Of a stretch of 53,713 nt of DNA, positions 1 to 53,713 are shown one piece after another (position 1 is the stretch's first letter; every line of letters starts with the position of its first letter). Source of the DNA: Candidatus Brockarchaeota archaeon (GTDB taxonomy: Archaea > Thermoproteota > EX4484-205 > JAAOZP01). Where the stretch lies: assembly GCA_017601245.1 (NCBI GenBank), contig JAFNJB010000046.1, positions 1 through 53,713 on the forward strand, in the 5' to 3' direction. A program made the translations under genes and the position numbers. Under the pieces are notes generated by a model, which saw only the letters and a program-made list of their open reading frames with translations, had not been told where the DNA came from and ran no database searches.

Positions 1-912
1 TCCTTTTTCTAAAAATATGTGGAGATGGACTATGCCACCGTCATTCTTGACAGCATTCTTGGCGGCGTCTAAAAACATCTCTGAACTCATAGGCAGGTTC
101 ATGATTACTCTGTCTCCAATACCCTTAAGCTCCTTTTGGGAAAGTTTCTTCGCATCTCCCAAATATGCTTTAACCCTATCCTCAACCTTGTTCAACCTTA
201 TGTTTTCAACTAGATAACTATAAGCATCAGGATTTATGTCGCAAGCATAGACTCTAACACTAGGGTTTTTCTTAGCAATGATTATGCTGAATGGCCCTAT
301 TCCTGCAAAGAGGTCGCAGACAACTTCTCCGGGTTTGACTAATGAGGCTACTCTAATCCTCTCAGCCGAGAGCCTTGGTGTAAAGAAAACCTTTGAAATA
401 TCCAGTTTGAACACGCAACCATGTTCTCTATGGATGGTTTCTGTACTTCCCTCTCCAGCTAGTACCTCATATCCTCCAACTCTATATTCACCGGAAAGAG
501 GCTCGGTTTTGTTTAAGACGATCCTGATGTTTTTCATAGACTTTAGAAAAGCTTCTCCAATAATTCTTCCCTTACCATGGAGCTCTTCGGGCAATTGTAG
601 GATGCAAATATCTCCAATTACGTCGAAAGACCTGGGTACGAGCTTCAGCTCTTCCTCTGTCAAATCCTTCTTGAGAATCTCTATGGGGGTTAGAGTTCTT
701 TCAGACTCTTCGAATTCTTCAAAGACAACCTCGCCATCTACATCTAACTTGTCAAGAGGGATTTCGTTGACAAGTGGTATTACTATGAAACTATTCCTCC
801 TCTTTATCAACAAGTTTTTATTAACGAGATTCCTACTCCTTAAAATCTGGAGCATTCTCTCTCCATATTCCTTCTTTACGAGAAGACCCTTAGCAATTCT
901 AACTCTTCTCAA
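1..912 (-). CDS. trm5: tRNA (guanine37-N1)-methyltransferase Trm5 (partial, 3' end outside window)
   Basis: The reverse strand reads open for 304 codons from a TTG at 912 to the window edge, so the C-terminus is missing. Trm5 makes m1G37 next to the anticodon using S-adenosylmethionine and prevents +1 frameshifting. Seen: an N-terminal domain of about 100 residues, a FFTPRLSAER segment (about 176-185), the SAM loop DLFAGIGPF (about 200-208) and the family motif MNLP (about 271-274). An in-frame TAA lies two codons before the TTG, so no longer start exists in this frame. No clear ribosome site is visible. The antisense frame is also open over most of this length and should not be called. Identity is firm; the exact start is less so. 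Confidence 0.9.
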   Translation of the reverse strand, partial: MRRVRIAKGLLVKKEYGERMLQILRSRNLVNKNLLIKRRNSFIVIPLVNEIPLDKLDVDGEVVFEEFEESERTLTPIEILKKDLTEEELKLVPRSFDVIGDICILQLPEELHGKGRIIGEAFLKSMKNIRIVLNKTEPLSGEYRVGGYEVLAGEGSTETIHREHGCVFKLDISKVFFTPRLSAERIRVASLVKPGEVVCDLFAGIGPFSIIIAKKNPSVRVYACDINPDAYSYLVENIRLNKVEDRVKAYLGDAKKLSQKELKGIGDRVIMNLPMSSEMFLDAAKNAVKNDGGIVHLHIFLEKG

Positions 913-976
913 CCAATGTTAGAATAATCTAGTTTGTTATAAAAATTTAATAAACAGTTTATCCGGCTACAAACGA

Positions 977-1906
977 TTGCCCGGTCTAATCGAAATATTG
1001 GTTGGAATCGTCCTATCCCTCAGCCTAGGGATATTTCTAAAACGGATACGAATATTAAACGAAACTATCGGCAGAAGATTACTATTTGTTTCTCTCAATA
1101 TTCTTCTTCCGCTAATAGTTTTCCGCTCATTTGCTACTGTAAAAATATCATTAGGGGAATGCTTCCTACCGTTAATAGGTCTCATAACTAATCTTTTGCT
1201 ACTAGCTGTTGCGTATCTGGTTTCGGGAAGGCTCAATATGAATAGTTCGAAGAGGGGGGTTTTCCTACTCGCATGCAGCACTCTAAACATTGGCATAATC
1301 GGATTGCCCTTCATCAGCCTATTCTTTAACACTGGAGGAGTTGCAACGGCTTCATTACTAGATATAGGCAATTCCATCTATGTTTTCTCTATTGCTTTCC
1401 TAGTCGCCTCGCAATTCAATCCATTAAGGGTTAGAAAGTCTTTAAAAAGCAACATTAAAAGCCTACTAATACAACCTTACATTATTTCCATACTCGCCGG
1501 CTTATCCGCTAATCTTTCAGGATTAGAACTACCCGAGCAAGTTGGTGAGTTAATAAGTTTTGTCTCATTATTAAACGCTGCGATAATACTTGTTTCAACA
1601 GGGGTCTTCATTAAGCTTCCTAGTGGAAATTTAATTAGAGAAGTGCTTTCATCAGCCTTTGTGAAAATAGCTGTGGGAAGCTTAATCGGCTTTGCCTTTG
1701 CCAGCTTGCTTCAGCTACCTCAAGAGAAGCTCGGGGTTGTTGTTATAGTTTCCTCTCTCCCACCCGCTTTCATGACTCTTGTGCATGCCAGTACTGAAAA
1801 CCTAGATTTAGAATTTGCCAGTATTCTGCTGGGTTCAATGCTTGCAGTAGGTATTCCAACGATAATATTCTATGGCTTAATGTTTTCATTCAAAGGGTTT
1901 TATTAA
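977..1906 (+). CDS. AEC (auxin efflux carrier) family transporter
   Basis: 309-residue very hydrophobic protein with about ten membrane segments in two halves, the layout of the AEC (auxin efflux carrier/malate permease) family. Typical features are the N-terminal repeat (LIEILVGIVLSLSLGIFL), the small-residue stretch CSTLNIGIIGLPF in the first half and SSLPPAFMTLVHA in the second. It probably carries an organic anion across the membrane; the substrate cannot be read from the sequence. The start is a TTG at 977. It is divergent from trm5 with only about 60 bp between, so the promoters must be back to back. It stands alone: 117 bp separate it from the ABC operon downstream. Confidence 0.8.
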   Translation: MPGLIEILVGIVLSLSLGIFLKRIRILNETIGRRLLFVSLNILLPLIVFRSFATVKISLGECFLPLIGLITNLLLLAVAYLVSGRLNMNSSKRGVFLLACSTLNIGIIGLPFISLFFNTGGVATASLLDIGNSIYVFSIAFLVASQFNPLRVRKSLKSNIKSLLIQPYIISILAGLSANLSGLELPEQVGELISFVSLLNAAIILVSTGVFIKLPSGNLIREVLSSAFVKIAVGSLIGFAFASLLQLPQEKLGVVVIVSSLPPAFMTLVHASTENLDLEFASILLGSMLAVGIPTIIFYGLMFSFKGFY

Positions 1907-2023
1907 CCTGATCAATCGAATTTTTAGGTAAATAATCATACTCTTTACATGTAGGATTTAAGTGTAATGTCCAGCTCTATGCGACATTGAATCCCCTGCC
2001 ATAAAGGTTTTAAGCAGTCCATC

Positions 2024-3703
2024 TTGGGAGGGAAGCGGAGTTTGCTAGTTACTAAGCAAGAATCGGATCGGTTGAAAAAAGGGCTCGTAACTCTATTAGA
2101 TAGGCTTTCCGAGAATAAAACTATCTCATACTTGATTTACCTAGCTTCTGTAATTTTCTTCTTTGGCATAATTCTCTTACCTTCTCTACTGGGCGTATTG
2201 CTAAAGATAGGGGTTGTTCAAGAAGTTTTCCAAAATACTGAATTGTTTGAAAAGTCCATTTCTGCTGTTTTTTCTTCAATACTACTTGCCACTCTGGTTT
2301 CAGTATTGGATGTAGCCGCTGGGCTTCCATTAGCCTGGCTGATTGCTAAAAAGAGGTATAAGTGGATAAGTTTCATAGACTACTTAACAGACCTTCCAAT
2401 GATAATTCCAACAGTTATTCTGGGGTACTCCGCATTGATGCTATGGTGCGAAGAGGCTCCTTTCTCCATTCTAGGTTTTCCAAGAATATCGCCGGGATTT
2501 TTAACGGTACTTCTCCTCCACTTTTCCTTCTCATATCCGGTAGTGGTTAGAGTACTCGTCGGAAAGCTTATGGAGCTAGATGCCACCTATGAAATTGCAG
2601 CGAGAGTCCTAGGAGCATCGTCTTTTACTACTGCCAGGACAGTGAGCATTCCAATGATTAAATCTGGAATAATAGCATCGTTAATACTCTCTTTTGCAAG
2701 GTCTCTTTCAGAGACGGGGGCAACGATTATGGTTGCGGGAAGTTTCGAAAACGGTCCCGTCTTCATAAAGAGGTCTATAGACGCTGGGTTAGTTTCACCC
2801 ATGGTTTTCGTAAGCCTTATGCTAATATTCTTATCTGTGCTCATACTTTTGGGATTGAGACTATTCGGTTTAAGCCTAAGAATACCATTTAGGAGAGCTT
2901 ACAGAATTGAATTAGTCTTAAGCAGCGAGAAAGTAGTATATGCTAGAGATGTCCTTACAATTCTCGTTTTCATACTCTTCATCTTCATCCCGTCTTCTTA
3001 CATTGTTATTGCGAGGCTTCCATTAGTGGCTAGACCAGACTTGATTAAACAAGTCTTCCTTGGCGAAGGAATATGGGCATCTTATTGGTCTAGTGTTATC
3101 AATTCCTATGTTATAGGCTTACTGGCTACTTTAATCAATGTCCTATTTAGCCTTCCAATGGCCATAATAATATCTAGGAGGAGACTAGGAAGGACATTCT
3201 CGAGAATTCTCGACGCTTTAAGTAATGTATCTATAATAATGCCATCGGTTGCATTAGGTGTCTCAATAGGTTTGTTCTGGGGGTCTTCGGGAATTCCAGA
3301 TTTCTTCCTGGTGCTCCTTGCCCATCTTTGCATCACTTATCCTTACATGGTTGCTACAATGGTTTCCGCACTTGAAGACTTGCCCGTTGAGCTCGAAGAA
3401 GCCGGGAGAACGCTAGGTGGCACTCCATTCAAGGTTTTCAGATCGATTACGCTTCCAGTGGCTAAATACTCTTTCCTATCTGGAGCAATACTAACTTTTA
3501 CCAGGAGTGTTAATGAAACTGGAGCTACTCTAGCTGTTTCAAAAACATTCAAAACAGTTTCAGTCTTACTGGTAGAGTGGGTTAAATCCCCGGTCATGAG
3601 GGTTGAATCAGGCATGGGTACTTTGATACTTATGTTGCTATCGTTAATCTTCCTCATCGTATTTAAGTACATATACTCTAAAGGAGGGGGTATGGTTGCC
3701 TAG
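2024..3703 (+). CDS. ABC importer permease, two fused membrane domains
   Basis: 559-residue protein with two permease domains of the binding-protein-dependent superfamily (ThiP/FbpB/CysT type), about 6 membrane segments each. Each half carries its own EAA loop, around LDATYEIAARVLGAS (first half) and LPVELEEAGRTLGGT (second half), where the ATPases dock. It overlaps the next gene by 8 bp and the two ATPases follow at once, so this is one operon. The TTG at 2024 is the longest start; a TTG at 2042, which sits about 10 nt after a GGAGGG at 2027-2032, may be the real one. The substrate is unknown: relatives move thiamine, iron, sulfate or polyamines, and no binding protein is encoded nearby. Confidence 0.88.
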   Translation: MGGKRSLLVTKQESDRLKKGLVTLLDRLSENKTISYLIYLASVIFFFGIILLPSLLGVLLKIGVVQEVFQNTELFEKSISAVFSSILLATLVSVLDVAAGLPLAWLIAKKRYKWISFIDYLTDLPMIIPTVILGYSALMLWCEEAPFSILGFPRISPGFLTVLLLHFSFSYPVVVRVLVGKLMELDATYEIAARVLGASSFTTARTVSIPMIKSGIIASLILSFARSLSETGATIMVAGSFENGPVFIKRSIDAGLVSPMVFVSLMLIFLSVLILLGLRLFGLSLRIPFRRAYRIELVLSSEKVVYARDVLTILVFILFIFIPSSYIVIARLPLVARPDLIKQVFLGEGIWASYWSSVINSYVIGLLATLINVLFSLPMAIIISRRRLGRTFSRILDALSNVSIIMPSVALGVSIGLFWGSSGIPDFFLVLLAHLCITYPYMVATMVSALEDLPVELEEAGRTLGGTPFKVFRSITLPVAKYSFLSGAILTFTRSVNETGATLAVSKTFKTVSVLLVEWVKSPVMRVESGMGTLILMLLSLIFLIVFKYIYSKGGGMVA

Positions 3704-4790
3704 GGTTGTTCTAGAAAACGTTAAGAAGAGTTTTAATGGTATTGTTGCGTTGGAAGATATTAACATCTCTTTTGAAAATGGAGAATATGCCTGTGTACTT
3801 GGCCCTACTGGAAGCGGTAAGACTACTCTTTTAAAAGTGATAGCGGGATTGGTGAAACCTGATTACGGCGAAGTGTATATAGACAATAAACGAGTTACAA
3901 ATATTCCACCCGAAGCGAGGAATGCTGTCTACATGCATCAACAGTATGCGCTCTTCCCCCACTTAACGGTAGGCGAGAACATATCATTCGGTCTGCTCGC
4001 GAGAGGTGTTAGAAAAGAGGATGCTATGAGGAAAACATTGGAGGTTCTTGAAATAGTAAAACTGCGTCAATGGGCTGATGCTTATCCTCATGAGCTTAGC
4101 GGGGGTATGCAGCAGAGAGTTGCTTTAGCAAGATGCTTGGCGACGGGGGCTAAGCTTCTTCTTTTAGACGAACCCCTAAGTGCCCTTGATGCTAGGCTTA
4201 GGCTTGAAGTCAGGAACGAGCTTGCAAGGATAGCTGAGGAACTCGACTTGACTGTTATCCATGTAACTCACGATCAATCTGAAGCGATGTCTCTAGCTGA
4301 TAAACTAATACTATTAAGAAATGGAAGGATTGTACAAGCAGGCCCCCCTGAAGAAGTTTATTTAAAGCCGAATAGTATTTTCACAGCATACTTCGTAGGC
4401 GAAAGCATCTTGCTTGACGGCGTGATTAGAAGAATTAACGGAGATACTGCATTCATAGAGCTTAGAAATGGAATGACTATTGAAACATTCTGCGATGAAA
4501 GTTTTAAAGAGGGAGACTTGGCTGTAGTCGCAGTAAGATGTGAAGACGTAATAATAGGCGAGGGGCCATTAATGGGTTTGCTTAAGGAAATCAGTTTCTT
4601 AGGAAGTTTTTCAAAAATCATATTTGAACTCCCCGGGGGGTTGAAGATGTCTGTCAATATTCCGCTCACGGATTTTATTAAAAGCGACCTTAGAGTAGGA
4701 ATGGCACTCCAATTAGCAATTCCCAAAGAAAGAACCAGGCTGTTTAAGTATCCGGCGATAGGTATTGCTAAAGAAGTAGAGGCTGTTTGA
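3696..4790 (+). CDS. ABC importer ATPase, subunit 1
   Basis: 364-residue nucleotide-binding subunit of the CysA/PotA/FbpC type. Seen: Walker A GPTGSGKT (36-43), Q-loop around HQQYALFPH, signature LSGGMQ (134-139), Walker B LLLLDEP (154-160), switch His in THDQ (192), and a C-terminal regulatory TOBE-like region from about 235. All catalytic residues are present. The TTG start follows AAGGAGGGGG with good spacing and overlaps the permease stop by 8 bp. A second, different ATPase follows 3 bp later, so the transporter probably works with a heterodimer of ATPases on a fused permease. Confidence 0.9.
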   Translation: MPRVVLENVKKSFNGIVALEDINISFENGEYACVLGPTGSGKTTLLKVIAGLVKPDYGEVYIDNKRVTNIPPEARNAVYMHQQYALFPHLTVGENISFGLLARGVRKEDAMRKTLEVLEIVKLRQWADAYPHELSGGMQQRVALARCLATGAKLLLLDEPLSALDARLRLEVRNELARIAEELDLTVIHVTHDQSEAMSLADKLILLRNGRIVQAGPPEEVYLKPNSIFTAYFVGESILLDGVIRRINGDTAFIELRNGMTIETFCDESFKEGDLAVVAVRCEDVIIGEGPLMGLLKEISFLGSFSKIIFELPGGLKMSVNIPLTDFIKSDLRVGMALQLAIPKERTRLFKYPAIGIAKEVEAV

Positions 4791-4793
4791 AAA

Positions 4794-5873
4794 ATGCCGA
4801 ATGTTAAAGTAGAGAAAGTTACTAAAAAATTTGGCGACTTTACCGCTTTAGAAGATATCAATCTAAGCATTAACGATGGTGAGTATGTTTCGATAATCGG
4901 TCCATCGGGATGTGGTAAAACAACCCTACTAAGAATAATCGCGGGAATAATAAGAGACTACGAGGGACATGTTTACGTTAATGGAGAACTTTTTGACGAT
5001 AAACCTTTAGAGAAAAGAGGTATCGGATACGTTTTTCAAAACATTGCGTTATTTCCAAACATGAACGTCGGCGGAAATGTATCATACAGCCCTAGGGCAA
5101 AAGGGTTTAACTCAGATATGATAAGGTCTATGACCCTTGAAATGCTTGAACTCATGAAGCTTACTGAGCGGTATTATGACTATCCGATCCGGCTTAGTGG
5201 AGGCATGCAACAGAAGACTGCTTTAGCAAGGGCACTCGCTTCAGGAGCTAAGCTTCTACTATTGGATGAGCCCCTTTCACTCTTAGACTTGAAAGTAAGG
5301 ACTGAGCTCAGGTACGAGCTTAGGCGTATCGTTAAAGATCTCGGCCTTACAGCAATCCATGTTACACATGACCAAGAGGAAGCAATGGCAATCTCAGATA
5401 GGATTATCGTGATGAGGAAAGCACGTATTGTTGAGGAAGGTACTCCTTTAAGCCTATATCTTAGGCCTAAGAAAATATTTACTTCGTATTTTTTAGGTGA
5501 GTCAAATGTTCTAGAAGGTAAAGTGATGGAAGCAGATGATAGATTCCTAAAAATAGATGTGGGAAGCATCATTCTTAAAGCCAAAAATACTGGTTTTCAG
5601 GAAGGCGAGAAGGTTGTAGTTATGATTAGACCCGAATTTATACAACTAGCAAACGATGGTGTTGAGGGTGTTGTAAAGAAGAAGACTATGGAAGGATTAT
5701 TCACCAGGTTAATAGTTGATATTAAGGACTTGAAAATAACAGTTAAACAACCCTACTGGAGAGTTCATAATATAGACGTTTATTCAATGGTTAAACTGGA
5801 ATTTCCAGAGGAACATATATTGGTATACGAGTATCCAGAGAGAGGCTTATATAGTGAGATATCTCTCTATTAG
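4794..5873 (+). CDS. ABC importer ATPase, subunit 2
   Basis: 359-residue paralogue of the preceding ATPase, clearly diverged from it. Walker A GPSGCGKT (36-43), signature LSGGMQQK, Walker B LLLLDEP and H-loop THDQEEA are all intact, followed by a TOBE-like C-terminus of about 120 residues. ATG start, 3 bp after the stop of subunit 1. It should pair with subunit 1 on the two-domain permease. The reading frame runs into the DUF47 gene, whose longest start overlaps it by 20 bp. Confidence 0.9.
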   Translation: MPNVKVEKVTKKFGDFTALEDINLSINDGEYVSIIGPSGCGKTTLLRIIAGIIRDYEGHVYVNGELFDDKPLEKRGIGYVFQNIALFPNMNVGGNVSYSPRAKGFNSDMIRSMTLEMLELMKLTERYYDYPIRLSGGMQQKTALARALASGAKLLLLDEPLSLLDLKVRTELRYELRRIVKDLGLTAIHVTHDQEEAMAISDRIIVMRKARIVEEGTPLSLYLRPKKIFTSYFLGESNVLEGKVMEADDRFLKIDVGSIILKAKNTGFQEGEKVVVMIRPEFIQLANDGVEGVVKKKTMEGLFTRLIVDIKDLKITVKQPYWRVHNIDVYSMVKLEFPEEHILVYEYPERGLYSEISLY

Positions 5874-6567
5874 TTTAGAATTGGCTTCAAGGGAAATGGA
5901 AAAATGGTTGAAAGATCGCAGGAAGAGAAAGTCTATGGAGCTAATAGTTGAACACGCTGACAAAGTCCTACAAGTTGTCGATGAGCTTTTAAACATGGTT
6001 AAGATTTCGATAAGTTCAGGACCATCGGCTCTTGAAAAAGCATATGAACGACAGGATCAGATGGAGAAAGACGCTGACTTTCTAAGAAGGAAGCTCATGT
6101 ATGAGATTGCCCGTAGCGAATTGTCTCCAGACATGAAGAAGTATTTCATGGAGTTGTCACGGGAGGTTGATATGGTTGCAGACTATGCTCATGGAGCCGG
6201 GAGGATATTATTCTTCCTACCAGTAAATAATTTAGATCAAGAGATTAAAAACAAGATAGAGCAAATGTGTATTAAAACTAGAGATTGCACAATCTGTTTA
6301 AAAGACGCTTTATCAGCAATACTCTCATTAGAACATAAAAGGGCTGCGGAATTAAGCGATAGGGTTGAGGAATACGAGAAGGAGGTTGATATTCTCTACA
6401 TGGAGGCTAGGAGGCTTCTTCTAGATGAAAAGTATTCTTCACTGGATCCAAGAATGGTTATATTCCTCTCAGAGCTTTTTGAAGCCATTGAAGAAACATC
6501 TGACAGATGTGAGGATTCTATAGACCATTTTAGGATATTGCTTGCTGAATTAACCAAGCCTGATTAA
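5854..6567 (+). CDS. PhoU-like DUF47 protein
   Basis: 237-residue all-helical protein of the DUF47/PhoU-like family, recognisable by the pattern MVKISISSGPSALEKAYERQ and the acidic, metal-binding-type segments (REVDMVADYAHGAGR and ELFEAIEETSDRCED). Family members usually sit next to phosphate or other ion transporters and regulate them. Here it closes the ABC operon, overlapping the second ATPase by 20 bp from the GTG at 5854. An in-frame ATG at 5896 would give a 223-residue protein of more usual family length and remove the overlap; the sequence does not decide. Its place hints that the ABC importer carries an inorganic ion, but that is inference. Confidence 0.82.
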   Translation: MRYLSISLELASREMEKWLKDRRKRKSMELIVEHADKVLQVVDELLNMVKISISSGPSALEKAYERQDQMEKDADFLRRKLMYEIARSELSPDMKKYFMELSREVDMVADYAHGAGRILFFLPVNNLDQEIKNKIEQMCIKTRDCTICLKDALSAILSLEHKRAAELSDRVEEYEKEVDILYMEARRLLLDEKYSSLDPRMVIFLSELFEAIEETSDRCEDSIDHFRILLAELTKPD

Positions 6568-6577
6568 ATCAGTCTTA

Positions 6578-8146
6578 TCATACTCTGATCTTTCTAACAA
6601 TACCCAATCCTCTCGTCCTACCCTCTCTAAATATGAATGTTTCCCCTACTCTAAGATATTCCGGTCTCCTAATGAATTCGAATTCAACAATATCAGTATC
6701 GCCTGTCCTCAAAGCTTCTTTATTCATCTTAATTATCCTAGCAGCCTGCCTAACCGTCCTGGTTTGAATAACTGGCTCGTAGCCGACCATTATTGTAGTG
6801 GGATGGTGGAGAACTCTTATCTCAGCTGTGAATCTTCTAACGGCGTAAGTTTTAGCCTTAACGTCTAATAGGACCATTCCAGTCCTGATTTCGTCGTAAT
6901 CTACATTTGTAATTGCTAATGCTGCAATCTGACCTGCACTGGCCTTTTCAACATTAACCCTATTTACATGAATTGACTTAACTCTAACAGTTCTAAAAGA
7001 ACCGTCGTCAAATGGACCTAGAACTAGCATCTCGTCTCTTTTAACAATGCCTTGTTCAACAAGCCCTCCTACAACTAATCCCACACCCTCAACGTAGAAT
7101 TTTTCATCTATGAAGCATAGTGTTTCCATATTCGATTTTTCACTCCAATCGTTCTTGGGAGGAAGCGCATTCAAGAAGAATTTTAATTCTGATAATCCTC
7201 TCCCATTAGTATTGGAAACTAGGAAGATTGGACATACTCTTAAATGTGGCATTATCCTCGCTGCCAATGAAGCATCGCCCGTGTTCTTTATTACGAATGG
7301 TATCTTGTTAACACCTGGGAGCTTTAGAATAGCTTCAACATCGTTTAGCGTTTTCGAAATGATCTCAGGCGGAGCCATATCTATTTTCGTAACTACTATG
7401 AAAACGGGTATTTTTAGAGCGACGGAAAGACCAAGGTGTTCTCTGAATGTTCCTATTGGACCCGCGTTTCCACCTACTACTAAGCAAACGTAATCCGGTA
7501 AGTTTCCAAGGATCCCTCTTATGGTTGTTTTCAAATACTTCTCGTGTCCAGCCAAGTCTATGAGGGAGATTATCTTAGACCCGTTTAGGAAAATCTTGGA
7601 CTCGTCGTAGAAATCCAACGAGTCGTTTATGGAGTTTCCCTTAGAGTCAAAGCCCAAGAGGTGGATTGATACAGAAGAAGATCTTCTAAACTTTATCTCG
7701 TGTAGGTATCTTGCAACCATGCTCATAGCTGCCCCATTTCCATCGTCAAGCTTACCTGATACGAGAACCCCTTTCAGAGTTGATTTACCGGAATCAACGT
7801 TTCCGAGAAGAGCAACTGAAACCTGTACTGGCGGGAAATCGACTGTCCTCCTCACTAGAACTTCCAAGACTTTACCCCTCTTCCCCTTTTCAACCCTAGT
7901 TATCATGTAGGAAGCACCTGCTATACTCACTATCCTATCCAGAGTCTTCAAGCATTTTTCAATTTCCTCATCAGTAAGCCCGATGGTCTCTCCCTCATCG
8001 CTTACACCAAGTTCGTAAAAAGCCTCTCCCCTACCCTCGTTTAACCTATAGTTCAGCTGGGTGGCAAGTTTTTGTAGCCTTTTCTCATCACTAGTGGCTA
8101 TTAGGAGCTTATACTCTACGTTGCCTTCTTCCCTCTCTTTCTCCAA
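6578..8146 (-). CDS. GTPBP1-like translational GTPase
   Basis: 522-residue GTPase of the EF-Tu superfamily, GTPBP1/GTPBP2 type. An N-terminal extension of about 105 residues precedes the G domain: G1 GNVDSGKS (115-122), G3 DLAGHE (198-203), G4 TKID (253-256), then two beta-barrel domains as in EF-Tu. The conserved segment RYLHEIKFRRSSSVS around residues 146-160 is characteristic of this subfamily. Eukaryotic relatives act in mRNA decay and ribosome rescue; the archaeal role is unsettled. The only start is a TTG at 8146; an ATG four bases upstream is out of frame and an in-frame TAG lies just before. It is a single gene divergent from reverse gyrase. Confidence 0.88.
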   Translation of the reverse strand: MEKEREEGNVEYKLLIATSDEKRLQKLATQLNYRLNEGRGEAFYELGVSDEGETIGLTDEEIEKCLKTLDRIVSIAGASYMITRVEKGKRGKVLEVLVRRTVDFPPVQVSVALLGNVDSGKSTLKGVLVSGKLDDGNGAAMSMVARYLHEIKFRRSSSVSIHLLGFDSKGNSINDSLDFYDESKIFLNGSKIISLIDLAGHEKYLKTTIRGILGNLPDYVCLVVGGNAGPIGTFREHLGLSVALKIPVFIVVTKIDMAPPEIISKTLNDVEAILKLPGVNKIPFVIKNTGDASLAARIMPHLRVCPIFLVSNTNGRGLSELKFFLNALPPKNDWSEKSNMETLCFIDEKFYVEGVGLVVGGLVEQGIVKRDEMLVLGPFDDGSFRTVRVKSIHVNRVNVEKASAGQIAALAITNVDYDEIRTGMVLLDVKAKTYAVRRFTAEIRVLHHPTTIMVGYEPVIQTRTVRQAARIIKMNKEALRTGDTDIVEFEFIRRPEYLRVGETFIFREGRTRGLGIVRKIRV

Positions 8147-8470
8147 CCATTTTCTACATAGGATATGGAGGTTGATTAACTTTAACCAGCTTTGAACATA
8201 AGCCCTTTATGATAGTTTATTTAAGCTAAACTATAACACTATAAATATTCTCGGGGGTTACGTTCTTGATAATTAACGATAAAACGATAAGCTTATTTCT
8301 TCTTAAAATTAGATACGAATCCTGAAGTGAGGAGAAGAGGGTCTGGGGATGTTCAAAACAGATGACCTTAACTTACCCATCTGATTTTTCTTACACACTC
8401 ATCGGGGAACATTAATACTTATAGAGGAGAGACATTTAAAACCCGGAAGGCTCGAGTAGGATGGAGTAGT
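8147..8470. other. Divergent intergenic region with promoters
   Basis: 324 bp between the divergent GTPase and reverse gyrase genes, with no open frame worth calling. TATA-like ACATTTAAAAC lies near 8430-8440, about 35 bp before the reverse gyrase ATG, and AT-rich TATA-like sequence occurs near 8215-8245 on the GTPase side. The middle (8327-8384) holds a possible C/D-box-like RNA, listed separately. The tandem ACGATAA at 8266-8280 is too short to interpret. Confidence 0.5.
8327..8384 (+). ncRNA. Possible C/D box small RNA (weak candidate)
   Basis: A 58-nt stretch begins with a C-box-like GTGAGGA (8327-8333), has CTGG (8343-8346) as a poor D', GATGA (8361-8365) as an inner C', and ends with a good D box CTGA (8381-8384) followed by TTTTTC. 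Size and box order fit archaeal C/D sRNAs, which guide 2'-O-methylation, but two boxes are off consensus and the terminal stem is weak. It may be chance. Confidence 0.22.
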
Positions 8471-11400
8471 ATGATATCTATCCTGGCTAATATGTGTCCA
8501 AACTGTGGCGGTGATATAGATTCGACCAGGTTGGAGAAGGGTCTTCCTTGCAGGAAATGCCTGCCAGATGAGAATTTAGACCTGAGTGGAATAGCTTCCG
8601 GAAAGCTTAAGGAGTTGATGGAAGTCAGAAGGCTTGAAGAAGAATGGTCTCGTTTCTTCAAAGACTTCATCGGCTCTCCCGCTTGGAGTCTTCAAATTTC
8701 TTGGGCAAGGAAAGTATTCCTTAAAAGGTCCTTTGCGTTAATAGCACCCACCGGCATTGGTAAAACGTCTTTTGGAATAAGCATGGCTGCTTTCCTAGCT
8801 TCTAAGGGTAGGAAAGCCTACATAATAGTCCCAACTAGAATACTCGTTGAGCAGATTAGGGAAAGGCTGGAGAGAATGATCGATAGCAGTTGGATAATTG
8901 CATTCAGTGAAATGAGTGAGAGAGAAAAAGCTGAGGCTAAAGAACGATTGAAAAAAGGAGATTTCAGAATACTAATCTCAACTTCAATGTTCCTGTACAA
9001 GAATTATGAGATAATACCAAGGCCCTTAGATTTCGTATTTGTAGACGATGTTGATTCCTTTCTTAAGAGTGCTAAGAATATCGACAAATCATTGTATTTG
9101 ATCAATTTCGACAAGGAAGACATTGAGAAGACATTGAGATTCATAAAGATGAGGAAGGGTAAAGAAAATGAAACCGAGGCCCTTCACAGTGAAATAAAGG
9201 TGATTTCTAAAAAGGCAAGGGGCGTTATAGTAGTCTCTTCCGCAACTTCTAATCCGAGGACGAGTAGGATAAGGCTGTATAGGGAATTATTGGGTTTTGA
9301 AGTGGGTAGGCCATCTTTTTACATTAGGAATGTTATCGATGCTTTCACTTTTTCTAGAGAGGAATGTGAACTGGTTGAATGGGTTAAGAAGCTCGGTAAG
9401 GGTGGATTGGTTTTTGTTTCCTCCGATAAGGGCAAAGATTACGTGGACCATGTTGTAAAGCTTCTTTCTGAAAATGGAATAAGGGCAATGTCTTACGAGG
9501 AGCTTAACGAAGAGAATTTGAAAAAATATGAGGAAGGTGAAATAGATGTTTTAGTTGGTATTTCAAGTTATAGGAATCCGTTGGCAAGAGGCCTTGATCT
9601 TCCTCATGTGGTTAAATACACTCTGTTCTTCGGGGTTCCAAAAATAATAGTTAGCCTAAGGATAGAGGAGAATGCATTACACCTCCTATGGCTTTTAGCA
9701 TCCCTGAGGAGCGTATTTTCTAAAAATGAGGCTTTGAAAAGTATCTTGCCTAAAATAGATGGATGGCTTAGATTCCTCAGGCGTTCAGCATCATTCCTCT
9801 CTGAAGAAGGAGTAGTAATTAATGAAAAAGCAAGGGCTTATCTAGAGAGGATTAGAAGTGAAATATTAAGGCTTTTAGAAGAAGAGACTGTTTTAAAAAC
9901 TATCGAAAGCTCAAAAGAAATATCTTTAAGAAAGACTGAAGAAGGGCTTGTTCTCGTAATTTCAGATGCCACTGCTTACTTACAGGCTAGTGGAAGGGCT
10001 TCCAGGCTTTATGCCCAAGGGCTTACTAAGGGCTTTTCTCTCATACTTGTCGATGACGAAAAATCTTTCTATCATCTTCAGAAGAAAGTCAGGTGGTTTG
10101 GAGAAGAAATAAACTTCACCGAAGTTGGAAACATCAACCTCGATACTTTAATGAATGAAATAGAGAACGAGAGGAAACTTGTCAGAAAAATATTCGAGGG
10201 AAAAGCTAAGGGTGAAACTAAAGACATTCTTAAACCAGTTCTCCTTATCGTTGAATCACCCAATAAGGCTAGGACTATTGCCAATTTCTTCGGCAGGCCG
10301 ATTGTTAGGTTAATTAACGGTCACAAAGTATACGAGACTACGACTGGAGAAAACTATCTAATGATAACGGCTTCACTAGGTCATATATTCGACCTTGTAA
10401 AAGACAAGCATTTCCACGGGGTTATTGTAAACAGCGAGATTATTCCAGAGTATGAAACGATAGAGGGGAAAGAGAACATTATTGAGAGTTTGAAGGGGAT
10501 TGGCATGGAGATAGACAGAGTTCTTATAGCAACAGACCCTGATACTGAAGGTGAAAAGATTTCACACGATCTAATGCTACTACTAAGGCCTTTTGTTAAG
10601 AAAGTGGAGAGGGCAGAATTCCACGAAGTGACGCGTAAAGCTATAATCCAAGCTCTGAAAGAACCGAGGGACTTCAATTTAAACCTCGTCGAAGCACAAG
10701 TTGTTAGGAGGATTGCAGACAGGTGGGTTGGATTCGAATTGTCGCAATACCTGCAGAAAACTTTTAAGAAGAATTGGCTGTCCGCGGGAAGGGTTCAAAC
10801 ACCCGTTCTAGGATGGATAATAGAAAGATACGATCTTAGTAGGAAAAAGACTCCAGTAGTGTTGGTTAGTTTGAGTAAAGAAGGTAAGACTTTGAGAATA
10901 GAATTTCCAATGGAAAACAGGAAACAAGCTATTGACTTTTTCAACAGGCTGGAGAAAATTGAAATAAAAGTTTTGGAAGAGAGGGTGGAGAGTAAAAACC
11001 CGCCTCCACCCTACAGGACGGATACAATGCTTAGAGATGCAGGTGAGAAGCTAAGATTTAGCTTACCGAAGACTATGCAATTAGCCCAGGACCTATTCGA
11101 AATGGGTTACATAACTTATCATAGGACGGATTCGATAAGGGTTTCAGATGCTGGCATAGGCTTAGCTAGAGAATATGTAAGCGAAAATTTTTCACCTGAA
11201 TGCTTTCACCCCAGGGTATGGAGTAAAGAAGGTGCGCACGAGTGTATAAGGCCAACAAGACCATTGGACGTTGAAGATTTAAAGACGATGATTTTTACCG
11301 GTCAGGTTGAGGGATTAACGAGGGATCACGTAATGCTATACGATCTGATATTCAGAAGATTCATAGCCAGTCAGATGAAAGAGTGTAAAGTCAAGATTCT

Positions 11401-11908
11401 TAAACTTAATGTTAAAGCTGCAGATTTTGAAAAGGAGATTGAAATAGTAAGGGAAATTGTTGAAGATGGTTTCAACGCGATTCTCCCCGTTGAAACCAAC
11501 CCCCTATTCGAAGGGATCATAGAAGTTTCGGATACTAAAAAACTAGTGTATAGGCCAAAAGCATATCCCCACACTTGGGCGAGTATAGTCCAGGAGATGA
11601 AGGATAGAGGCTTAGGGAGGCCTTCCACATATGCTACGATAGTTCAGACTCTTCTTGAAAGAGGATACGTATTCGAGAAGAAAGGCTTCCTAATACCGAC
11701 TAAGCTTGGTCGAACCGTATACTCCTATTTAAAGAAGGAGGAGGAAATAGTAGGATTTGTTTCAGAAAGCTTCACTAGGAGGATTGAAGAAGAAATGGAT
11801 GAGGTTGAATTAGGCAAGAAGGATTGGCAGGACATACTTTTCGAGCTCTATAGGGAAATCAAGAATGCAATGGAAAAACTATACGGGTTAAATCTAAAAG
11901 CAACTTAA
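8471..11908 (+). CDS. rgy: Reverse gyrase
   Basis: 1145-residue enzyme that adds positive supercoils to DNA with ATP; it is the hallmark protein of hyperthermophiles. Domains in order: zinc finger with Cys 9, 12, 27 and 30; SF2 helicase-like half with Walker A APTGIGKT (92-99) and the DEAD-like VDDVD; then topoisomerase IA from about residue 590 (LLIVESPNKARTI), with the acidic TOPRIM-type DPDTEG and the catalytic tyrosine in GYITYHRTDS (about Tyr883). The length is normal and there is no intein. The zinc finger begins right after the ATG at 8471; a second ATG at 8492 just before the first Cys is possible. It converges on pyrG with 2 bp between stops. Confidence 0.97.
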   Translation: MISILANMCPNCGGDIDSTRLEKGLPCRKCLPDENLDLSGIASGKLKELMEVRRLEEEWSRFFKDFIGSPAWSLQISWARKVFLKRSFALIAPTGIGKTSFGISMAAFLASKGRKAYIIVPTRILVEQIRERLERMIDSSWIIAFSEMSEREKAEAKERLKKGDFRILISTSMFLYKNYEIIPRPLDFVFVDDVDSFLKSAKNIDKSLYLINFDKEDIEKTLRFIKMRKGKENETEALHSEIKVISKKARGVIVVSSATSNPRTSRIRLYRELLGFEVGRPSFYIRNVIDAFTFSREECELVEWVKKLGKGGLVFVSSDKGKDYVDHVVKLLSENGIRAMSYEELNEENLKKYEEGEIDVLVGISSYRNPLARGLDLPHVVKYTLFFGVPKIIVSLRIEENALHLLWLLASLRSVFSKNEALKSILPKIDGWLRFLRRSASFLSEEGVVINEKARAYLERIRSEILRLLEEETVLKTIESSKEISLRKTEEGLVLVISDATAYLQASGRASRLYAQGLTKGFSLILVDDEKSFYHLQKKVRWFGEEINFTEVGNINLDTLMNEIENERKLVRKIFEGKAKGETKDILKPVLLIVESPNKARTIANFFGRPIVRLINGHKVYETTTGENYLMITASLGHIFDLVKDKHFHGVIVNSEIIPEYETIEGKENIIESLKGIGMEIDRVLIATDPDTEGEKISHDLMLLLRPFVKKVERAEFHEVTRKAIIQALKEPRDFNLNLVEAQVVRRIADRWVGFELSQYLQKTFKKNWLSAGRVQTPVLGWIIERYDLSRKKTPVVLVSLSKEGKTLRIEFPMENRKQAIDFFNRLEKIEIKVLEERVESKNPPPPYRTDTMLRDAGEKLRFSLPKTMQLAQDLFEMGYITYHRTDSIRVSDAGIGLAREYVSENFSPECFHPRVWSKEGAHECIRPTRPLDVEDLKTMIFTGQVEGLTRDHVMLYDLIFRRFIASQMKECKVKILKLNVKAADFEKEIEIVREIVEDGFNAILPVETNPLFEGIIEVSDTKKLVYRPKAYPHTWASIVQEMKDRGLGRPSTYATIVQTLLERGYVFEKKGFLIPTKLGRTVYSYLKKEEEIVGFVSESFTRRIEEEMDEVELGKKDWQDILFELYREIKNAMEKLYGLNLKAT

Positions 11909-11910
11909 CC

Positions 11911-13536
11911 TTAGAGTTTTTTGATACAGGCTTCTATGAAGCCTTTGAACAAGGGCGCTGGCTTAAGTGGCCTAGATTTAAACTCTGGATGTGCCTGTGT
12001 AGCCACGAAGAATGGATGGTCTCTAAGCTCTATGAATTCCACAAGCCTACCGTCCGGGGAGACTCCGGAGAAAACCATTCCATGTTTCTGCAGAGCTTCA
12101 TGATACTTTGGATTAACCTCATACCTATGCCTATGCCTCTCATAGACCACCGGAACATTTCCATAGAGCCTGTAGACAAGTGTTCCAGGTTTTAAAACAG
12201 CCGGGTAAGCGCCTAGCCTCATTGAAGCCCCGTATCTAGACTCTTTCAATATTTCTCTCTGCTCTGGAAGAATGTCGATGACAGGATGGGGAGTATTGGG
12301 ATCAAACTCCGTCGAATTAGCTTTTTCAAGTCCGATAACGTTTCTGGCATACTCTACGACAGCCAACTGGAGACCTAGGCAAAGGCCTAGAAAAGGTATC
12401 TTTCTCTCCCTAACGTACTTTATGGCTGCTATTTTACCCTCAATACCCTTTGCGCCGAATCCGCCGGGGACGATTATTCCATCCAGCTCGTTGAGAATAG
12501 AAAGCTTCTCAGGGTCTTCTTCAAAATCCATCGAATCCATGAACTTGAATACTGGTTTTAAAAAATTGGCTGCACAAGCGTGTTTAACGGCTTCTATTAC
12601 TGAAATATAAGCGTCTGGAAGCCTATATTCACCTATTTCAAAATATTTCCCAACTATCCCTATCCTAACCTTCTTAGTAGCATTGTTCAAAGCATCTACG
12701 AATTTCTTCCATTCGCTAAGCTCAGGCTTCCTCTGCTCCACCCCAAATTTCTCAAGTATCTTACTGCCAAGGTTCTGTTCTTCGAATATTAAGGGCAACT
12801 CGTAAACGTTCTCCAAGTCCGGATTAGAAATAATATGGTCCTTAGGTACATTGCAGAATATCGATATTTTCTCCTTCCTCACATCATCTATAAAGCCCTC
12901 TGCCCTGCAAATTATGAAATCTGGTTGTATTCCAAGTTCACCCAGTCTCTCAACAGATTGTTGAACAGGCTTGGTCTTCATCTCACCAAGATGCTTAGGA
13001 ATCGGGAGGTAGGCAACATGTATGAATATTACCTTCTCTCCCTCTGCTTTCATAAGCCTTGCAGCCATGTAGTATATTTCACTCTGATACTCTCCAACCG
13101 TGCCACCTATCTCTACGATGGTGAAATCTGCCTGAGCTTCTTCAGCAGCTGCTTTTATCCTTCTTTTTATCTCGTCTGTTATGTGGGGTATGACTTCAAC
13201 GGTTTTACCGAGGTATTCTCCCCTCCTCTCCCTCTCTATTACCGTCCCGTATATCTGCCCAGTTGTAATATTGTTCTTCTTGGGTATGTCAATATCTAAG
13301 AATCTTTCATAATGGCCGAGGTCCTGATCTATCTCTCCCGCATCTTCAGTAACCCATACTTCACCATGCTCAGTAGGGCGTAAAGTACCGGCATCCCAGT
13401 TAAGATAGGGATCTATTTTAACGGCAGTAACACGATAACCTCTTGCTTGAAGTATTTTCCCTATCGACGCGGCGGTGATGCCCTTTCCTATTCCACTGAT
13501 TACCCCGCCGGTCACGAAAATATAGTTTGTATGCAT
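11911..13536 (-). CDS. pyrG: CTP synthase
   Basis: Makes CTP from UTP, ATP and glutamine. The N-terminal synthetase domain starts YIFVTGGVISGIGKG and carries the ATP loop; the C-terminal class I glutamine amidotransferase has the nucleophile in GLCLGLQ and the His-Glu of TQAHPE near the end. With the ATG at 13536 the protein is 541 residues. A GTG at 13551 would add five residues, but GGAGAT at 13544-13549 is an ideal ribosome site 7 nt before the ATG and would be coding under the longer reading, so the ATG is preferred. Single gene, 115 bp from the divergent GltD-like gene. Confidence 0.96.
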   Translation of the reverse strand: MHTNYIFVTGGVISGIGKGITAASIGKILQARGYRVTAVKIDPYLNWDAGTLRPTEHGEVWVTEDAGEIDQDLGHYERFLDIDIPKKNNITTGQIYGTVIERERRGEYLGKTVEVIPHITDEIKRRIKAAAEEAQADFTIVEIGGTVGEYQSEIYYMAARLMKAEGEKVIFIHVAYLPIPKHLGEMKTKPVQQSVERLGELGIQPDFIICRAEGFIDDVRKEKISIFCNVPKDHIISNPDLENVYELPLIFEEQNLGSKILEKFGVEQRKPELSEWKKFVDALNNATKKVRIGIVGKYFEIGEYRLPDAYISVIEAVKHACAANFLKPVFKFMDSMDFEEDPEKLSILNELDGIIVPGGFGAKGIEGKIAAIKYVRERKIPFLGLCLGLQLAVVEYARNVIGLEKANSTEFDPNTPHPVIDILPEQREILKESRYGASMRLGAYPAVLKPGTLVYRLYGNVPVVYERHRHRYEVNPKYHEALQKHGMVFSGVSPDGRLVEFIELRDHPFFVATQAHPEFKSRPLKPAPLFKGFIEACIKKL

Positions 13537-13543
13537 AGCAAAA

Positions 13544-13549
13544 ATCTCC
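13544..13549 (-). promoter_or_regulatory. Ribosome binding site deciding the pyrG start
   Basis: GGAGAT on the reverse strand, 7 nt before the ATG at 13536. It lies inside the longer GTG-initiated reading of pyrG and therefore argues for the shorter protein. Confidence 0.7.
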
Positions 13550-13651
13550 ACAACTTCATAATAAGCGTTTTCCTCTGATGAATAAACTCTGATAATATTT
13601 TCCCAGAATTCGGAGATCCTATTACCAACAAGCTTATATTAAGGTTTAATA

Positions 13652-14692
13652 ATGCGGAACTTCGCCTTGAAGTTCCTAAGATGTAAGGAGATATCGCAGC
13701 GCTTAAAAGGTAAGGTTGCAATCATAGGTGCGGGACCAGCTGGGCTAGCTGCAGCGGGGTCTTTGATTTGCGACGGGATTGAGGTAGATGTTTTCGACAT
13801 GCTTCCTGAAGCAGGTGGTCTACTAATATTCGGCATACCCGAATTTAGAATGCCGAAGAATAGTATTAGAGAGGGGATCAAGGAATTGGCAGAGAAAGGA
13901 GTTTCATTCCACTTAGGCAAGAAGGTTCATGATTCTGGGGTTTTCGACGTGGATTTCGGAGAATTATTGGAGAAATACGATGCTTTGTTGATTGCAACTG
14001 GAGCATGGGAGCCTCGTAGGCTGAATGTTGAAGGAGAAGATTTATCTGGGATTTTCCACGCTGCTCCCTATATTGTAAAATACTACTTGACGAAATTCGG
14101 ATACTCCCCCGCCTCGGAGCTTCCACGTCTCGGGAGCTCTGTTGCAGTAATAGGAGCGGGCTTAACAGCAGTAGATTCCGCATTATTAGCCGTAGAGGTC
14201 GGTGCTAAAGAAGTGTACTTGATTTATAGAAGGACAAGGAAAGAGGCTCCTGCTGGCGAGAAGGAGCTTACAAAGCTTGAGGAAAAAGGTGTTAAAATAA
14301 TCGAGCTTAAATCCCCGGTTTGCTTCAAAGGAGAAGATGGTAAACTTAAGCAGATGATAACCATTGATATGAAGCTCGGCCCACCTGACAAAAGCGGGAG
14401 ACCATCGCCAATACCGATTCCAGGCTCAGAGAAAGTGTTTGAAGTCGATTCTGTAATAATTGCTACAGGAGGGCTTTCAACACCACCCTTCAAAAAGTAT
14501 GCCAATGAAATAAAGGTGATGGAAGATGGTAGAATAGTGGTGGATGAAAAGAAAATGACAACCAAAACAGGAGTTTTCGCAGCTGGAGACGTAGAGTCTG
14601 GACCATCCCTAATAGGCCCTGCTTTAAAATCCGGATTAGTTGCCTCAGAATCAATAAAGGAGTATTTACGCAAGAAATTGAGTCGCATTTAA
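13652..14692 (+). CDS. GltD/NfnB-like FAD-dependent NAD(P)H oxidoreductase
   Basis: 346-residue two-dinucleotide-binding flavoprotein related to the glutamate synthase small subunit. FAD motif GAGPAGLAAAG (26-36), the family segment GGLLIFGIPEFRMPK, a second Rossmann motif VIGAGLTAVDSA (about 165-176) for NAD(P)H, and the C-terminal FAD motif GVFAAGDVESGPSLIG. The usual N-terminal iron-sulfur domain of GltD is missing: only about 20 residues precede the first motif. No glutamate synthase large subunit lies nearby, so the electron acceptor is unknown and true GltD function is doubtful. ATG start at 13652. Single gene. Confidence 0.85.
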   Translation: MRNFALKFLRCKEISQRLKGKVAIIGAGPAGLAAAGSLICDGIEVDVFDMLPEAGGLLIFGIPEFRMPKNSIREGIKELAEKGVSFHLGKKVHDSGVFDVDFGELLEKYDALLIATGAWEPRRLNVEGEDLSGIFHAAPYIVKYYLTKFGYSPASELPRLGSSVAVIGAGLTAVDSALLAVEVGAKEVYLIYRRTRKEAPAGEKELTKLEEKGVKIIELKSPVCFKGEDGKLKQMITIDMKLGPPDKSGRPSPIPIPGSEKVFEVDSVIIATGGLSTPPFKKYANEIKVMEDGRIVVDEKKMTTKTGVFAAGDVESGPSLIGPALKSGLVASESIKEYLRKKLSRI

Positions 14693-14952
14693 AATCTATT
14701 AGTATTTTCTAAAATTTTACAAATCCATGTAATGATGAGGATTTAGTTGAACAGGAGAATGATTATGACTTAGCCAGCTCACCATTGTAAACTTAATTTT
14801 TCGTTATATAATCCAGTCGGATTTGATTTATAGGATAAAGTGCTTTTCAATTTCCAATATTTTTACCCTGGGCTTTAACCTATAGGAGAAATCCCATATT
14901 CATCCCTCAAAGATTGCTTAAATAAAGGTTTTAAGACAATAAGCAGGCTCTG

Positions 14953-16173
14953 ATGAGCGTAGACGATGATAATAAAAAGCTAAGATTGATGTATGGAAGG
15001 GCGTTTGCAAGCTCGCTTAGTAACGGGATGATATCTCCCTTCATATACGTTTACGCAGCTAGAATAGGCGCTTCATCGGGTGAAATCGGATGGATGCATG
15101 CATTTAACAACCTTTTCACTAACAGCCTTCAACTTCCATGGGGAAGGCTCACAGATATTGTTGGTAGGAAAGTCGTAATAATAGTTTTAACGAGCCTACT
15201 TGCGTCCATGCTATGGATACCCATAGCTTTAGTTACTGAACCAAGATTATTCATTCTCCTTATTGCGTTACAATTTCTACTGGCATCGGCCTCAGTTCCA
15301 GCATGGAATGCTCTCATACGAGAATCTGCAAGACCCCATCTTAGAAGCATCGTAATTTCAAATATAAATATAGCCTCCCTAATGGGAAGTCTGATTGCAA
15401 CTATTTCCTCGGGTTGGCTCATAGATGTCTCACGAGGTGAGATAATAGTTCCAGCAATTCTTGCAAGCATCTCCGGTTCCATTGGAGCTTTAATACTTTT
15501 GAAAATTAAAGAGAGAAAAGTTAGATCCAAGCGTATAAGCCTAGGTCCCCTTTTTAGAATTTCAGATATACCAAGTTTAATAAACGAGAATAATGACTTT
15601 AAGACTTTCTTAAAACTCATTGCGTTTCAAAGCTTTTTCATGTCTTTTGCATGGCCGTTGTTCACCATTACCACAGCGTTGGTTTTAAACTTCAGCATGG
15701 CGGAAATAGGAGTACTTTCAATAATTCAAACAGTTTCAACAATTTTTTCTCAAGTCCTAACGAGTCGTCTTGTAATCAAAATAGGTAAGAAACCACTTAT
15801 AGTCTTCCACTACATTTCTCTAAGCACTGTACCACTAGTATACTGCTTCGCATCGAGTTTTATTCACATAGCTGTGTTAAACATATTCCTCGGCTTCGTA
15901 GTAGCTGCGGGAAACGTCACTATATTACCATACATCTTAGATATCATCCCGGGAGAGAGTGTTGGAGAATACACTTCCATATACAACATGGTTATTGGAA
16001 TAGCTTACTTCACAGGTTCGCTTTTAGGAGGAAACATGACAGAATTCTTAAATCAAATTCTCGGAAGAACTCTCAGTCTTAGAATAGGATATTTTATTTC
16101 TGCATTCGGTAGGCTTGTCTTGGGCGTATCGTTTTTAAAAATCAGGGAAACAAACCCATTATTTAAGAAGTAA
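14953..16173 (+). CDS. MFS transporter
   Basis: 406-residue membrane protein with about 12 segments and the major facilitator signature in loop 2-3, GRLTDIVGRKVVII, repeated in weaker form in the second half (SRLVIKIGKKPLIVF). Drug-efflux or sugar-type MFS are both possible; the substrate cannot be told. ATG start, preceded by a TATA-like GCTTAAATAAAGG about 35 bp upstream in a 260-bp AT-rich spacer (14693-14952) in which nothing else is visible. The V4R gene follows 58 bp downstream with its own promoter. Confidence 0.85.
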   Translation: MSVDDDNKKLRLMYGRAFASSLSNGMISPFIYVYAARIGASSGEIGWMHAFNNLFTNSLQLPWGRLTDIVGRKVVIIVLTSLLASMLWIPIALVTEPRLFILLIALQFLLASASVPAWNALIRESARPHLRSIVISNINIASLMGSLIATISSGWLIDVSRGEIIVPAILASISGSIGALILLKIKERKVRSKRISLGPLFRISDIPSLINENNDFKTFLKLIAFQSFFMSFAWPLFTITTALVLNFSMAEIGVLSIIQTVSTIFSQVLTSRLVIKIGKKPLIVFHYISLSTVPLVYCFASSFIHIAVLNIFLGFVVAAGNVTILPYILDIIPGESVGEYTSIYNMVIGIAYFTGSLLGGNMTEFLNQILGRTLSLRIGYFISAFGRLVLGVSFLKIRETNPLFKK

Positions 16174-16186
16174 AGATTAGTTACCA

Positions 16187-16201
16187 AAGATTTATATATG
16201 T
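16187..16201 (+). promoter_or_regulatory. TATA box of V4R gene 1, shared 15-mer
   Basis: AAGATTTATATATGT about 31 bp before the ATG at 16232. The same 15 bases precede the third V4R gene (48044-48058, reverse strand), and a close relative precedes the GH1 and second V4R genes. Confidence 0.65.
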
Positions 16202-16231
16202 TGAACAGGAGTTATTCCCTAGTGGGTATAA

Positions 16232-17035
16232 ATGAGCAGTGAAGTGAAGAAGCTTAATCCTAAAGAAGTCTTATGCCTGGAATACTTGCCTAATGCTAAA
16301 GTAATCGAATGGTCGGTAAAAGCTAAAAACCTTCCAAAGGTCTTTAACAATATTTTAAATGCGTTAGCTGAGAGAGATGTTAGGTTTTTATCAGGTTTTC
16401 AAAGTATAGATTGGAATGAAAATACTCTTCTACTAGGAGGTTTTATAGATATCTCTGCTTCAGAGATTAGAACGGTAGAGGACTTAAGAAACTTACTTAA
16501 GAATATTGAAGGCGTTTTAGAGATTAACACTTCTGAACAGACATTCGACGGGTTGATAATCGATACTCTGCACTTTCCACTTCAAGTCGCAGGAGAAAGG
16601 AGTTTTACCTTCAGGGTTGAGACCTTCGGGGGGATACTTAAGAGGCTTTACGACAAGTTTGGGACTGGAGCAGCAGTAATACTCTACGAAATGGGTGTGG
16701 CTGCTGGAGAGAGCAAAGCTAAGAGCATGATGAAAAAACATCGTTTAGATAAGCTTAAAATGCTTAAATTAACAATGGCTGAAAGAGCTGCAAAAGGCTG
16801 GTGTATAGCTGAAGTTACCGAATTCACTAGTAAAAATGTTACACTTGTTGTAAAGGAGCTGTTTGAATGCCTACCGTTTAAAGATAAACAGGAAAATGCT
16901 GTAAGCCAGTTCTTTAGAGGATATTTAGCTGGTCTACTACGCCAACTATTCAACAAGGATGTAGCTGTAACAGAGGTCGAGTGTGTTGCTAAAGGAGATG
17001 CTACTTGTAAATTTATTGCAGAAGTGAAAGGCTAA
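16232..17035 (+). CDS. V4R-domain protein 1 with N-terminal ACT-like domain
   Basis: 267 residues. About 120 N-terminal residues look like an ACT-type regulatory fold (inferred from the pattern, not a firm match); residues 125-265 are a V4R domain, the small-molecule-binding fold related to 4-vinyl reductase, XylR/DmpR sensor domains and Bet3. The family Cys pair at the end, VECxAKGDxxC (Cys251, Cys259), is present, with further Cys at 15, 191 and 213 that all three paralogues in this window share. Ligand and output are unknown and there is no DNA-binding domain. Codons 125-155 are identical at DNA level to the paralogue at 18728, a sign of gene conversion. ATG start with a short leader. Confidence 0.82.
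   Translation: MSSEVKKLNPKEVLCLEYLPNAKVIEWSVKAKNLPKVFNNILNALAERDVRFLSGFQSIDWNENTLLLGGFIDISASEIRTVEDLRNLLKNIEGVLEINTSEQTFDGLIIDTLHFPLQVAGERSFTFRVETFGGILKRLYDKFGTGAAVILYEMGVAAGESKAKSMMKKHRLDKLKMLKLTMAERAAKGWCIAEVTEFTSKNVTLVVKELFECLPFKDKQENAVSQFFRGYLAGLLRQLFNKDVAVTEVECVAKGDATCKFIAEVKG
16604..16695 (+). repeat. 92-bp exact repeat, copy A (in V4R gene 1)
   Basis: Every base of this stretch matches 19097-19188, including all third codon positions, while the sequence on both sides differs at many positions. It encodes the first part of the V4R domain (residues 125-155). Confidence 0.95.
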
Positions 17036-17053
17036 CAGTTTCAACCAGTTCTT

Positions 17054-17067
17054 AAGACTTATATTTT
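17054..17067 (+). promoter_or_regulatory. TATA box of the GH1 gene
   Basis: AAGACTTATATTTT, centred about 26 bp before the ATG at 17089, which makes the transcript essentially leaderless. A run of eight T at 17077-17084 lies between box and start and could also end transcripts from the V4R gene upstream. Confidence 0.6.
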
Positions 17068-17088
17068 CATCCAATCTTTTTTTTAACC

Positions 17089-18615
17089 ATGTTTCCAGAA
17101 GGGTTTCTTTGGGGGGTTTCTGAATCCGGTTTCCAGTTTGAAATGGGAGATCCTGAAGGTAAGAACATAGATCCTAACACAGACTGGTTTAAATGGGTTC
17201 ATGATCCTAAGAATATCGCTAATAGGATAGTCAGCGGAGATCTTCCTGAGAACGGGATAGACTATTGGGATCTTTATGAAAAAGACCATGATTTGGCTAA
17301 GGGAATGGGTATGAATGCTTACAGGCTTGGGATTGAGTGGAGCAGGATTTTCCCAAGGAGTACTAGAGAAGTAGAGGTTGGTGTAGAGTTTGCGTCTGAC
17401 GGAAGAATTGCTAAAGTAGAGTTAGATGATAAGAGTCTTGAAAAACTGGAGTTGCTTTCAGACATTAATGCATTAAAACACTACGAGGGGATAATTGAAG
17501 ATTTGAGAGAAAAAGAGTTTAAAGTAATAGTGTGCCTTAACCATTTCACACTACCGCTATGGATTCACGATCCTATTGCCGTAAGAGAATCTAACCTTAA
17601 AAGAGGCCCAAGGGGGTGGTATGACCAGGATACTGTTGTAGAGTTTGTTAAGTATACTGCCTTCATTGCTTGGAAACTCGGAGACAAAGTTGACATGTGG
17701 GCGACTTTCAATGAACCGACTGTCGTTGCAGAAATGGGTTATTTCATGGTTGAAAGTGGTTTCCCACCAGGTGTGAGGCAAGTTACAAAGGTTTTCAAGA
17801 ACTATAGACGGGTTTTATTGAATATGATAAACGCGCATGCTAGAGCATACGAGGCGATTAAAAAATTCGATACTAAAAAAGCTGATTCTACGGGTACAAG
17901 CTCAACCGTGGGGATTATTCAAAACATTATTCCTGTACATCCATACGTTTCACATAAGGATTCTGATATTCGAGCATCTGCCTTTCTCGCGAAAATCCAC
18001 AATACCCTGTTCTTAGACGCTATAACATCAGGATGGGTTGACCTAAACTTCAATGGGGTTAGAGACACCGACGAGGTTAAGAGCGACCTTAGCGATAAAT
18101 TGGATTGGCTGGGTGTAAATTACTACACGAGAATGGTTGTAGCAGGCGGAAAATCTATATTGGCTAAATTGTTTACGGGCATACCTGTTATACCTACTGT
18201 CATCAAGGGTTACGGGTTTGCTTGCGAAGCCGGAAGCCTTTCTAAAGACAATAGGCCCACATCAGACTTCGGATGGGAAATGTATCCTGAAGGTCTTGAA
18301 CAAGCCTTGATTGAAGTATCAAATTATGGTAAGCCCATATACATTACTGAAAACGGAATCGCAGATTCTAAGGATATTCTAAGAGGAAAGTATATTTTAG
18401 ATCATTTAAAAGTATTAGAGAACTTAATTGATGAAAAACGTGTTGATGTAAAAGGGTATTTCCACTGGGCTTTGACTGATAACTATGAGTGGGCAAAAGG
18501 CTTCAGTATGAAATTCGGTCTTTACAGTGTTGATTTAGAATCTAAGAAAAGGCTTCCGAGGAATAGCGTGAGGCTCTTGCAAAAAGTAATTGAAAACGGT
18601 ACTGTAAAAATATAA
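17089..18615 (+). CDS. Family GH1 beta-glycosidase (LacS-like)
   Basis: 508-residue GH1 glycosidase that hydrolyses beta-linked glucosides, galactosides or similar. Seen: the family N-terminus FPEGFLWGVSESGFQFEMG, the acid/base Glu209 in TFNEP, the nucleophile Glu421 in ITENG, and the late WALTDNYEWAKGFS. Length and layout resemble the archaeal LacS/BglY branch rather than bacterial BglA. No signal peptide, so it is cytoplasmic. It sits between two V4R paralogues that share its promoter type, and a GH130 gene lies 1.4 kb downstream, so the V4R proteins may report on the sugar pathway (inference). Confidence 0.93.
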   Translation: MFPEGFLWGVSESGFQFEMGDPEGKNIDPNTDWFKWVHDPKNIANRIVSGDLPENGIDYWDLYEKDHDLAKGMGMNAYRLGIEWSRIFPRSTREVEVGVEFASDGRIAKVELDDKSLEKLELLSDINALKHYEGIIEDLREKEFKVIVCLNHFTLPLWIHDPIAVRESNLKRGPRGWYDQDTVVEFVKYTAFIAWKLGDKVDMWATFNEPTVVAEMGYFMVESGFPPGVRQVTKVFKNYRRVLLNMINAHARAYEAIKKFDTKKADSTGTSSTVGIIQNIIPVHPYVSHKDSDIRASAFLAKIHNTLFLDAITSGWVDLNFNGVRDTDEVKSDLSDKLDWLGVNYYTRMVVAGGKSILAKLFTGIPVIPTVIKGYGFACEAGSLSKDNRPTSDFGWEMYPEGLEQALIEVSNYGKPIYITENGIADSKDILRGKYILDHLKVLENLIDEKRVDVKGYFHWALTDNYEWAKGFSMKFGLYSVDLESKKRLPRNSVRLLQKVIENGTVKI

Positions 18616-18685
18616 ATCCAACTATCGATAATCATGTTATTTAAAAAATCTTAAGTACTACTATATTATATCTAAGGGAAAAAGA

Positions 18686-18700
18686 AAGACTTATATTGTT
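18686..18700 (+). promoter_or_regulatory. TATA box of V4R gene 2
   Basis: AAGACTTATATTGTT about 28 bp before the ATG at 18728. Its first 12 bases equal those of the GH1 box at 17054-17065. Confidence 0.6.
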
Positions 18701-18727
18701 AAAAACACACTATTAAAAGATTAGCTT

Positions 18728-19528
18728 ATGGAAGCTGGAGGAGTATTAAGGAGATATCCTAAAGAGCTTCTTTGCGGCGAATATCATGCTAACGCTAAAA
18801 TGATCGAGCTTTCTCTAAGAGTTAGAAATGCACCCCTTGTAATGAGAAATGTACTGGGTATTTTTATTGAAAAAGGAATAAAGCCTCTTTCAGGTTTTAT
18901 CACTCAGATTGAAGAAAACCTTTTCCAAATAGGATTTTTCTTAGATATTTCTAATCTAAAGGGTGAAGTAGATGACTTAATGAAAGAAATAAAAAGCAAT
19001 GAGGATGTGATTGACATAATAGTTTCACAAGAAACTTTTAATGGAATTATCATCGATACGCTGCATTTCCCCCTAACAGCCTTTGATGAGAAGAGCTTTA
19101 CCTTCAGGGTTGAGACCTTCGGGGGGATACTTAAGAGGCTTTACGACAAGTTTGGGACTGGAGCAGCAGTAATACTCTACGAAATGGGGTTAACTGCTGG
19201 GGAAAGTAAAGTTAAGAGCATTATTAAGAAGCACCGGATGGACAAGCTTAAGATTCTGAAACTGATAATGGCTGAAAGAATAGCTAAAGGCTGGTGTATT
19301 CCCGAAATAGTTGATTTTAGTTCTAAAGGCGCTGTAATAGTTTGCCATGAGCTTTTTGAATGCCTTCACTTTAAGGATAAACAGGATAAGAGTATAAGTC
19401 AATTCTTTAGAGGATACCTGGCGGGAATATTCAGACAATTGTTCAATAAGGAGGTTTCAGTAACAGAAGTTGAATGTATTGCAAAAGGAGACCCTGCCTG
19501 TAAATATGTTATTGAAGTGAAGAGTTAA
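18728..19528 (+). CDS. V4R-domain protein 2 with N-terminal ACT-like domain
   Basis: 266-residue paralogue of the protein at 16232, with the same order: ACT-like N-terminus to about 118, V4R domain from about 123. The shared cysteines are Cys16, 190, 212, 250 and 258; an extra Cys206 is peculiar to this copy. The segment KSFTFRVETFGG onward is identical in DNA to gene 1 for 92 bp and then diverges abruptly. ATG start behind an AAGACTTATAT promoter. Ligand unknown; tetrapyrroles, aromatics, fatty acids or metal are all possible from what is known of V4R and Bet3-fold proteins. Confidence 0.82.
   Translation: MEAGGVLRRYPKELLCGEYHANAKMIELSLRVRNAPLVMRNVLGIFIEKGIKPLSGFITQIEENLFQIGFFLDISNLKGEVDDLMKEIKSNEDVIDIIVSQETFNGIIIDTLHFPLTAFDEKSFTFRVETFGGILKRLYDKFGTGAAVILYEMGLTAGESKVKSIIKKHRMDKLKILKLIMAERIAKGWCIPEIVDFSSKGAVIVCHELFECLHFKDKQDKSISQFFRGYLAGIFRQLFNKEVSVTEVECIAKGDPACKYVIEVKS
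19097..19188 (+). repeat. 92-bp exact repeat, copy B (in V4R gene 2)
   Basis: Exact partner of 16604-16695, same strand, 2493 bp downstream; bounded by a mismatch at 19096 and at 19189. Confidence 0.95.
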
Positions 19529-19561
19529 TAAACACCCTCTAACCTATTTCTTTTTTGAAGA

Positions 19562-19957
19562 TTGATTTACGTTATTCAGAAGCATGAGGCTACTCATTTG
19601 CATTACGATTTAAGGCTTGAGATGGATGGCGTGTTGAAGAGCTGGGCTATTCCAAAGGAACCTGAGAATAGACCGGGGATAAGGAGGCTAGCGATACAAG
19701 TTGAAGACCATCCATTGGAATACGCTGATTTTGAAGGTATTATCCCAGAAGGCCAATACGGTGCTGGGAGAGTTGAGAAATGGGACTTTGGATATTATGA
19801 GCTCATCAAAAAGACGGAGAATAGTATAGAAATTGAAATACACGGTAGAAGGTTAGTTGGACGATTTATCTTAATAAGGTTTGGAAAAGCTGGTGGGAAC
19901 ACATGGCTGTTTTTTAAGAAAAGAAATGATCGTCAAAGACTCGACAAATCAATATAA
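19562..19957 (+). CDS. Stand-alone LigD-type 3'-phosphoesterase
   Basis: 131 residues, matching the PE domain of bacterial DNA ligase D, which cleans 3'-phosphate or ribonucleotide ends before ligation. Metal and catalytic residues are visible in [14 protein letters not shown] (His8, His14, Asp16, Arg18) and VEDHP (His50), followed by the family [11 protein letters not shown]. Stand-alone PE enzymes are known from archaea. No ligase, polymerase or Ku gene lies in the window. The start is TTG at 19562, forced by a TGA two codons upstream, and the protein begins where the domain normally begins. It lies 33 bp after V4R gene 2 and 26 bp before the GH130 gene, so it is probably cotranscribed. Confidence 0.92.
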
Positions 19958-19983
19958 ACTCCTTGGGAAACCATAGTTAGGGA

Positions 19984-21003
19984 TTGGGGAAAGTGAAGAT
20001 AGTAGGAGAATGTTTAAAGAACATGCCTTGGCAAGAGAAACCAAAGGATTATGATGGTGTTGTATGGAGGTATGATAAGAACCCGCTAACCAAGTGGAAC
20101 CCTACTAAAAACATTGCCAGAGTGTTCAACAGCGCTGTAGTCCCTTTTAAAGGAAAATTCGCAGGAGTCTTTAGGGCTGACCATAAGGATGGCAAAGCTA
20201 GGCTCCACGTGGGTTGGAGCAATGATGGTATTTCATGGGATATTGAAGATGAAGAAATAATTTGGAAAGATACTACTGGAAAAATCTATCAGCCAAACTA
20301 TGCGTATGATCCTCGAGTCGTCAAGATAGAGGATACTTACTACATAACCTGGTGTACAGATTTCTACGGCCCATCGATAGGGGTGGGCATGACTAAAGAT
20401 TTCAAAGAGTTCATAAGGCTTGAAAACGCCTTCCTACCATTTAACAGAAATGGTGTCCTTTTTCCGAGAAGGATAAACGGTAAGTATGTTATGCTCTCAA
20501 GACCCAGTGATGCTGGCCATACTCCCTTCGGAGACATTTTCCTGAGCGAAAGCCCAGACATGATCCACTGGGGAAGGCATAGGAGGGTTATGAGTAGAGG
20601 AGGCTCGGGGTGGTGGCAGAGCCTGAAGATAGGCGCAGGACCTCCTCCCATTGAAACGAGTGAAGGATGGCTCCTCTTCTACCACGGTGTAGTCTTAACT
20701 TGTAATGGGTACGTATACAGTTGCGGTGCAGCAATACTCGACTTAAACAATCCCTCTAAAGTCCTCTACAGGTGTAGGAATTACCTTCTAACTCCTGAGA
20801 GAGATTACGAGGTTTGTGGTTTTGTGCCGAATGTTGTATTCCCTTGCGCAGCTCTTACAGATGCTGACACCGGTAGAATAGCGATATACTACGGTTCTGC
20901 AGACACGTATGTTTCACTAGCTTTTGCATATGTCGATGAGGTTATAGAGTATATCAAGGAGAATTCGGAGCTTAATCCTGGAGATGCTGACGAAGGAAGA
21001 TAG
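19984..21003 (+). CDS. Family GH130 glycoside phosphorylase/hydrolase
   Basis: 339-residue five-bladed propeller protein of GH130, whose members phosphorolyse or hydrolyse beta-mannosides. Seen: N-terminal NIARVFNSAVVPFKGKFAGVFRAD, the repeated blade pattern YDPRVVKIEDTYYITW, and LLFYHGV, all typical. Phosphorylases use two basic residues near the phosphate site; I cannot decide phosphorylase versus hydrolase by eye. TTG start at 19984, with a GTG at 19990 as alternative. No signal peptide. With GH1 upstream it suggests intracellular use of mannose- or glucose-containing oligosaccharides. Confidence 0.9.
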   Translation: MGKVKIVGECLKNMPWQEKPKDYDGVVWRYDKNPLTKWNPTKNIARVFNSAVVPFKGKFAGVFRADHKDGKARLHVGWSNDGISWDIEDEEIIWKDTTGKIYQPNYAYDPRVVKIEDTYYITWCTDFYGPSIGVGMTKDFKEFIRLENAFLPFNRNGVLFPRRINGKYVMLSRPSDAGHTPFGDIFLSESPDMIHWGRHRRVMSRGGSGWWQSLKIGAGPPPIETSEGWLLFYHGVVLTCNGYVYSCGAAILDLNNPSKVLYRCRNYLLTPERDYEVCGFVPNVVFPCAALTDADTGRIAIYYGSADTYVSLAFAYVDEVIEYIKENSELNPGDADEGR

Positions 21004-21100
21004 CCAATTCCAATTTTTAAAAACTCCTGAAGAATTACTCCTATCCTCCATTAATGCTATTTTCAGCGGGCTAATAATTCCATAGATATGATATGAGAAA

Positions 21101-22012
21101 TTAAACCTTACCTAAATACTCTTTTATTATTTTGAGCACGCTTTCTCCTTTCTGTCTCAAAGCTTCAGCAGTCTGGGCTATGCTATGGGGAGATGCTATG
21201 ACCTTTTCATGACGTGCAAGCTCACCTGAGGAATTATTGGTTAAAGGAGGCTGATGTTGGAATACGTCTAAGGCTACACCAGCAAGCTTCCCCTTCTCCA
21301 ATGCTTTTAACAATGCTTCTTCATCCACTATCCCTCCTCTTGCAGTATTTATTAGGTAAGCCCCGTTTTTCATCATATTTAGTTCCCGTTCGCCAATCAT
21401 CCCTCTAGTTTCATCGGTGAGCGGTACATGTATGGTAACTATATCTGATTTTGAAAGAAGTTCCTCCAACTTATCTACGAAAACAACCGGTAAAGAATTC
21501 TCTTTTCTTGCCTTAGGGTCTTTCTCGTATACGATTACTTTCATCCCGTTTGCTAAGGCTTGCCTCGCTACTTCCCTCCCAATACGGCCGTAGCCTATTA
21601 TCCCGAGAACCTTACCCTCTATCCTGAAGCCTACAAGCTCTTTCTTCTTCCACTCTCCCCTTTTCATCAACCTGTCAGCATTGATCATATTGGTTGCGAA
21701 TGCAAAGATGTAAGCCATTACTCCTTGAGCAACATCGTAGCTTTGAACTGGAGCATTACGATATGGTATGCCGCGTTCTGCCAATGCCTGTTTGTCGATA
21801 TGGTCTTCTCCATGTGTTGCAGTTACTACGAGCCTTAGTTTCGGAAGTCGAGAGAGGAGTGTTCTATCCACCCTAGTGCTACTTCTAACTATTAATATTT
21901 CAACCTCATCCTCCCTGGTTTCATCTACGATTTCACAATAATTCTGGAGTTGTTTGAAGAATTCCTCATCGAAACTGTCTAGCACAAGCACCTTCGGTTT
22001 TCTACTTAACAT
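21101..22012 (-). CDS. D-2-hydroxyacid dehydrogenase family protein with altered catalytic Glu
   Basis: 303-residue NAD-dependent dehydrogenase of the SerA/GhrA family. NAD motif GYGRIG (140-145), the Arg-containing NTARGGIVDEEAL, and the catalytic His in SPHSIA are present. The family glutamate, normally in a pattern like DVFxxEP, is replaced: this protein reads DVFQHQPP, a Gln in its place. That Glu tunes the catalytic His, so activity or pH optimum may differ. The C-terminal ACT-type domain of true phosphoglycerate dehydrogenase is absent. ATG start. Single gene, 187 bp from the divergent aldo/keto reductase. Confidence 0.86.
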   Translation of the reverse strand: MLSRKPKVLVLDSFDEEFFKQLQNYCEIVDETREDEVEILIVRSSTRVDRTLLSRLPKLRLVVTATHGEDHIDKQALAERGIPYRNAPVQSYDVAQGVMAYIFAFATNMINADRLMKRGEWKKKELVGFRIEGKVLGIIGYGRIGREVARQALANGMKVIVYEKDPKARKENSLPVVFVDKLEELLSKSDIVTIHVPLTDETRGMIGERELNMMKNGAYLINTARGGIVDEEALLKALEKGKLAGVALDVFQHQPPLTNNSSGELARHEKVIASPHSIAQTAEALRQKGESVLKIIKEYLGKV

Positions 22013-22238
22013 TTCAGTCTTCTGGTTCTTGAGACGAATATAAAAGAGTTATTAAATTTTTTGTCCAATTGTATGCATTGTTGTAAAAAGGATTTGCCAA
22101 AGGAAAAGGCTTTTCAAATTGAATTTGGATAATATTCAGTTTGATAAACTCGGATGTTTTCCATAGAATATTTTATAGAAGATTAGTTGCTATGGCTTCG
22201 TGGATAAGATTAATAGCAGGTTAAGGGTTGTTTTAAAC

Positions 22239-23099
22239 ATGGAATATAGGCGTTTGGGCAGAACAGGCTTCAAAATAAGCATTCTTGCAATAGGTGGTTG
22301 CGGCCCGGGAATAGCACCGAATCCAGAAGAAGGTTTTAGGGCTTTTGAAAATGCTTTGGAAAAAGGTATAAACATTGTTGATGTCGCCCCCAGTTATGGA
22401 GAGGCTGAGATTAGGCTAGGCCCGTTAATAAGTAGGAACCGTAATAGGCTGGTGATAACCGAGAAAACCTTAGAAAGGACAAGAGAAGGAGCGTGGAGAG
22501 AACTTAGACAGACGTTGTCTCGTTTAAAAGTTGAACATTTAGACATATACCAATTCCACGCAGTAAGTACTTTAGAGGAGCTTGAAAGGATTTTTAGCGA
22601 AGACGGTGCTCTGAAAGCCTTTCTAGAAGCTCGTGAACAAGGGTTGATAAGATACATAGGTATAACCGCTCATTCGGACATGAGAATAGTCGTCAAAGCT
22701 CTTGAAAGATTCGATTTCGACACCGTGCTAATCCCCGTAAACGTTGGGAGCATTATCCATCCAGCACCTGAGAACGATTTTAAACCAATTCTAAAAATAG
22801 CGAATGAGAGGAATATCGGAGTCATTGCTATAAAAGCCATTGCTAGGGGGAGATGGAGTGTAGATAGAAAATACCAGACCTGGTACGAACCATTGGAAGA
22901 ACAGGAAGATATTGACAAGGCTGTCTGGTTCACCCTCTCGCAAGACCAAGTTTCTACTTATTCTATGGCTTGCGACATAAGGCTCTGGCCTAAGATAATG
23001 AATGCTGGAGAAAGATTCAGAAAGCTATCTTTAGAAGAACAAGAGAGAGTCGTAAACTATTTCAGGGAAAAAGGCATAAAGCCTCTCTTCCCTGATTAG
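22239..23099 (+). CDS. Aldo/keto reductase
   Basis: 286-residue NADPH-dependent (alpha/beta)8 oxidoreductase. The canonical opening MEYRRLGRTGFKIS fixes the ATG at 22239 in preference to a GTG at 22200 that would add 13 untypical residues. Catalytic Asp and Tyr in NIVDVAPSYGEAE, Lys in ITEKT and His in YQFHA are present. Relatives reduce aldehydes or sugars; many archaeal members are in this short group. Divergent from the dehydrogenase at 21101-22012. Confidence 0.88.
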   Translation: MEYRRLGRTGFKISILAIGGCGPGIAPNPEEGFRAFENALEKGINIVDVAPSYGEAEIRLGPLISRNRNRLVITEKTLERTREGAWRELRQTLSRLKVEHLDIYQFHAVSTLEELERIFSEDGALKAFLEAREQGLIRYIGITAHSDMRIVVKALERFDFDTVLIPVNVGSIIHPAPENDFKPILKIANERNIGVIAIKAIARGRWSVDRKYQTWYEPLEEQEDIDKAVWFTLSQDQVSTYSMACDIRLWPKIMNAGERFRKLSLEEQERVVNYFREKGIKPLFPD

Positions 23100-23154
23100 A
23101 TTTAAGAGGCTGAAGGTTTGAAGAAGCATTTTCAAAATTTTTCTTACAATTACA

Positions 23155-24066
23155 TTATAATGAGAATATGTCGAAAGAGGCTAGTTTCTCCAAGGAGGTT
23201 TTTACATCACTCAAACCCAGTTCGAAGACTATGAGAGTAGATTGGGATCCTGTTTTCTCAAGGGTTTTCAGAAAGCTCTCAATATTCAGGTTTCCAGCCC
23301 CCAGGGGTAAATGGTCCCTGGCAACTACAGTGTCTTTCACCACCTTCCTATAGGCGTCGTGCAAGTGTATTTCTCCAAGTCTTCCCGATGACCTTACGAT
23401 AGCCTCTTCCACACTTATTTCCCCGCAATACCCTGCGAGAATATGCCCAGTGTCCACGCAGATAGAAGTATCATGCTCTTCTGCGATTTCGATAGTTTTA
23501 TGAAGGGGGAATTCTATAGATTCCAATGCTATTCGACGCGACGCCACCCCCATGTCTGAAAGATGCGAGACTATTTGCTCAACGCTCTTTGAAGCATTCC
23601 TAGCAAGAATCTCGAAGAACATGTCTTTATAGCTCTGGCTAATATTCATCCTGCTAAGCTCTGCAGATATTGGGCCAGCTGCATGTAGAACATAGACGAG
23701 GGGCTTAAGCTCTTCAAGGATTTCCACCGGCTTGACTACAGCACTGACCGAGGCTCTTCTAACATCTTCTACGGGAGAGTCGAGTTCCACCGATAAGAGT
23801 GGCAAATGGACAGAGAATGAAACCCCATCGTATCTCATTGAATCCAACTCCTCAATGTTGCTTTTAGAAAATGATTCTGGGAGAACGTGGTATAAGTCTG
23901 CTGTAAGCTCAACGTGTTTAAAACCGTTTTCAACGAGTTTCTTAACGAGCCGTATGTGATCGAAGAACATTGTATCATCGATTCCTAATTTCAGGTTTTC
24001 CATCACGCCTTCAAAAGAAAGCGCGGTGATGCCAATTTTCATTTTATTAAGTACTTTCTCACTCAT
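23155..24066 (-). CDS. Sugar phosphate isomerase/epimerase-like TIM barrel
   Basis: 303-residue protein of the xylose isomerase-like TIM barrel superfamily (COG1082/AP endonuclease 2 type). Seen: FSVHLPLL, the metal-ligand-type ICVDTGHILAG and IHLHDA, spaced as in this family. Substrate unknown; it could be a sugar or cyclitol isomerase. ATG at 24066; a second Met at codon 9 (MKIGITALSF) is where the barrel begins and may be the true start. Tail to tail with the aldo/keto reductase (55 bp). Confidence 0.75.
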   Translation of the reverse strand: MSEKVLNKMKIGITALSFEGVMENLKLGIDDTMFFDHIRLVKKLVENGFKHVELTADLYHVLPESFSKSNIEELDSMRYDGVSFSVHLPLLSVELDSPVEDVRRASVSAVVKPVEILEELKPLVYVLHAAGPISAELSRMNISQSYKDMFFEILARNASKSVEQIVSHLSDMGVASRRIALESIEFPLHKTIEIAEEHDTSICVDTGHILAGYCGEISVEEAIVRSSGRLGEIHLHDAYRKVVKDTVVARDHLPLGAGNLNIESFLKTLEKTGSQSTLIVFELGLSDVKTSLEKLASFDIFSL

Positions 24067-24101
24067 TTACGCTCTCCGGAAACCAAAGAGTATTAAACTT
24101 T

Positions 24102-24386
24102 TCATATTATGGCTTCGGGCATTAAAACAACTGTATCTGTTTCATTTAGGATGGTGGAGGAAGCTTTATCCACAGAAATAACTCTGCCGTTCAAAACTAT
24201 AGTAACGTCTTCAGAAAGGTTTTTAGTGCCCTCTATAAAAACCCTTTTTTCAAATTCTCTCCCGTATTTCTCAGCCATCATCAGTATCAAATCGTAAATG
24301 GTCTTCTCTTTTCCCAATTCTACGAATATCTCGTTTGAACCTACGATATCTCTAAATTGCCCAACGAGCTCGACACGAATCCTCAT
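24102..24386 (-). CDS. MoaD/ThiS-like ubiquitin-fold protein lacking the C-terminal Gly-Gly
   Basis: 94 residues, beta-grasp fold by pattern: MRIRVELVGQFRDIVG at the start, TIYDLILMMAEKYG as the helix, VTIVLNGRVI in the core and TDTVVLMPEAII at the end. MoaD and ThiS end in the same way but with a Gly-Gly that becomes a thiocarboxylate; here the chain stops at ...MPEAII, so it cannot work as a classical sulfur carrier. Start ATG at 24386; the longer reading to 24668 runs antisense through the DUF554 gene. It follows 35 bp upstream of the TIM-barrel gene on the same strand and may be cotranscribed with it. Confidence 0.72.
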   Translation of the reverse strand: MRIRVELVGQFRDIVGSNEIFVELGKEKTIYDLILMMAEKYGREFEKRVFIEGTKNLSEDVTIVLNGRVISVDKASSTILNETDTVVLMPEAII

Positions 24387-24492
24387 AAACAAGTTTTTGG
24401 AGAAAGAGCCTATTAAGTATTTACAGTGGATGATTAAGCTTTTTGTAATCGTTTCAACAATGTTAAATACGAGTTTTAATAAAAAACTTCTA

Positions 24493-25176
24493 ATGATAGG
24501 AACGATTGTGAACGTCATCCTAGTATTGGCTGGAGGCTTAACAGGCCTTTTAATTAAGAGAAAACTGCCTGAAAGGTTTGAAGTAATAATCATGCAAGCA
24601 ATCGGGCTCTTCACTTTAGGCCTGGGTGCACTAATGGTATTGAAGCTTGCGAGGCCGGTTTCGCTCATAACAGGTTTTCTCGTAGGGACACTGCTGGGGG
24701 AGGCTATTGGGCTTCAAGACATGCTCAACTCGCTAGGAGTAAGGTTGAAGAATATACTGGGCGGTGGTGAAAGGTTTACCGAGGGATTGGTCACGTCATT
24801 CCTTACTTTCTGCATCGGCCCCATGACTGTAATCGGCGCGATAAACGATGGTTTCGGTGACCCCACTTTGTTAATAACTAAGTCGATAATGGATGGAACT
24901 GTTTCAATAGCCTATGCCATAGTTTTCGGGGTAGGCGTTTTACTAAGCACATTACCAATGCTCATGTTCCAACTCCCCATAACAATCTTAGCATTTTTCG
25001 CAAAACCCCTCTTAACCCAAATCGTCCTAGACAACCTGACTGCTCAGGGGGGAGTTATGCTCTTAGGACTCGGCTTAAACCTTCTTGAAATCAAGAAGAT
25101 TAAGGTTTCAAACATGCTTCCATCCATCATAACCACTCCAATAATCACGTTAATGCTTCTCCCATCCGGCTTTTAA
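24493..25176 (+). CDS. DUF554 family membrane protein
   Basis: 227-residue protein with about 7 hydrophobic segments. The opening MIGTIVNVILVLAGGLTGLL and the inner SFLTFCIGPMTVIGAINDG are the hallmarks of DUF554, a family of unknown function (possible transporter). The ATG at 24493 is chosen because family members start here; upstream codons from 24298 to 24492 encode an atypical stretch overlapping the MoaD-like gene on the other strand. Confidence 0.88.
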   Translation: MIGTIVNVILVLAGGLTGLLIKRKLPERFEVIIMQAIGLFTLGLGALMVLKLARPVSLITGFLVGTLLGEAIGLQDMLNSLGVRLKNILGGGERFTEGLVTSFLTFCIGPMTVIGAINDGFGDPTLLITKSIMDGTVSIAYAIVFGVGVLLSTLPMLMFQLPITILAFFAKPLLTQIVLDNLTAQGGVMLLGLGLNLLEIKKIKVSNMLPSIITTPIITLMLLPSGF

Positions 25177-25242
25177 AATAAGAATTCAGGAAGTAACCCA
25201 TAGCAGTAGTATTCAAACCTGATTAAGATGGATGAATGAGAA

Positions 25243-25860
25243 TTATTCTCTAGAAGGTAGTATTCTGACCTTTCTACCGTCGATTAAAAGCCGTCCTTCT
25301 TGAAAAAGCTCTATTCCTTCAACCAATGCTTCACCCTCGGCTTCTTGAACTCTTCTCTTCAAAGTTTCCTCAGTATCGTCCTCTTTAACTTCTACGACTT
25401 TTTGTATTATTATTGGCCCTGCATCCATCTTCTCATCTACGAAGTGTAGTGTGCAGCCTGTGACCTTGACTCCGTATTCTAAAACAGCCTTGTGAACGTT
25501 CATGTCCCAGCCCGGGAAGGCAGGGAGAAGTGAAGGATGAATATTCATGATTCTATTTCTGAACTTGTTAATGAACTGTGGGCTGAGATACTTATTATAG
25601 CCTATAAGCAATACTAAATCTACCTTTCTCTTTTCAAGCTCGGAAGCAATCTCCATATCGTATTGAACAGGGTCTTTCCCCTTGGGGTCTATGAATATTG
25701 CTTCTATCCCGTTTTGCCTAGCCCGTTCAAGAGCGTAAGCATCCTTCCTATTGCTGATCACACAAACTATCTCAGCCTTAAGCCTACCGTTCCTTATTGC
25801 TTTGAGAATGGCCTCCATATCTGTGGCGCGCGTGGACGCTAATATGCCTATTCGCAGCAA
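25243..25860 (-). CDS. purN: Phosphoribosylglycinamide formyltransferase
   Basis: 205 residues from the TTG at 25860 (opening MLRIGILAS as in the family); a GTG at 25884 would add 8. It transfers formyl from 10-formyl-THF to GAR, the third step of purine synthesis. Seen: the formyl transfer motif IMNIHPSLLPAFPG with the catalytic Asn-His pair, and the Asp in VDEKMDAGPII. It is the last gene of glyA-folD-purN, directly after the folD stop. That places it where folD supplies its substrate. The use of PurN rather than the formate-dependent PurT indicates a THF-based C1 supply. Confidence 0.9.
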   Translation of the reverse strand: MLRIGILASTRATDMEAILKAIRNGRLKAEIVCVISNRKDAYALERARQNGIEAIFIDPKGKDPVQYDMEIASELEKRKVDLVLLIGYNKYLSPQFINKFRNRIMNIHPSLLPAFPGWDMNVHKAVLEYGVKVTGCTLHFVDEKMDAGPIIIQKVVEVKEDDTEETLKRRVQEAEGEALVEGIELFQEGRLLIDGRKVRILPSRE

Positions 25861-25862
25861 TC

Positions 25863-26696
25863 CTACATGGCCTCTGAAGCACACTTTACCAGGTTGCTTA
25901 TCAACATGGCGACTGTAACCGGCCCAACTCCTCCGGGGACGGGGGTTATTGCAGAAGCTTTTTGAGAAACGCTTTCAAAATCGAAATCGCCCGTGAGCTT
26001 GCCTTCTACAAAGCCTGTTCCAACATCTATGGCGACAACGCCTTCTGAAACCATTTCCCCAGTTATAAGCCTCGGAACCCCCGTGGCTGAGATTAAGATT
26101 TCCGCCTTGACTGTTTTACTCTTAAGGTCCTTCGTCTTAACGTGGCAGACCTGTACAGTGGCCATTCTGGAGGTGAGCATTGCAAATAATGGTCTGCCAA
26201 CGAGTATACTATTGTTCACAATGACGACGTCTAAGCCCTCTACATTAATCCCATACGCGTCGAGCATTTTAATCACTGCAGCCGCCGTCGAGGTGGGTCT
26301 GGTTTCGTCCCCAGCCAGTAGCCTCCCTAAGTTAACTGGATGTAGTCCGTCAACATCCTTCTTAACATCTACCGACTCTAAAACCCTCAACGTAGAAATG
26401 TTCTCTGGAAGCGGGAGCTGAACTATTATTCCGTGAACATCCCTATCCTTGTTTAATTCTTCTATGAGGGAAACGATCTCAGATTCTGAGGGATTATCAA
26501 TCCTATGGATTACTGCTTTAGCGCCGACAGTATCACATGCCCTGATCTTCATCTTTATGAAAGAATCCTGGGCCTTAGAGCCGGTGGCGTTTACAATGTG
26601 TAAGCAGGGTTGGAAGCCTAGCTCCTCTATTTTCATCTTAGCTTCTGTAAGAATTGCTTCAGCAACAGGTTTTCCACTGAGAACTTTTGCAACCAT
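25863..26696 (-). CDS. folD: Bifunctional methylene-THF dehydrogenase/methenyl-THF cyclohydrolase
   Basis: 277 residues; interconverts 5,10-methylene-THF and 10-formyl-THF with NAD(P). Seen: the Lys-containing start region AQDSFIKMKIRAC in place of the usual YxxxK, GIIVQLPLPENI, the dinucleotide site NSILVGRPL and the C-terminal TPVPGGVGPVT. The ATG at 26696 gives the family start; the TTG at 26705 would add three residues. The typical Tyr of the YxxxK motif appears as Phe-Ile-Lys, so the aromatic residue differs while Lys stays. It overlaps the glyA stop by a few bases. Confidence 0.92.
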   Translation of the reverse strand: MVAKVLSGKPVAEAILTEAKMKIEELGFQPCLHIVNATGSKAQDSFIKMKIRACDTVGAKAVIHRIDNPSESEIVSLIEELNKDRDVHGIIVQLPLPENISTLRVLESVDVKKDVDGLHPVNLGRLLAGDETRPTSTAAAVIKMLDAYGINVEGLDVVIVNNSILVGRPLFAMLTSRMATVQVCHVKTKDLKSKTVKAEILISATGVPRLITGEMVSEGVVAIDVGTGFVEGKLTGDFDFESVSQKASAITPVPGGVGPVTVAMLISNLVKCASEAM

Positions 26697-26701
26697 CCTC
26701 C

Positions 26702-28045
26702 TCAACCCCCTAGTTCTTCATATATCGGGAACTTTTCACACAGGTCTTTCACTTTCCTCCTGCATTCGACTATGACATTGTTTTCACGCATCTTAGCCTT
26801 GAATTCCCTAATATACTCTTGCCTGTTTTTCGAGGGTAATTCGAATTTCAAAGCCTCTTTAGAAACCTCTGCTATTAACTCTCCTATTTCCTCCATTTCC
26901 TTCTCTTTCATCCCTCTGGATGTAACAGCAGGCGTCCCGGCTCTAATACCACTAGGGTAGAATGGGGAGGACCTCTCTCCAGGAACAGTATTCTTATTCA
27001 CAATCACTCCGCAGAGCTCTAATGCTTCCTGGGCCAGTATTCCCTTACCCACGCCGTGATCCGACAAGTCTATTAGCACCATATGAGTATCCGTTCCCCC
27101 GGTAACCAGCTTAAACCCTTCTTCAACAAGCGTTTTCGCCAGTGCTCTAGCGTTTTTAACAACTTGCTCAGCATATTCTCTAAACGCTGGTTCCTGGACA
27201 AGCTTGAGGGCGACTGCTATTGCAGCAATATTATTCTCATGAGGCCCGCCTTGAAGTCCTGGGAAAACAGCCTTATCTATCTTCTCCGGCAGATCCTCAT
27301 CCTTCTGCAAACCCTTGTCCGTAACCATTATCATAGCTGCACGAGGCCCTCTCAGAGTTTTATGTGTCGTAGTTGTAACTATGTGCGCATAGGGCGATGG
27401 ACTTGGATGCACCCCTGCGGCGACTAAACCGGCAATATGCGCTATATCTGCAACCATGTAGGCACCGACTTCGTCAGCGATTTCCCCAAACTCCTTAAAC
27501 GGAAATGTTCTGACATACGCAGAGTAGCCACACCATATAAGCTTCGGCTTATGCTCTCTAGCAAGTTTTCTAGTACCATCAATGTCTATGAAACCGTCTT
27601 TATCCAAATGATAGGGCACACTCTTATACAATATGCCGCTCAAACTAACCTCCCAGCCGTGGGAGAGATGTCCTCCTTCTCTCAAGTCGAGGCCCATTAT
27701 GGTGTCTCCCACTTTACATGTTGAAACGTATACTGCAAGGTTTGCAGGAGTCCCAGAGTAGGGTTGAACGTTAACATATGGAACGCCAAAAACCTTCTTA
27801 GCCCTCTCTATTGCGAGTTTTTCAATCTCATCTATTACTTCATTACCCCCGTAATACCTCCTCCCCGGATACCCTTCAGAATACTTATTCGTCAATACTG
27901 AGCCTAGAGCGGATAAAACGGGGAGTGGAGCAAAGTTTTCAGAAGGTATGAGGTCAAGCGTTTCACGCTGTCTTTGAAGCTCTTTGATAATCAGTTTCGC
28001 AATCTCTTCATCAGCCTCCATCAGTTCCTTAAGCCAATAAGACAT
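26702..28045 (-). CDS. glyA: Serine hydroxymethyltransferase
   Basis: 447 residues; converts serine and THF to glycine and 5,10-methylene-THF with PLP. The PLP lysine is in VTTTTHKTLRGPRA; the conserved LIPSENFAP, EGYPGRRYYGG and ALKLVQEP regions are all present. ATG at 28045, with a GTG two codons upstream as the only alternative. No ribosome site is seen, so it may be leaderless. It leads the glyA-folD-purN operon and is divergent from the cyclo-ligase fusion gene, 158 bp apart. Confidence 0.95.
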   Translation of the reverse strand: MSYWLKELMEADEEIAKLIIKELQRQRETLDLIPSENFAPLPVLSALGSVLTNKYSEGYPGRRYYGGNEVIDEIEKLAIERAKKVFGVPYVNVQPYSGTPANLAVYVSTCKVGDTIMGLDLREGGHLSHGWEVSLSGILYKSVPYHLDKDGFIDIDGTRKLAREHKPKLIWCGYSAYVRTFPFKEFGEIADEVGAYMVADIAHIAGLVAAGVHPSPSPYAHIVTTTTHKTLRGPRAAMIMVTDKGLQKDEDLPEKIDKAVFPGLQGGPHENNIAAIAVALKLVQEPAFREYAEQVVKNARALAKTLVEEGFKLVTGGTDTHMVLIDLSDHGVGKGILAQEALELCGVIVNKNTVPGERSSPFYPSGIRAGTPAVTSRGMKEKEMEEIGELIAEVSKEALKFELPSKNRQEYIREFKAKMRENNVIVECRRKVKDLCEKFPIYEELGG

Positions 28046-28203
28046 AGACACTGTCTTTGTGAAAACTCATACTTATAAGGAATTCGATTACGTTATTACC
28101 TTCTGTTTTCATTCGTAACGACGATGAGGGAAATTTATCGTAAATATTTTACAGACTTTTATTACAAAAAGTTTTTATAATCAGCGATTCAACGGGGCCC
28201 TGG

Positions 28204-29553
28204 ATGGGTTGCAACATCCCAAGCGTTAAGGATGAAGTTAGAGAAATCGTTTTAAAGAGAATTCTCTCCCTTACCGAGGAGCAGAAGCGGAGTAAGAGCC
28301 TAGCAATAATCTCCAGGCTTAAAAAACTTGAAGAATTTTCTAAGGCTAAGGTGGTAATGACCTATGTTTCTAAAAGCGATGAAGTAGACACTACTGAATT
28401 AATCAAAGACATGCTTAGATCCGGCAAGAGAGTCATCGTCCCAGTCGTCGATAAAGAGAAGAAAGATTTGATTCCATGTGAAATATCGAGCTTAGAAGAA
28501 CTTGGTTTAGGGACCTTTGGCGTAATGGAGCCGAAGCCAAATAATGCTAATGTTGTCGATTTGAATGAGATAGACCTAGTAATAGTCCCCGGCAGGGCTT
28601 TTGATAAGAAGTGCAATAGGCTCGGAAGGGGTATGGGCTACTTCGACAGGTTTCTCAAGAGGAGAATTAGAGGTAAAGTAATAGGATTAGCATTCTCAGA
28701 ACAGGTTTTTGAAGACATTCCTGTAGATGAGAATGACGTCAGGGTTGATGCTGTAGTAACAGAGCATGCAGTTATAGGACAGGGAAGATCGTGGCAAATG
28801 AGCTTAACTAGCTTAAGAAAAGAACTTTTCACAGTTCGTAAACTGGTTTTGTCTTCCCTATTCATAGCTATTTTCGTGGTTCTCAGTGCTGTCCCGACTT
28901 TTCCGATAATAGGAGTGGCTGGGGGAAGGTTTACCCTTTCACATATCCTGCCAGCATTCTACGGTATTTTACTCGGTCCATTACAGGGATCTATCGTAAT
29001 CGTACTTGCCTCCATTATATCCTATAGGATCAACCCTCCCAAATTCCTATTCCTAGACTTCCTGTCTCCGCTTACAAACACTCTTATAGCAGGTTTTCTC
29101 TGGAAGAGGAAAACTTGGATAGCTATGTTAATATACATTATCGCGCTGGCTGCTTTCCTAACAGCCCCTTTTACACTATTATTTATACATCTCGAGCTCT
29201 CCGGATTTATCGTTGACTTGCCTTTCCACTGGCTGCATTTACTAGCTATTCCAATATCTTTAATACCAACAAGATTTAACAAATCCAAAGGAAGTAATAG
29301 AATTTGGATTAGGGTTTTTGCATGCTCCCTATTGGGGACAATGGGGCAGCACTGCGTAGGGAGTACTCTTTTCGAATATGTATACGGTTTAGTGTTTGGA
29401 AAGAATATGGAGTATTTCATAACGACATGGTATGCAGTATTCTGGGCTTATCCGATAGAGAGGATGATTTTCGCATTAGCAAGCACCATAATCGGAGTAT
29501 CGCTGATTAAAGCATTGTCGAAAATACCTGAATTCAGTCAGAACCCGTCGTAA
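28204..29553 (+). CDS. 5-formyltetrahydrofolate cyclo-ligase fused to ECF S-component-like membrane domain
   Basis: 449 residues. Residues 1-195 are a cyclo-ligase of the YgfA/MTHFS family, with the signature PGRAFDKKCNRLGRGMGYFD (about 134-153). After a short linker, residues 210-445 form about six membrane segments: GRFTLSHILPAFYGILLGPL and a C-terminal YPIERMIFALASTIIG resemble substrate-capture (S) components of ECF vitamin importers such as FolT. The frame is continuous with no stop at the junction. The cyclo-ligase makes 5,10-methenyl-THF from 5-formyl-THF, so a folate-uptake partner is an attractive reading; YgfA paralogues with thiamine links are the alternative. No EcfA/EcfT genes lie in the window. 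Its end overlaps folC by 16 bp, convergently. Confidence 0.8.
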   Translation: MGCNIPSVKDEVREIVLKRILSLTEEQKRSKSLAIISRLKKLEEFSKAKVVMTYVSKSDEVDTTELIKDMLRSGKRVIVPVVDKEKKDLIPCEISSLEELGLGTFGVMEPKPNNANVVDLNEIDLVIVPGRAFDKKCNRLGRGMGYFDRFLKRRIRGKVIGLAFSEQVFEDIPVDENDVRVDAVVTEHAVIGQGRSWQMSLTSLRKELFTVRKLVLSSLFIAIFVVLSAVPTFPIIGVAGGRFTLSHILPAFYGILLGPLQGSIVIVLASIISYRINPPKFLFLDFLSPLTNTLIAGFLWKRKTWIAMLIYIIALAAFLTAPFTLLFIHLELSGFIVDLPFHWLHLLAIPISLIPTRFNKSKGSNRIWIRVFACSLLGTMGQHCVGSTLFEYVYGLVFGKNMEYFITTWYAVFWAYPIERMIFALASTIIGVSLIKALSKIPEFSQNPS

Positions 29554-30863
29554 AACTCTCCAGACCATAATGGCCTAGCCTCGCCCACAGTAAACACTGA
29601 GCCGGTGATTAATATTTTACTATTATTGTTAGCGGAAGCTATCGTGTTTTTAACCGCTTCTTTCACAGTAGGCTCTGTGTCAAACCTGGCGTTTAAACCG
29701 TTTAATACTTCAGCCATGTTCTCTACGGGAAGCGCCCTACCCATAACGCCGTGTCTGGTTAAAACAAACCTGTCGGTTATCTTAGCAAGTGAAGTAAGTA
29801 TTCTAATGTAATCCTTATCCGATGAGATGCTTACTATAGTTGTAAACTTTCCACCTGGAACGATTTCTTCAAGGCTTGAAACGAGAGATTCAGCAGCTGC
29901 AGGATCCTTAGCACAATCCAGTATTACAAGAGGTTTCATGCTTACTGGCTCTAGCCTTCCAGGCCAATAAACCTTCTTTAAGCCCCTTCTAAGAACATTA
30001 TCTTCTAAATCGCTTCTCCCCATTAATTCCAAAAACTTGGAAACGCTTGCTATTGCTGTAGAAACATTCTCCGCCTGAAACCTGCCTCTTAGAGAAACCC
30101 CCAGGTTATTAAAAACCCTCCCCTTTAAAGAAATATTCATTTCTAAACCGTTTAAATCGGATCTTAAAACCTCGTATTTAACATCCCTCCCTACGAGAGT
30201 TAATTCTGAACCGAGCTCTCTACAACGCTCTTCTACTACTTTAAGTGCGGATCCGGAGCATGCGGAAACAGTTGGTCTACCCGGCCTTATTATACCGGAT
30301 TTCTCGAATGCTATCTTCTCGACAGTATCTCCAAGATATTTGGTATGCTCTAATGATACGTTTGTTATTACTGAAACAAGAGGATCACACGCGTTGGTCG
30401 CATCCAGCCTACCGCCCATGCCAACTTCTACAACAGCCACGTCAACCTTTTTCTCTGAAAAGTATTCGAAGGCCATTGCCGTAGAGGCTTCGAAGAAAGT
30501 TGGGAATCTTCCAAGCTTTTCAGAAACATTTTCACCAGCCTGCTTTATCTTCCAGTAATATTCTACAACCTCCTTCTTATCTATCTCCCGATTATCAACA
30601 ACTATCCTCTCAGTGAACCTACAAAGATGGGGCTTTGTGAAAACTCCAACTCTAAAACCGTATTCTCGGAGAATAGAGCTTATTGTCGATACTGTCGAGC
30701 CTTTGCCGTTTGTACCTCCAACAAGGATTATTGGATAGTCTCTCTCAGGATTCCCTAGTTCCTTTAATAGTCCTTTGATAATATCGAGGCCCAGCTTAAT
30801 ACCTCTTAGTTCATAGAGCTCTTTTAAAACCTGAAAATATTCTTCATTAATATCATTACTCAA
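29538..30863 (-). CDS. folC: Folylpolyglutamate/dihydrofolate synthase
   Basis: About 441 residues; adds glutamate to folates (and dihydropteroate) with ATP. Seen: P-loop GGTNGKGST, the family VVEVGMGGRLDATN, and VFTKPHLCRFTERI. Two starts compete: GTG at 30875, which overlaps purH by 16 bp, and TTG at 30863. AGAAGGTG lies 9 nt before the TTG and touches the GTG, so TTG is preferred. It follows purH in the same operon. Confidence 0.9.
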   Translation of the reverse strand: MSNDINEEYFQVLKELYELRGIKLGLDIIKGLLKELGNPERDYPIILVGGTNGKGSTVSTISSILREYGFRVGVFTKPHLCRFTERIVVDNREIDKKEVVEYYWKIKQAGENVSEKLGRFPTFFEASTAMAFEYFSEKKVDVAVVEVGMGGRLDATNACDPLVSVITNVSLEHTKYLGDTVEKIAFEKSGIIRPGRPTVSACSGSALKVVEERCRELGSELTLVGRDVKYEVLRSDLNGLEMNISLKGRVFNNLGVSLRGRFQAENVSTAIASVSKFLELMGRSDLEDNVLRRGLKKVYWPGRLEPVSMKPLVILDCAKDPAAAESLVSSLEEIVPGGKFTTIVSISSDKDYIRILTSLAKITDRFVLTRHGVMGRALPVENMAEVLNGLNARFDTEPTVKEAVKNTIASANNNSKILITGSVFTVGEARPLWSGEFYDGF

Positions 30864-32428
30864 TGTTTGAAACACCTTCTTCCAGTAAATAACATTGCTA
30901 TACCTCTTTTATCTGCTGTCTCTATGACTTCAGGATCGTTTTTCGAGCCTCCCGGTTGAACAACGTATTTCAGGCCCGCGTCGGCAATAGCCTCTACGCT
31001 ATCTGGAAATGGGAAGAATGCTTCCGAAGCGAGTACACATTCCTTCAAGACCTCCTCAGGATTAAGCCCGTTCCTCCTACAATACTCTAAAGCACGGGGG
31101 ATTGCGAGTTTAACAATAGAATCGATCCTATTTGGTTGCCCCCCGCCTATACCTATAGTATGATAGAAACCCTTAGCGTATTCCCTAGCTATGACGACAG
31201 CATTGGATATTACGTGTTTCACAGCTAAGCACGCGAACCTGGCGAGTTCAAGCTTGTCTGCCGGGAAGCCTGTCTTAGTTACAAGCTTAAACTCTGAAGC
31301 CTTTGTATAACCAATATCCCTATCCTGGACCAGCAACCCGCCTGAAATAAACCTGTAGTCCTTCTGGAAGACATTTTTTAAATCGCCTGTTTCAATAAGC
31401 CTCACATTCTTTACACTTAGTATCTCTAAAGCCTCTTTTGAAAAAGAAGGTGCCACTACAACTTCTATAAACCTTTTAGAAATAAACTTGGCAATATCCT
31501 TGTCAACATTGTAGGATAGTCCTAGAACACTGCCGTAGGCACTTACTGGATCACTATTCCAAGCTACTTTCAACGATTCGAGCGGTGTGGAGCCTGTTGC
31601 CGCAGCACAGATACTCTTGTGTTTCACTACTACTGAGCTGAAGCCGTACTCCATAAGGTCGAGTACTGCTAAAACAGCTGCTTCACCATCGATGAAATTG
31701 TTGAAGGACATCGGCTTGTTGAATGGTCTATGAGCCTTAGCCAAGCTAAGTCCTCCAAAACCTTTTTCAACATACAAGCTGGCGGCTTGATGCCAATTTT
31801 CACCGTATTTAAGCTTCTCTACGTGCTCATATCGGAGGTAAAGAATATCTTTGCCTAAAAGAATCTTAGACAAAAGCCTCGAGATTTCCTGCTCATACTC
31901 TGCCACCAGGTTCATTGCCTTAACAGCTAGAAGCCTCTTAGTCTCGTTTGAAACATCTCCACTGGAAAGCTCATTCAATATTTTACCGTAATCATCAGGG
32001 TCGCAAACCACGATTACGTCAGTAAAATTCTTTACAGCGGCTCTTAACAAGGTTATTCCGCCAATATCAATATTCTCAACAAAATCTTCCAAACTCATAT
32101 CTTCCTTCGGAAGAGGATAGGGATTAACAACAACCATATCGAATAAAGGCGCGTTAAGCCTCTTAACCTCCTCCATATGCGACGTATTGGATCTAGATGC
32201 GAGTATGCCTGCGTATATTAGTGGATGCAGAGTCTTCACCCTGCCTCCCAACATGCTTTTAAAACCCGTTATTTCTGAAACGGCATGAGCCTCAACTCCC
32301 GCTTCAAAAAGCCTTCGTAAGGTGCTTTCAGTAGCATATAGTTTAAAGCCAAGGTTAATAAGACCCTTGGCGAAATAATCTAATCCCCTAAAGTCTGAAA
32401 CCGATAAGAGTGCAATCCTCTCTTTCAT
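30860..32428 (-). CDS. purH: Bifunctional AICAR transformylase/IMP cyclohydrolase
   Basis: 522 residues; the last two steps to IMP. The N-terminal cyclohydrolase (MGS-like fold) has GGRVKTLHPLIYAGIL; the C-terminal transformylase has the Lys-His pair in VVKHKSICAAATG. The family RYGENPHQ is seen as KYGENWHQ, a Trp in place of Pro. The use of bacterial-type PurH, which needs 10-formyl-THF, instead of archaeal PurP/PurO fits the other folate genes. ATG start at 32428 directly after a palindrome (32430-32441). First gene of a purH-folC operon. Confidence 0.93.
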   Translation of the reverse strand: MKERIALLSVSDFRGLDYFAKGLINLGFKLYATESTLRRLFEAGVEAHAVSEITGFKSMLGGRVKTLHPLIYAGILASRSNTSHMEEVKRLNAPLFDMVVVNPYPLPKEDMSLEDFVENIDIGGITLLRAAVKNFTDVIVVCDPDDYGKILNELSSGDVSNETKRLLAVKAMNLVAEYEQEISRLLSKILLGKDILYLRYEHVEKLKYGENWHQAASLYVEKGFGGLSLAKAHRPFNKPMSFNNFIDGEAAVLAVLDLMEYGFSSVVVKHKSICAAATGSTPLESLKVAWNSDPVSAYGSVLGLSYNVDKDIAKFISKRFIEVVVAPSFSKEALEILSVKNVRLIETGDLKNVFQKDYRFISGGLLVQDRDIGYTKASEFKLVTKTGFPADKLELARFACLAVKHVISNAVVIAREYAKGFYHTIGIGGGQPNRIDSIVKLAIPRALEYCRRNGLNPEEVLKECVLASEAFFPFPDSVEAIADAGLKYVVQPGGSKNDPEVIETADKRGIAMLFTGRRCFKH

Positions 32429-32777
32429 TCCGCATTTGCGGAAAACATCCTGCTTAAATGTTTAACTTATGAAGAACATTAATCATTACTGGCAGTATCT
32501 TCCCTCAACTTGAATACATGAGTAAATTCCTGGGGATGGGGGGAAACCGCTATTATAAAAACTTAATTTGGAAAGTCAGAAGAAATGATTAATGTTTTTA
32601 CTCAGCCGGTTAAAAATCTTCATTATTTAAACGATGTGTAGTTTTCATAGATTCATAATCTTTAATGTAGCCGCAGAGTTCAAATATTCGTCTCAGAAAA
32701 ATGAGCATTTTACATCTAAAGTACCATCATTGTTTAAAACCTTAAAAACATTAATATTGGTCTTAAGATTCGGTTCC
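32429..32777. other. Divergent intergenic region purH / yjbQ
   Basis: 349 bp, AT-rich. Next to the purH start lies the palindrome listed at 32430-32441. On the yjbQ side TTTAAAAC/TTAAAAACAT (32733-32752) is a TATA-like box about 30 bp before the ATG at 32778. An open frame from 32634 only extends yjbQ upstream and lacks coding character. No RNA gene is recognised. Confidence 0.5.
32430..32441. promoter_or_regulatory. Perfect palindrome at the purH start
   Basis: CCGCATTTGCGG (arms CCGCA/TGCGG around TT), one base from the purH ATG. It could be an operator or a hairpin covering the start. GC-rich in otherwise AT-rich DNA. Confidence 0.45.
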
Positions 32778-33185
32778 ATGGTTCTAAACACGATAGAAGT
32801 AGTCTCGACATCTAGGCAACAGTTTATCGACATTACTGATAAAGTCGAGGAAGTCGTTAGGAAGAGTGGTGTTAAAAACGGCGTATGCTTCCTTTACGTT
32901 CCTCACACGACAGCTGGCATAACCATAAATGAGAATGCTGACCCCAGCGTGGTTAGGGATATTATGGAGACTCTTGAACGTCTAGTACCCGTAGATGGTC
33001 GTTACAGACACTTAGAGGGGAATGCTCATGCCCATATAAAGTCGAGCATACTCGGCCACTCTGTATGCGTGTTCATCGAGGATGGTAGACTCTTATTAGG
33101 GACGTGGCAAGGATTGTTCTTCTGCGAATTTGACGGTCCGAGGAGAAGAAAAGTCCTAGTTAAAATAATAAGAGAACAAGCTTAA
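32778..33185 (+). CDS. YjbQ/UPF0047 family protein
   Basis: 135 residues. Typical of UPF0047: [17 protein letters not shown], the metal-type [16 protein letters not shown] with three His, and [19 protein letters not shown]. Members show weak thiamine phosphate synthase activity; the true role is unknown. ATG at 32778 chosen because homologues begin there; the open frame continues upstream to 32634 without coding character. Confidence 0.92.
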
Positions 33186-33223
33186 TCATAGAGCTAAATG
33201 TGTTAACAATCGAAGCTTCTAAG

Positions 33224-34201
33224 CTATTCTAAAACTGGAAGTCTAAAGCTCGTGATTGAAGTCAGAGCTTCTACTGCTCTCCAAGCTTCTGAGCTTAGTC
33301 TGCGTTGAGCAGGAGTCTCTGAACCCTTATCTTTCAACGATAATGCTTTGACGAGCAGAGGTGACGAGATTATTATGGATGAGAGCAGCCCGCTTAAGAT
33401 TCCGATTGGAGAAATGAATGATGCCAATAACCCTGACACTAGGCCTACGATGATCATAATGGTAGCTGCTGTTAGCATTATTGTCCGTGATTTAGTGCTC
33501 AAGGGATACTCTACGAAAATAACTTTTCCTCCCGAAGCGTCCATGAGGACTCTATAGGTCTTACCCTTGTAGTTATACTCCATAAGCCAAAGAGGATAAT
33601 GGACCAGCCCAAGATAGTTTACTTCAGCCTTATCTACACCCTTAAACCCACTGCAACTCTTACGTGCTTCAGAAATTGCTTGGCTAGTTATGAACTGATA
33701 GGCCATATTGTATGCTCGATGGTAATCTAGGGTTGGAAGGTAAAACCTGCTCTTCTGGGCTTGGTTAGGATTGAAGAAGCTCCTGCCCCTAACGGAGAAG
33801 TATAGTTTTTCGGCAAAGCCATCTAACCATGTCCCAGTGCGTGCAGCAAGTATAGATATGTTCCTAACTTCTATGTAGCTTGCCTGATTGCCATGATAGA
33901 AACATGAGGAGTATGCTTTACAACTGAAAACATGGTAGGGGATATTGTAGAGCTCAGTCTTTCTGAGATTTGCTTCAGTATTGAAGTCCTCAGGAACACC
34001 GTATCTGCGGAGGATGAACTGGACGGTTTTACGCCATGCTGAAGCACTGTCAACGTAGGCTGGGAACATGTAGTACTCCAATTTCTTACCGGTTGAGATT
34101 TCGAAAGTATGGCCGCAATACGGGCAAACTACAATAGACGCTACTTGGGGAGCGGTTATGGTTGCATTACAGTTAGCACAGGTTAATTGCTTTAGGCTCA
34201 T
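33224..34201 (-). CDS. Zinc-ribbon membrane protein, paralogue A
   Basis: 325 residues, function unknown. An N-terminal zinc ribbon (Cys8, 11, 26, 29) is followed by about 210 soluble residues and two or three hydrophobic segments near 240-290 (IMLTAATIMIIVGLVSGLL and following), then a short charged tail. ATG at 34201 overlaps the previous stop by 4 bp (ATGA), with GAGGAG 8 nt upstream. Third gene of the operon 35507-33224. The neighbouring gene has the same layout, so the two probably arose by duplication and may act together at the membrane. Confidence 0.75.
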   Translation of the reverse strand: MSLKQLTCANCNATITAPQVASIVVCPYCGHTFEISTGKKLEYYMFPAYVDSASAWRKTVQFILRRYGVPEDFNTEANLRKTELYNIPYHVFSCKAYSSCFYHGNQASYIEVRNISILAARTGTWLDGFAEKLYFSVRGRSFFNPNQAQKSRFYLPTLDYHRAYNMAYQFITSQAISEARKSCSGFKGVDKAEVNYLGLVHYPLWLMEYNYKGKTYRVLMDASGGKVIFVEYPLSTKSRTIMLTAATIMIIVGLVSGLLASFISPIGILSGLLSSIIISSPLLVKALSLKDKGSETPAQRRLSSEAWRAVEALTSITSFRLPVLE

Positions 34202-35166
34202 TTCCACTTCTCCTCCCTAATGTCGCTAACAGACTTCCGAGTGAGATACACCCCTACTATACAGGATATGATGAATATGAGGAAACCAAGTGAAGGGAGG
34301 TCTTCCTTCGAAAGTAGTGTTAAAGGAAGTATGAATGCTCCCATAAGTATTGTGATTATACTCCCAATCAGGTAAAGTATTCTCTGGCTTAGGAAAACGG
34401 GCTCAGAGACCCTTAAAAATTGTAAGTTGTATCCGGATAAGCTGGCCCTGTACATTCCTCCTTTATACTTATACACTATGCTCCATAATGGTGCTAGCAC
34501 AATCCAGAAAGAATCTACATTTGATGTACACGAGTAATAGTAAAAACCGTCGAGACGCTTGGATGAGCGTATACTATCCCTCATCTGGTCTTCAGCCATA
34601 TCCTTAAGCTCGTCAACAGCCTCTTCCGGGGATATTTCAGCATTCAAAACTTGAAGGCCAACTTTCTTCCAATCTACTGATTCGATTGGTTGAGCCATTA
34701 CAGTCTTCGCTTGAGAAATAAGCTCTTGAAGACCGTATTCCATAGCCTCTCTCCTAGCCTCTAATGCAAGCCTTAGAGAAGTGTTGAAGGATCCTCTTTC
34801 AGTAACTATTCTCGTAGACACTCTTTTACCACTGTATTCCGTTTCTCTCCTGAAGCCGACCCATGACCCCCTGACTGAAACATCCCCAAGGAGTATTGGG
34901 ACGTAGAATCCCTGAACTTCGACAAGCTCTATGTCACCGTATATCTTACCCATATCAGGGTCTTTTTTCATCCTGTTCCAGAAGGCATTAATAACCTCGT
35001 CTCTCGTACGGGTTGGTATTACGAATATTTCAAATCTACTCGTTGAAAACCAGTTTACTGTACCGCAGTATTCGCATACGCATGCAATGGTTTCAGGAGT
35101 ATAATTCAACGGTCCATTGCAGTTGGAGCATTTAAATACTTTCTCTGTAATGATTGGCTCAGTCAA
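34198..35166 (-). CDS. Zinc-ribbon membrane protein, paralogue B
   Basis: 322 residues, function unknown. Zinc ribbon at the N-terminus (Cys13, 16, 31, 34), a soluble middle with a long charged helical part (about 130-200), and two hydrophobic segments near 258-281 and 291-308. The layout matches the gene downstream. The TTG start overlaps the stop of the small membrane gene by 4 bp (TTGA), which supports translational coupling. Remotely similar in design to proteins that pair with SPFH proteins, of which one is encoded 2 kb away. Confidence 0.75.
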   Translation of the reverse strand: MTEPIITEKVFKCSNCNGPLNYTPETIACVCEYCGTVNWFSTSRFEIFVIPTRTRDEVINAFWNRMKKDPDMGKIYGDIELVEVQGFYVPILLGDVSVRGSWVGFRRETEYSGKRVSTRIVTERGSFNTSLRLALEARREAMEYGLQELISQAKTVMAQPIESVDWKKVGLQVLNAEISPEEAVDELKDMAEDQMRDSIRSSKRLDGFYYYSCTSNVDSFWIVLAPLWSIVYKYKGGMYRASLSGYNLQFLRVSEPVFLSQRILYLIGSIITILMGAFILPLTLLSKEDLPSLGFLIFIISCIVGVYLTRKSVSDIREEKWK

Positions 35167-35507
35167 CGTCTACTCACTCTGGATAATATTACTCCAATAA
35201 CAACGATTATTATAAGGGAAATGCTCAGGTTTAGCAATAGGTTCCCCGTTAAAAACGTTGAGAAGAGAGAAAAGCCTAGGCAGGATAATATCAACCCCCA
35301 AATCAAGTAGTACTTCCAGTCGGCAGCTAAAATCGAGAAGAACAATGTGTATAATCCAAGTAGAACAAGCGGTAGTGAGACGAGAATAAGCGGATCACCA
35401 TAGCCTGTTGAAACCAATATACCGTCTATAGCAATCGATATGAGCAGTACGGCTAATGCGTAACCGCCATATCCAACTTTTCTGCTCAATTCAAACCTTA
35501 TCAACAT
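35163..35507 (-). CDS. Small four-helix membrane protein
   Basis: 114 residues with about four hydrophobic segments (GGYALAVLLISIAIDGILV, LILVSLPLVLLGLYTLFFSIL and two more) and a basic C-terminus. No family recognised. ATG at 35507. First gene of a three-gene operon with two zinc-ribbon proteins; 4-bp overlap with the next. Confidence 0.7.
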   Translation of the reverse strand: MLIRFELSRKVGYGGYALAVLLISIAIDGILVSTGYGDPLILVSLPLVLLGLYTLFFSILAADWKYYLIWGLILSCLGFSLFSTFLTGNLLLNLSISLIIIVVIGVILSRVSRR

Positions 35508-35565
35508 TATCCTAGCGTATAAACTTTATTCTCAATTGCAAATAATAAAGAGATTTAAAGAAAAA

Positions 35566-36840
35566 TTAGACACTTAGTTTTCTTGCGATGCTTACTAGCT
35601 CCTCTGGGCCAAGTTCCTCGTGAGAACCGGGTACTTTAGGAGGTTTTTCGCTTGCACTTATGAGCCCTGCTCTCGGTATGCCGTAGGAGTGAATTAAGTC
35701 CACGGCCTTTTTAGCTTCGTTCTCGTTTATTTCTCCGATTTTAACTTCATATCCTATTATCGGGGTTTTGCCCTTAGAATCCAATATAACTATGTCGATG
35801 TCTCCTTTTCCATTTTGCAGAATCGCGTAGCTTCTCACTCCCCCGATGTATTGGGCAAGCATTTCTCCAAGACTGAATTGGAATTCTCTACCCAAAACGC
35901 TTAGGATGATGTTTTCATCGATTTTGACACGTGGAGATTCGCTGATGTTTAGCTTTTGATCTAAGTAGTATATTACGGATAGCAGTGGAGACCTGTGTTT
36001 GAAATAGCTCCTCGAACCTTTCGTCTTCCAGAGTCTTATTTTCTCAAGAATGCCCATTTTAGAGAGCCTTTCAAGCAGACCAGTTACTGTAGGGAGGCCA
36101 CCTGATATCAAGCCGTTAGTAGTTAGTATCCCGGAAATCTCCGCAGGCACCCATGTGCTTCCTCCAATCAGCCTAATGACTATATCGTAAACTCTCGTTA
36201 ACGCTCTCTCTTCATCTTCAAAAACCTCTCCAACTAGGCCTGATGCTGATGCAAGGAAGTAGTAAATTTTGTTTCTGATTTCTGAAACCACGCTTCTATC
36301 TAAAGATATCATCGGAATCACCCATGGGTCACGAACGATTAGACTCCAGAGAAGGGCGTCTTTTAGTGAGGAACAAACCTTGCTCAGAGAAACAATCGCA
36401 TCAGAATAGCTTATCAAGTCAACTTTGAAAGGAGAAAAAAGACCTAAAAGCGGACTGTTTTTATCGAAAACCTTTTTCAAAATTCCAAGACTCGATCCAC
36501 TTGCAATAAGCTTTCCATTTGGATGATTTACAGCAATCATATCCCAATACCTATCTGGAAGCCTTTGGAATTCGTCAAGTATAACAATTCTCTTCTCTTT
36601 CAACAGCCTTCCAATACGCTTAATTGCTTCCGGAATACTGGTATAGGAGAAGCCATTACCGTCCAGAACAGCAATATCGCCGGACCTCGTCACTACGAAG
36701 TAATTGGAATGAGGAAAAATCTTTCTAAGCATAAAAGTTTTCCCGGTTTTCCTTCTTCCGTAAACCAATACCCATCCCCTTAGATTTTTTAACATTTCTT
36801 CTTCCTTCCTTTTTACGACAAGATTTGGAATATTCTCCAT
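35566..36840 (-). CDS. Archaeal AAA-type ATPase with winged helix and PD-(D/E)XK-like tail
   Basis: 424 residues. Walker A GRRKTGKT (28-35), Walker B IVILDE (85-90) followed by FQRLPD, a winged-helix part around residues 225-275, and a C-terminal nuclease-like motif (Asp349 in GDIDIVIL, Glu365 and Lys367 in GYEVKIG). This is the archaeal ATPase group of ATPase/HTH/nuclease-fold proteins, of uncertain role (transposon- or plasmid-related in some genomes). ATG at 36840 sits inside a three-copy GGAATATTC array with a TATA-like box upstream, suggesting self-repression. Single gene. The two catalytic motifs look intact. Confidence 0.82.
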   Translation of the reverse strand: MENIPNLVVKRKEEEMLKNLRGWVLVYGRRKTGKTFMLRKIFPHSNYFVVTRSGDIAVLDGNGFSYTSIPEAIKRIGRLLKEKRIVILDEFQRLPDRYWDMIAVNHPNGKLIASGSSLGILKKVFDKNSPLLGLFSPFKVDLISYSDAIVSLSKVCSSLKDALLWSLIVRDPWVIPMISLDRSVVSEIRNKIYYFLASASGLVGEVFEDEERALTRVYDIVIRLIGGSTWVPAEISGILTTNGLISGGLPTVTGLLERLSKMGILEKIRLWKTKGSRSYFKHRSPLLSVIYYLDQKLNISESPRVKIDENIILSVLGREFQFSLGEMLAQYIGGVRSYAILQNGKGDIDIVILDSKGKTPIIGYEVKIGEINENEAKKAVDLIHSYGIPRAGLISASEKPPKVPGSHEELGPEELVSIARKLSV

Positions 36841-36864
36841 GGAATATTCTAATAGGAATATTCC
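36827..36864. promoter_or_regulatory. Three GGAATATTC repeats with exact 14-bp spacing (operator-like)
   Basis: Copies at 36827-36835, 36841-36849 and 36855-36864 (the last a perfect GGAATATTCC palindrome), each starting 14 bp after the previous one. They span codons 2-5 and the leader of the ATPase gene; a TATA-like TTTATC lies at about 36866-36875 on the reverse strand, about 30 bp from the ATG. The array therefore covers the expected transcription start. Confidence 0.75.
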
Positions 36865-37208
36865 TAGATAAACTTTTAGAGTTTGGAAACGATTGGATTA
36901 AGACCTTTCTCTCTTCCACAACTATCTTGCAATCCGTTACTAATGTAGCCTTTCATGATGATAAGAAAGCGTCTGTGATCCCTATTATAAAGGGGATTTC
37001 AAGGAGGTATTTTTCGCCTATTCTCATAACATTTCCTTTTTAAATATCTTTTTCATACTTTCATGAGTTCTTCAGATGATGTAAAGCAACATTTGTGCTT
37101 CCCAGAGTTCTCAATAGAGGTAGTAGCAGTAAATAGCGTCTCCGGGCAATTCTTTACTAAATCTTCTGTTTCAAAAACTCCATCTTTTTCATAGACGTTG
37201 GATTAAGA
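36865..37208. other. Intergenic region upstream of the ATPase gene
   Basis: 344 bp between the ATPase promoter and the stop of the SPFH gene. No convincing gene. On the reverse strand a stretch of about 46 codons (about 37199-37062) is open and looks weakly coding (Cys-Cys pair, Ser/Glu-rich end), in the same frame as the SPFH gene but separated from it by two stops and with no start; it could be a remnant. GATATTTAAAAAG near 37035-37050 (reverse) is TATA-like and could start a longer ATPase transcript. Confidence 0.4.
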
Positions 37209-38273
37209 TTATTGAAGCTTTGTACCGCAGTTCATGCAGAACTTGGCGCCAGCAGGTATTTGCGATCCGCATTGTGGACAGTTTATTGTAGCCTGTAGAG
37301 GACTACCACAATTCATGCAGAAGCGAGCCGTAACAGGATTTTGCGTTCCGCATTTAGGACATGATATTGCTCCTGGTTGTGACGGGGTGGGTGGTTGCGG
37401 TGGTGGAGGTGGTGCTTGAATAGGTGATCCACAATTTGAACAGAATTTGCTTGTCGAAGGTACTTGAGCTCTACAGCTTGGACAAATTACCATTGGGGTT
37501 GCAGCAGCTTGTTGCATGAGCTGTGGTATTAGGACTATCCCCGCCCCGGCTGCGGCACCAGGCGACTTACTAAGCGATTCTGCAACGCTCTTAGTAGTAT
37601 CCATTGCAAGCACCTGTGTAGCAGCACCCCCAGTCTGCTTTATCCAGAACAGCCTATCTCTGTATTCTGGAGTAGTGTCCATCCCCTCGAATTTGAGATC
37701 TATTAAATCTATTCCGACTCGTTTAAACTCCTCATCTATTGCAGCCTTAACTTTAAACGATACTTCTTCTAGTTTCGTGAATACAGTTGCAAGATCGTAT
37801 TTTGCAAGTTGAGTTATCAATCTCTCATTCATGAAACCCCTTAGAAAGTTGTTAACAGCCTCCGTAGTGTAAGCGCTTTGGCCTCCCACAACCTCCATTA
37901 CGAAAGTTTTAGGATCGTTTATCTTAAACCAAAAGGAACCATAGAACTTGAGCGGTGCAAGTTCTGCTGTTTGGCCACTCGCCCCAAACAATCCTTTAAA
38001 CTGTTTTGTTGAAACAAATATCACCGTTGCCTTAAAAGGCGTTGTTTCGAACCCTGCTAACCTAGATAATACCCCAGTTAGAAGTGGAAGATTCATCGTA
38101 GTTAAAGTATGTCTTCCTGGACCGAGCACGTCATAGGCCTTACCATCTCTAAAGAATATTGCTGCCTCATACTCATGTACTATCAACTGTGCACCCCAAG
38201 TTATCTCCTCCTTGGGATATCTCCAGACAATGTCTTCAGCAGATGCTCCAATCCACTCTATTATCTGAGGCAT
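37209..38273 (-). CDS. SPFH-domain protein with three C-terminal zinc ribbons (YdjI-like)
   Basis: 354 residues. Residues 1-250 are an SPFH/band-7-like domain of the YdjI/virion-core-protein-like type (HEYEAAIFFRDGKAYDVLGPGRHT, AIDEEFKRVGIDLIDLKFEGM). A short Ala-rich hydrophobic stretch (GAAAGAGIVLIPQLMQQAAA), then three zinc ribbons of pattern CPxCxxxxPxxxxFCxNCG, the first two joined by a Pro-rich linker. Bacterial YdjI works with PspA-like proteins in membrane stress. ATG at 38273, 2 bp after the coiled-coil gene, so they are one operon. Confidence 0.83.
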   Translation of the reverse strand: MPQIIEWIGASAEDIVWRYPKEEITWGAQLIVHEYEAAIFFRDGKAYDVLGPGRHTLTTMNLPLLTGVLSRLAGFETTPFKATVIFVSTKQFKGLFGASGQTAELAPLKFYGSFWFKINDPKTFVMEVVGGQSAYTTEAVNNFLRGFMNERLITQLAKYDLATVFTKLEEVSFKVKAAIDEEFKRVGIDLIDLKFEGMDTTPEYRDRLFWIKQTGGAATQVLAMDTTKSVAESLSKSPGAAAGAGIVLIPQLMQQAAATPMVICPSCRAQVPSTSKFCSNCGSPIQAPPPPPQPPTPSQPGAISCPKCGTQNPVTARFCMNCGSPLQATINCPQCGSQIPAGAKFCMNCGTKLQ

Positions 38274-38275
38274 GC

Positions 38276-38812
38276 TTAAACACCTCCCTTAATGGATATT
38301 ATAGCCTCCTCTCTGGAGGCGAATGCCGATTCGAATTCTAGAAGTTTAGACTCAAGCTGTTTAAGGAGGTTTGGAAGGATGTCGAAGCTGCCTGCACTAG
38401 CATTATTGCTTGTTTCAATAGCTAATCTAGATATTTCGTCACAAGATCCTAAAAGCCTGTAGTCATAATCCATAAGCTTATCAAGCTCCTCCTCCCGTAT
38501 CTTAACCAGGTCGAAGAATCCAGAATAGCCGTAATCAGCATGCTCAACCTTATTTATCACCCTATCCATTATAGCGGTAACTTTATTCAGTGTTTTAAAT
38601 AATTCAACAGCATTAGCGTCTGCAGCATCCTTAATGACGCTCTTTAGACTAAGCCTTGCTGCCTCAAGCTTCTTAACCATAAAATTCCTGAGGAGCTTAT
38701 CCGCCTCCCTCCTAACCTCCTTCTGCTTATAGCCTCTGTAGCCAGGTATGTAGGAGGCAATTTTCTCAGATAAGCCCCTTTCCTCTTCATACTTCTTTAC
38801 GAATTCGCTCAT
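38276..38812 (-). CDS. Helical/coiled-coil partner of the SPFH protein
   Basis: 178 residues, almost all helical and charged, starting MSEFVKKYEEERG and containing long heptad-like stretches. No family recognised for certain; its position before an SPFH gene and its helical nature suggest a PspA-like role at the membrane, but sequence similarity to PspA is not evident. ATG at 38812, GAGA-rich just upstream. 2 bp from the next gene. Confidence 0.7.
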   Translation of the reverse strand: MSEFVKKYEEERGLSEKIASYIPGYRGYKQKEVRREADKLLRNFMVKKLEAARLSLKSVIKDAADANAVELFKTLNKVTAIMDRVINKVEHADYGYSGFFDLVKIREEELDKLMDYDYRLLGSCDEISRLAIETSNNASAGSFDILPNLLKQLESKLLEFESAFASREEAIISIKGGV

Positions 38813-38910
38813 TTCTCTTAAATCTATACAAACTAGCTTAAAAACATTTTATCAACGGGATTCCAATCTAATTAATCAAAGATAAAATTAAGAGATATAA
38901 AAACGCTAAC

Positions 38911-39948
38911 TTAACCATTCTTTGTTAGAATAATTATTTCAGGATTAGTATCATTGTGTTTTACAGTCCGTTCATGCTCTATTTTAAGTCCTGCTTTATC
39001 TAAAGCATTCTTCACACAATCAGGCTTAATCGTTATTATCACTATCTTACCGTCTTTCGCTAGAACCTTACTCATTTCAATCAAACACTTAAGGTAGAGG
39101 GGGCGGGGGTTTATTTTGAAAATTGGCTTAGTGCCATATGGAGGGTTTGTAATTATCCTGTCGACTTTGAAATCAACGATTTTTGAAAGATTTCTACAAT
39201 CAACCTTCTTGAAGATTATCCGATCACTAAGGCTCATAGCTTCGCTATTTAACACGCCGCCTTCTAAGAAGTATTCAGAAATGTCAAAACCGTAGAGTTT
39301 AACATCGCTTAGAGTTAAGGCTGCTTCTATAAGTATTGTGCCGCCTCCACACATGGGGTCGAGTATAGTCATCCCCGGTTTAACGTCAGCAAGTTTGATC
39401 ATTGCATAAGCTATTGAGGGTTTAATGGCTGCAGGGTGATGGAAGACAAAATATCTTCCGCGTAGATATTCTTCTCTGAGAAGCCCTACGAAACACGCAT
39501 CTTCAACAATTTCTATGAAAACGTTTGCTTCAAATCCTTCAAGCTTAACCTTAAGACGGTACTTGTCTACTAAGACTTGACCAACGGCTTTTTCAACATC
39601 CATACTAGTATAATCGTGTTTACCCCTCCTGTCACAAGTCACTCGGAAAGAAGAAGCATTGCGAAAATCCTCTGGGAAATCGATATTAAGTATTTCTTGA
39701 CAAATCTTGTCGAGAGCACTCTTATCCTTATCTACCTTGAATGAACCAAGATAATCCATGATAGAATCTACACTCCTAAGCGATGAGACAACATCCCTCT
39801 TAGACTCAGGCAGTTGGATAATGAGTTTCCCAGGTGTATCAAGAGGGCTTTCTTCGATGATGCATGAATCAATCTTCTCTCTAATCTCTTCCCTAACCAC
39901 GTCCTCAATGCCAACTGGGAATGTTAAGAGAAGCTTCACTTCCAACAA
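38911..39948 (-). CDS. THUMP-domain tRNA guanosine-N2 methyltransferase (Trm14/TrmG10 type)
   Basis: 345 residues. N-terminal THUMP region (about 50-165) that grips the tRNA acceptor end, then a Rossmann methyltransferase with DPMCGGGT (SAM loop) and the N-methylation motif NPPYGT. Relatives make m2G6 or m2G10; which one is not evident. TTG at 39948, next to a second TTG. TTATAAAT about 15-22 bp upstream on this strand indicates a leaderless transcript. Divergent from the M48 gene, 75 bp apart. Confidence 0.88.
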   Translation of the reverse strand: MLEVKLLLTFPVGIEDVVREEIREKIDSCIIEESPLDTPGKLIIQLPESKRDVVSSLRSVDSIMDYLGSFKVDKDKSALDKICQEILNIDFPEDFRNASSFRVTCDRRGKHDYTSMDVEKAVGQVLVDKYRLKVKLEGFEANVFIEIVEDACFVGLLREEYLRGRYFVFHHPAAIKPSIAYAMIKLADVKPGMTILDPMCGGGTILIEAALTLSDVKLYGFDISEYFLEGGVLNSEAMSLSDRIIFKKVDCRNLSKIVDFKVDRIITNPPYGTKPIFKINPRPLYLKCLIEMSKVLAKDGKIVIITIKPDCVKNALDKAGLKIEHERTVKHNDTNPEIIILTKNG

Positions 39949-40023
39949 ATATATATTGAAAGCATTTATAACTTTTCATAAGCAAGACTTAAGTGGACAT
40001 GTTTACGAGAGAGATTTTAGAAA

Positions 40024-41784
40024 ATGCTTAGTCATAAATGGCTGAAGGTATTCACAAGCATTTTGATAATAATTTTAACGCTAGTTTCTTTTCAAACAAG
40101 TGCTTCGGATAATCAGGGTAGTTCCATAACTATTAGGCTTATTGATGAAAAGCCACTGGTGGAAATATCCGGTGGGATTTTTAATTTAACGGGGATTATT
40201 GAAAACCTGAAAAAATACGGTTATGAGCTTAGAAAATACGAATCGCTCCTCAATAACGGTTACATTATAGTATTGCTGGCAAACTGGAGTAATGGCGGTG
40301 ATTTCCTACTCCTATGCGATTTTACGGAGATACTGCCCTATTTGGCTAAACCAGTTAGACTTACAATAGAACATCCACCATCATTAGTAGTTACGCATAA
40401 TCTTACGGAAACTCACATGTATGAAGACAGAAGTCTATTAATAGCAATTGAAAAAGTGGAGATGAGTGTCTGGACCATAATTATTTCCATCACAGTTTTA
40501 CTTATCGTCCCATCCTTGTGTGTCTTCGCCATTGCCCTATGGGGTAGGAGGATGTTAAAGCTTAGTCAACTTGGAGAATACCAGGTCGTATCTAAGAGGA
40601 TCAATAGGCTGATGATTATTTTTAACTACGTCCCTCCAGCCGTATTGCTTGTAGGGTTTTTCATAGTTTTCTTACCTGCTCCGCCTCTTTTGGGATTGCC
40701 TTTAGCAATTTCTGTAATGTGGAGAATAGCCTTCAGGTGGGCTATGATACTCGCTTCTTTACTAACCCTGTTCATCCCCTTCATATTCTTACTCTTAATA
40801 TGGGTTGTATTTCACAACAGATATTTAAAACCAGTGTTAAAAGAAATACCTTCATTTAGAGAGACGTTAAAGTATGAGAAAGATTTTAAAAGGTTCTTAT
40901 TGATTGAAAATTTACTGCCTTTTTCTTTAATATTAGTCATCATCACAATAAGCTTTCTAATATATGATTCATTATCAAAGCTTATTCAATACTTGTTTTT
41001 GCAACAGTTTTTCATAATAATAGGTCTCTTAGTAGGCTTTGCAGTATCCTTGTTAGTAGTAGAGCTATCTTGTAAGAAAGATGCTCTCCCCATGGACGAA
41101 CGATTATCAAGGATATTTTCGGAAACAGTTTCTAAAGCAGGCTTGAAGAATCCTCCTCAGATAATAAAGGTCAGAACATTCTATAAGACGGTTGCAAATG
41201 CAGGAGTCGTCGGACTATTCAGAAGAAGAGTGGTTGTAACGGAATTGGCTGAGAAAAGTCTGAACGATGAAGAATTACACACAGTACTCCTTCATGAAAT
41301 CGGTCATATAAAGCATAATCATATGCCCATGCTTATTGTCTTAAATTTAATATTCTCTCTTTCAATAGGAAATTCACACGTATTATTAGCAAGTATCTTG
41401 AGATCTTTTAAACAAGCTTTTAACGCACCCGATATATTAGTAATGTTGGTAATCATCATGTTCTACATTACTCTATTTATACTATGGTTTCTTACGCTGT
41501 ATTTTTTAATGAGAGTTTTTGAGAGAAAGGCTGATGCTTTTGTTTTGAAAATAGGTATTAATCCTGAAGTTTACATAAGAGCACTCGTAAAGCTTAACGT
41601 TCTAAATCTTATCCCAATAGAAGTTTCTAGGGTACAGGAAGCTTTTCAAACTCATCCAACAGTTATTAAGAGACTTAGGAAAGTGGCGGTGAAATATGGT
41701 GTAAATGAAGAAAGGTTAAAGGAAATAGTTGATAATGTAGTTAAGGAACTATACGAGGATAAGTATGGAGATGGTTCTAAATAA
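40024..41784 (+). CDS. M48-family membrane zinc metalloprotease
   Basis: 586 residues. A signal-like segment (7-27) leads to about 120 extracytoplasmic residues, then about six membrane segments. The protease motif LLHEIGHIKHNH (HExxH at 424-428) and the third-ligand segment ERKADAF (Glu500) are intact, so it should be active at the cytoplasmic side, as in Ste24/HtpX. The extracytoplasmic N-terminal domain is not usual in HtpX and may be a sensor. ATG at 40024. Confidence 0.85.
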   Translation: MLSHKWLKVFTSILIIILTLVSFQTSASDNQGSSITIRLIDEKPLVEISGGIFNLTGIIENLKKYGYELRKYESLLNNGYIIVLLANWSNGGDFLLLCDFTEILPYLAKPVRLTIEHPPSLVVTHNLTETHMYEDRSLLIAIEKVEMSVWTIIISITVLLIVPSLCVFAIALWGRRMLKLSQLGEYQVVSKRINRLMIIFNYVPPAVLLVGFFIVFLPAPPLLGLPLAISVMWRIAFRWAMILASLLTLFIPFIFLLLIWVVFHNRYLKPVLKEIPSFRETLKYEKDFKRFLLIENLLPFSLILVIITISFLIYDSLSKLIQYLFLQQFFIIIGLLVGFAVSLLVVELSCKKDALPMDERLSRIFSETVSKAGLKNPPQIIKVRTFYKTVANAGVVGLFRRRVVVTELAEKSLNDEELHTVLLHEIGHIKHNHMPMLIVLNLIFSLSIGNSHVLLASILRSFKQAFNAPDILVMLVIIMFYITLFILWFLTLYFLMRVFERKADAFVLKIGINPEVYIRALVKLNVLNLIPIEVSRVQEAFQTHPTVIKRLRKVAVKYGVNEERLKEIVDNVVKELYEDKYGDGSK

Positions 41785-41829
41785 GATGTTAAAACACCTT
41801 GACATGTCCACTATTTTAAGAAATAAACG

Positions 41830-43653
41830 TTAGCCTATCAGGTTTATCTTCTTTAATACTTCCATCGAGACTTCTGGAGTTAATCTCTCCGGTCTAGACA
41901 GGTTTTTAAATACTTGAGATACGTATATGAGTGTGGAAATCTTAGCATCGTCTAGGAATATTACTTTAACGTTTTCAAATTGTTTTAGAGTGCTCTGAGA
42001 CTCGGAATCTAGGGGACTAGTTGTAATTAGGATCAGCTTGTCAAGCTTTCTACTCTTAGCCAAATCTATCAACGGTTCAATGCTGCTTTTTAAAAGTGGC
42101 TCTTGAGGCCTCATGGCCTTAATTATAATCCCCACTTTAATTCCTCCAGCAGTGCTATCTGTGAAAAGCAAATCGACTTCCCTTTTTCTCGTAAGAGAAA
42201 CGCTTATCCTTTTCCTACCTAAAAGATTCTCTTTCCCAAGCCCTGTTTCTATTAGAGTAGTAATTGCTTGTTCAATAACCATGCCCCTCTCAGAAGGCTT
42301 TTCAATATTGTAGAATCTGGCGATTATTTGTTTCCTAACATCACTATCCGGTTCTATTGGAACTATTATTTCTATAAGCGGTAAGCCCATTTTAGTAATT
42401 GCCTCCATTGCTATCACTGGATCTACGAAATTTGGTTGAGTAATGCCCTTGCTAATTCTCTCGGCAAGTATCTCTATGCAGTTAAAGCATTCAGAGAGCA
42501 GCCTCCTTATTTCTCCTCCGGAATTTGCCCATAATAGTTTCACGCTATTCATTGGAAACATACTCGTATAAGCATCACTGTCCTTATCTAGGTATAGGGT
42601 TTTAACATATTTGTCAACGATATCCTTAGCCTCCTCAACACTTATCTTCTCGAGGCTTATGGGTGCTGAGGAAACCCTGCTGACTATTGCTGGTGCGACT
42701 CTAAACTTCTGGCTTTTCAAGTCTTCAAACATCCTCGGTGTTAAGAGTAAGAGTATGAATAATCCTCCTGGGCCATTGTCGATAATCCTTTTTAGGGTGT
42801 GGAAGAAAACGTCAACGTTATCTTCTGAAAGCGTCTCGACCTCGTCTACTACTATTACAAATGGAGTGTTACTAACGGTTTTAGAGAGGTTAACGATCGT
42901 CGTCAAAAATTTTAAAGCATTATCGTCAGACTCCCTAATGTAATCCTTAAGATGTTTCATTCCCCAACTACCGTAGTATGAATGCGGCAACCATAATACC
43001 CATTTTACCAAGTCTAAATCGATAAACCTTCTAGACTTGTATGGTTCAAACCTAGTCTCAAAGCTTTGAGAAAGCTCCTGGAGCTCAATTTTCACTAGCT
43101 TATTAATGTCTAAAATACCTTTTTCTATTAAATCGCCTACTGATCTGAAGTCTTGGAGAACCATATTTAGAATATCGCCTACAGCCCTCCCCTTCCCCAT
43201 TATTATTGAGAAGATGTTTGTTGAAACAGCTTTATCAAGCAATCCTGGCGTCATCTTTGAGATTAAAACTTGATGCAGTCTTAGTGATAATTCTTTCAAG
43301 AATCCTTCTCCACCTAAAGATTCTATAACCTTTAAGGTGAAGAATATTAACGAAGGCTTATAAACCGAATCCTGAATAGTAGATAGGTAAGAGAATGGTT
43401 GACTCGGTTTTTCTTGGCTTAGCAGGTATTGGAGGTGTAACGCTAAATGTGTCTTTCCACTTCCAGCATCTCCAATAAGCATGTCTATCTTTGGCTCTTC
43501 AAGCCTGAAAGAGTATTCTATTTCCTCTCTAATCCTCTTGAGCGCGTTTATTCTTGATTCGCCACCTAATATCCATATCCTAGTAGGAACTGGAGTTAGT
43601 GGAAAAGGGTTAGCTTCAAGCTTTAACGGGTAATACTTATTTGATAATGACAT
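41830..43653 (-). CDS. AAA ATPase with C-terminal nuclease-like domain
   Basis: 607 residues from the ATG at 43653. Walker A GDAGSGKT (61-68), Walker B FVIVVDEVET, sensor-like RVAPAIVSRVS; about 110 C-terminal residues show the pattern REVDLLF...VGIIIKA, like a PD-(D/E)XK fold although the acidic residue before K is replaced by Ile. The long reading from 43701 adds 16 residues, but GAGAGGTG (43663-43670) lies 9 nt before the ATG. It overlaps the winged-helix gene upstream by 17 bp: a coupled pair. Function unknown; the design recalls archaeal Cdc6-like or STAND ATPases. Confidence 0.8.
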   Translation of the reverse strand: MSLSNKYYPLKLEANPFPLTPVPTRIWILGGESRINALKRIREEIEYSFRLEEPKIDMLIGDAGSGKTHLALHLQYLLSQEKPSQPFSYLSTIQDSVYKPSLIFFTLKVIESLGGEGFLKELSLRLHQVLISKMTPGLLDKAVSTNIFSIIMGKGRAVGDILNMVLQDFRSVGDLIEKGILDINKLVKIELQELSQSFETRFEPYKSRRFIDLDLVKWVLWLPHSYYGSWGMKHLKDYIRESDDNALKFLTTIVNLSKTVSNTPFVIVVDEVETLSEDNVDVFFHTLKRIIDNGPGGLFILLLLTPRMFEDLKSQKFRVAPAIVSRVSSAPISLEKISVEEAKDIVDKYVKTLYLDKDSDAYTSMFPMNSVKLLWANSGGEIRRLLSECFNCIEILAERISKGITQPNFVDPVIAMEAITKMGLPLIEIIVPIEPDSDVRKQIIARFYNIEKPSERGMVIEQAITTLIETGLGKENLLGRKRISVSLTRKREVDLLFTDSTAGGIKVGIIIKAMRPQEPLLKSSIEPLIDLAKSRKLDKLILITTSPLDSESQSTLKQFENVKVIFLDDAKISTLIYVSQVFKNLSRPERLTPEVSMEVLKKINLIG

Positions 43654-44146
43654 AGTGATAGACACCTCTCGCAGTTTTAACGCCTTCACTCGGCTCTCCA
43701 CTTCCTACATGAAGCTGAATATCATACGGATTACGGTTATTCAGCTCTATAATTCTCCTGTCGAATTCTTCACTACTAATTCCCAGTTCACTCGTTAACT
43801 TCATCCTTAAATCGGATATTTTGACATAGGGTGCTATGGGGCTGGTTTTCAAAAGGCTTCTGTAAGATGATTTTAAGGATTCGAGAAAGGCTTCGTCGGA
43901 TACTTGTTTAACTCTAAAATACTTTATCAGCTCTAGACTATTAGCTTTTCGTATGCAATACTCTCTTCCCGCCTCAGTAGTCCTGTATCTAACTATACCC
44001 CTTGTTTTAACGGATTCCAAATACCCTTTTTTAACGAGTTCTCGAAACTCCTTCTCGTTTATTCGACTCTTCTTTTTAATCTCTTCTTTGGAAAAACCCT
44101 TAGTGGCGTCAGCTACAACTAATGCTAACAACTGGAACTCGTTCAG
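43637..44146 (-). CDS. Winged-helix protein paired with the AAA ATPase (possible CTG start)
   Basis: 169 residues if started at the CTG at 44146, 164 from the TTG at 44131. The frame is open from CTG (LNEFQLLALVVADATKG...) back to a TAG just before it; GGTGAT at 44152-44157 lies 5 nt before the CTG and 20 nt before the TTG, so the CTG is better placed. The first part is a winged helix (about 15-65), the second half (about 100-169) another small domain. It probably recruits the ATPase encoded downstream to DNA. No known family for certain. Confidence 0.7.
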   Translation of the reverse strand: MNEFQLLALVVADATKGFSKEEIKKKSRINEKEFRELVKKGYLESVKTRGIVRYRTTEAGREYCIRKANSLELIKYFRVKQVSDEAFLESLKSSYRSLLKTSPIAPYVKISDLRMKLTSELGISSEEFDRRIIELNNRNPYDIQLHVGSGEPSEGVKTARGVYHYVIIK

Positions 44147-44151
44147 CTACT

Positions 44152-44157
44152 ATCACC
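44152..44157 (-). promoter_or_regulatory. Ribosome site pointing to a CTG start
   Basis: GGTGAT on the reverse strand, 5 nt before CTG 44146-44144 and 20 nt before the TTG at 44131. The spacing favours CTG initiation. Confidence 0.5.
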
Positions 44158-44250
44158 TTGTTTAAAACGATTCAAAGGTATTTTTAAAGCTTCTCTATCA
44201 AACAATTGCAAGCTTAAATATCACAATATAGAGTTAAATCCAAGAATAAA

Positions 44251-44706
44251 ATGCAAACAAGTAGAAGCAATCTGTCAATAAAGAAACAAAATGTTTCTTT
44301 TCCAGACGTAAAGTTCAAATGCATACGTTGCGGTAACTGTTGTAGAAACACAGATAGAGTTGAGAGGAGGATAGTTTTAACTAAGAAAGATGTTGAAACA
44401 ATACATAGTGCAACTAGGCTTAGAATAGAAGATTTCGCTGATAGGAATAATAATGAAAATTATCCTTATGCCATGAAATTGGTTTCTGAAAAATGCTTCT
44501 TCTTGGATGCTAATAATACATGCCTAGTATATTCTTACAGGCCCTTGGTGTGCAGATTCTATCCTTTTCTATTGCGTAAAATCGGAACGAAGTATGTTTT
44601 TGATGTAGATCCCTCATGCCCTGGATTGGGCAATGGAGAAAATATTGATGAAAAATATTTCATAAAACTTATTCGAGAAGCTGAAAAGCACTTAGGTAGT
44701 TTCTAA
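44251..44706 (+). CDS. YkgJ-family cysteine-cluster protein
   Basis: 151 residues with the family Cys pattern: FKCIRCGNCCR near the start, EKCFFLDANNTC in the middle, and RPLVCRFYPF later, expected to hold a metal or iron-sulfur centre. Function unknown; relatives are sometimes annotated as zinc/iron-chelating. ATG at 44251, with TTAAATATC about 35 bp upstream. The stop overlaps that of the arrestin-like gene on the other strand by 4 bp. Confidence 0.9.
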   Translation: MQTSRSNLSIKKQNVSFPDVKFKCIRCGNCCRNTDRVERRIVLTKKDVETIHSATRLRIEDFADRNNNENYPYAMKLVSEKCFFLDANNTCLVYSYRPLVCRFYPFLLRKIGTKYVFDVDPSCPGLGNGENIDEKYFIKLIREAEKHLGSF

Positions 44707-45278
44707 GCCATACGTGGAGCTCCACAGTTAGGACATTTAACTTCGTTTTCCGGATACGCTGTCCCACAATACTTACACGTAACAGTTGGAACCACGGGCT
44801 TGGGTACTTGCGATGGATGCACAACTTGCAACTCTATAGTTCTACTGGTAGCGTCTGGACGGCCTTCTACGGCAACAACTCCTTTAAGATTCCAAGCAAC
44901 GATTCTGTCTAGACTCTTAAAAGAGGGTTGAGCCCCAGGTGGTATCGGTATTTTAAATGGAAGGCTTTGGATAAAACCTTCGGGAATATGCATTGCCCCA
45001 ATCAATCTAGGTCTTGTTGAAAATAGTGTCGTAGACTCCCAAACTTGTTGCTCGATCTCTCTTTTAAGGGTTGCATCATAAATTCTTCTTATTCTTCGTA
45101 CCCGCTCGATGCATTCGAGCTCGCACCTTATTTCAGTACAGTCGAATTCCTCCTTAGACTCTAGTTGGAGAACACCATCTATATTATCTCCGAGGATAAA
45201 GAAGGGCTTCCTTAATTCTATTGTTAAACGAACATTAGGGGGAGTTACCTTTTCCTTAATCTTCTTAAATATACTCAT
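44703..45278 (-). CDS. Arrestin-like (Spo0M-type) protein with zinc ribbon
   Basis: 191 residues. The first 150 match an arrestin/Spo0M-type beta-sandwich (NVRLTIELRKPFFILGDNIDGVLQLES; IPEGFIQSLPFKIPIPPG), and a single zinc ribbon CKYCGTAYPENEVKCPNCG closes the protein. Such proteins are cytoplasmic and scaffold-like; the archaeal role is unknown. ATG at 45278; TTTAAATATTT about 30 bp upstream indicates a nearly leaderless transcript. Fourth zinc-ribbon protein of the region 33-45 kb. Confidence 0.78.
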   Translation of the reverse strand: MSIFKKIKEKVTPPNVRLTIELRKPFFILGDNIDGVLQLESKEEFDCTEIRCELECIERVRRIRRIYDATLKREIEQQVWESTTLFSTRPRLIGAMHIPEGFIQSLPFKIPIPPGAQPSFKSLDRIVAWNLKGVVAVEGRPDATSRTIELQVVHPSQVPKPVVPTVTCKYCGTAYPENEVKCPNCGAPRMA

Positions 45279-45406
45279 CTTTTTGAGGTCAAGTTTTTTC
45301 TAGAAATATTTAAACTTAATTCATCTTGTTTGGGTCTATTGTAAAAATAGCGAATTATCCGACAGTCTTTAAATCTTTAAGTAGCTCTAACAATATTAAA
45401 ATCTTT

Positions 45407-45952
45407 ATGTCTAAATATGGACGAATAAGATATTTTCCTAGGCCAGGTCCAAGAAATACCGATGAAGTCATAAAAGCCGTCGTCGAAAGAGTTGAATCAG
45501 GTGGTATAGATAAGGTAGTGGTTGCTAGTACTTCTGGGAGAACGGGGCTTAGATTCGCTAAAGCCATGGAGGGGAGGGTTGGCTTAATCGTTGTTTCTCA
45601 TGAGAAGATGGATCCTAGATTAAAAGAGAAGATAATCGGACTGGGAGGTTTTGCTGTCGACAATACTCATCTACCATTGCATACTAGGAGCATGGATAAA
45701 GTTAGAAACACTTTATATACTCTGGGACAGGGTTTCAAGGTTGCTGTTGAGGTGATCCTAATAGCTGCCGATAGGAATCTTGTGAAACGATATAAGGACG
45801 TTATAGGCGTAGGTGGGAGCGGAGAAGGCGTAGATACAGCCATAGTGGCTAGAGCGACTCCAACAAGGGAAATATTCAGCAAAGACAAGTTTAAGAAGCT
45901 TGAAATAAGAGAGATAATCGCTATGCCTTTGAGTAAAAAGTGGTGGGATTAG
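45407..45952 (+). CDS. Pyruvate kinase alpha/beta (C-terminal)-like domain protein
   Basis: 181 residues resembling the free-standing pyruvate kinase C-terminal fold: SGGIDKVVVASTSGRTGLRFAK, VVSHEKMD, ADRNLVKRYKDVIGVGGSGEGVDTAIVARATP. The catalytic PK barrel is absent, so it is not an enzyme of glycolysis; the role is unknown. ATG at 45407, with a TATA-like CTTTAAATC at about 45368-45376; a longer reading to TTG 45326 would place this box inside the gene. Confidence 0.82.
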   Translation: MSKYGRIRYFPRPGPRNTDEVIKAVVERVESGGIDKVVVASTSGRTGLRFAKAMEGRVGLIVVSHEKMDPRLKEKIIGLGGFAVDNTHLPLHTRSMDKVRNTLYTLGQGFKVAVEVILIAADRNLVKRYKDVIGVGGSGEGVDTAIVARATPTREIFSKDKFKKLEIREIIAMPLSKKWWD

Positions 45953-45985
45953 TAAACAATGACCTGATTTAAATCGGCTATGTTT

Positions 45986-46993
45986 CTATTTTCTTATTAT
46001 CGGGGAAGCATGTATTTTCTCTAAGACCTTTGGACAAAGAGGATCAGGATTGTTAAAAGAACCATACTTCTTATACGTCCTTGCGTAACAGCCTCCCTTG
46101 CAGGTATTGCTCACTGGACAGTCGTTACATGGATTATAACTCATAATCTCAAAGAAGAGGCTATTCGTGTTCAATTCAAGCCAGGCCTCTCTAAGGCTCT
46201 TATCCCTAATGCTGGAGACTGGAATGTCGAGAGTATCGCAAATAAGCACTTCTCCACTTGGTCCAATATCCATATTTCTCTCAGACTTGCAGGAATCCCA
46301 TGAGACGTATTTGGATTTTACAAATAAGCCTGCAAAAGGCATACACCATAGGGTTATTTTGAAACCGAGCTTTTCAGCAGCTTCTTCAGCTAGGCCTATT
46401 GCTTCAGTGCAGATGCGGGAATCAGCATTGAAATCCCTGCTCTCAGCTCTTCCAAATGGCATAACGGGCAGTAATACGGCTGAAGAGGCTCCCAGGCTCT
46501 CAGCTAAACGTACGAATTCCCCGGCTTCTTTAAAGTTTAAGCTCGATATTGAGAATATTGGCGTGAAGCTAACGCCTTCTTCCCTAAGTATGTTTATGCT
46601 CCGCATTAGAAGTCTCCAGGAGCCTTCACCGCGTACGGCTTCATGAGTCTCCCTCTTAGCCCCATCGATGCTTGTGAAAACCTGAACTCCTCCTGCTCTC
46701 AGCCTCTTAGCCTTCTCTCTATTCATTGCTAACAGGTTGGTGAAGAGCGATACTTCCGTACCGTCTTTCACTGCTTCAAGTATTTTGAAAATATCTTTCC
46801 TCAGTAGTGGTTCTCCACCGGTCAGGTGGAGGTTTTCAACACCCATTTCACAAGCTTCTTCAACGATTTCTATAACTCTTTTCTCGTCAAGCTCACCGTT
46901 CCAAGGACGTAGGGAGGCATAGCAATGTTCACATCTAAGGTTACACCGGGAAGTTAGTAGCCACGTTATGTATTCGGGGGGATTTGGGATCAT
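45986..46993 (-). CDS. Radical SAM/SPASM-like protein
   Basis: 335 residues. Radical SAM motif CNLRCEHC (Cys17, 21, 24), GGEPLL, and a C-terminal SPASM-like Cys set (SCKS, CDTL, NPCNDCPVSNTCKGGC, PLCPKV) for extra iron-sulfur clusters. Relatives include AhbC/AhbD-type haem enzymes and peptide-modifying enzymes such as PqqE; the substrate is unknown here. ATG at 46993 with a strong GGAGGTGGG (46997-47005) upstream. Close to V4R gene 3; a tetrapyrrole link would fit both but is only a suggestion. Confidence 0.85.
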   Translation of the reverse strand: MIPNPPEYITWLLTSRCNLRCEHCYASLRPWNGELDEKRVIEIVEEACEMGVENLHLTGGEPLLRKDIFKILEAVKDGTEVSLFTNLLAMNREKAKRLRAGGVQVFTSIDGAKRETHEAVRGEGSWRLLMRSINILREEGVSFTPIFSISSLNFKEAGEFVRLAESLGASSAVLLPVMPFGRAESRDFNADSRICTEAIGLAEEAAEKLGFKITLWCMPFAGLFVKSKYVSWDSCKSERNMDIGPSGEVLICDTLDIPVSSIRDKSLREAWLELNTNSLFFEIMSYNPCNDCPVSNTCKGGCYARTYKKYGSFNNPDPLCPKVLEKIHASPIIRK

Positions 46994-47113
46994 AATCCCA
47001 CCTCCAGAATCCTGGTAATTCTCTTATCGAGCAGTTTAGGAGGCTGGTAGTAGTCTCTTAAGCGTTGCCGTGAATAAAAACCCATGTTTAAATACTGAAA
47101 ATGGGTATTTTTT

Positions 47114-47131
47114 GGGGGTTTTAAAAACCCC
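47114..47131. terminator. Inverted repeat downstream of V4R gene 3 (possible terminator)
   Basis: GGGGGTTTTAAAAACCCC, preceded by a T run (47108-47113), about 70 bp past the V4R stop on the reverse strand. It could form a hairpin, though archaeal termination needs mainly T-runs; here the A-run follows on the coding (reverse) strand, so the evidence is weak. Confidence 0.25.
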
Positions 47132-47199
47132 TTGATAAAATGTTAATTCCATAAATATCGAAAAACATGCGGAAAATATAGCTGGTTTTTATAGTCGAA

Positions 47200-48021
47200 T
47201 TACTTGGCAGCTTCAACGAGAAATCTGCATACGCTATCCCCTTTTGCAATACATTCCACCTCAGATACTGTAAAGCTTTTACCATACAGCCTTTGGAAAA
47301 TCCCGGCGAGATACCCTCTGAAGAGTTGGCTTACAGGCTTTTCTTGCTTATTCCTGAACGGGAGGCATTCGAATAATTCTCGAGCTACTATCACTGCCCT
47401 CTTACCATTTGCCTCCTCGGCTTCTGCAATGCACCATCCCTTGGCTGAACGCTCAGCCAATATTATTTTCAAAGCTGTTTGCTTATCCACCTTGTATTTT
47501 TTGACTAGCCCCTCAACCTTGCTTTCTCCTAGAGAAACACCCATTTCATAGAGTATTACTGCTGCTCCAGTGCCGAATTTCTCGTAAAGCCTCTTCAATA
47601 AGGCTCCAAAGCTTTCAACCCTTAGGGTGAAGCTTCTTTCACCACCAACGAGAAGGGGGAAGAAGAGCTCGTCTATGATTAGATCTTTAAGCATTCTTTG
47701 TGAAAACCTTACTTCTAGAACACCTTCTGTCTTCTTAAACTCCTCGGCTATTTTCTCAGGAGTCATGTCTTTAATATTCGATATGTCCATGAAGAAACCG
47801 ACATAAGCCTCGTCTTTCTCTAAATTAGCATCGTAGAAACCATATAATTCCCTTGCGTTTTTCTCTCTCAAAAGTCCTAAGGTTTTCAGGAATTCTGGTT
47901 CAGCGCCCCTACGGAATCTTATAAAAAACTCGACAAGCTTACCGTTTGGAAGATGCTCAGAACACATTATTTCCTTAGGATAACATGTTTCAATAGGGTC
48001 TTGACCTTCATTATAGGCCAT
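47200..48021 (-). CDS. V4R-domain protein 3 with N-terminal ACT-like domain
   Basis: 273-residue third paralogue. The shared cysteines are Cys20, 197, 219, 257 and 265; Cys13 is extra. V4R core from about residue 129 (ERSFTLRVESFGALLKRLY) to the end. More diverged in DNA from copies 1 and 2 than they are from each other in the 92-bp tract. ATG at 48021 with promoter 15-mer identical to that of copy 1. It lies alone, divergent from DUF488. Confidence 0.82.
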   Translation of the reverse strand: MAYNEGQDPIETCYPKEIMCSEHLPNGKLVEFFIRFRRGAEPEFLKTLGLLREKNARELYGFYDANLEKDEAYVGFFMDISNIKDMTPEKIAEEFKKTEGVLEVRFSQRMLKDLIIDELFFPLLVGGERSFTLRVESFGALLKRLYEKFGTGAAVILYEMGVSLGESKVEGLVKKYKVDKQTALKIILAERSAKGWCIAEAEEANGKRAVIVARELFECLPFRNKQEKPVSQLFRGYLAGIFQRLYGKSFTVSEVECIAKGDSVCRFLVEAAK

Positions 48022-48043
48022 TCTTCAGAAGATATCGTATTAG

Positions 48044-48058
48044 ACATATATAAATCTT
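48044..48058 (-). promoter_or_regulatory. TATA box of V4R gene 3, shared 15-mer
   Basis: AAGATTTATATATGT (reverse strand), about 22 bp before the ATG at 48021. Identical to 16187-16201. Confidence 0.65.
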
Positions 48059-48168
48059 ACTTAACTTGAATCTTATCTATAATGTTGATAATCTGCAAAT
48101 CCTCCAGAAAGATGTTTAATTAAGAGATTACTATTTAAGTTGCTTTACTAATACTTAGCTGGTTGAAC

Positions 48169-48597
48169 ATGGATAGGTTAATACTCTGGACGATAGGGCA
48201 TAGTAATCTTTCAAAAGAAGAGTTTTTAAGATTGCTTAAAAAACATGAGATTAGAATTTTAGTTGACGTTAGAAGGTTTCCAAAGTCGAAGCTCGAGCAT
48301 TTCTGCAAAGAAAAAATGGAATACTGGCTACCTGAGGAAGGTATTGCTTATTTTTGGCTGGGGGAAGAATTGGGAGGATATCGTCGTGAAGGCTATGAGA
48401 AGTACATGGAGACACCAGTTTTTAGAGAAGGGATTAAAAAACTTCTGGAAATAGCTGAGAAGGGTAGAACATGTATAATGTGTCTCGAAACAAACCCTAA
48501 GTATTGCCATAGGAGGTTTATTACATCATACTTGAGGAGAAAGAGGATAAGAGTGGTACACATAATTGGAACAAAGAGGAAACAGAGCCGATGTTAA
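48169..48597 (+). CDS. DUF488 family protein
   Basis: 142 residues of DUF488: ILWTIGHSNLSKEEFL, VDVRRFPKSK, and the Cys-containing CLETNPKYCHRRFI are the family blocks. Function unknown; the fold is thought to bind nucleic acid or nucleotides. ATG at 48169 preferred over a TTG two codons upstream, with GGTTGA just before. Its stop and that of the 7TM gene share a TTAA. Confidence 0.88.
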   Translation: MDRLILWTIGHSNLSKEEFLRLLKKHEIRILVDVRRFPKSKLEHFCKEKMEYWLPEEGIAYFWLGEELGGYRREGYEKYMETPVFREGIKKLLEIAEKGRTCIMCLETNPKYCHRRFITSYLRRKRIRVVHIIGTKRKQSRC

Positions 48598-50690
48598 TCA
48601 ACACGGATGGTGATGTTTAAGAGCTCTTCTAAGGCAGATCTGATGTTTTCACCCCAAGCCTTAATGTTTAAAGTAACCATTAAAGAGACTTTTGAAGGAT
48701 TGAGTTCAAGCATGCTTCGAATAAGCCTATAAGTCTTTTCAAAGCCGTGCTGAGTCAGAAAATCAGTTATGCTGTCGAAAACCACGAATACGAATGAAGG
48801 GGCATTTCTAATGCTTCTACCAAGGGATTCCAATACTTCAATAACATCTTGTAGAGATACTTGGATCTCTGATTCGGAAAGAACTGCAGTACGCAAGGTC
48901 ATTAATGAAGGGTAAATAAACTTAATACTCCTCTGGTCTTGAAGACTATCTTGTAAGGGGCTCCCCCTTCTCGTGATTACGATAATGGTGTCCCCATGGG
49001 CTAAGGCTTCTATAACATAATCCTTAACGTAATCTAAATAGGGGTTTCCAGGCTCGAACTCGAGGAGTATGCCTTTTCCTATGAGCTTCTCATGGTCAAA
49101 GCCGATTCTTGAAGAAAATCTACTTAGGTCTTTTTCTGTAAACCCTTCAGCAAGCTTCAAAATACTTATATATGTTGATGGTATTCTCCTCGACAAAGAT
49201 TCTACTAAGCTAGTATAAACCATAGTTCTAAAAGCAACATCGATATTAAGCCGTAATACGAGTCTTAAACGCTTTATAATACCATCAATATTATTGCTCG
49301 TCTTCTTGTAAAGCTCTTCAACCATCCATGCTATGAAAGGTATGAAATTTTCCAATAAGATTGGAATTCTTTCGTCTTGAGGTATTGACTTGATTTCTTC
49401 CTCAATGTTTTTTGTTTCAACTTCTCCCAAGCTGGAAATACTTAAGCGACTTAAAAGACTGAACGAGACTATTTTACTCTCCACAATGTTTCCAACATTA
49501 TTATAAAAGTCTTGAAGTATTGAGGAAATGAGCCTACGACATAGCCTGAGACAAGCCTGCCAATCTGGGAGCTCCCTAAGAGAATCATCATGCTCTACCT
49601 CTGTAATGAATTCTCCCCCGGCTAGGCCATATAAAACATCTGTCTTCTTTAGAAAATCCTCATATCTAATAACTATTCTCCTAAAACTGTTCTTATCGCT
49701 AACTTTTATATATACTGTGTTGAGTAATCTTAGAAGGTTGCTGGAAAGCTCTATAGCCCAGGGTTTATCCTCGAGGTAATGCAATGTTTCTTCAATGAGC
49801 GTGAGTAAGTCTACCTTATCTAAGGCATTGGGCTTTAATATTAATCTTCCCTCAGAGTCTTGCTCTAGTGCATGCCTTAGTTTAACCCTCGTTAAATATC
49901 TTTCTAATTCGATAAGACTTTGGCCAAGTTCTTTACCCGGAGCTACTTCTATAAACTTGTTGATGAAAGATGCATATTGGTTAAATAAGATGTCTTCGCC
50001 GATTTTGGGCTTAATAGTTTTCTCCCTTATCGAGAAGGCATAGCTTACACCTAGGAAAAACAAATAAGTATTTATTCCACCTGGTGGAGGCATTTCTGGG
50101 TTTTCTGTTAAAATCAAGTTTAGACCAAATACTCCGAAAACGTAAAAGACTATAAAGTATATTAAAATTATGATGTATTTCCTACGTATGATGCTGCTTT
50201 TAACACGTTTAATCAAAAAAGCAATTAAGAAACAAATTTCAAACATACAAAGCAAGTAAATCAAATGCTCTATCGTTGTAAAGTAACTCGTTTCAAATCT
50301 ATATGACCAACCGTAGTTTTTTGTAGGAATAATATATGTTTTTACATACGTGAAATGAAGTATGTATAATGGAATCGCCGGTACCATTAGAAGATAAAAT
50401 TTAGGATCTTCTTTCCAAAGGAATAAAACAGTCACCAAAAGAAGGAGGGGATTCAAACTAAAGAATATGATTGTAAACTGTAGAAAAATCCAGGACAAGT
50501 CTTCACTGGGAGCAGTCCTGTGGAGAAAAGCGAAAGTCTCCCATAAGGATACAGATATTGTGAATAGTAGAAAGTTTTTAGAGCTTAGAGTCTTGGGTTT
50601 ACCCTTCAAAATTTGAAGCGCAATTAGTAATGATGAAATCGCTGCAGCCGGATAGAAGAGAAGCCAAGGATGAAATGGGAAGAAGTTCAT
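48594..50690 (-). CDS. 7TM sensor protein with degenerate RecA/KaiC-like C-terminal domain
   Basis: 698 residues. Seven membrane segments in the first 221 residues (9-28, 40-57, 67-92, 98-116, 140-160, 172-194, 204-221), like histidine-kinase-type 7TM sensors. A helical middle (225-520) follows. The last 180 residues resemble a RecA/KaiC fold: GKGILLEFEPGNPYLDYVKD stands where the Walker A should be and has no GxxxxGK[ST], while VFVVFDSITDFL resembles Walker B. No kinase motifs. It is the last gene of the AsnC-KaiC-GH3 operon, 4 bp after the GH3-like stop. Probably a receptor that joins the intact KaiC-like ATPase. Confidence 0.78.
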   Translation of the reverse strand: MNFFPFHPWLLFYPAAAISSLLIALQILKGKPKTLSSKNFLLFTISVSLWETFAFLHRTAPSEDLSWIFLQFTIIFFSLNPLLLLVTVLFLWKEDPKFYLLMVPAIPLYILHFTYVKTYIIPTKNYGWSYRFETSYFTTIEHLIYLLCMFEICFLIAFLIKRVKSSIIRRKYIIILIYFIVFYVFGVFGLNLILTENPEMPPPGGINTYLFFLGVSYAFSIREKTIKPKIGEDILFNQYASFINKFIEVAPGKELGQSLIELERYLTRVKLRHALEQDSEGRLILKPNALDKVDLLTLIEETLHYLEDKPWAIELSSNLLRLLNTVYIKVSDKNSFRRIVIRYEDFLKKTDVLYGLAGGEFITEVEHDDSLRELPDWQACLRLCRRLISSILQDFYNNVGNIVESKIVSFSLLSRLSISSLGEVETKNIEEEIKSIPQDERIPILLENFIPFIAWMVEELYKKTSNNIDGIIKRLRLVLRLNIDVAFRTMVYTSLVESLSRRIPSTYISILKLAEGFTEKDLSRFSSRIGFDHEKLIGKGILLEFEPGNPYLDYVKDYVIEALAHGDTIIVITRRGSPLQDSLQDQRSIKFIYPSLMTLRTAVLSESEIQVSLQDVIEVLESLGRSIRNAPSFVFVVFDSITDFLTQHGFEKTYRLIRSMLELNPSKVSLMVTLNIKAWGENIRSALEELLNITIRVD

Positions 50691-50694
50691 AATA

Positions 50695-52344
50695 TTAGAT
50701 TCCTCTTAGCGTTTCAAAGATTTCCATTTTTTGAGTTGGAATGACTTTAAGAGGTTTAACCTGACCATATGGAAGACCCATTTTCAATCTTAGGTTCGAG
50801 TATTTGTTAAAAGTCCCTTTCCTCAAATATTCAACTTTTATTACGCTAGAGGGATCTTTTATTTTAAAATCTCTTACGAAGTTTCTAAATTCTTCGTTCT
50901 CACTCCATAATGCTTTAAAGATCATTTCGGCTGCAGTTTTTTCATCATAATCGCGCTCTTTCTCCATAAGTACACATATTTTCTCATCTGGCTCCATGAT
51001 TTTAGCGAAACACCAGTTTTCTGAGGAAGTTAGTCCAGACTTTATCATAACGCGAGTAGCCAATCGCTCGTCTATCCTAAAGTAACCATAAATTTCAAAA
51101 TAGTATCCTTCTCTACTCTCGAAGGAGAACACGGGCATTCCATCATCTCTAAAATACTCCACTCTAAATATATCTCCAATTTTATACCTAACAACACTTC
51201 CCCCAAACGGCGTCATTACTAGACTATAGCTATGCCCTTTCTTCAATTCATCGATTCCGAAAATATCGCCGCTTTTAACATCAATGAATTCAAAAAACCC
51301 TATCCTCAAGTCTGGAATCATATTGTACTTATCCTCAACAGTGCCATACATGGGGAAACCGATTTCACTAGCCCCATATAGATTTAACGGTTCCATTCCC
51401 CATGTGCGCTTGAAAAGATCTATATACATCTTTGAATCGAAACCGGCGCATATTAAGCCTTTAACTGGCATAACCTCCCTAATATCTTTAGGTTTCCAAA
51501 ATAATTCAGCATGAATCGATTTTAAAAGCATGTATATTTTTGCCGCCCCGATATCTAACGCTTCATAGTATTCTCTATAGAAAGACTTTCTATCCACAAT
51601 GTATTTAGTCAATAAGAAGAGTAGTGAAGCAGTTGTTCCTATTAATGCTATTTTCTCCTTCGCCTCATCTATCTTTCTTAAAATTATCCAGATCCTACGT
51701 CTAATATCTGAAGTTTTGTCTACGACTTCAAACGAAGGATATACATTGAATTGGAAAAGCTTGTTTAGAAAATATATGCTCCAACCTGAAAAGTAAGGTG
51801 CAGGCGCACCCATGTTTAAAAAGTAATCTCCAAAACGGAGACGGGTGTCCCCCATGGATTCGCTACATGCTATTATCATTGGAGATATTCCAACTTTCAA
51901 ATAAACTTCTTGAAAGAGGTTTGTCCATAATATCCATTTGCTCTGACCAGTCGTCCCACTAGTTTTAACGCAGGACTGGAATTCTCCAGGCAAATACTCA
52001 ATTATAGGCTCGGCAGCTATTCTTCCAATACGCATATAGTACTCCGTTAAGGTTTCTCCTTTACTCCTCGGAGTAGTTTCTTCCAAGTGCTTTATTCTCT
52101 CCTCAAACACTTTCAAAAAAGTGTAGTCATTATATGTTGTAACCGGTATTTGCCTTATGTTTTCAGCATCTTTTGCTCCTAATGCTTCTAGAAGTTTAGT
52201 ATTCTTTATCTTCTTGAAGTAGGATTCTGTTTTCTCACGGTTGTATTCCAACTGCTTCTGAAAATCTTGGTATAGAAAACTACAATACTTATCCCATAAT
52301 TCTCTACCTTCATCGATCAAGAAGCTTCCCCCGCTTATCATCAC
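50695..52344 (-). CDS. GH3/ANL-superfamily adenylate-forming enzyme
   Basis: 549 residues. ATP/AMP motif TSGTTGQSK (128-136), acyl-adenylate motifs YGASEIG (about 320) and YKIGDIFRV (about 391), all as in the ANL superfamily. Overall length and the lack of a large C-terminal CoA-ligase domain suggest GH3 (plant hormone-amino acid conjugases); PaaK-type CoA ligases and LuxE-type acyl-protein synthetases are alternatives. It should activate a carboxylic acid with ATP. Start GTG at 52344 overlaps the KaiC-like stop by 4 bp (GTGA); an ATG follows as codon 2. Third gene of the operon. Confidence 0.75.
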   Translation of the reverse strand: MMISGGSFLIDEGRELWDKYCSFLYQDFQKQLEYNREKTESYFKKIKNTKLLEALGAKDAENIRQIPVTTYNDYTFLKVFEERIKHLEETTPRSKGETLTEYYMRIGRIAAEPIIEYLPGEFQSCVKTSGTTGQSKWILWTNLFQEVYLKVGISPMIIACSESMGDTRLRFGDYFLNMGAPAPYFSGWSIYFLNKLFQFNVYPSFEVVDKTSDIRRRIWIILRKIDEAKEKIALIGTTASLLFLLTKYIVDRKSFYREYYEALDIGAAKIYMLLKSIHAELFWKPKDIREVMPVKGLICAGFDSKMYIDLFKRTWGMEPLNLYGASEIGFPMYGTVEDKYNMIPDLRIGFFEFIDVKSGDIFGIDELKKGHSYSLVMTPFGGSVVRYKIGDIFRVEYFRDDGMPVFSFESREGYYFEIYGYFRIDERLATRVMIKSGLTSSENWCFAKIMEPDEKICVLMEKERDYDEKTAAEMIFKALWSENEEFRNFVRDFKIKDPSSVIKVEYLRKGTFNKYSNLRLKMGLPYGQVKPLKVIPTQKMEIFETLRGI

Positions 52345-53030
52345 ATTTCTGGATAAATGCTTAGGTTTATTCCTGAACCCTTTACTATGTTTAGCCTATA
52401 ATACCTAGTGTCATGACTTGTCGCCCTCATCTTCAGTACCATTAATCTTCTCTCAAGCTTGTTTCCCACAACAACAGACTCCATAAGTATTATGCCGTCG
52501 GCTATGAATTCTTCAATACCCATTCCTATTCCAGTAGTTCCCCAAGGACTTTCTGTAATCATTAAAGTGGTGCATCCTATATTCTTCAACATCCTGACCA
52601 GGAGGTTTATTAGCGTCCTTACTTCAGCCTTGCTTCCCAGAGCCAGGTTTAAGGCTGATAGAGAATCAACCACCAGTCTCTGTGCCTTAAACCTTTTGAC
52701 TTCTTCAACTATTAAATTAATCATGTCTTCTACCCTAAGTTTTACTGCAGTGGGAAGCTCGATTATCCTAATCATGCCCTTTTCCTCAAGCTTGTTAAAA
52801 TCCCAGCCTAGCCCAAGCATGTTATTCTTGAAATTTTCCCTGCTTTCGCTCAAACAAGCGTAAATTCCCTTTTCATTGTATAAAGTGACACCGTTGTAGA
52901 TGAATTGGGCCGAGAGGATTGTCTTACCGGCTCCAGGACTGCCTGCAATTATAACCAACCCTCCCCTCGGCAACCCTCCTTCAATAAGGTTGTCGAGTTC
53001 CGTTATGCCAAATGGTACTCTATCCTTCAA
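52341..53030 (-). CDS. KaiC-like RecA-superfamily ATPase
   Basis: 229 residues; single RecA fold of the archaeal KaiC-like type. Walker A GSPGAGKT (30-37), Walker B-like LVVDSLSAL, and the family opening FGITELDNLIEGGLPRGG. Single-domain KaiC-like proteins often act as ATP-dependent switches on sensors. TTG start at 53030, overlapping the AsnC gene by 11 bp. Second gene of the operon; a pseudo-RecA domain on the 7TM protein is its likely partner (inference). Confidence 0.88.
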   Translation of the reverse strand: MKDRVPFGITELDNLIEGGLPRGGLVIIAGSPGAGKTILSAQFIYNGVTLYNEKGIYACLSESRENFKNNMLGLGWDFNKLEEKGMIRIIELPTAVKLRVEDMINLIVEEVKRFKAQRLVVDSLSALNLALGSKAEVRTLINLLVRMLKNIGCTTLMITESPWGTTGIGMGIEEFIADGIILMESVVVGNKLERRLMVLKMRATSHDTRYYRLNIVKGSGINLSIYPEM

Positions 53031-53649
53031 GGCTCAACCCCTCCAATGGCCTTATTATCAAAGACCCGTCTTCCCCCATGAGTAATAGTGATTCGGGTTC
53101 TCCTCCAATAGTGTTTTCAAGCATTCCCGCAAGTATTCCTCTGAAGAACGAGGGGTTTATCCTCAAACCTTTTAAATCGGCTTTTATAGAATTGTCCTTC
53201 ATCCTATCGAAGCGTACATTTCCCCACCCTCTAATATTACAAACCTTGGAGGAAAAGGATAAAACATCGTCAACCGTATGCTTCCCTCTCCCCATGCTTT
53301 TTACAATTGACTTGCCTATGCCCTTGCCTGCATAGAAAAATATCACATCTGCCGCGCTAGAATACATCTGGCGGAGGGCGTCTTCGAAATTAGACCATTC
53401 CGCTACTGTGAACTTTATCTCGCTTAAATCACTAGTGTCAAAAATAAGGCTTTTTACATAATCGTTTAGAACAATCTGATACCCAAGTATAATGCCTTCT
53501 CTCTCCATCCTGGATACTCTACGGGCCACGGTTCTGTCTGATACGTCAAGCTGCTTAGCTATTTCTCGACAACTAAGCTTCGGATCCTTAGAGAGGATTT
53601 GTAGTATTTCTAAGTCTAGTCTATCTACTTTTTCTTTTTTCCTAACCAT
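53020..53649 (-). CDS. AsnC/Lrp-type HTH regulator with a Cys-less V4R-like domain
   Basis: 209 residues. Residues 8-55 are an AsnC-type winged helix (LDLEILQILSKDPKLSCREI, LDVSDRTVARRVSRMEREG). Residues 78-205 line up with the V4R paralogues of this window: FTVAEW, FFYAGKGIGKSIVKSM, RGWG, SFFRGILAGML. The Cys of GWC, FEC and ECxxxGDxxC are all missing here, so ligand binding must differ, and the usual Lrp RAM domain is replaced. ATG at 53649, 13 bp from a 15-bp palindrome. First gene of the operon 53649-48594, and likely its own regulator. Confidence 0.83.
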   Translation of the reverse strand: MVRKKEKVDRLDLEILQILSKDPKLSCREIAKQLDVSDRTVARRVSRMEREGIILGYQIVLNDYVKSLIFDTSDLSEIKFTVAEWSNFEDALRQMYSSAADVIFFYAGKGIGKSIVKSMGRGKHTVDDVLSFSSKVCNIRGWGNVRFDRMKDNSIKADLKGLRINPSFFRGILAGMLENTIGGEPESLLLMGEDGSLIIRPLEGLSLEG

Positions 53650-53662
53650 CTAGTAGTATATT

Positions 53663-53677
53663 TTTAACATTGTTAAA
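53663..53677. promoter_or_regulatory. 15-bp perfect palindrome at the operon promoter
   Basis: TTTAACATTGTTAAA, arms of 7 around one base. It lies between the TATA-like sequence (53674-53684) and the AsnC-type start, an ideal place for an operator. Confidence 0.65.
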
Positions 53678-53684
53678 TATATGC
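53674..53684 (-). promoter_or_regulatory. TATA box of the AsnC-KaiC-GH3-7TM operon
   Basis: CATATATTTAAC on the reverse strand, centred about 30 bp before the ATG at 53649, so the transcript starts only a few bases before the ATG. Confidence 0.55.
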
Positions 53685-53713
53685 TTTTCGCATAACGCAC
53701 TTTTATTCATTCT

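Follow-up and report, generated by a model that had tools for sequence, protein, structure and literature searches.

The 53,713-nucleotide contig of a Candidatus Brockarchaeota archaeon analysed here, hereafter the window, represents one whole contig of a 1.3-Mb bin and raises the question of what purpose is served by four minus-strand reading frames at its end. An earlier note had read them as a single operon, encoding an AsnC-V4R regulator, a KaiC-like ATPase, a GH3/ANL adenylase and a 7TM protein with a dead RecA domain, and had proposed that together they form a signalling chain.

Layout and proteins of the operon

The organization as one operon was borne out, both for the coordinates and for the junctions, with overlaps of 11 bp (AsnC/KaiC) and 4 bp (KaiC/GH3) and a gap of 4 bp (GH3/7TM). 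The features are as follows.

53675..53690, minus strand: promoter, BRE-like CGAAAAG and TATA-like CATATATTT, conserved in the genus
53020..53649, minus strand: Lrp/AsnC-type regulator gene, open reading frame
52341..53030, minus strand: KaiC-like ATPase gene, open reading frame with TTG start
50695..52344, minus strand: GH3 gene, open reading frame with GTG start
48594..50690, minus strand: 7TM receptor gene, open reading frame
50016..50690, minus strand: 7TM sensor domain, residues ~1-225, from alignments with histidine-kinase-type receptors and the phylum search
Receptor residues ~230-510, minus strand: helical linker domain, from the AF2 model
48597..49103, minus strand: putative inactive KaiC-like (iKaiC) output domain, residues ~530-698, from a fold match, no Walker A

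The contig end lies just upstream of the regulator gene. The BRE/TATA-like promoter element (CGAAAAGCATATATTT, 53690-53675) precedes the ATG of the AsnC gene by ~26 nt, and the upstream regions of all six genomes of the genus share its core, CGAAAA followed by ATATAT. The TTG start of the KaiC gene is also conserved in relatives. A palindrome upstream of the window AsnC gene (TTTAACA-A-TGTTAAA) was considered as operator and dropped because it is not conserved in the nearest relative.

Several genes were observed around the operon. In related genomes, the gene for a surface protein that bears CarboxypepD_reg repeats and has its membrane anchor at the C terminus is conserved upstream (L009:5093-6367, L014:2881-4446), preceded by that of a membrane protein of ~100-120 aa. 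On the 3' side, a DUF488 gene (48163-48597) adjoins the operon in the closest genome too, and a lone V4R-domain gene (47200-48021, minus strand) has a 78% identical copy in that genome and no match in the four more distant genomes with the operon; neither was counted as part of the operon.

The regulator, 51-82% identical across five genomes, matches Pfam HTH_24 (3.6e-15) and the AsnC HTH (2.1e-11), so that the AsnC half of its original description stands. The V4R half relies on a fold match of low TM, V4R not being among the best 25 of the 39 Pfam families matched by this protein: the C-terminal part of the AlphaFold (AF2) model resembles V4R/H-NOX-type folds, including those of the phenol sensors MopR, PoxR and DmpR (Foldseek probability ~1.0, TM ~0.42, E>1e-3), making a V4R-like domain of the H-NOX superfamily likely. 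Its relative in another archaeal locus (L123) matches V4R at 0.014. The next protein was correctly recognized as a KaiC-like ATPase (Pfam KaiC, 1.1e-59) and, judged by its motifs, looks active, with Walker A (GxxGxGKT) and the Walker B aspartate invariant in the alignment of relatives. For Haloferax volcanii, PMC13286277 reports extensive transcriptional overlap between the Lrp/AsnC regulator CsmR and the KaiC-like CirA, which provides a precedent for Lrp/AsnC-KaiC pairing.

As regards the GH3 protein, it scores over the cut-off for Pfam GH3_M (PF23571, 6.6e-10) and below threshold for the GH3 N- and C-terminal domains, while every match in a PDB profile search is a GH3 enzyme, among them GH3.12 (2.2e-15). 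No match to PF00501 (AMP-binding) was found at E<1. Thus, the "GH3/ANL" label holds for GH3 and not for an ANL acyl-CoA synthetase, and membership in a well-known CoA ligase family, named in the earlier note as a finding that would speak against the idea, is rejected. Its motifs comprise a P-loop (KTSGTTGQSK, residues 127-136), YGASE, RYKIGD and the lysine of a C-terminal GQVKP. In 18 of 18 archaeal GH3s of this module, the glutamate of motif II, the aspartate of motif III (RYxxxD-type) and the lysine of the GQxKPP-type motif are kept, as is the SGTT-K-type P-loop in all those whose sequence includes that region. The middle domain and C-terminal lysine region align with GH3.12, and P-loop, YGxSE-like and RYxxGD-like motifs are shared with the plant acyl acid amido synthetases (GH3.12/PBS3, JAR1, IAA-amido synthetases); nonetheless, overall identity to these is low, there is no plant hormone context, and the gene sits in an operon with a 7TM receptor.

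The receptor (AF2 model pLDDT 78) aligns with Pfam HisKA_7TM (PF16927) at 7e-6 and 26.5 bits, below the cut-off of 28.6, and scores 29.5 bits in a six-frame search. HisKA_7TM is rare: the window genome and three others each have a single copy, the GH3-linked one. The C-terminal domain of the modelled receptor matches KaiC and FlaH/ArlH (Foldseek probability 1.0, but E ~0.05-0.1), and the position of Walker A reads EFEPGNPYLDY, with no GKT. Since a profile comparison with the partner KaiC was negative, the fold match is the sole support for the assignment; the model points to an inactive KaiC-like domain, in line with the dead RecA domain originally suggested.

Conservation of the GH3-7TM pair and exchange of its outputs

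Five other members of the genus show the order AsnC-KaiC-GH3-7TM as well, which makes six Brockarchaeota-type genomes in all. The nearest named relative, Candidatus Brockarchaeota QC4_43, has a GH3 79% identical to that of the window, while four of the five further genomes share only ~40% identity in GH3 and ~27% in the 7TM protein. Outside this family, genome G212 (locus L123) contains V4R-like, KaiC, GH3 and 7TM genes with spacings of -14 to +6 bp, and a KaiC gene precedes GH3 in one Hadarchaeota genome. The idea therefore survived the possibility, raised at the outset, that the neighbourhood would not be conserved in any related genome. No relative was found in viral, phage and plasmid collections.

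Searches were extended to a phylum-wide set of 398 genomes from 163 genera. Full-length or near-full-length GH3s of the module kind occurred in 13 genomes (5 genera). When the 7TM domain by itself served as query in a second search, it was retrieved at E<1e-49 from the identical 13 genomes (5 genera) and from no others. One extra 7TM match (1e-7) corresponds to a different 7TM kinase without GH3. The naive odds of such co-occurrence by chance are 1e-24 by genome and 1e-9 by genus. Related genomes are not independent, which lowers the effective numbers, and most of the genomes used are metagenome bins. The coincidence is nevertheless not due to chance. Wherever the contig extends far enough to tell, which is the case for ~19 archaeal loci, GH3 and 7TM genes adjoin, either on the same strand or divergently, as in several Bathyarchaeota; L035, L037 and L040 are divergent loci. 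GH3 distances correlate with 7TM distances (r=0.89). One genome (G343) presents a second 7TM-kinase at a contig end, where any GH3 neighbour may lie beyond the contig. A small 4-TM protein that adjoins GH3 in Bathyarchaeota also adjoins the KaiC-type locus L123 (E 4e-22). Among Asgard archaea, the module was present in a single Njordarchaeum bin (L037), on an 8.7-kb contig that is possibly a mis-binned Bathyarchaeota contig, because its GH3 falls inside Bathyarchaeota in the tree.

What follows the sensor differs by lineage. Brockarchaeota and one other genome combine the dead KaiC domain with the active KaiC and the V4R regulator. In Bathyarchaeota, the 7TM and linker region runs on into HisKA and HATPase domains, and a receiver-domain response regulator, usual with the histidine kinase form, is encoded close by in several loci. 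In Hadarchaeota, the 7TM region continues into DUF835 (2.9e-24). According to the receptor tree, a single change suffices between iKaiC and kinase outputs. Two side observations concern these loci: in two Hadarchaeota genomes (L161:7149-7970, L189:1-1573) the receptor is split after the 7TM region and the remainder forms a separate following reading frame, and in Bathyarchaeota (L036:2211-2597, L038:2091-2396 and relatives) a gene flanked by those of the response regulator and the small TM protein encodes a helical protein of ~100 aa, with no Pfam match in the one member scanned.

A related arrangement was found in gut Clostridia, where 15 of 15 loci encode a PEMT/ICMT-like membrane protein, then GH3, then a HisKA_7TM-GAF-GGDEF-HD-GYP protein. 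The first of these, of 190 aa, has 4-5 TM and an RHPG (YALCRHPG-type) motif and is PEMT-like below the cut-off (L053:7154-7744, L119:4478-5038 and 13 more). GH3 scores in 391 clostridial genomes are bimodal, with seven genes at E<1e-230 and the remainder at 1e-26 or weaker; linkage to a receptor holds for seven of seven GH3s of the module branch versus none of ~24 other clostridial GH3s. The tree, which covers archaeal and clostridial GH3s, joins the module GH3s of both groups opposite the other clostridial ones with 100/100 support. Archaeal and clostridial 7TM regions are joined only via Pfam HisKA_7TM, their direct profile comparison being weak (probability 12%, E 0.0026), and the archaeal 7TM model retrieved no clostridial receptor. 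The clostridial module GH3s keep motif III and read TTWxGG at the P-loop position, without SGTT or the catalytic lysine motif. The product may thus not be made in Clostridia, and the same function is doubtful there.

Judged from these sequences, the conserved unit is the GH3-7TM pair, with KaiC and the V4R regulator as one of several outputs. This is where the earlier interpretation needs correction: it missed the pair as the unit, although its signalling part is strengthened, because histidine kinase, DUF835 and GGDEF-HD-GYP stand in for the dead KaiC. That a histidine kinase takes the place of iKaiC behind one and the same sensor is natural evidence for comparable roles of KaiC-based and two-component outputs.

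Proposed function of the pair

The operon may be envisaged as a small-molecule signalling unit built on this enzyme-receptor pair. GH3 would adenylate a carboxylic acid using ATP and probably couple it to an amine (amino acid), yielding an acyl-amide ligand that the adjacent 7TM protein would sense in the membrane. In Brockarchaeota, the cytoplasmic iKaiC domain would relay the signal to its active KaiC-like partner, and this ATPase would in turn control the Lrp/AsnC-V4R regulator. In other archaea, the same sensor would act through a DUF835 domain or through a histidine kinase with a response regulator, and the clostridial HisKA_7TM sensor would act on c-di-GMP-type enzymes. The pair itself, its strict linkage, the swap of outputs and the intact archaeal catalytic motifs are read from the genes; from them we infer acid activation by GH3 and ligand binding by V4R, as well as the product or ligand, the direction of its effect, the KaiC-iKaiC contact and the target genes. 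A synthase-receptor module with interchangeable outputs, in which GH3 makes or modifies an acyl-amide-type ligand of the adjacent receptor, is given a probability of about one half. That a bacterial GH3-like enzyme is able to make N-acyl-amino acids follows from OlsH of planctomycetes, a prokaryotic GH3 carrying nucleotide-binding motifs, which forms N-acyl-ornithine from fatty acid and ornithine; its operon partner is the acyltransferase OlsI, its product a membrane lipid, and the accessible part of its description mentions no archaeal member, receptor or signalling link (PMC12493201).

The same genomic linkage would be predicted if the 7TM protein sensed a free acid, released by a neighbour or taken from the environment, which the co-expressed GH3 then conjugated and inactivated, resetting the signal. 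Plant GH3s do inactivate IAA (auxin) by conjugation (PMC3359377), and the gene data give no preference between clearance and ligand synthesis; nonetheless, clostridial GH3s with degraded motifs would clear nothing, and this explanation appears somewhat unlikely. These same clostridial members, which retain motif III and the receptor linkage despite having lost P-loop and lysine, would rather fit a GH3 whose main role is to partner the receptor as a soluble sensor of ligand or nucleotide and not to produce the signal as an enzyme, an option made unlikely by the catalytic motifs kept throughout the archaeal members. An enzyme that remodels lipids or acids under an environmental sensor of its own, with the receptor monitoring membrane or substrate state and controlling the pathway and no cell-cell signal involved, would agree with OlsH-type GH3s making amino lipids (PMC12493201), the PEMT-like protein of the clostridial loci and a UbiA prenyltransferase in one Hadarchaeota locus; in several Bathyarchaeota (L034, L047), however, the unit comprises the pair and no additional pathway gene, and we regard this reading as quite improbable. 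Neutral synteny or chance neighbourhood, to which the six genomes of one genus might point, can be dismissed in view of the phylum-wide co-occurrence and of a linkage spanning Brock-, Bathy- and Hadarchaeota and Clostridia with varying orientations and flanks.

The pair can be compared with known systems. CqsA/CqsS, LuxM/LuxN and RpfF/RpfC are synthase-receptor pairs of bacterial quorum sensing. They resemble the present one in that a ligand-making enzyme, a putative one here, is encoded beside a membrane sensor; enzyme and receptor families are different, and the signal of GH3-7TM is a predicted one. With HisKA_7TM histidine kinases (PF16927; PMC5847659, PMC6944256) the receptors probably share the 7TM sensor domain, while forming their own sub-branch tied to GH3, often with an output that is no kinase. 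Archaeal KaiC/iKaiC hubs (Makarova, Galperin, Koonin 2017, cited through PMC5847659) similarly show an iKaiC domain in a sensor, an active KaiC partner and an HTH regulator; as known through that citing paper, they differ from the window operon in its GH3 partner and in receptor homologues with a histidine kinase replacing iKaiC. A limited search of the open-access literature on GH3 in connection with archaea, KaiC, 7TM, GGDEF or quorum sensing brought up no description of such a gene set, in agreement with the earlier note.

A secreted cell-cell signal has been demonstrated in Haloferax volcanii (PMC12240190), and its link to the transcriptional network is described as unknown in PMC13286277. 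Archaeal cell-cell signalling synthases and receptors are largely unknown, and an enzyme and a receptor so strictly linked allow a direct test. The GH3-7TM pair may, tentatively, represent a so far unrecognised system by which archaea and Clostridia communicate chemically, with GH3-made acyl-amides as ligands and KaiC, two-component or c-di-GMP outputs; if true, archaeal cell-cell signalling would gain a candidate synthase and a candidate receptor. The exchange between iKaiC and histidine kinase supports the proposal of KaiC proteins as signalling hubs, and GH3 enzymes, known from plant hormone control, would be extended towards prokaryotic signalling. In short, an operon of a hot-spring archaeon pairs a GH3 relative with a seven-helix receptor, and the recurrence of this pair with lineage-specific outputs suggests an undescribed chemical-signalling system.
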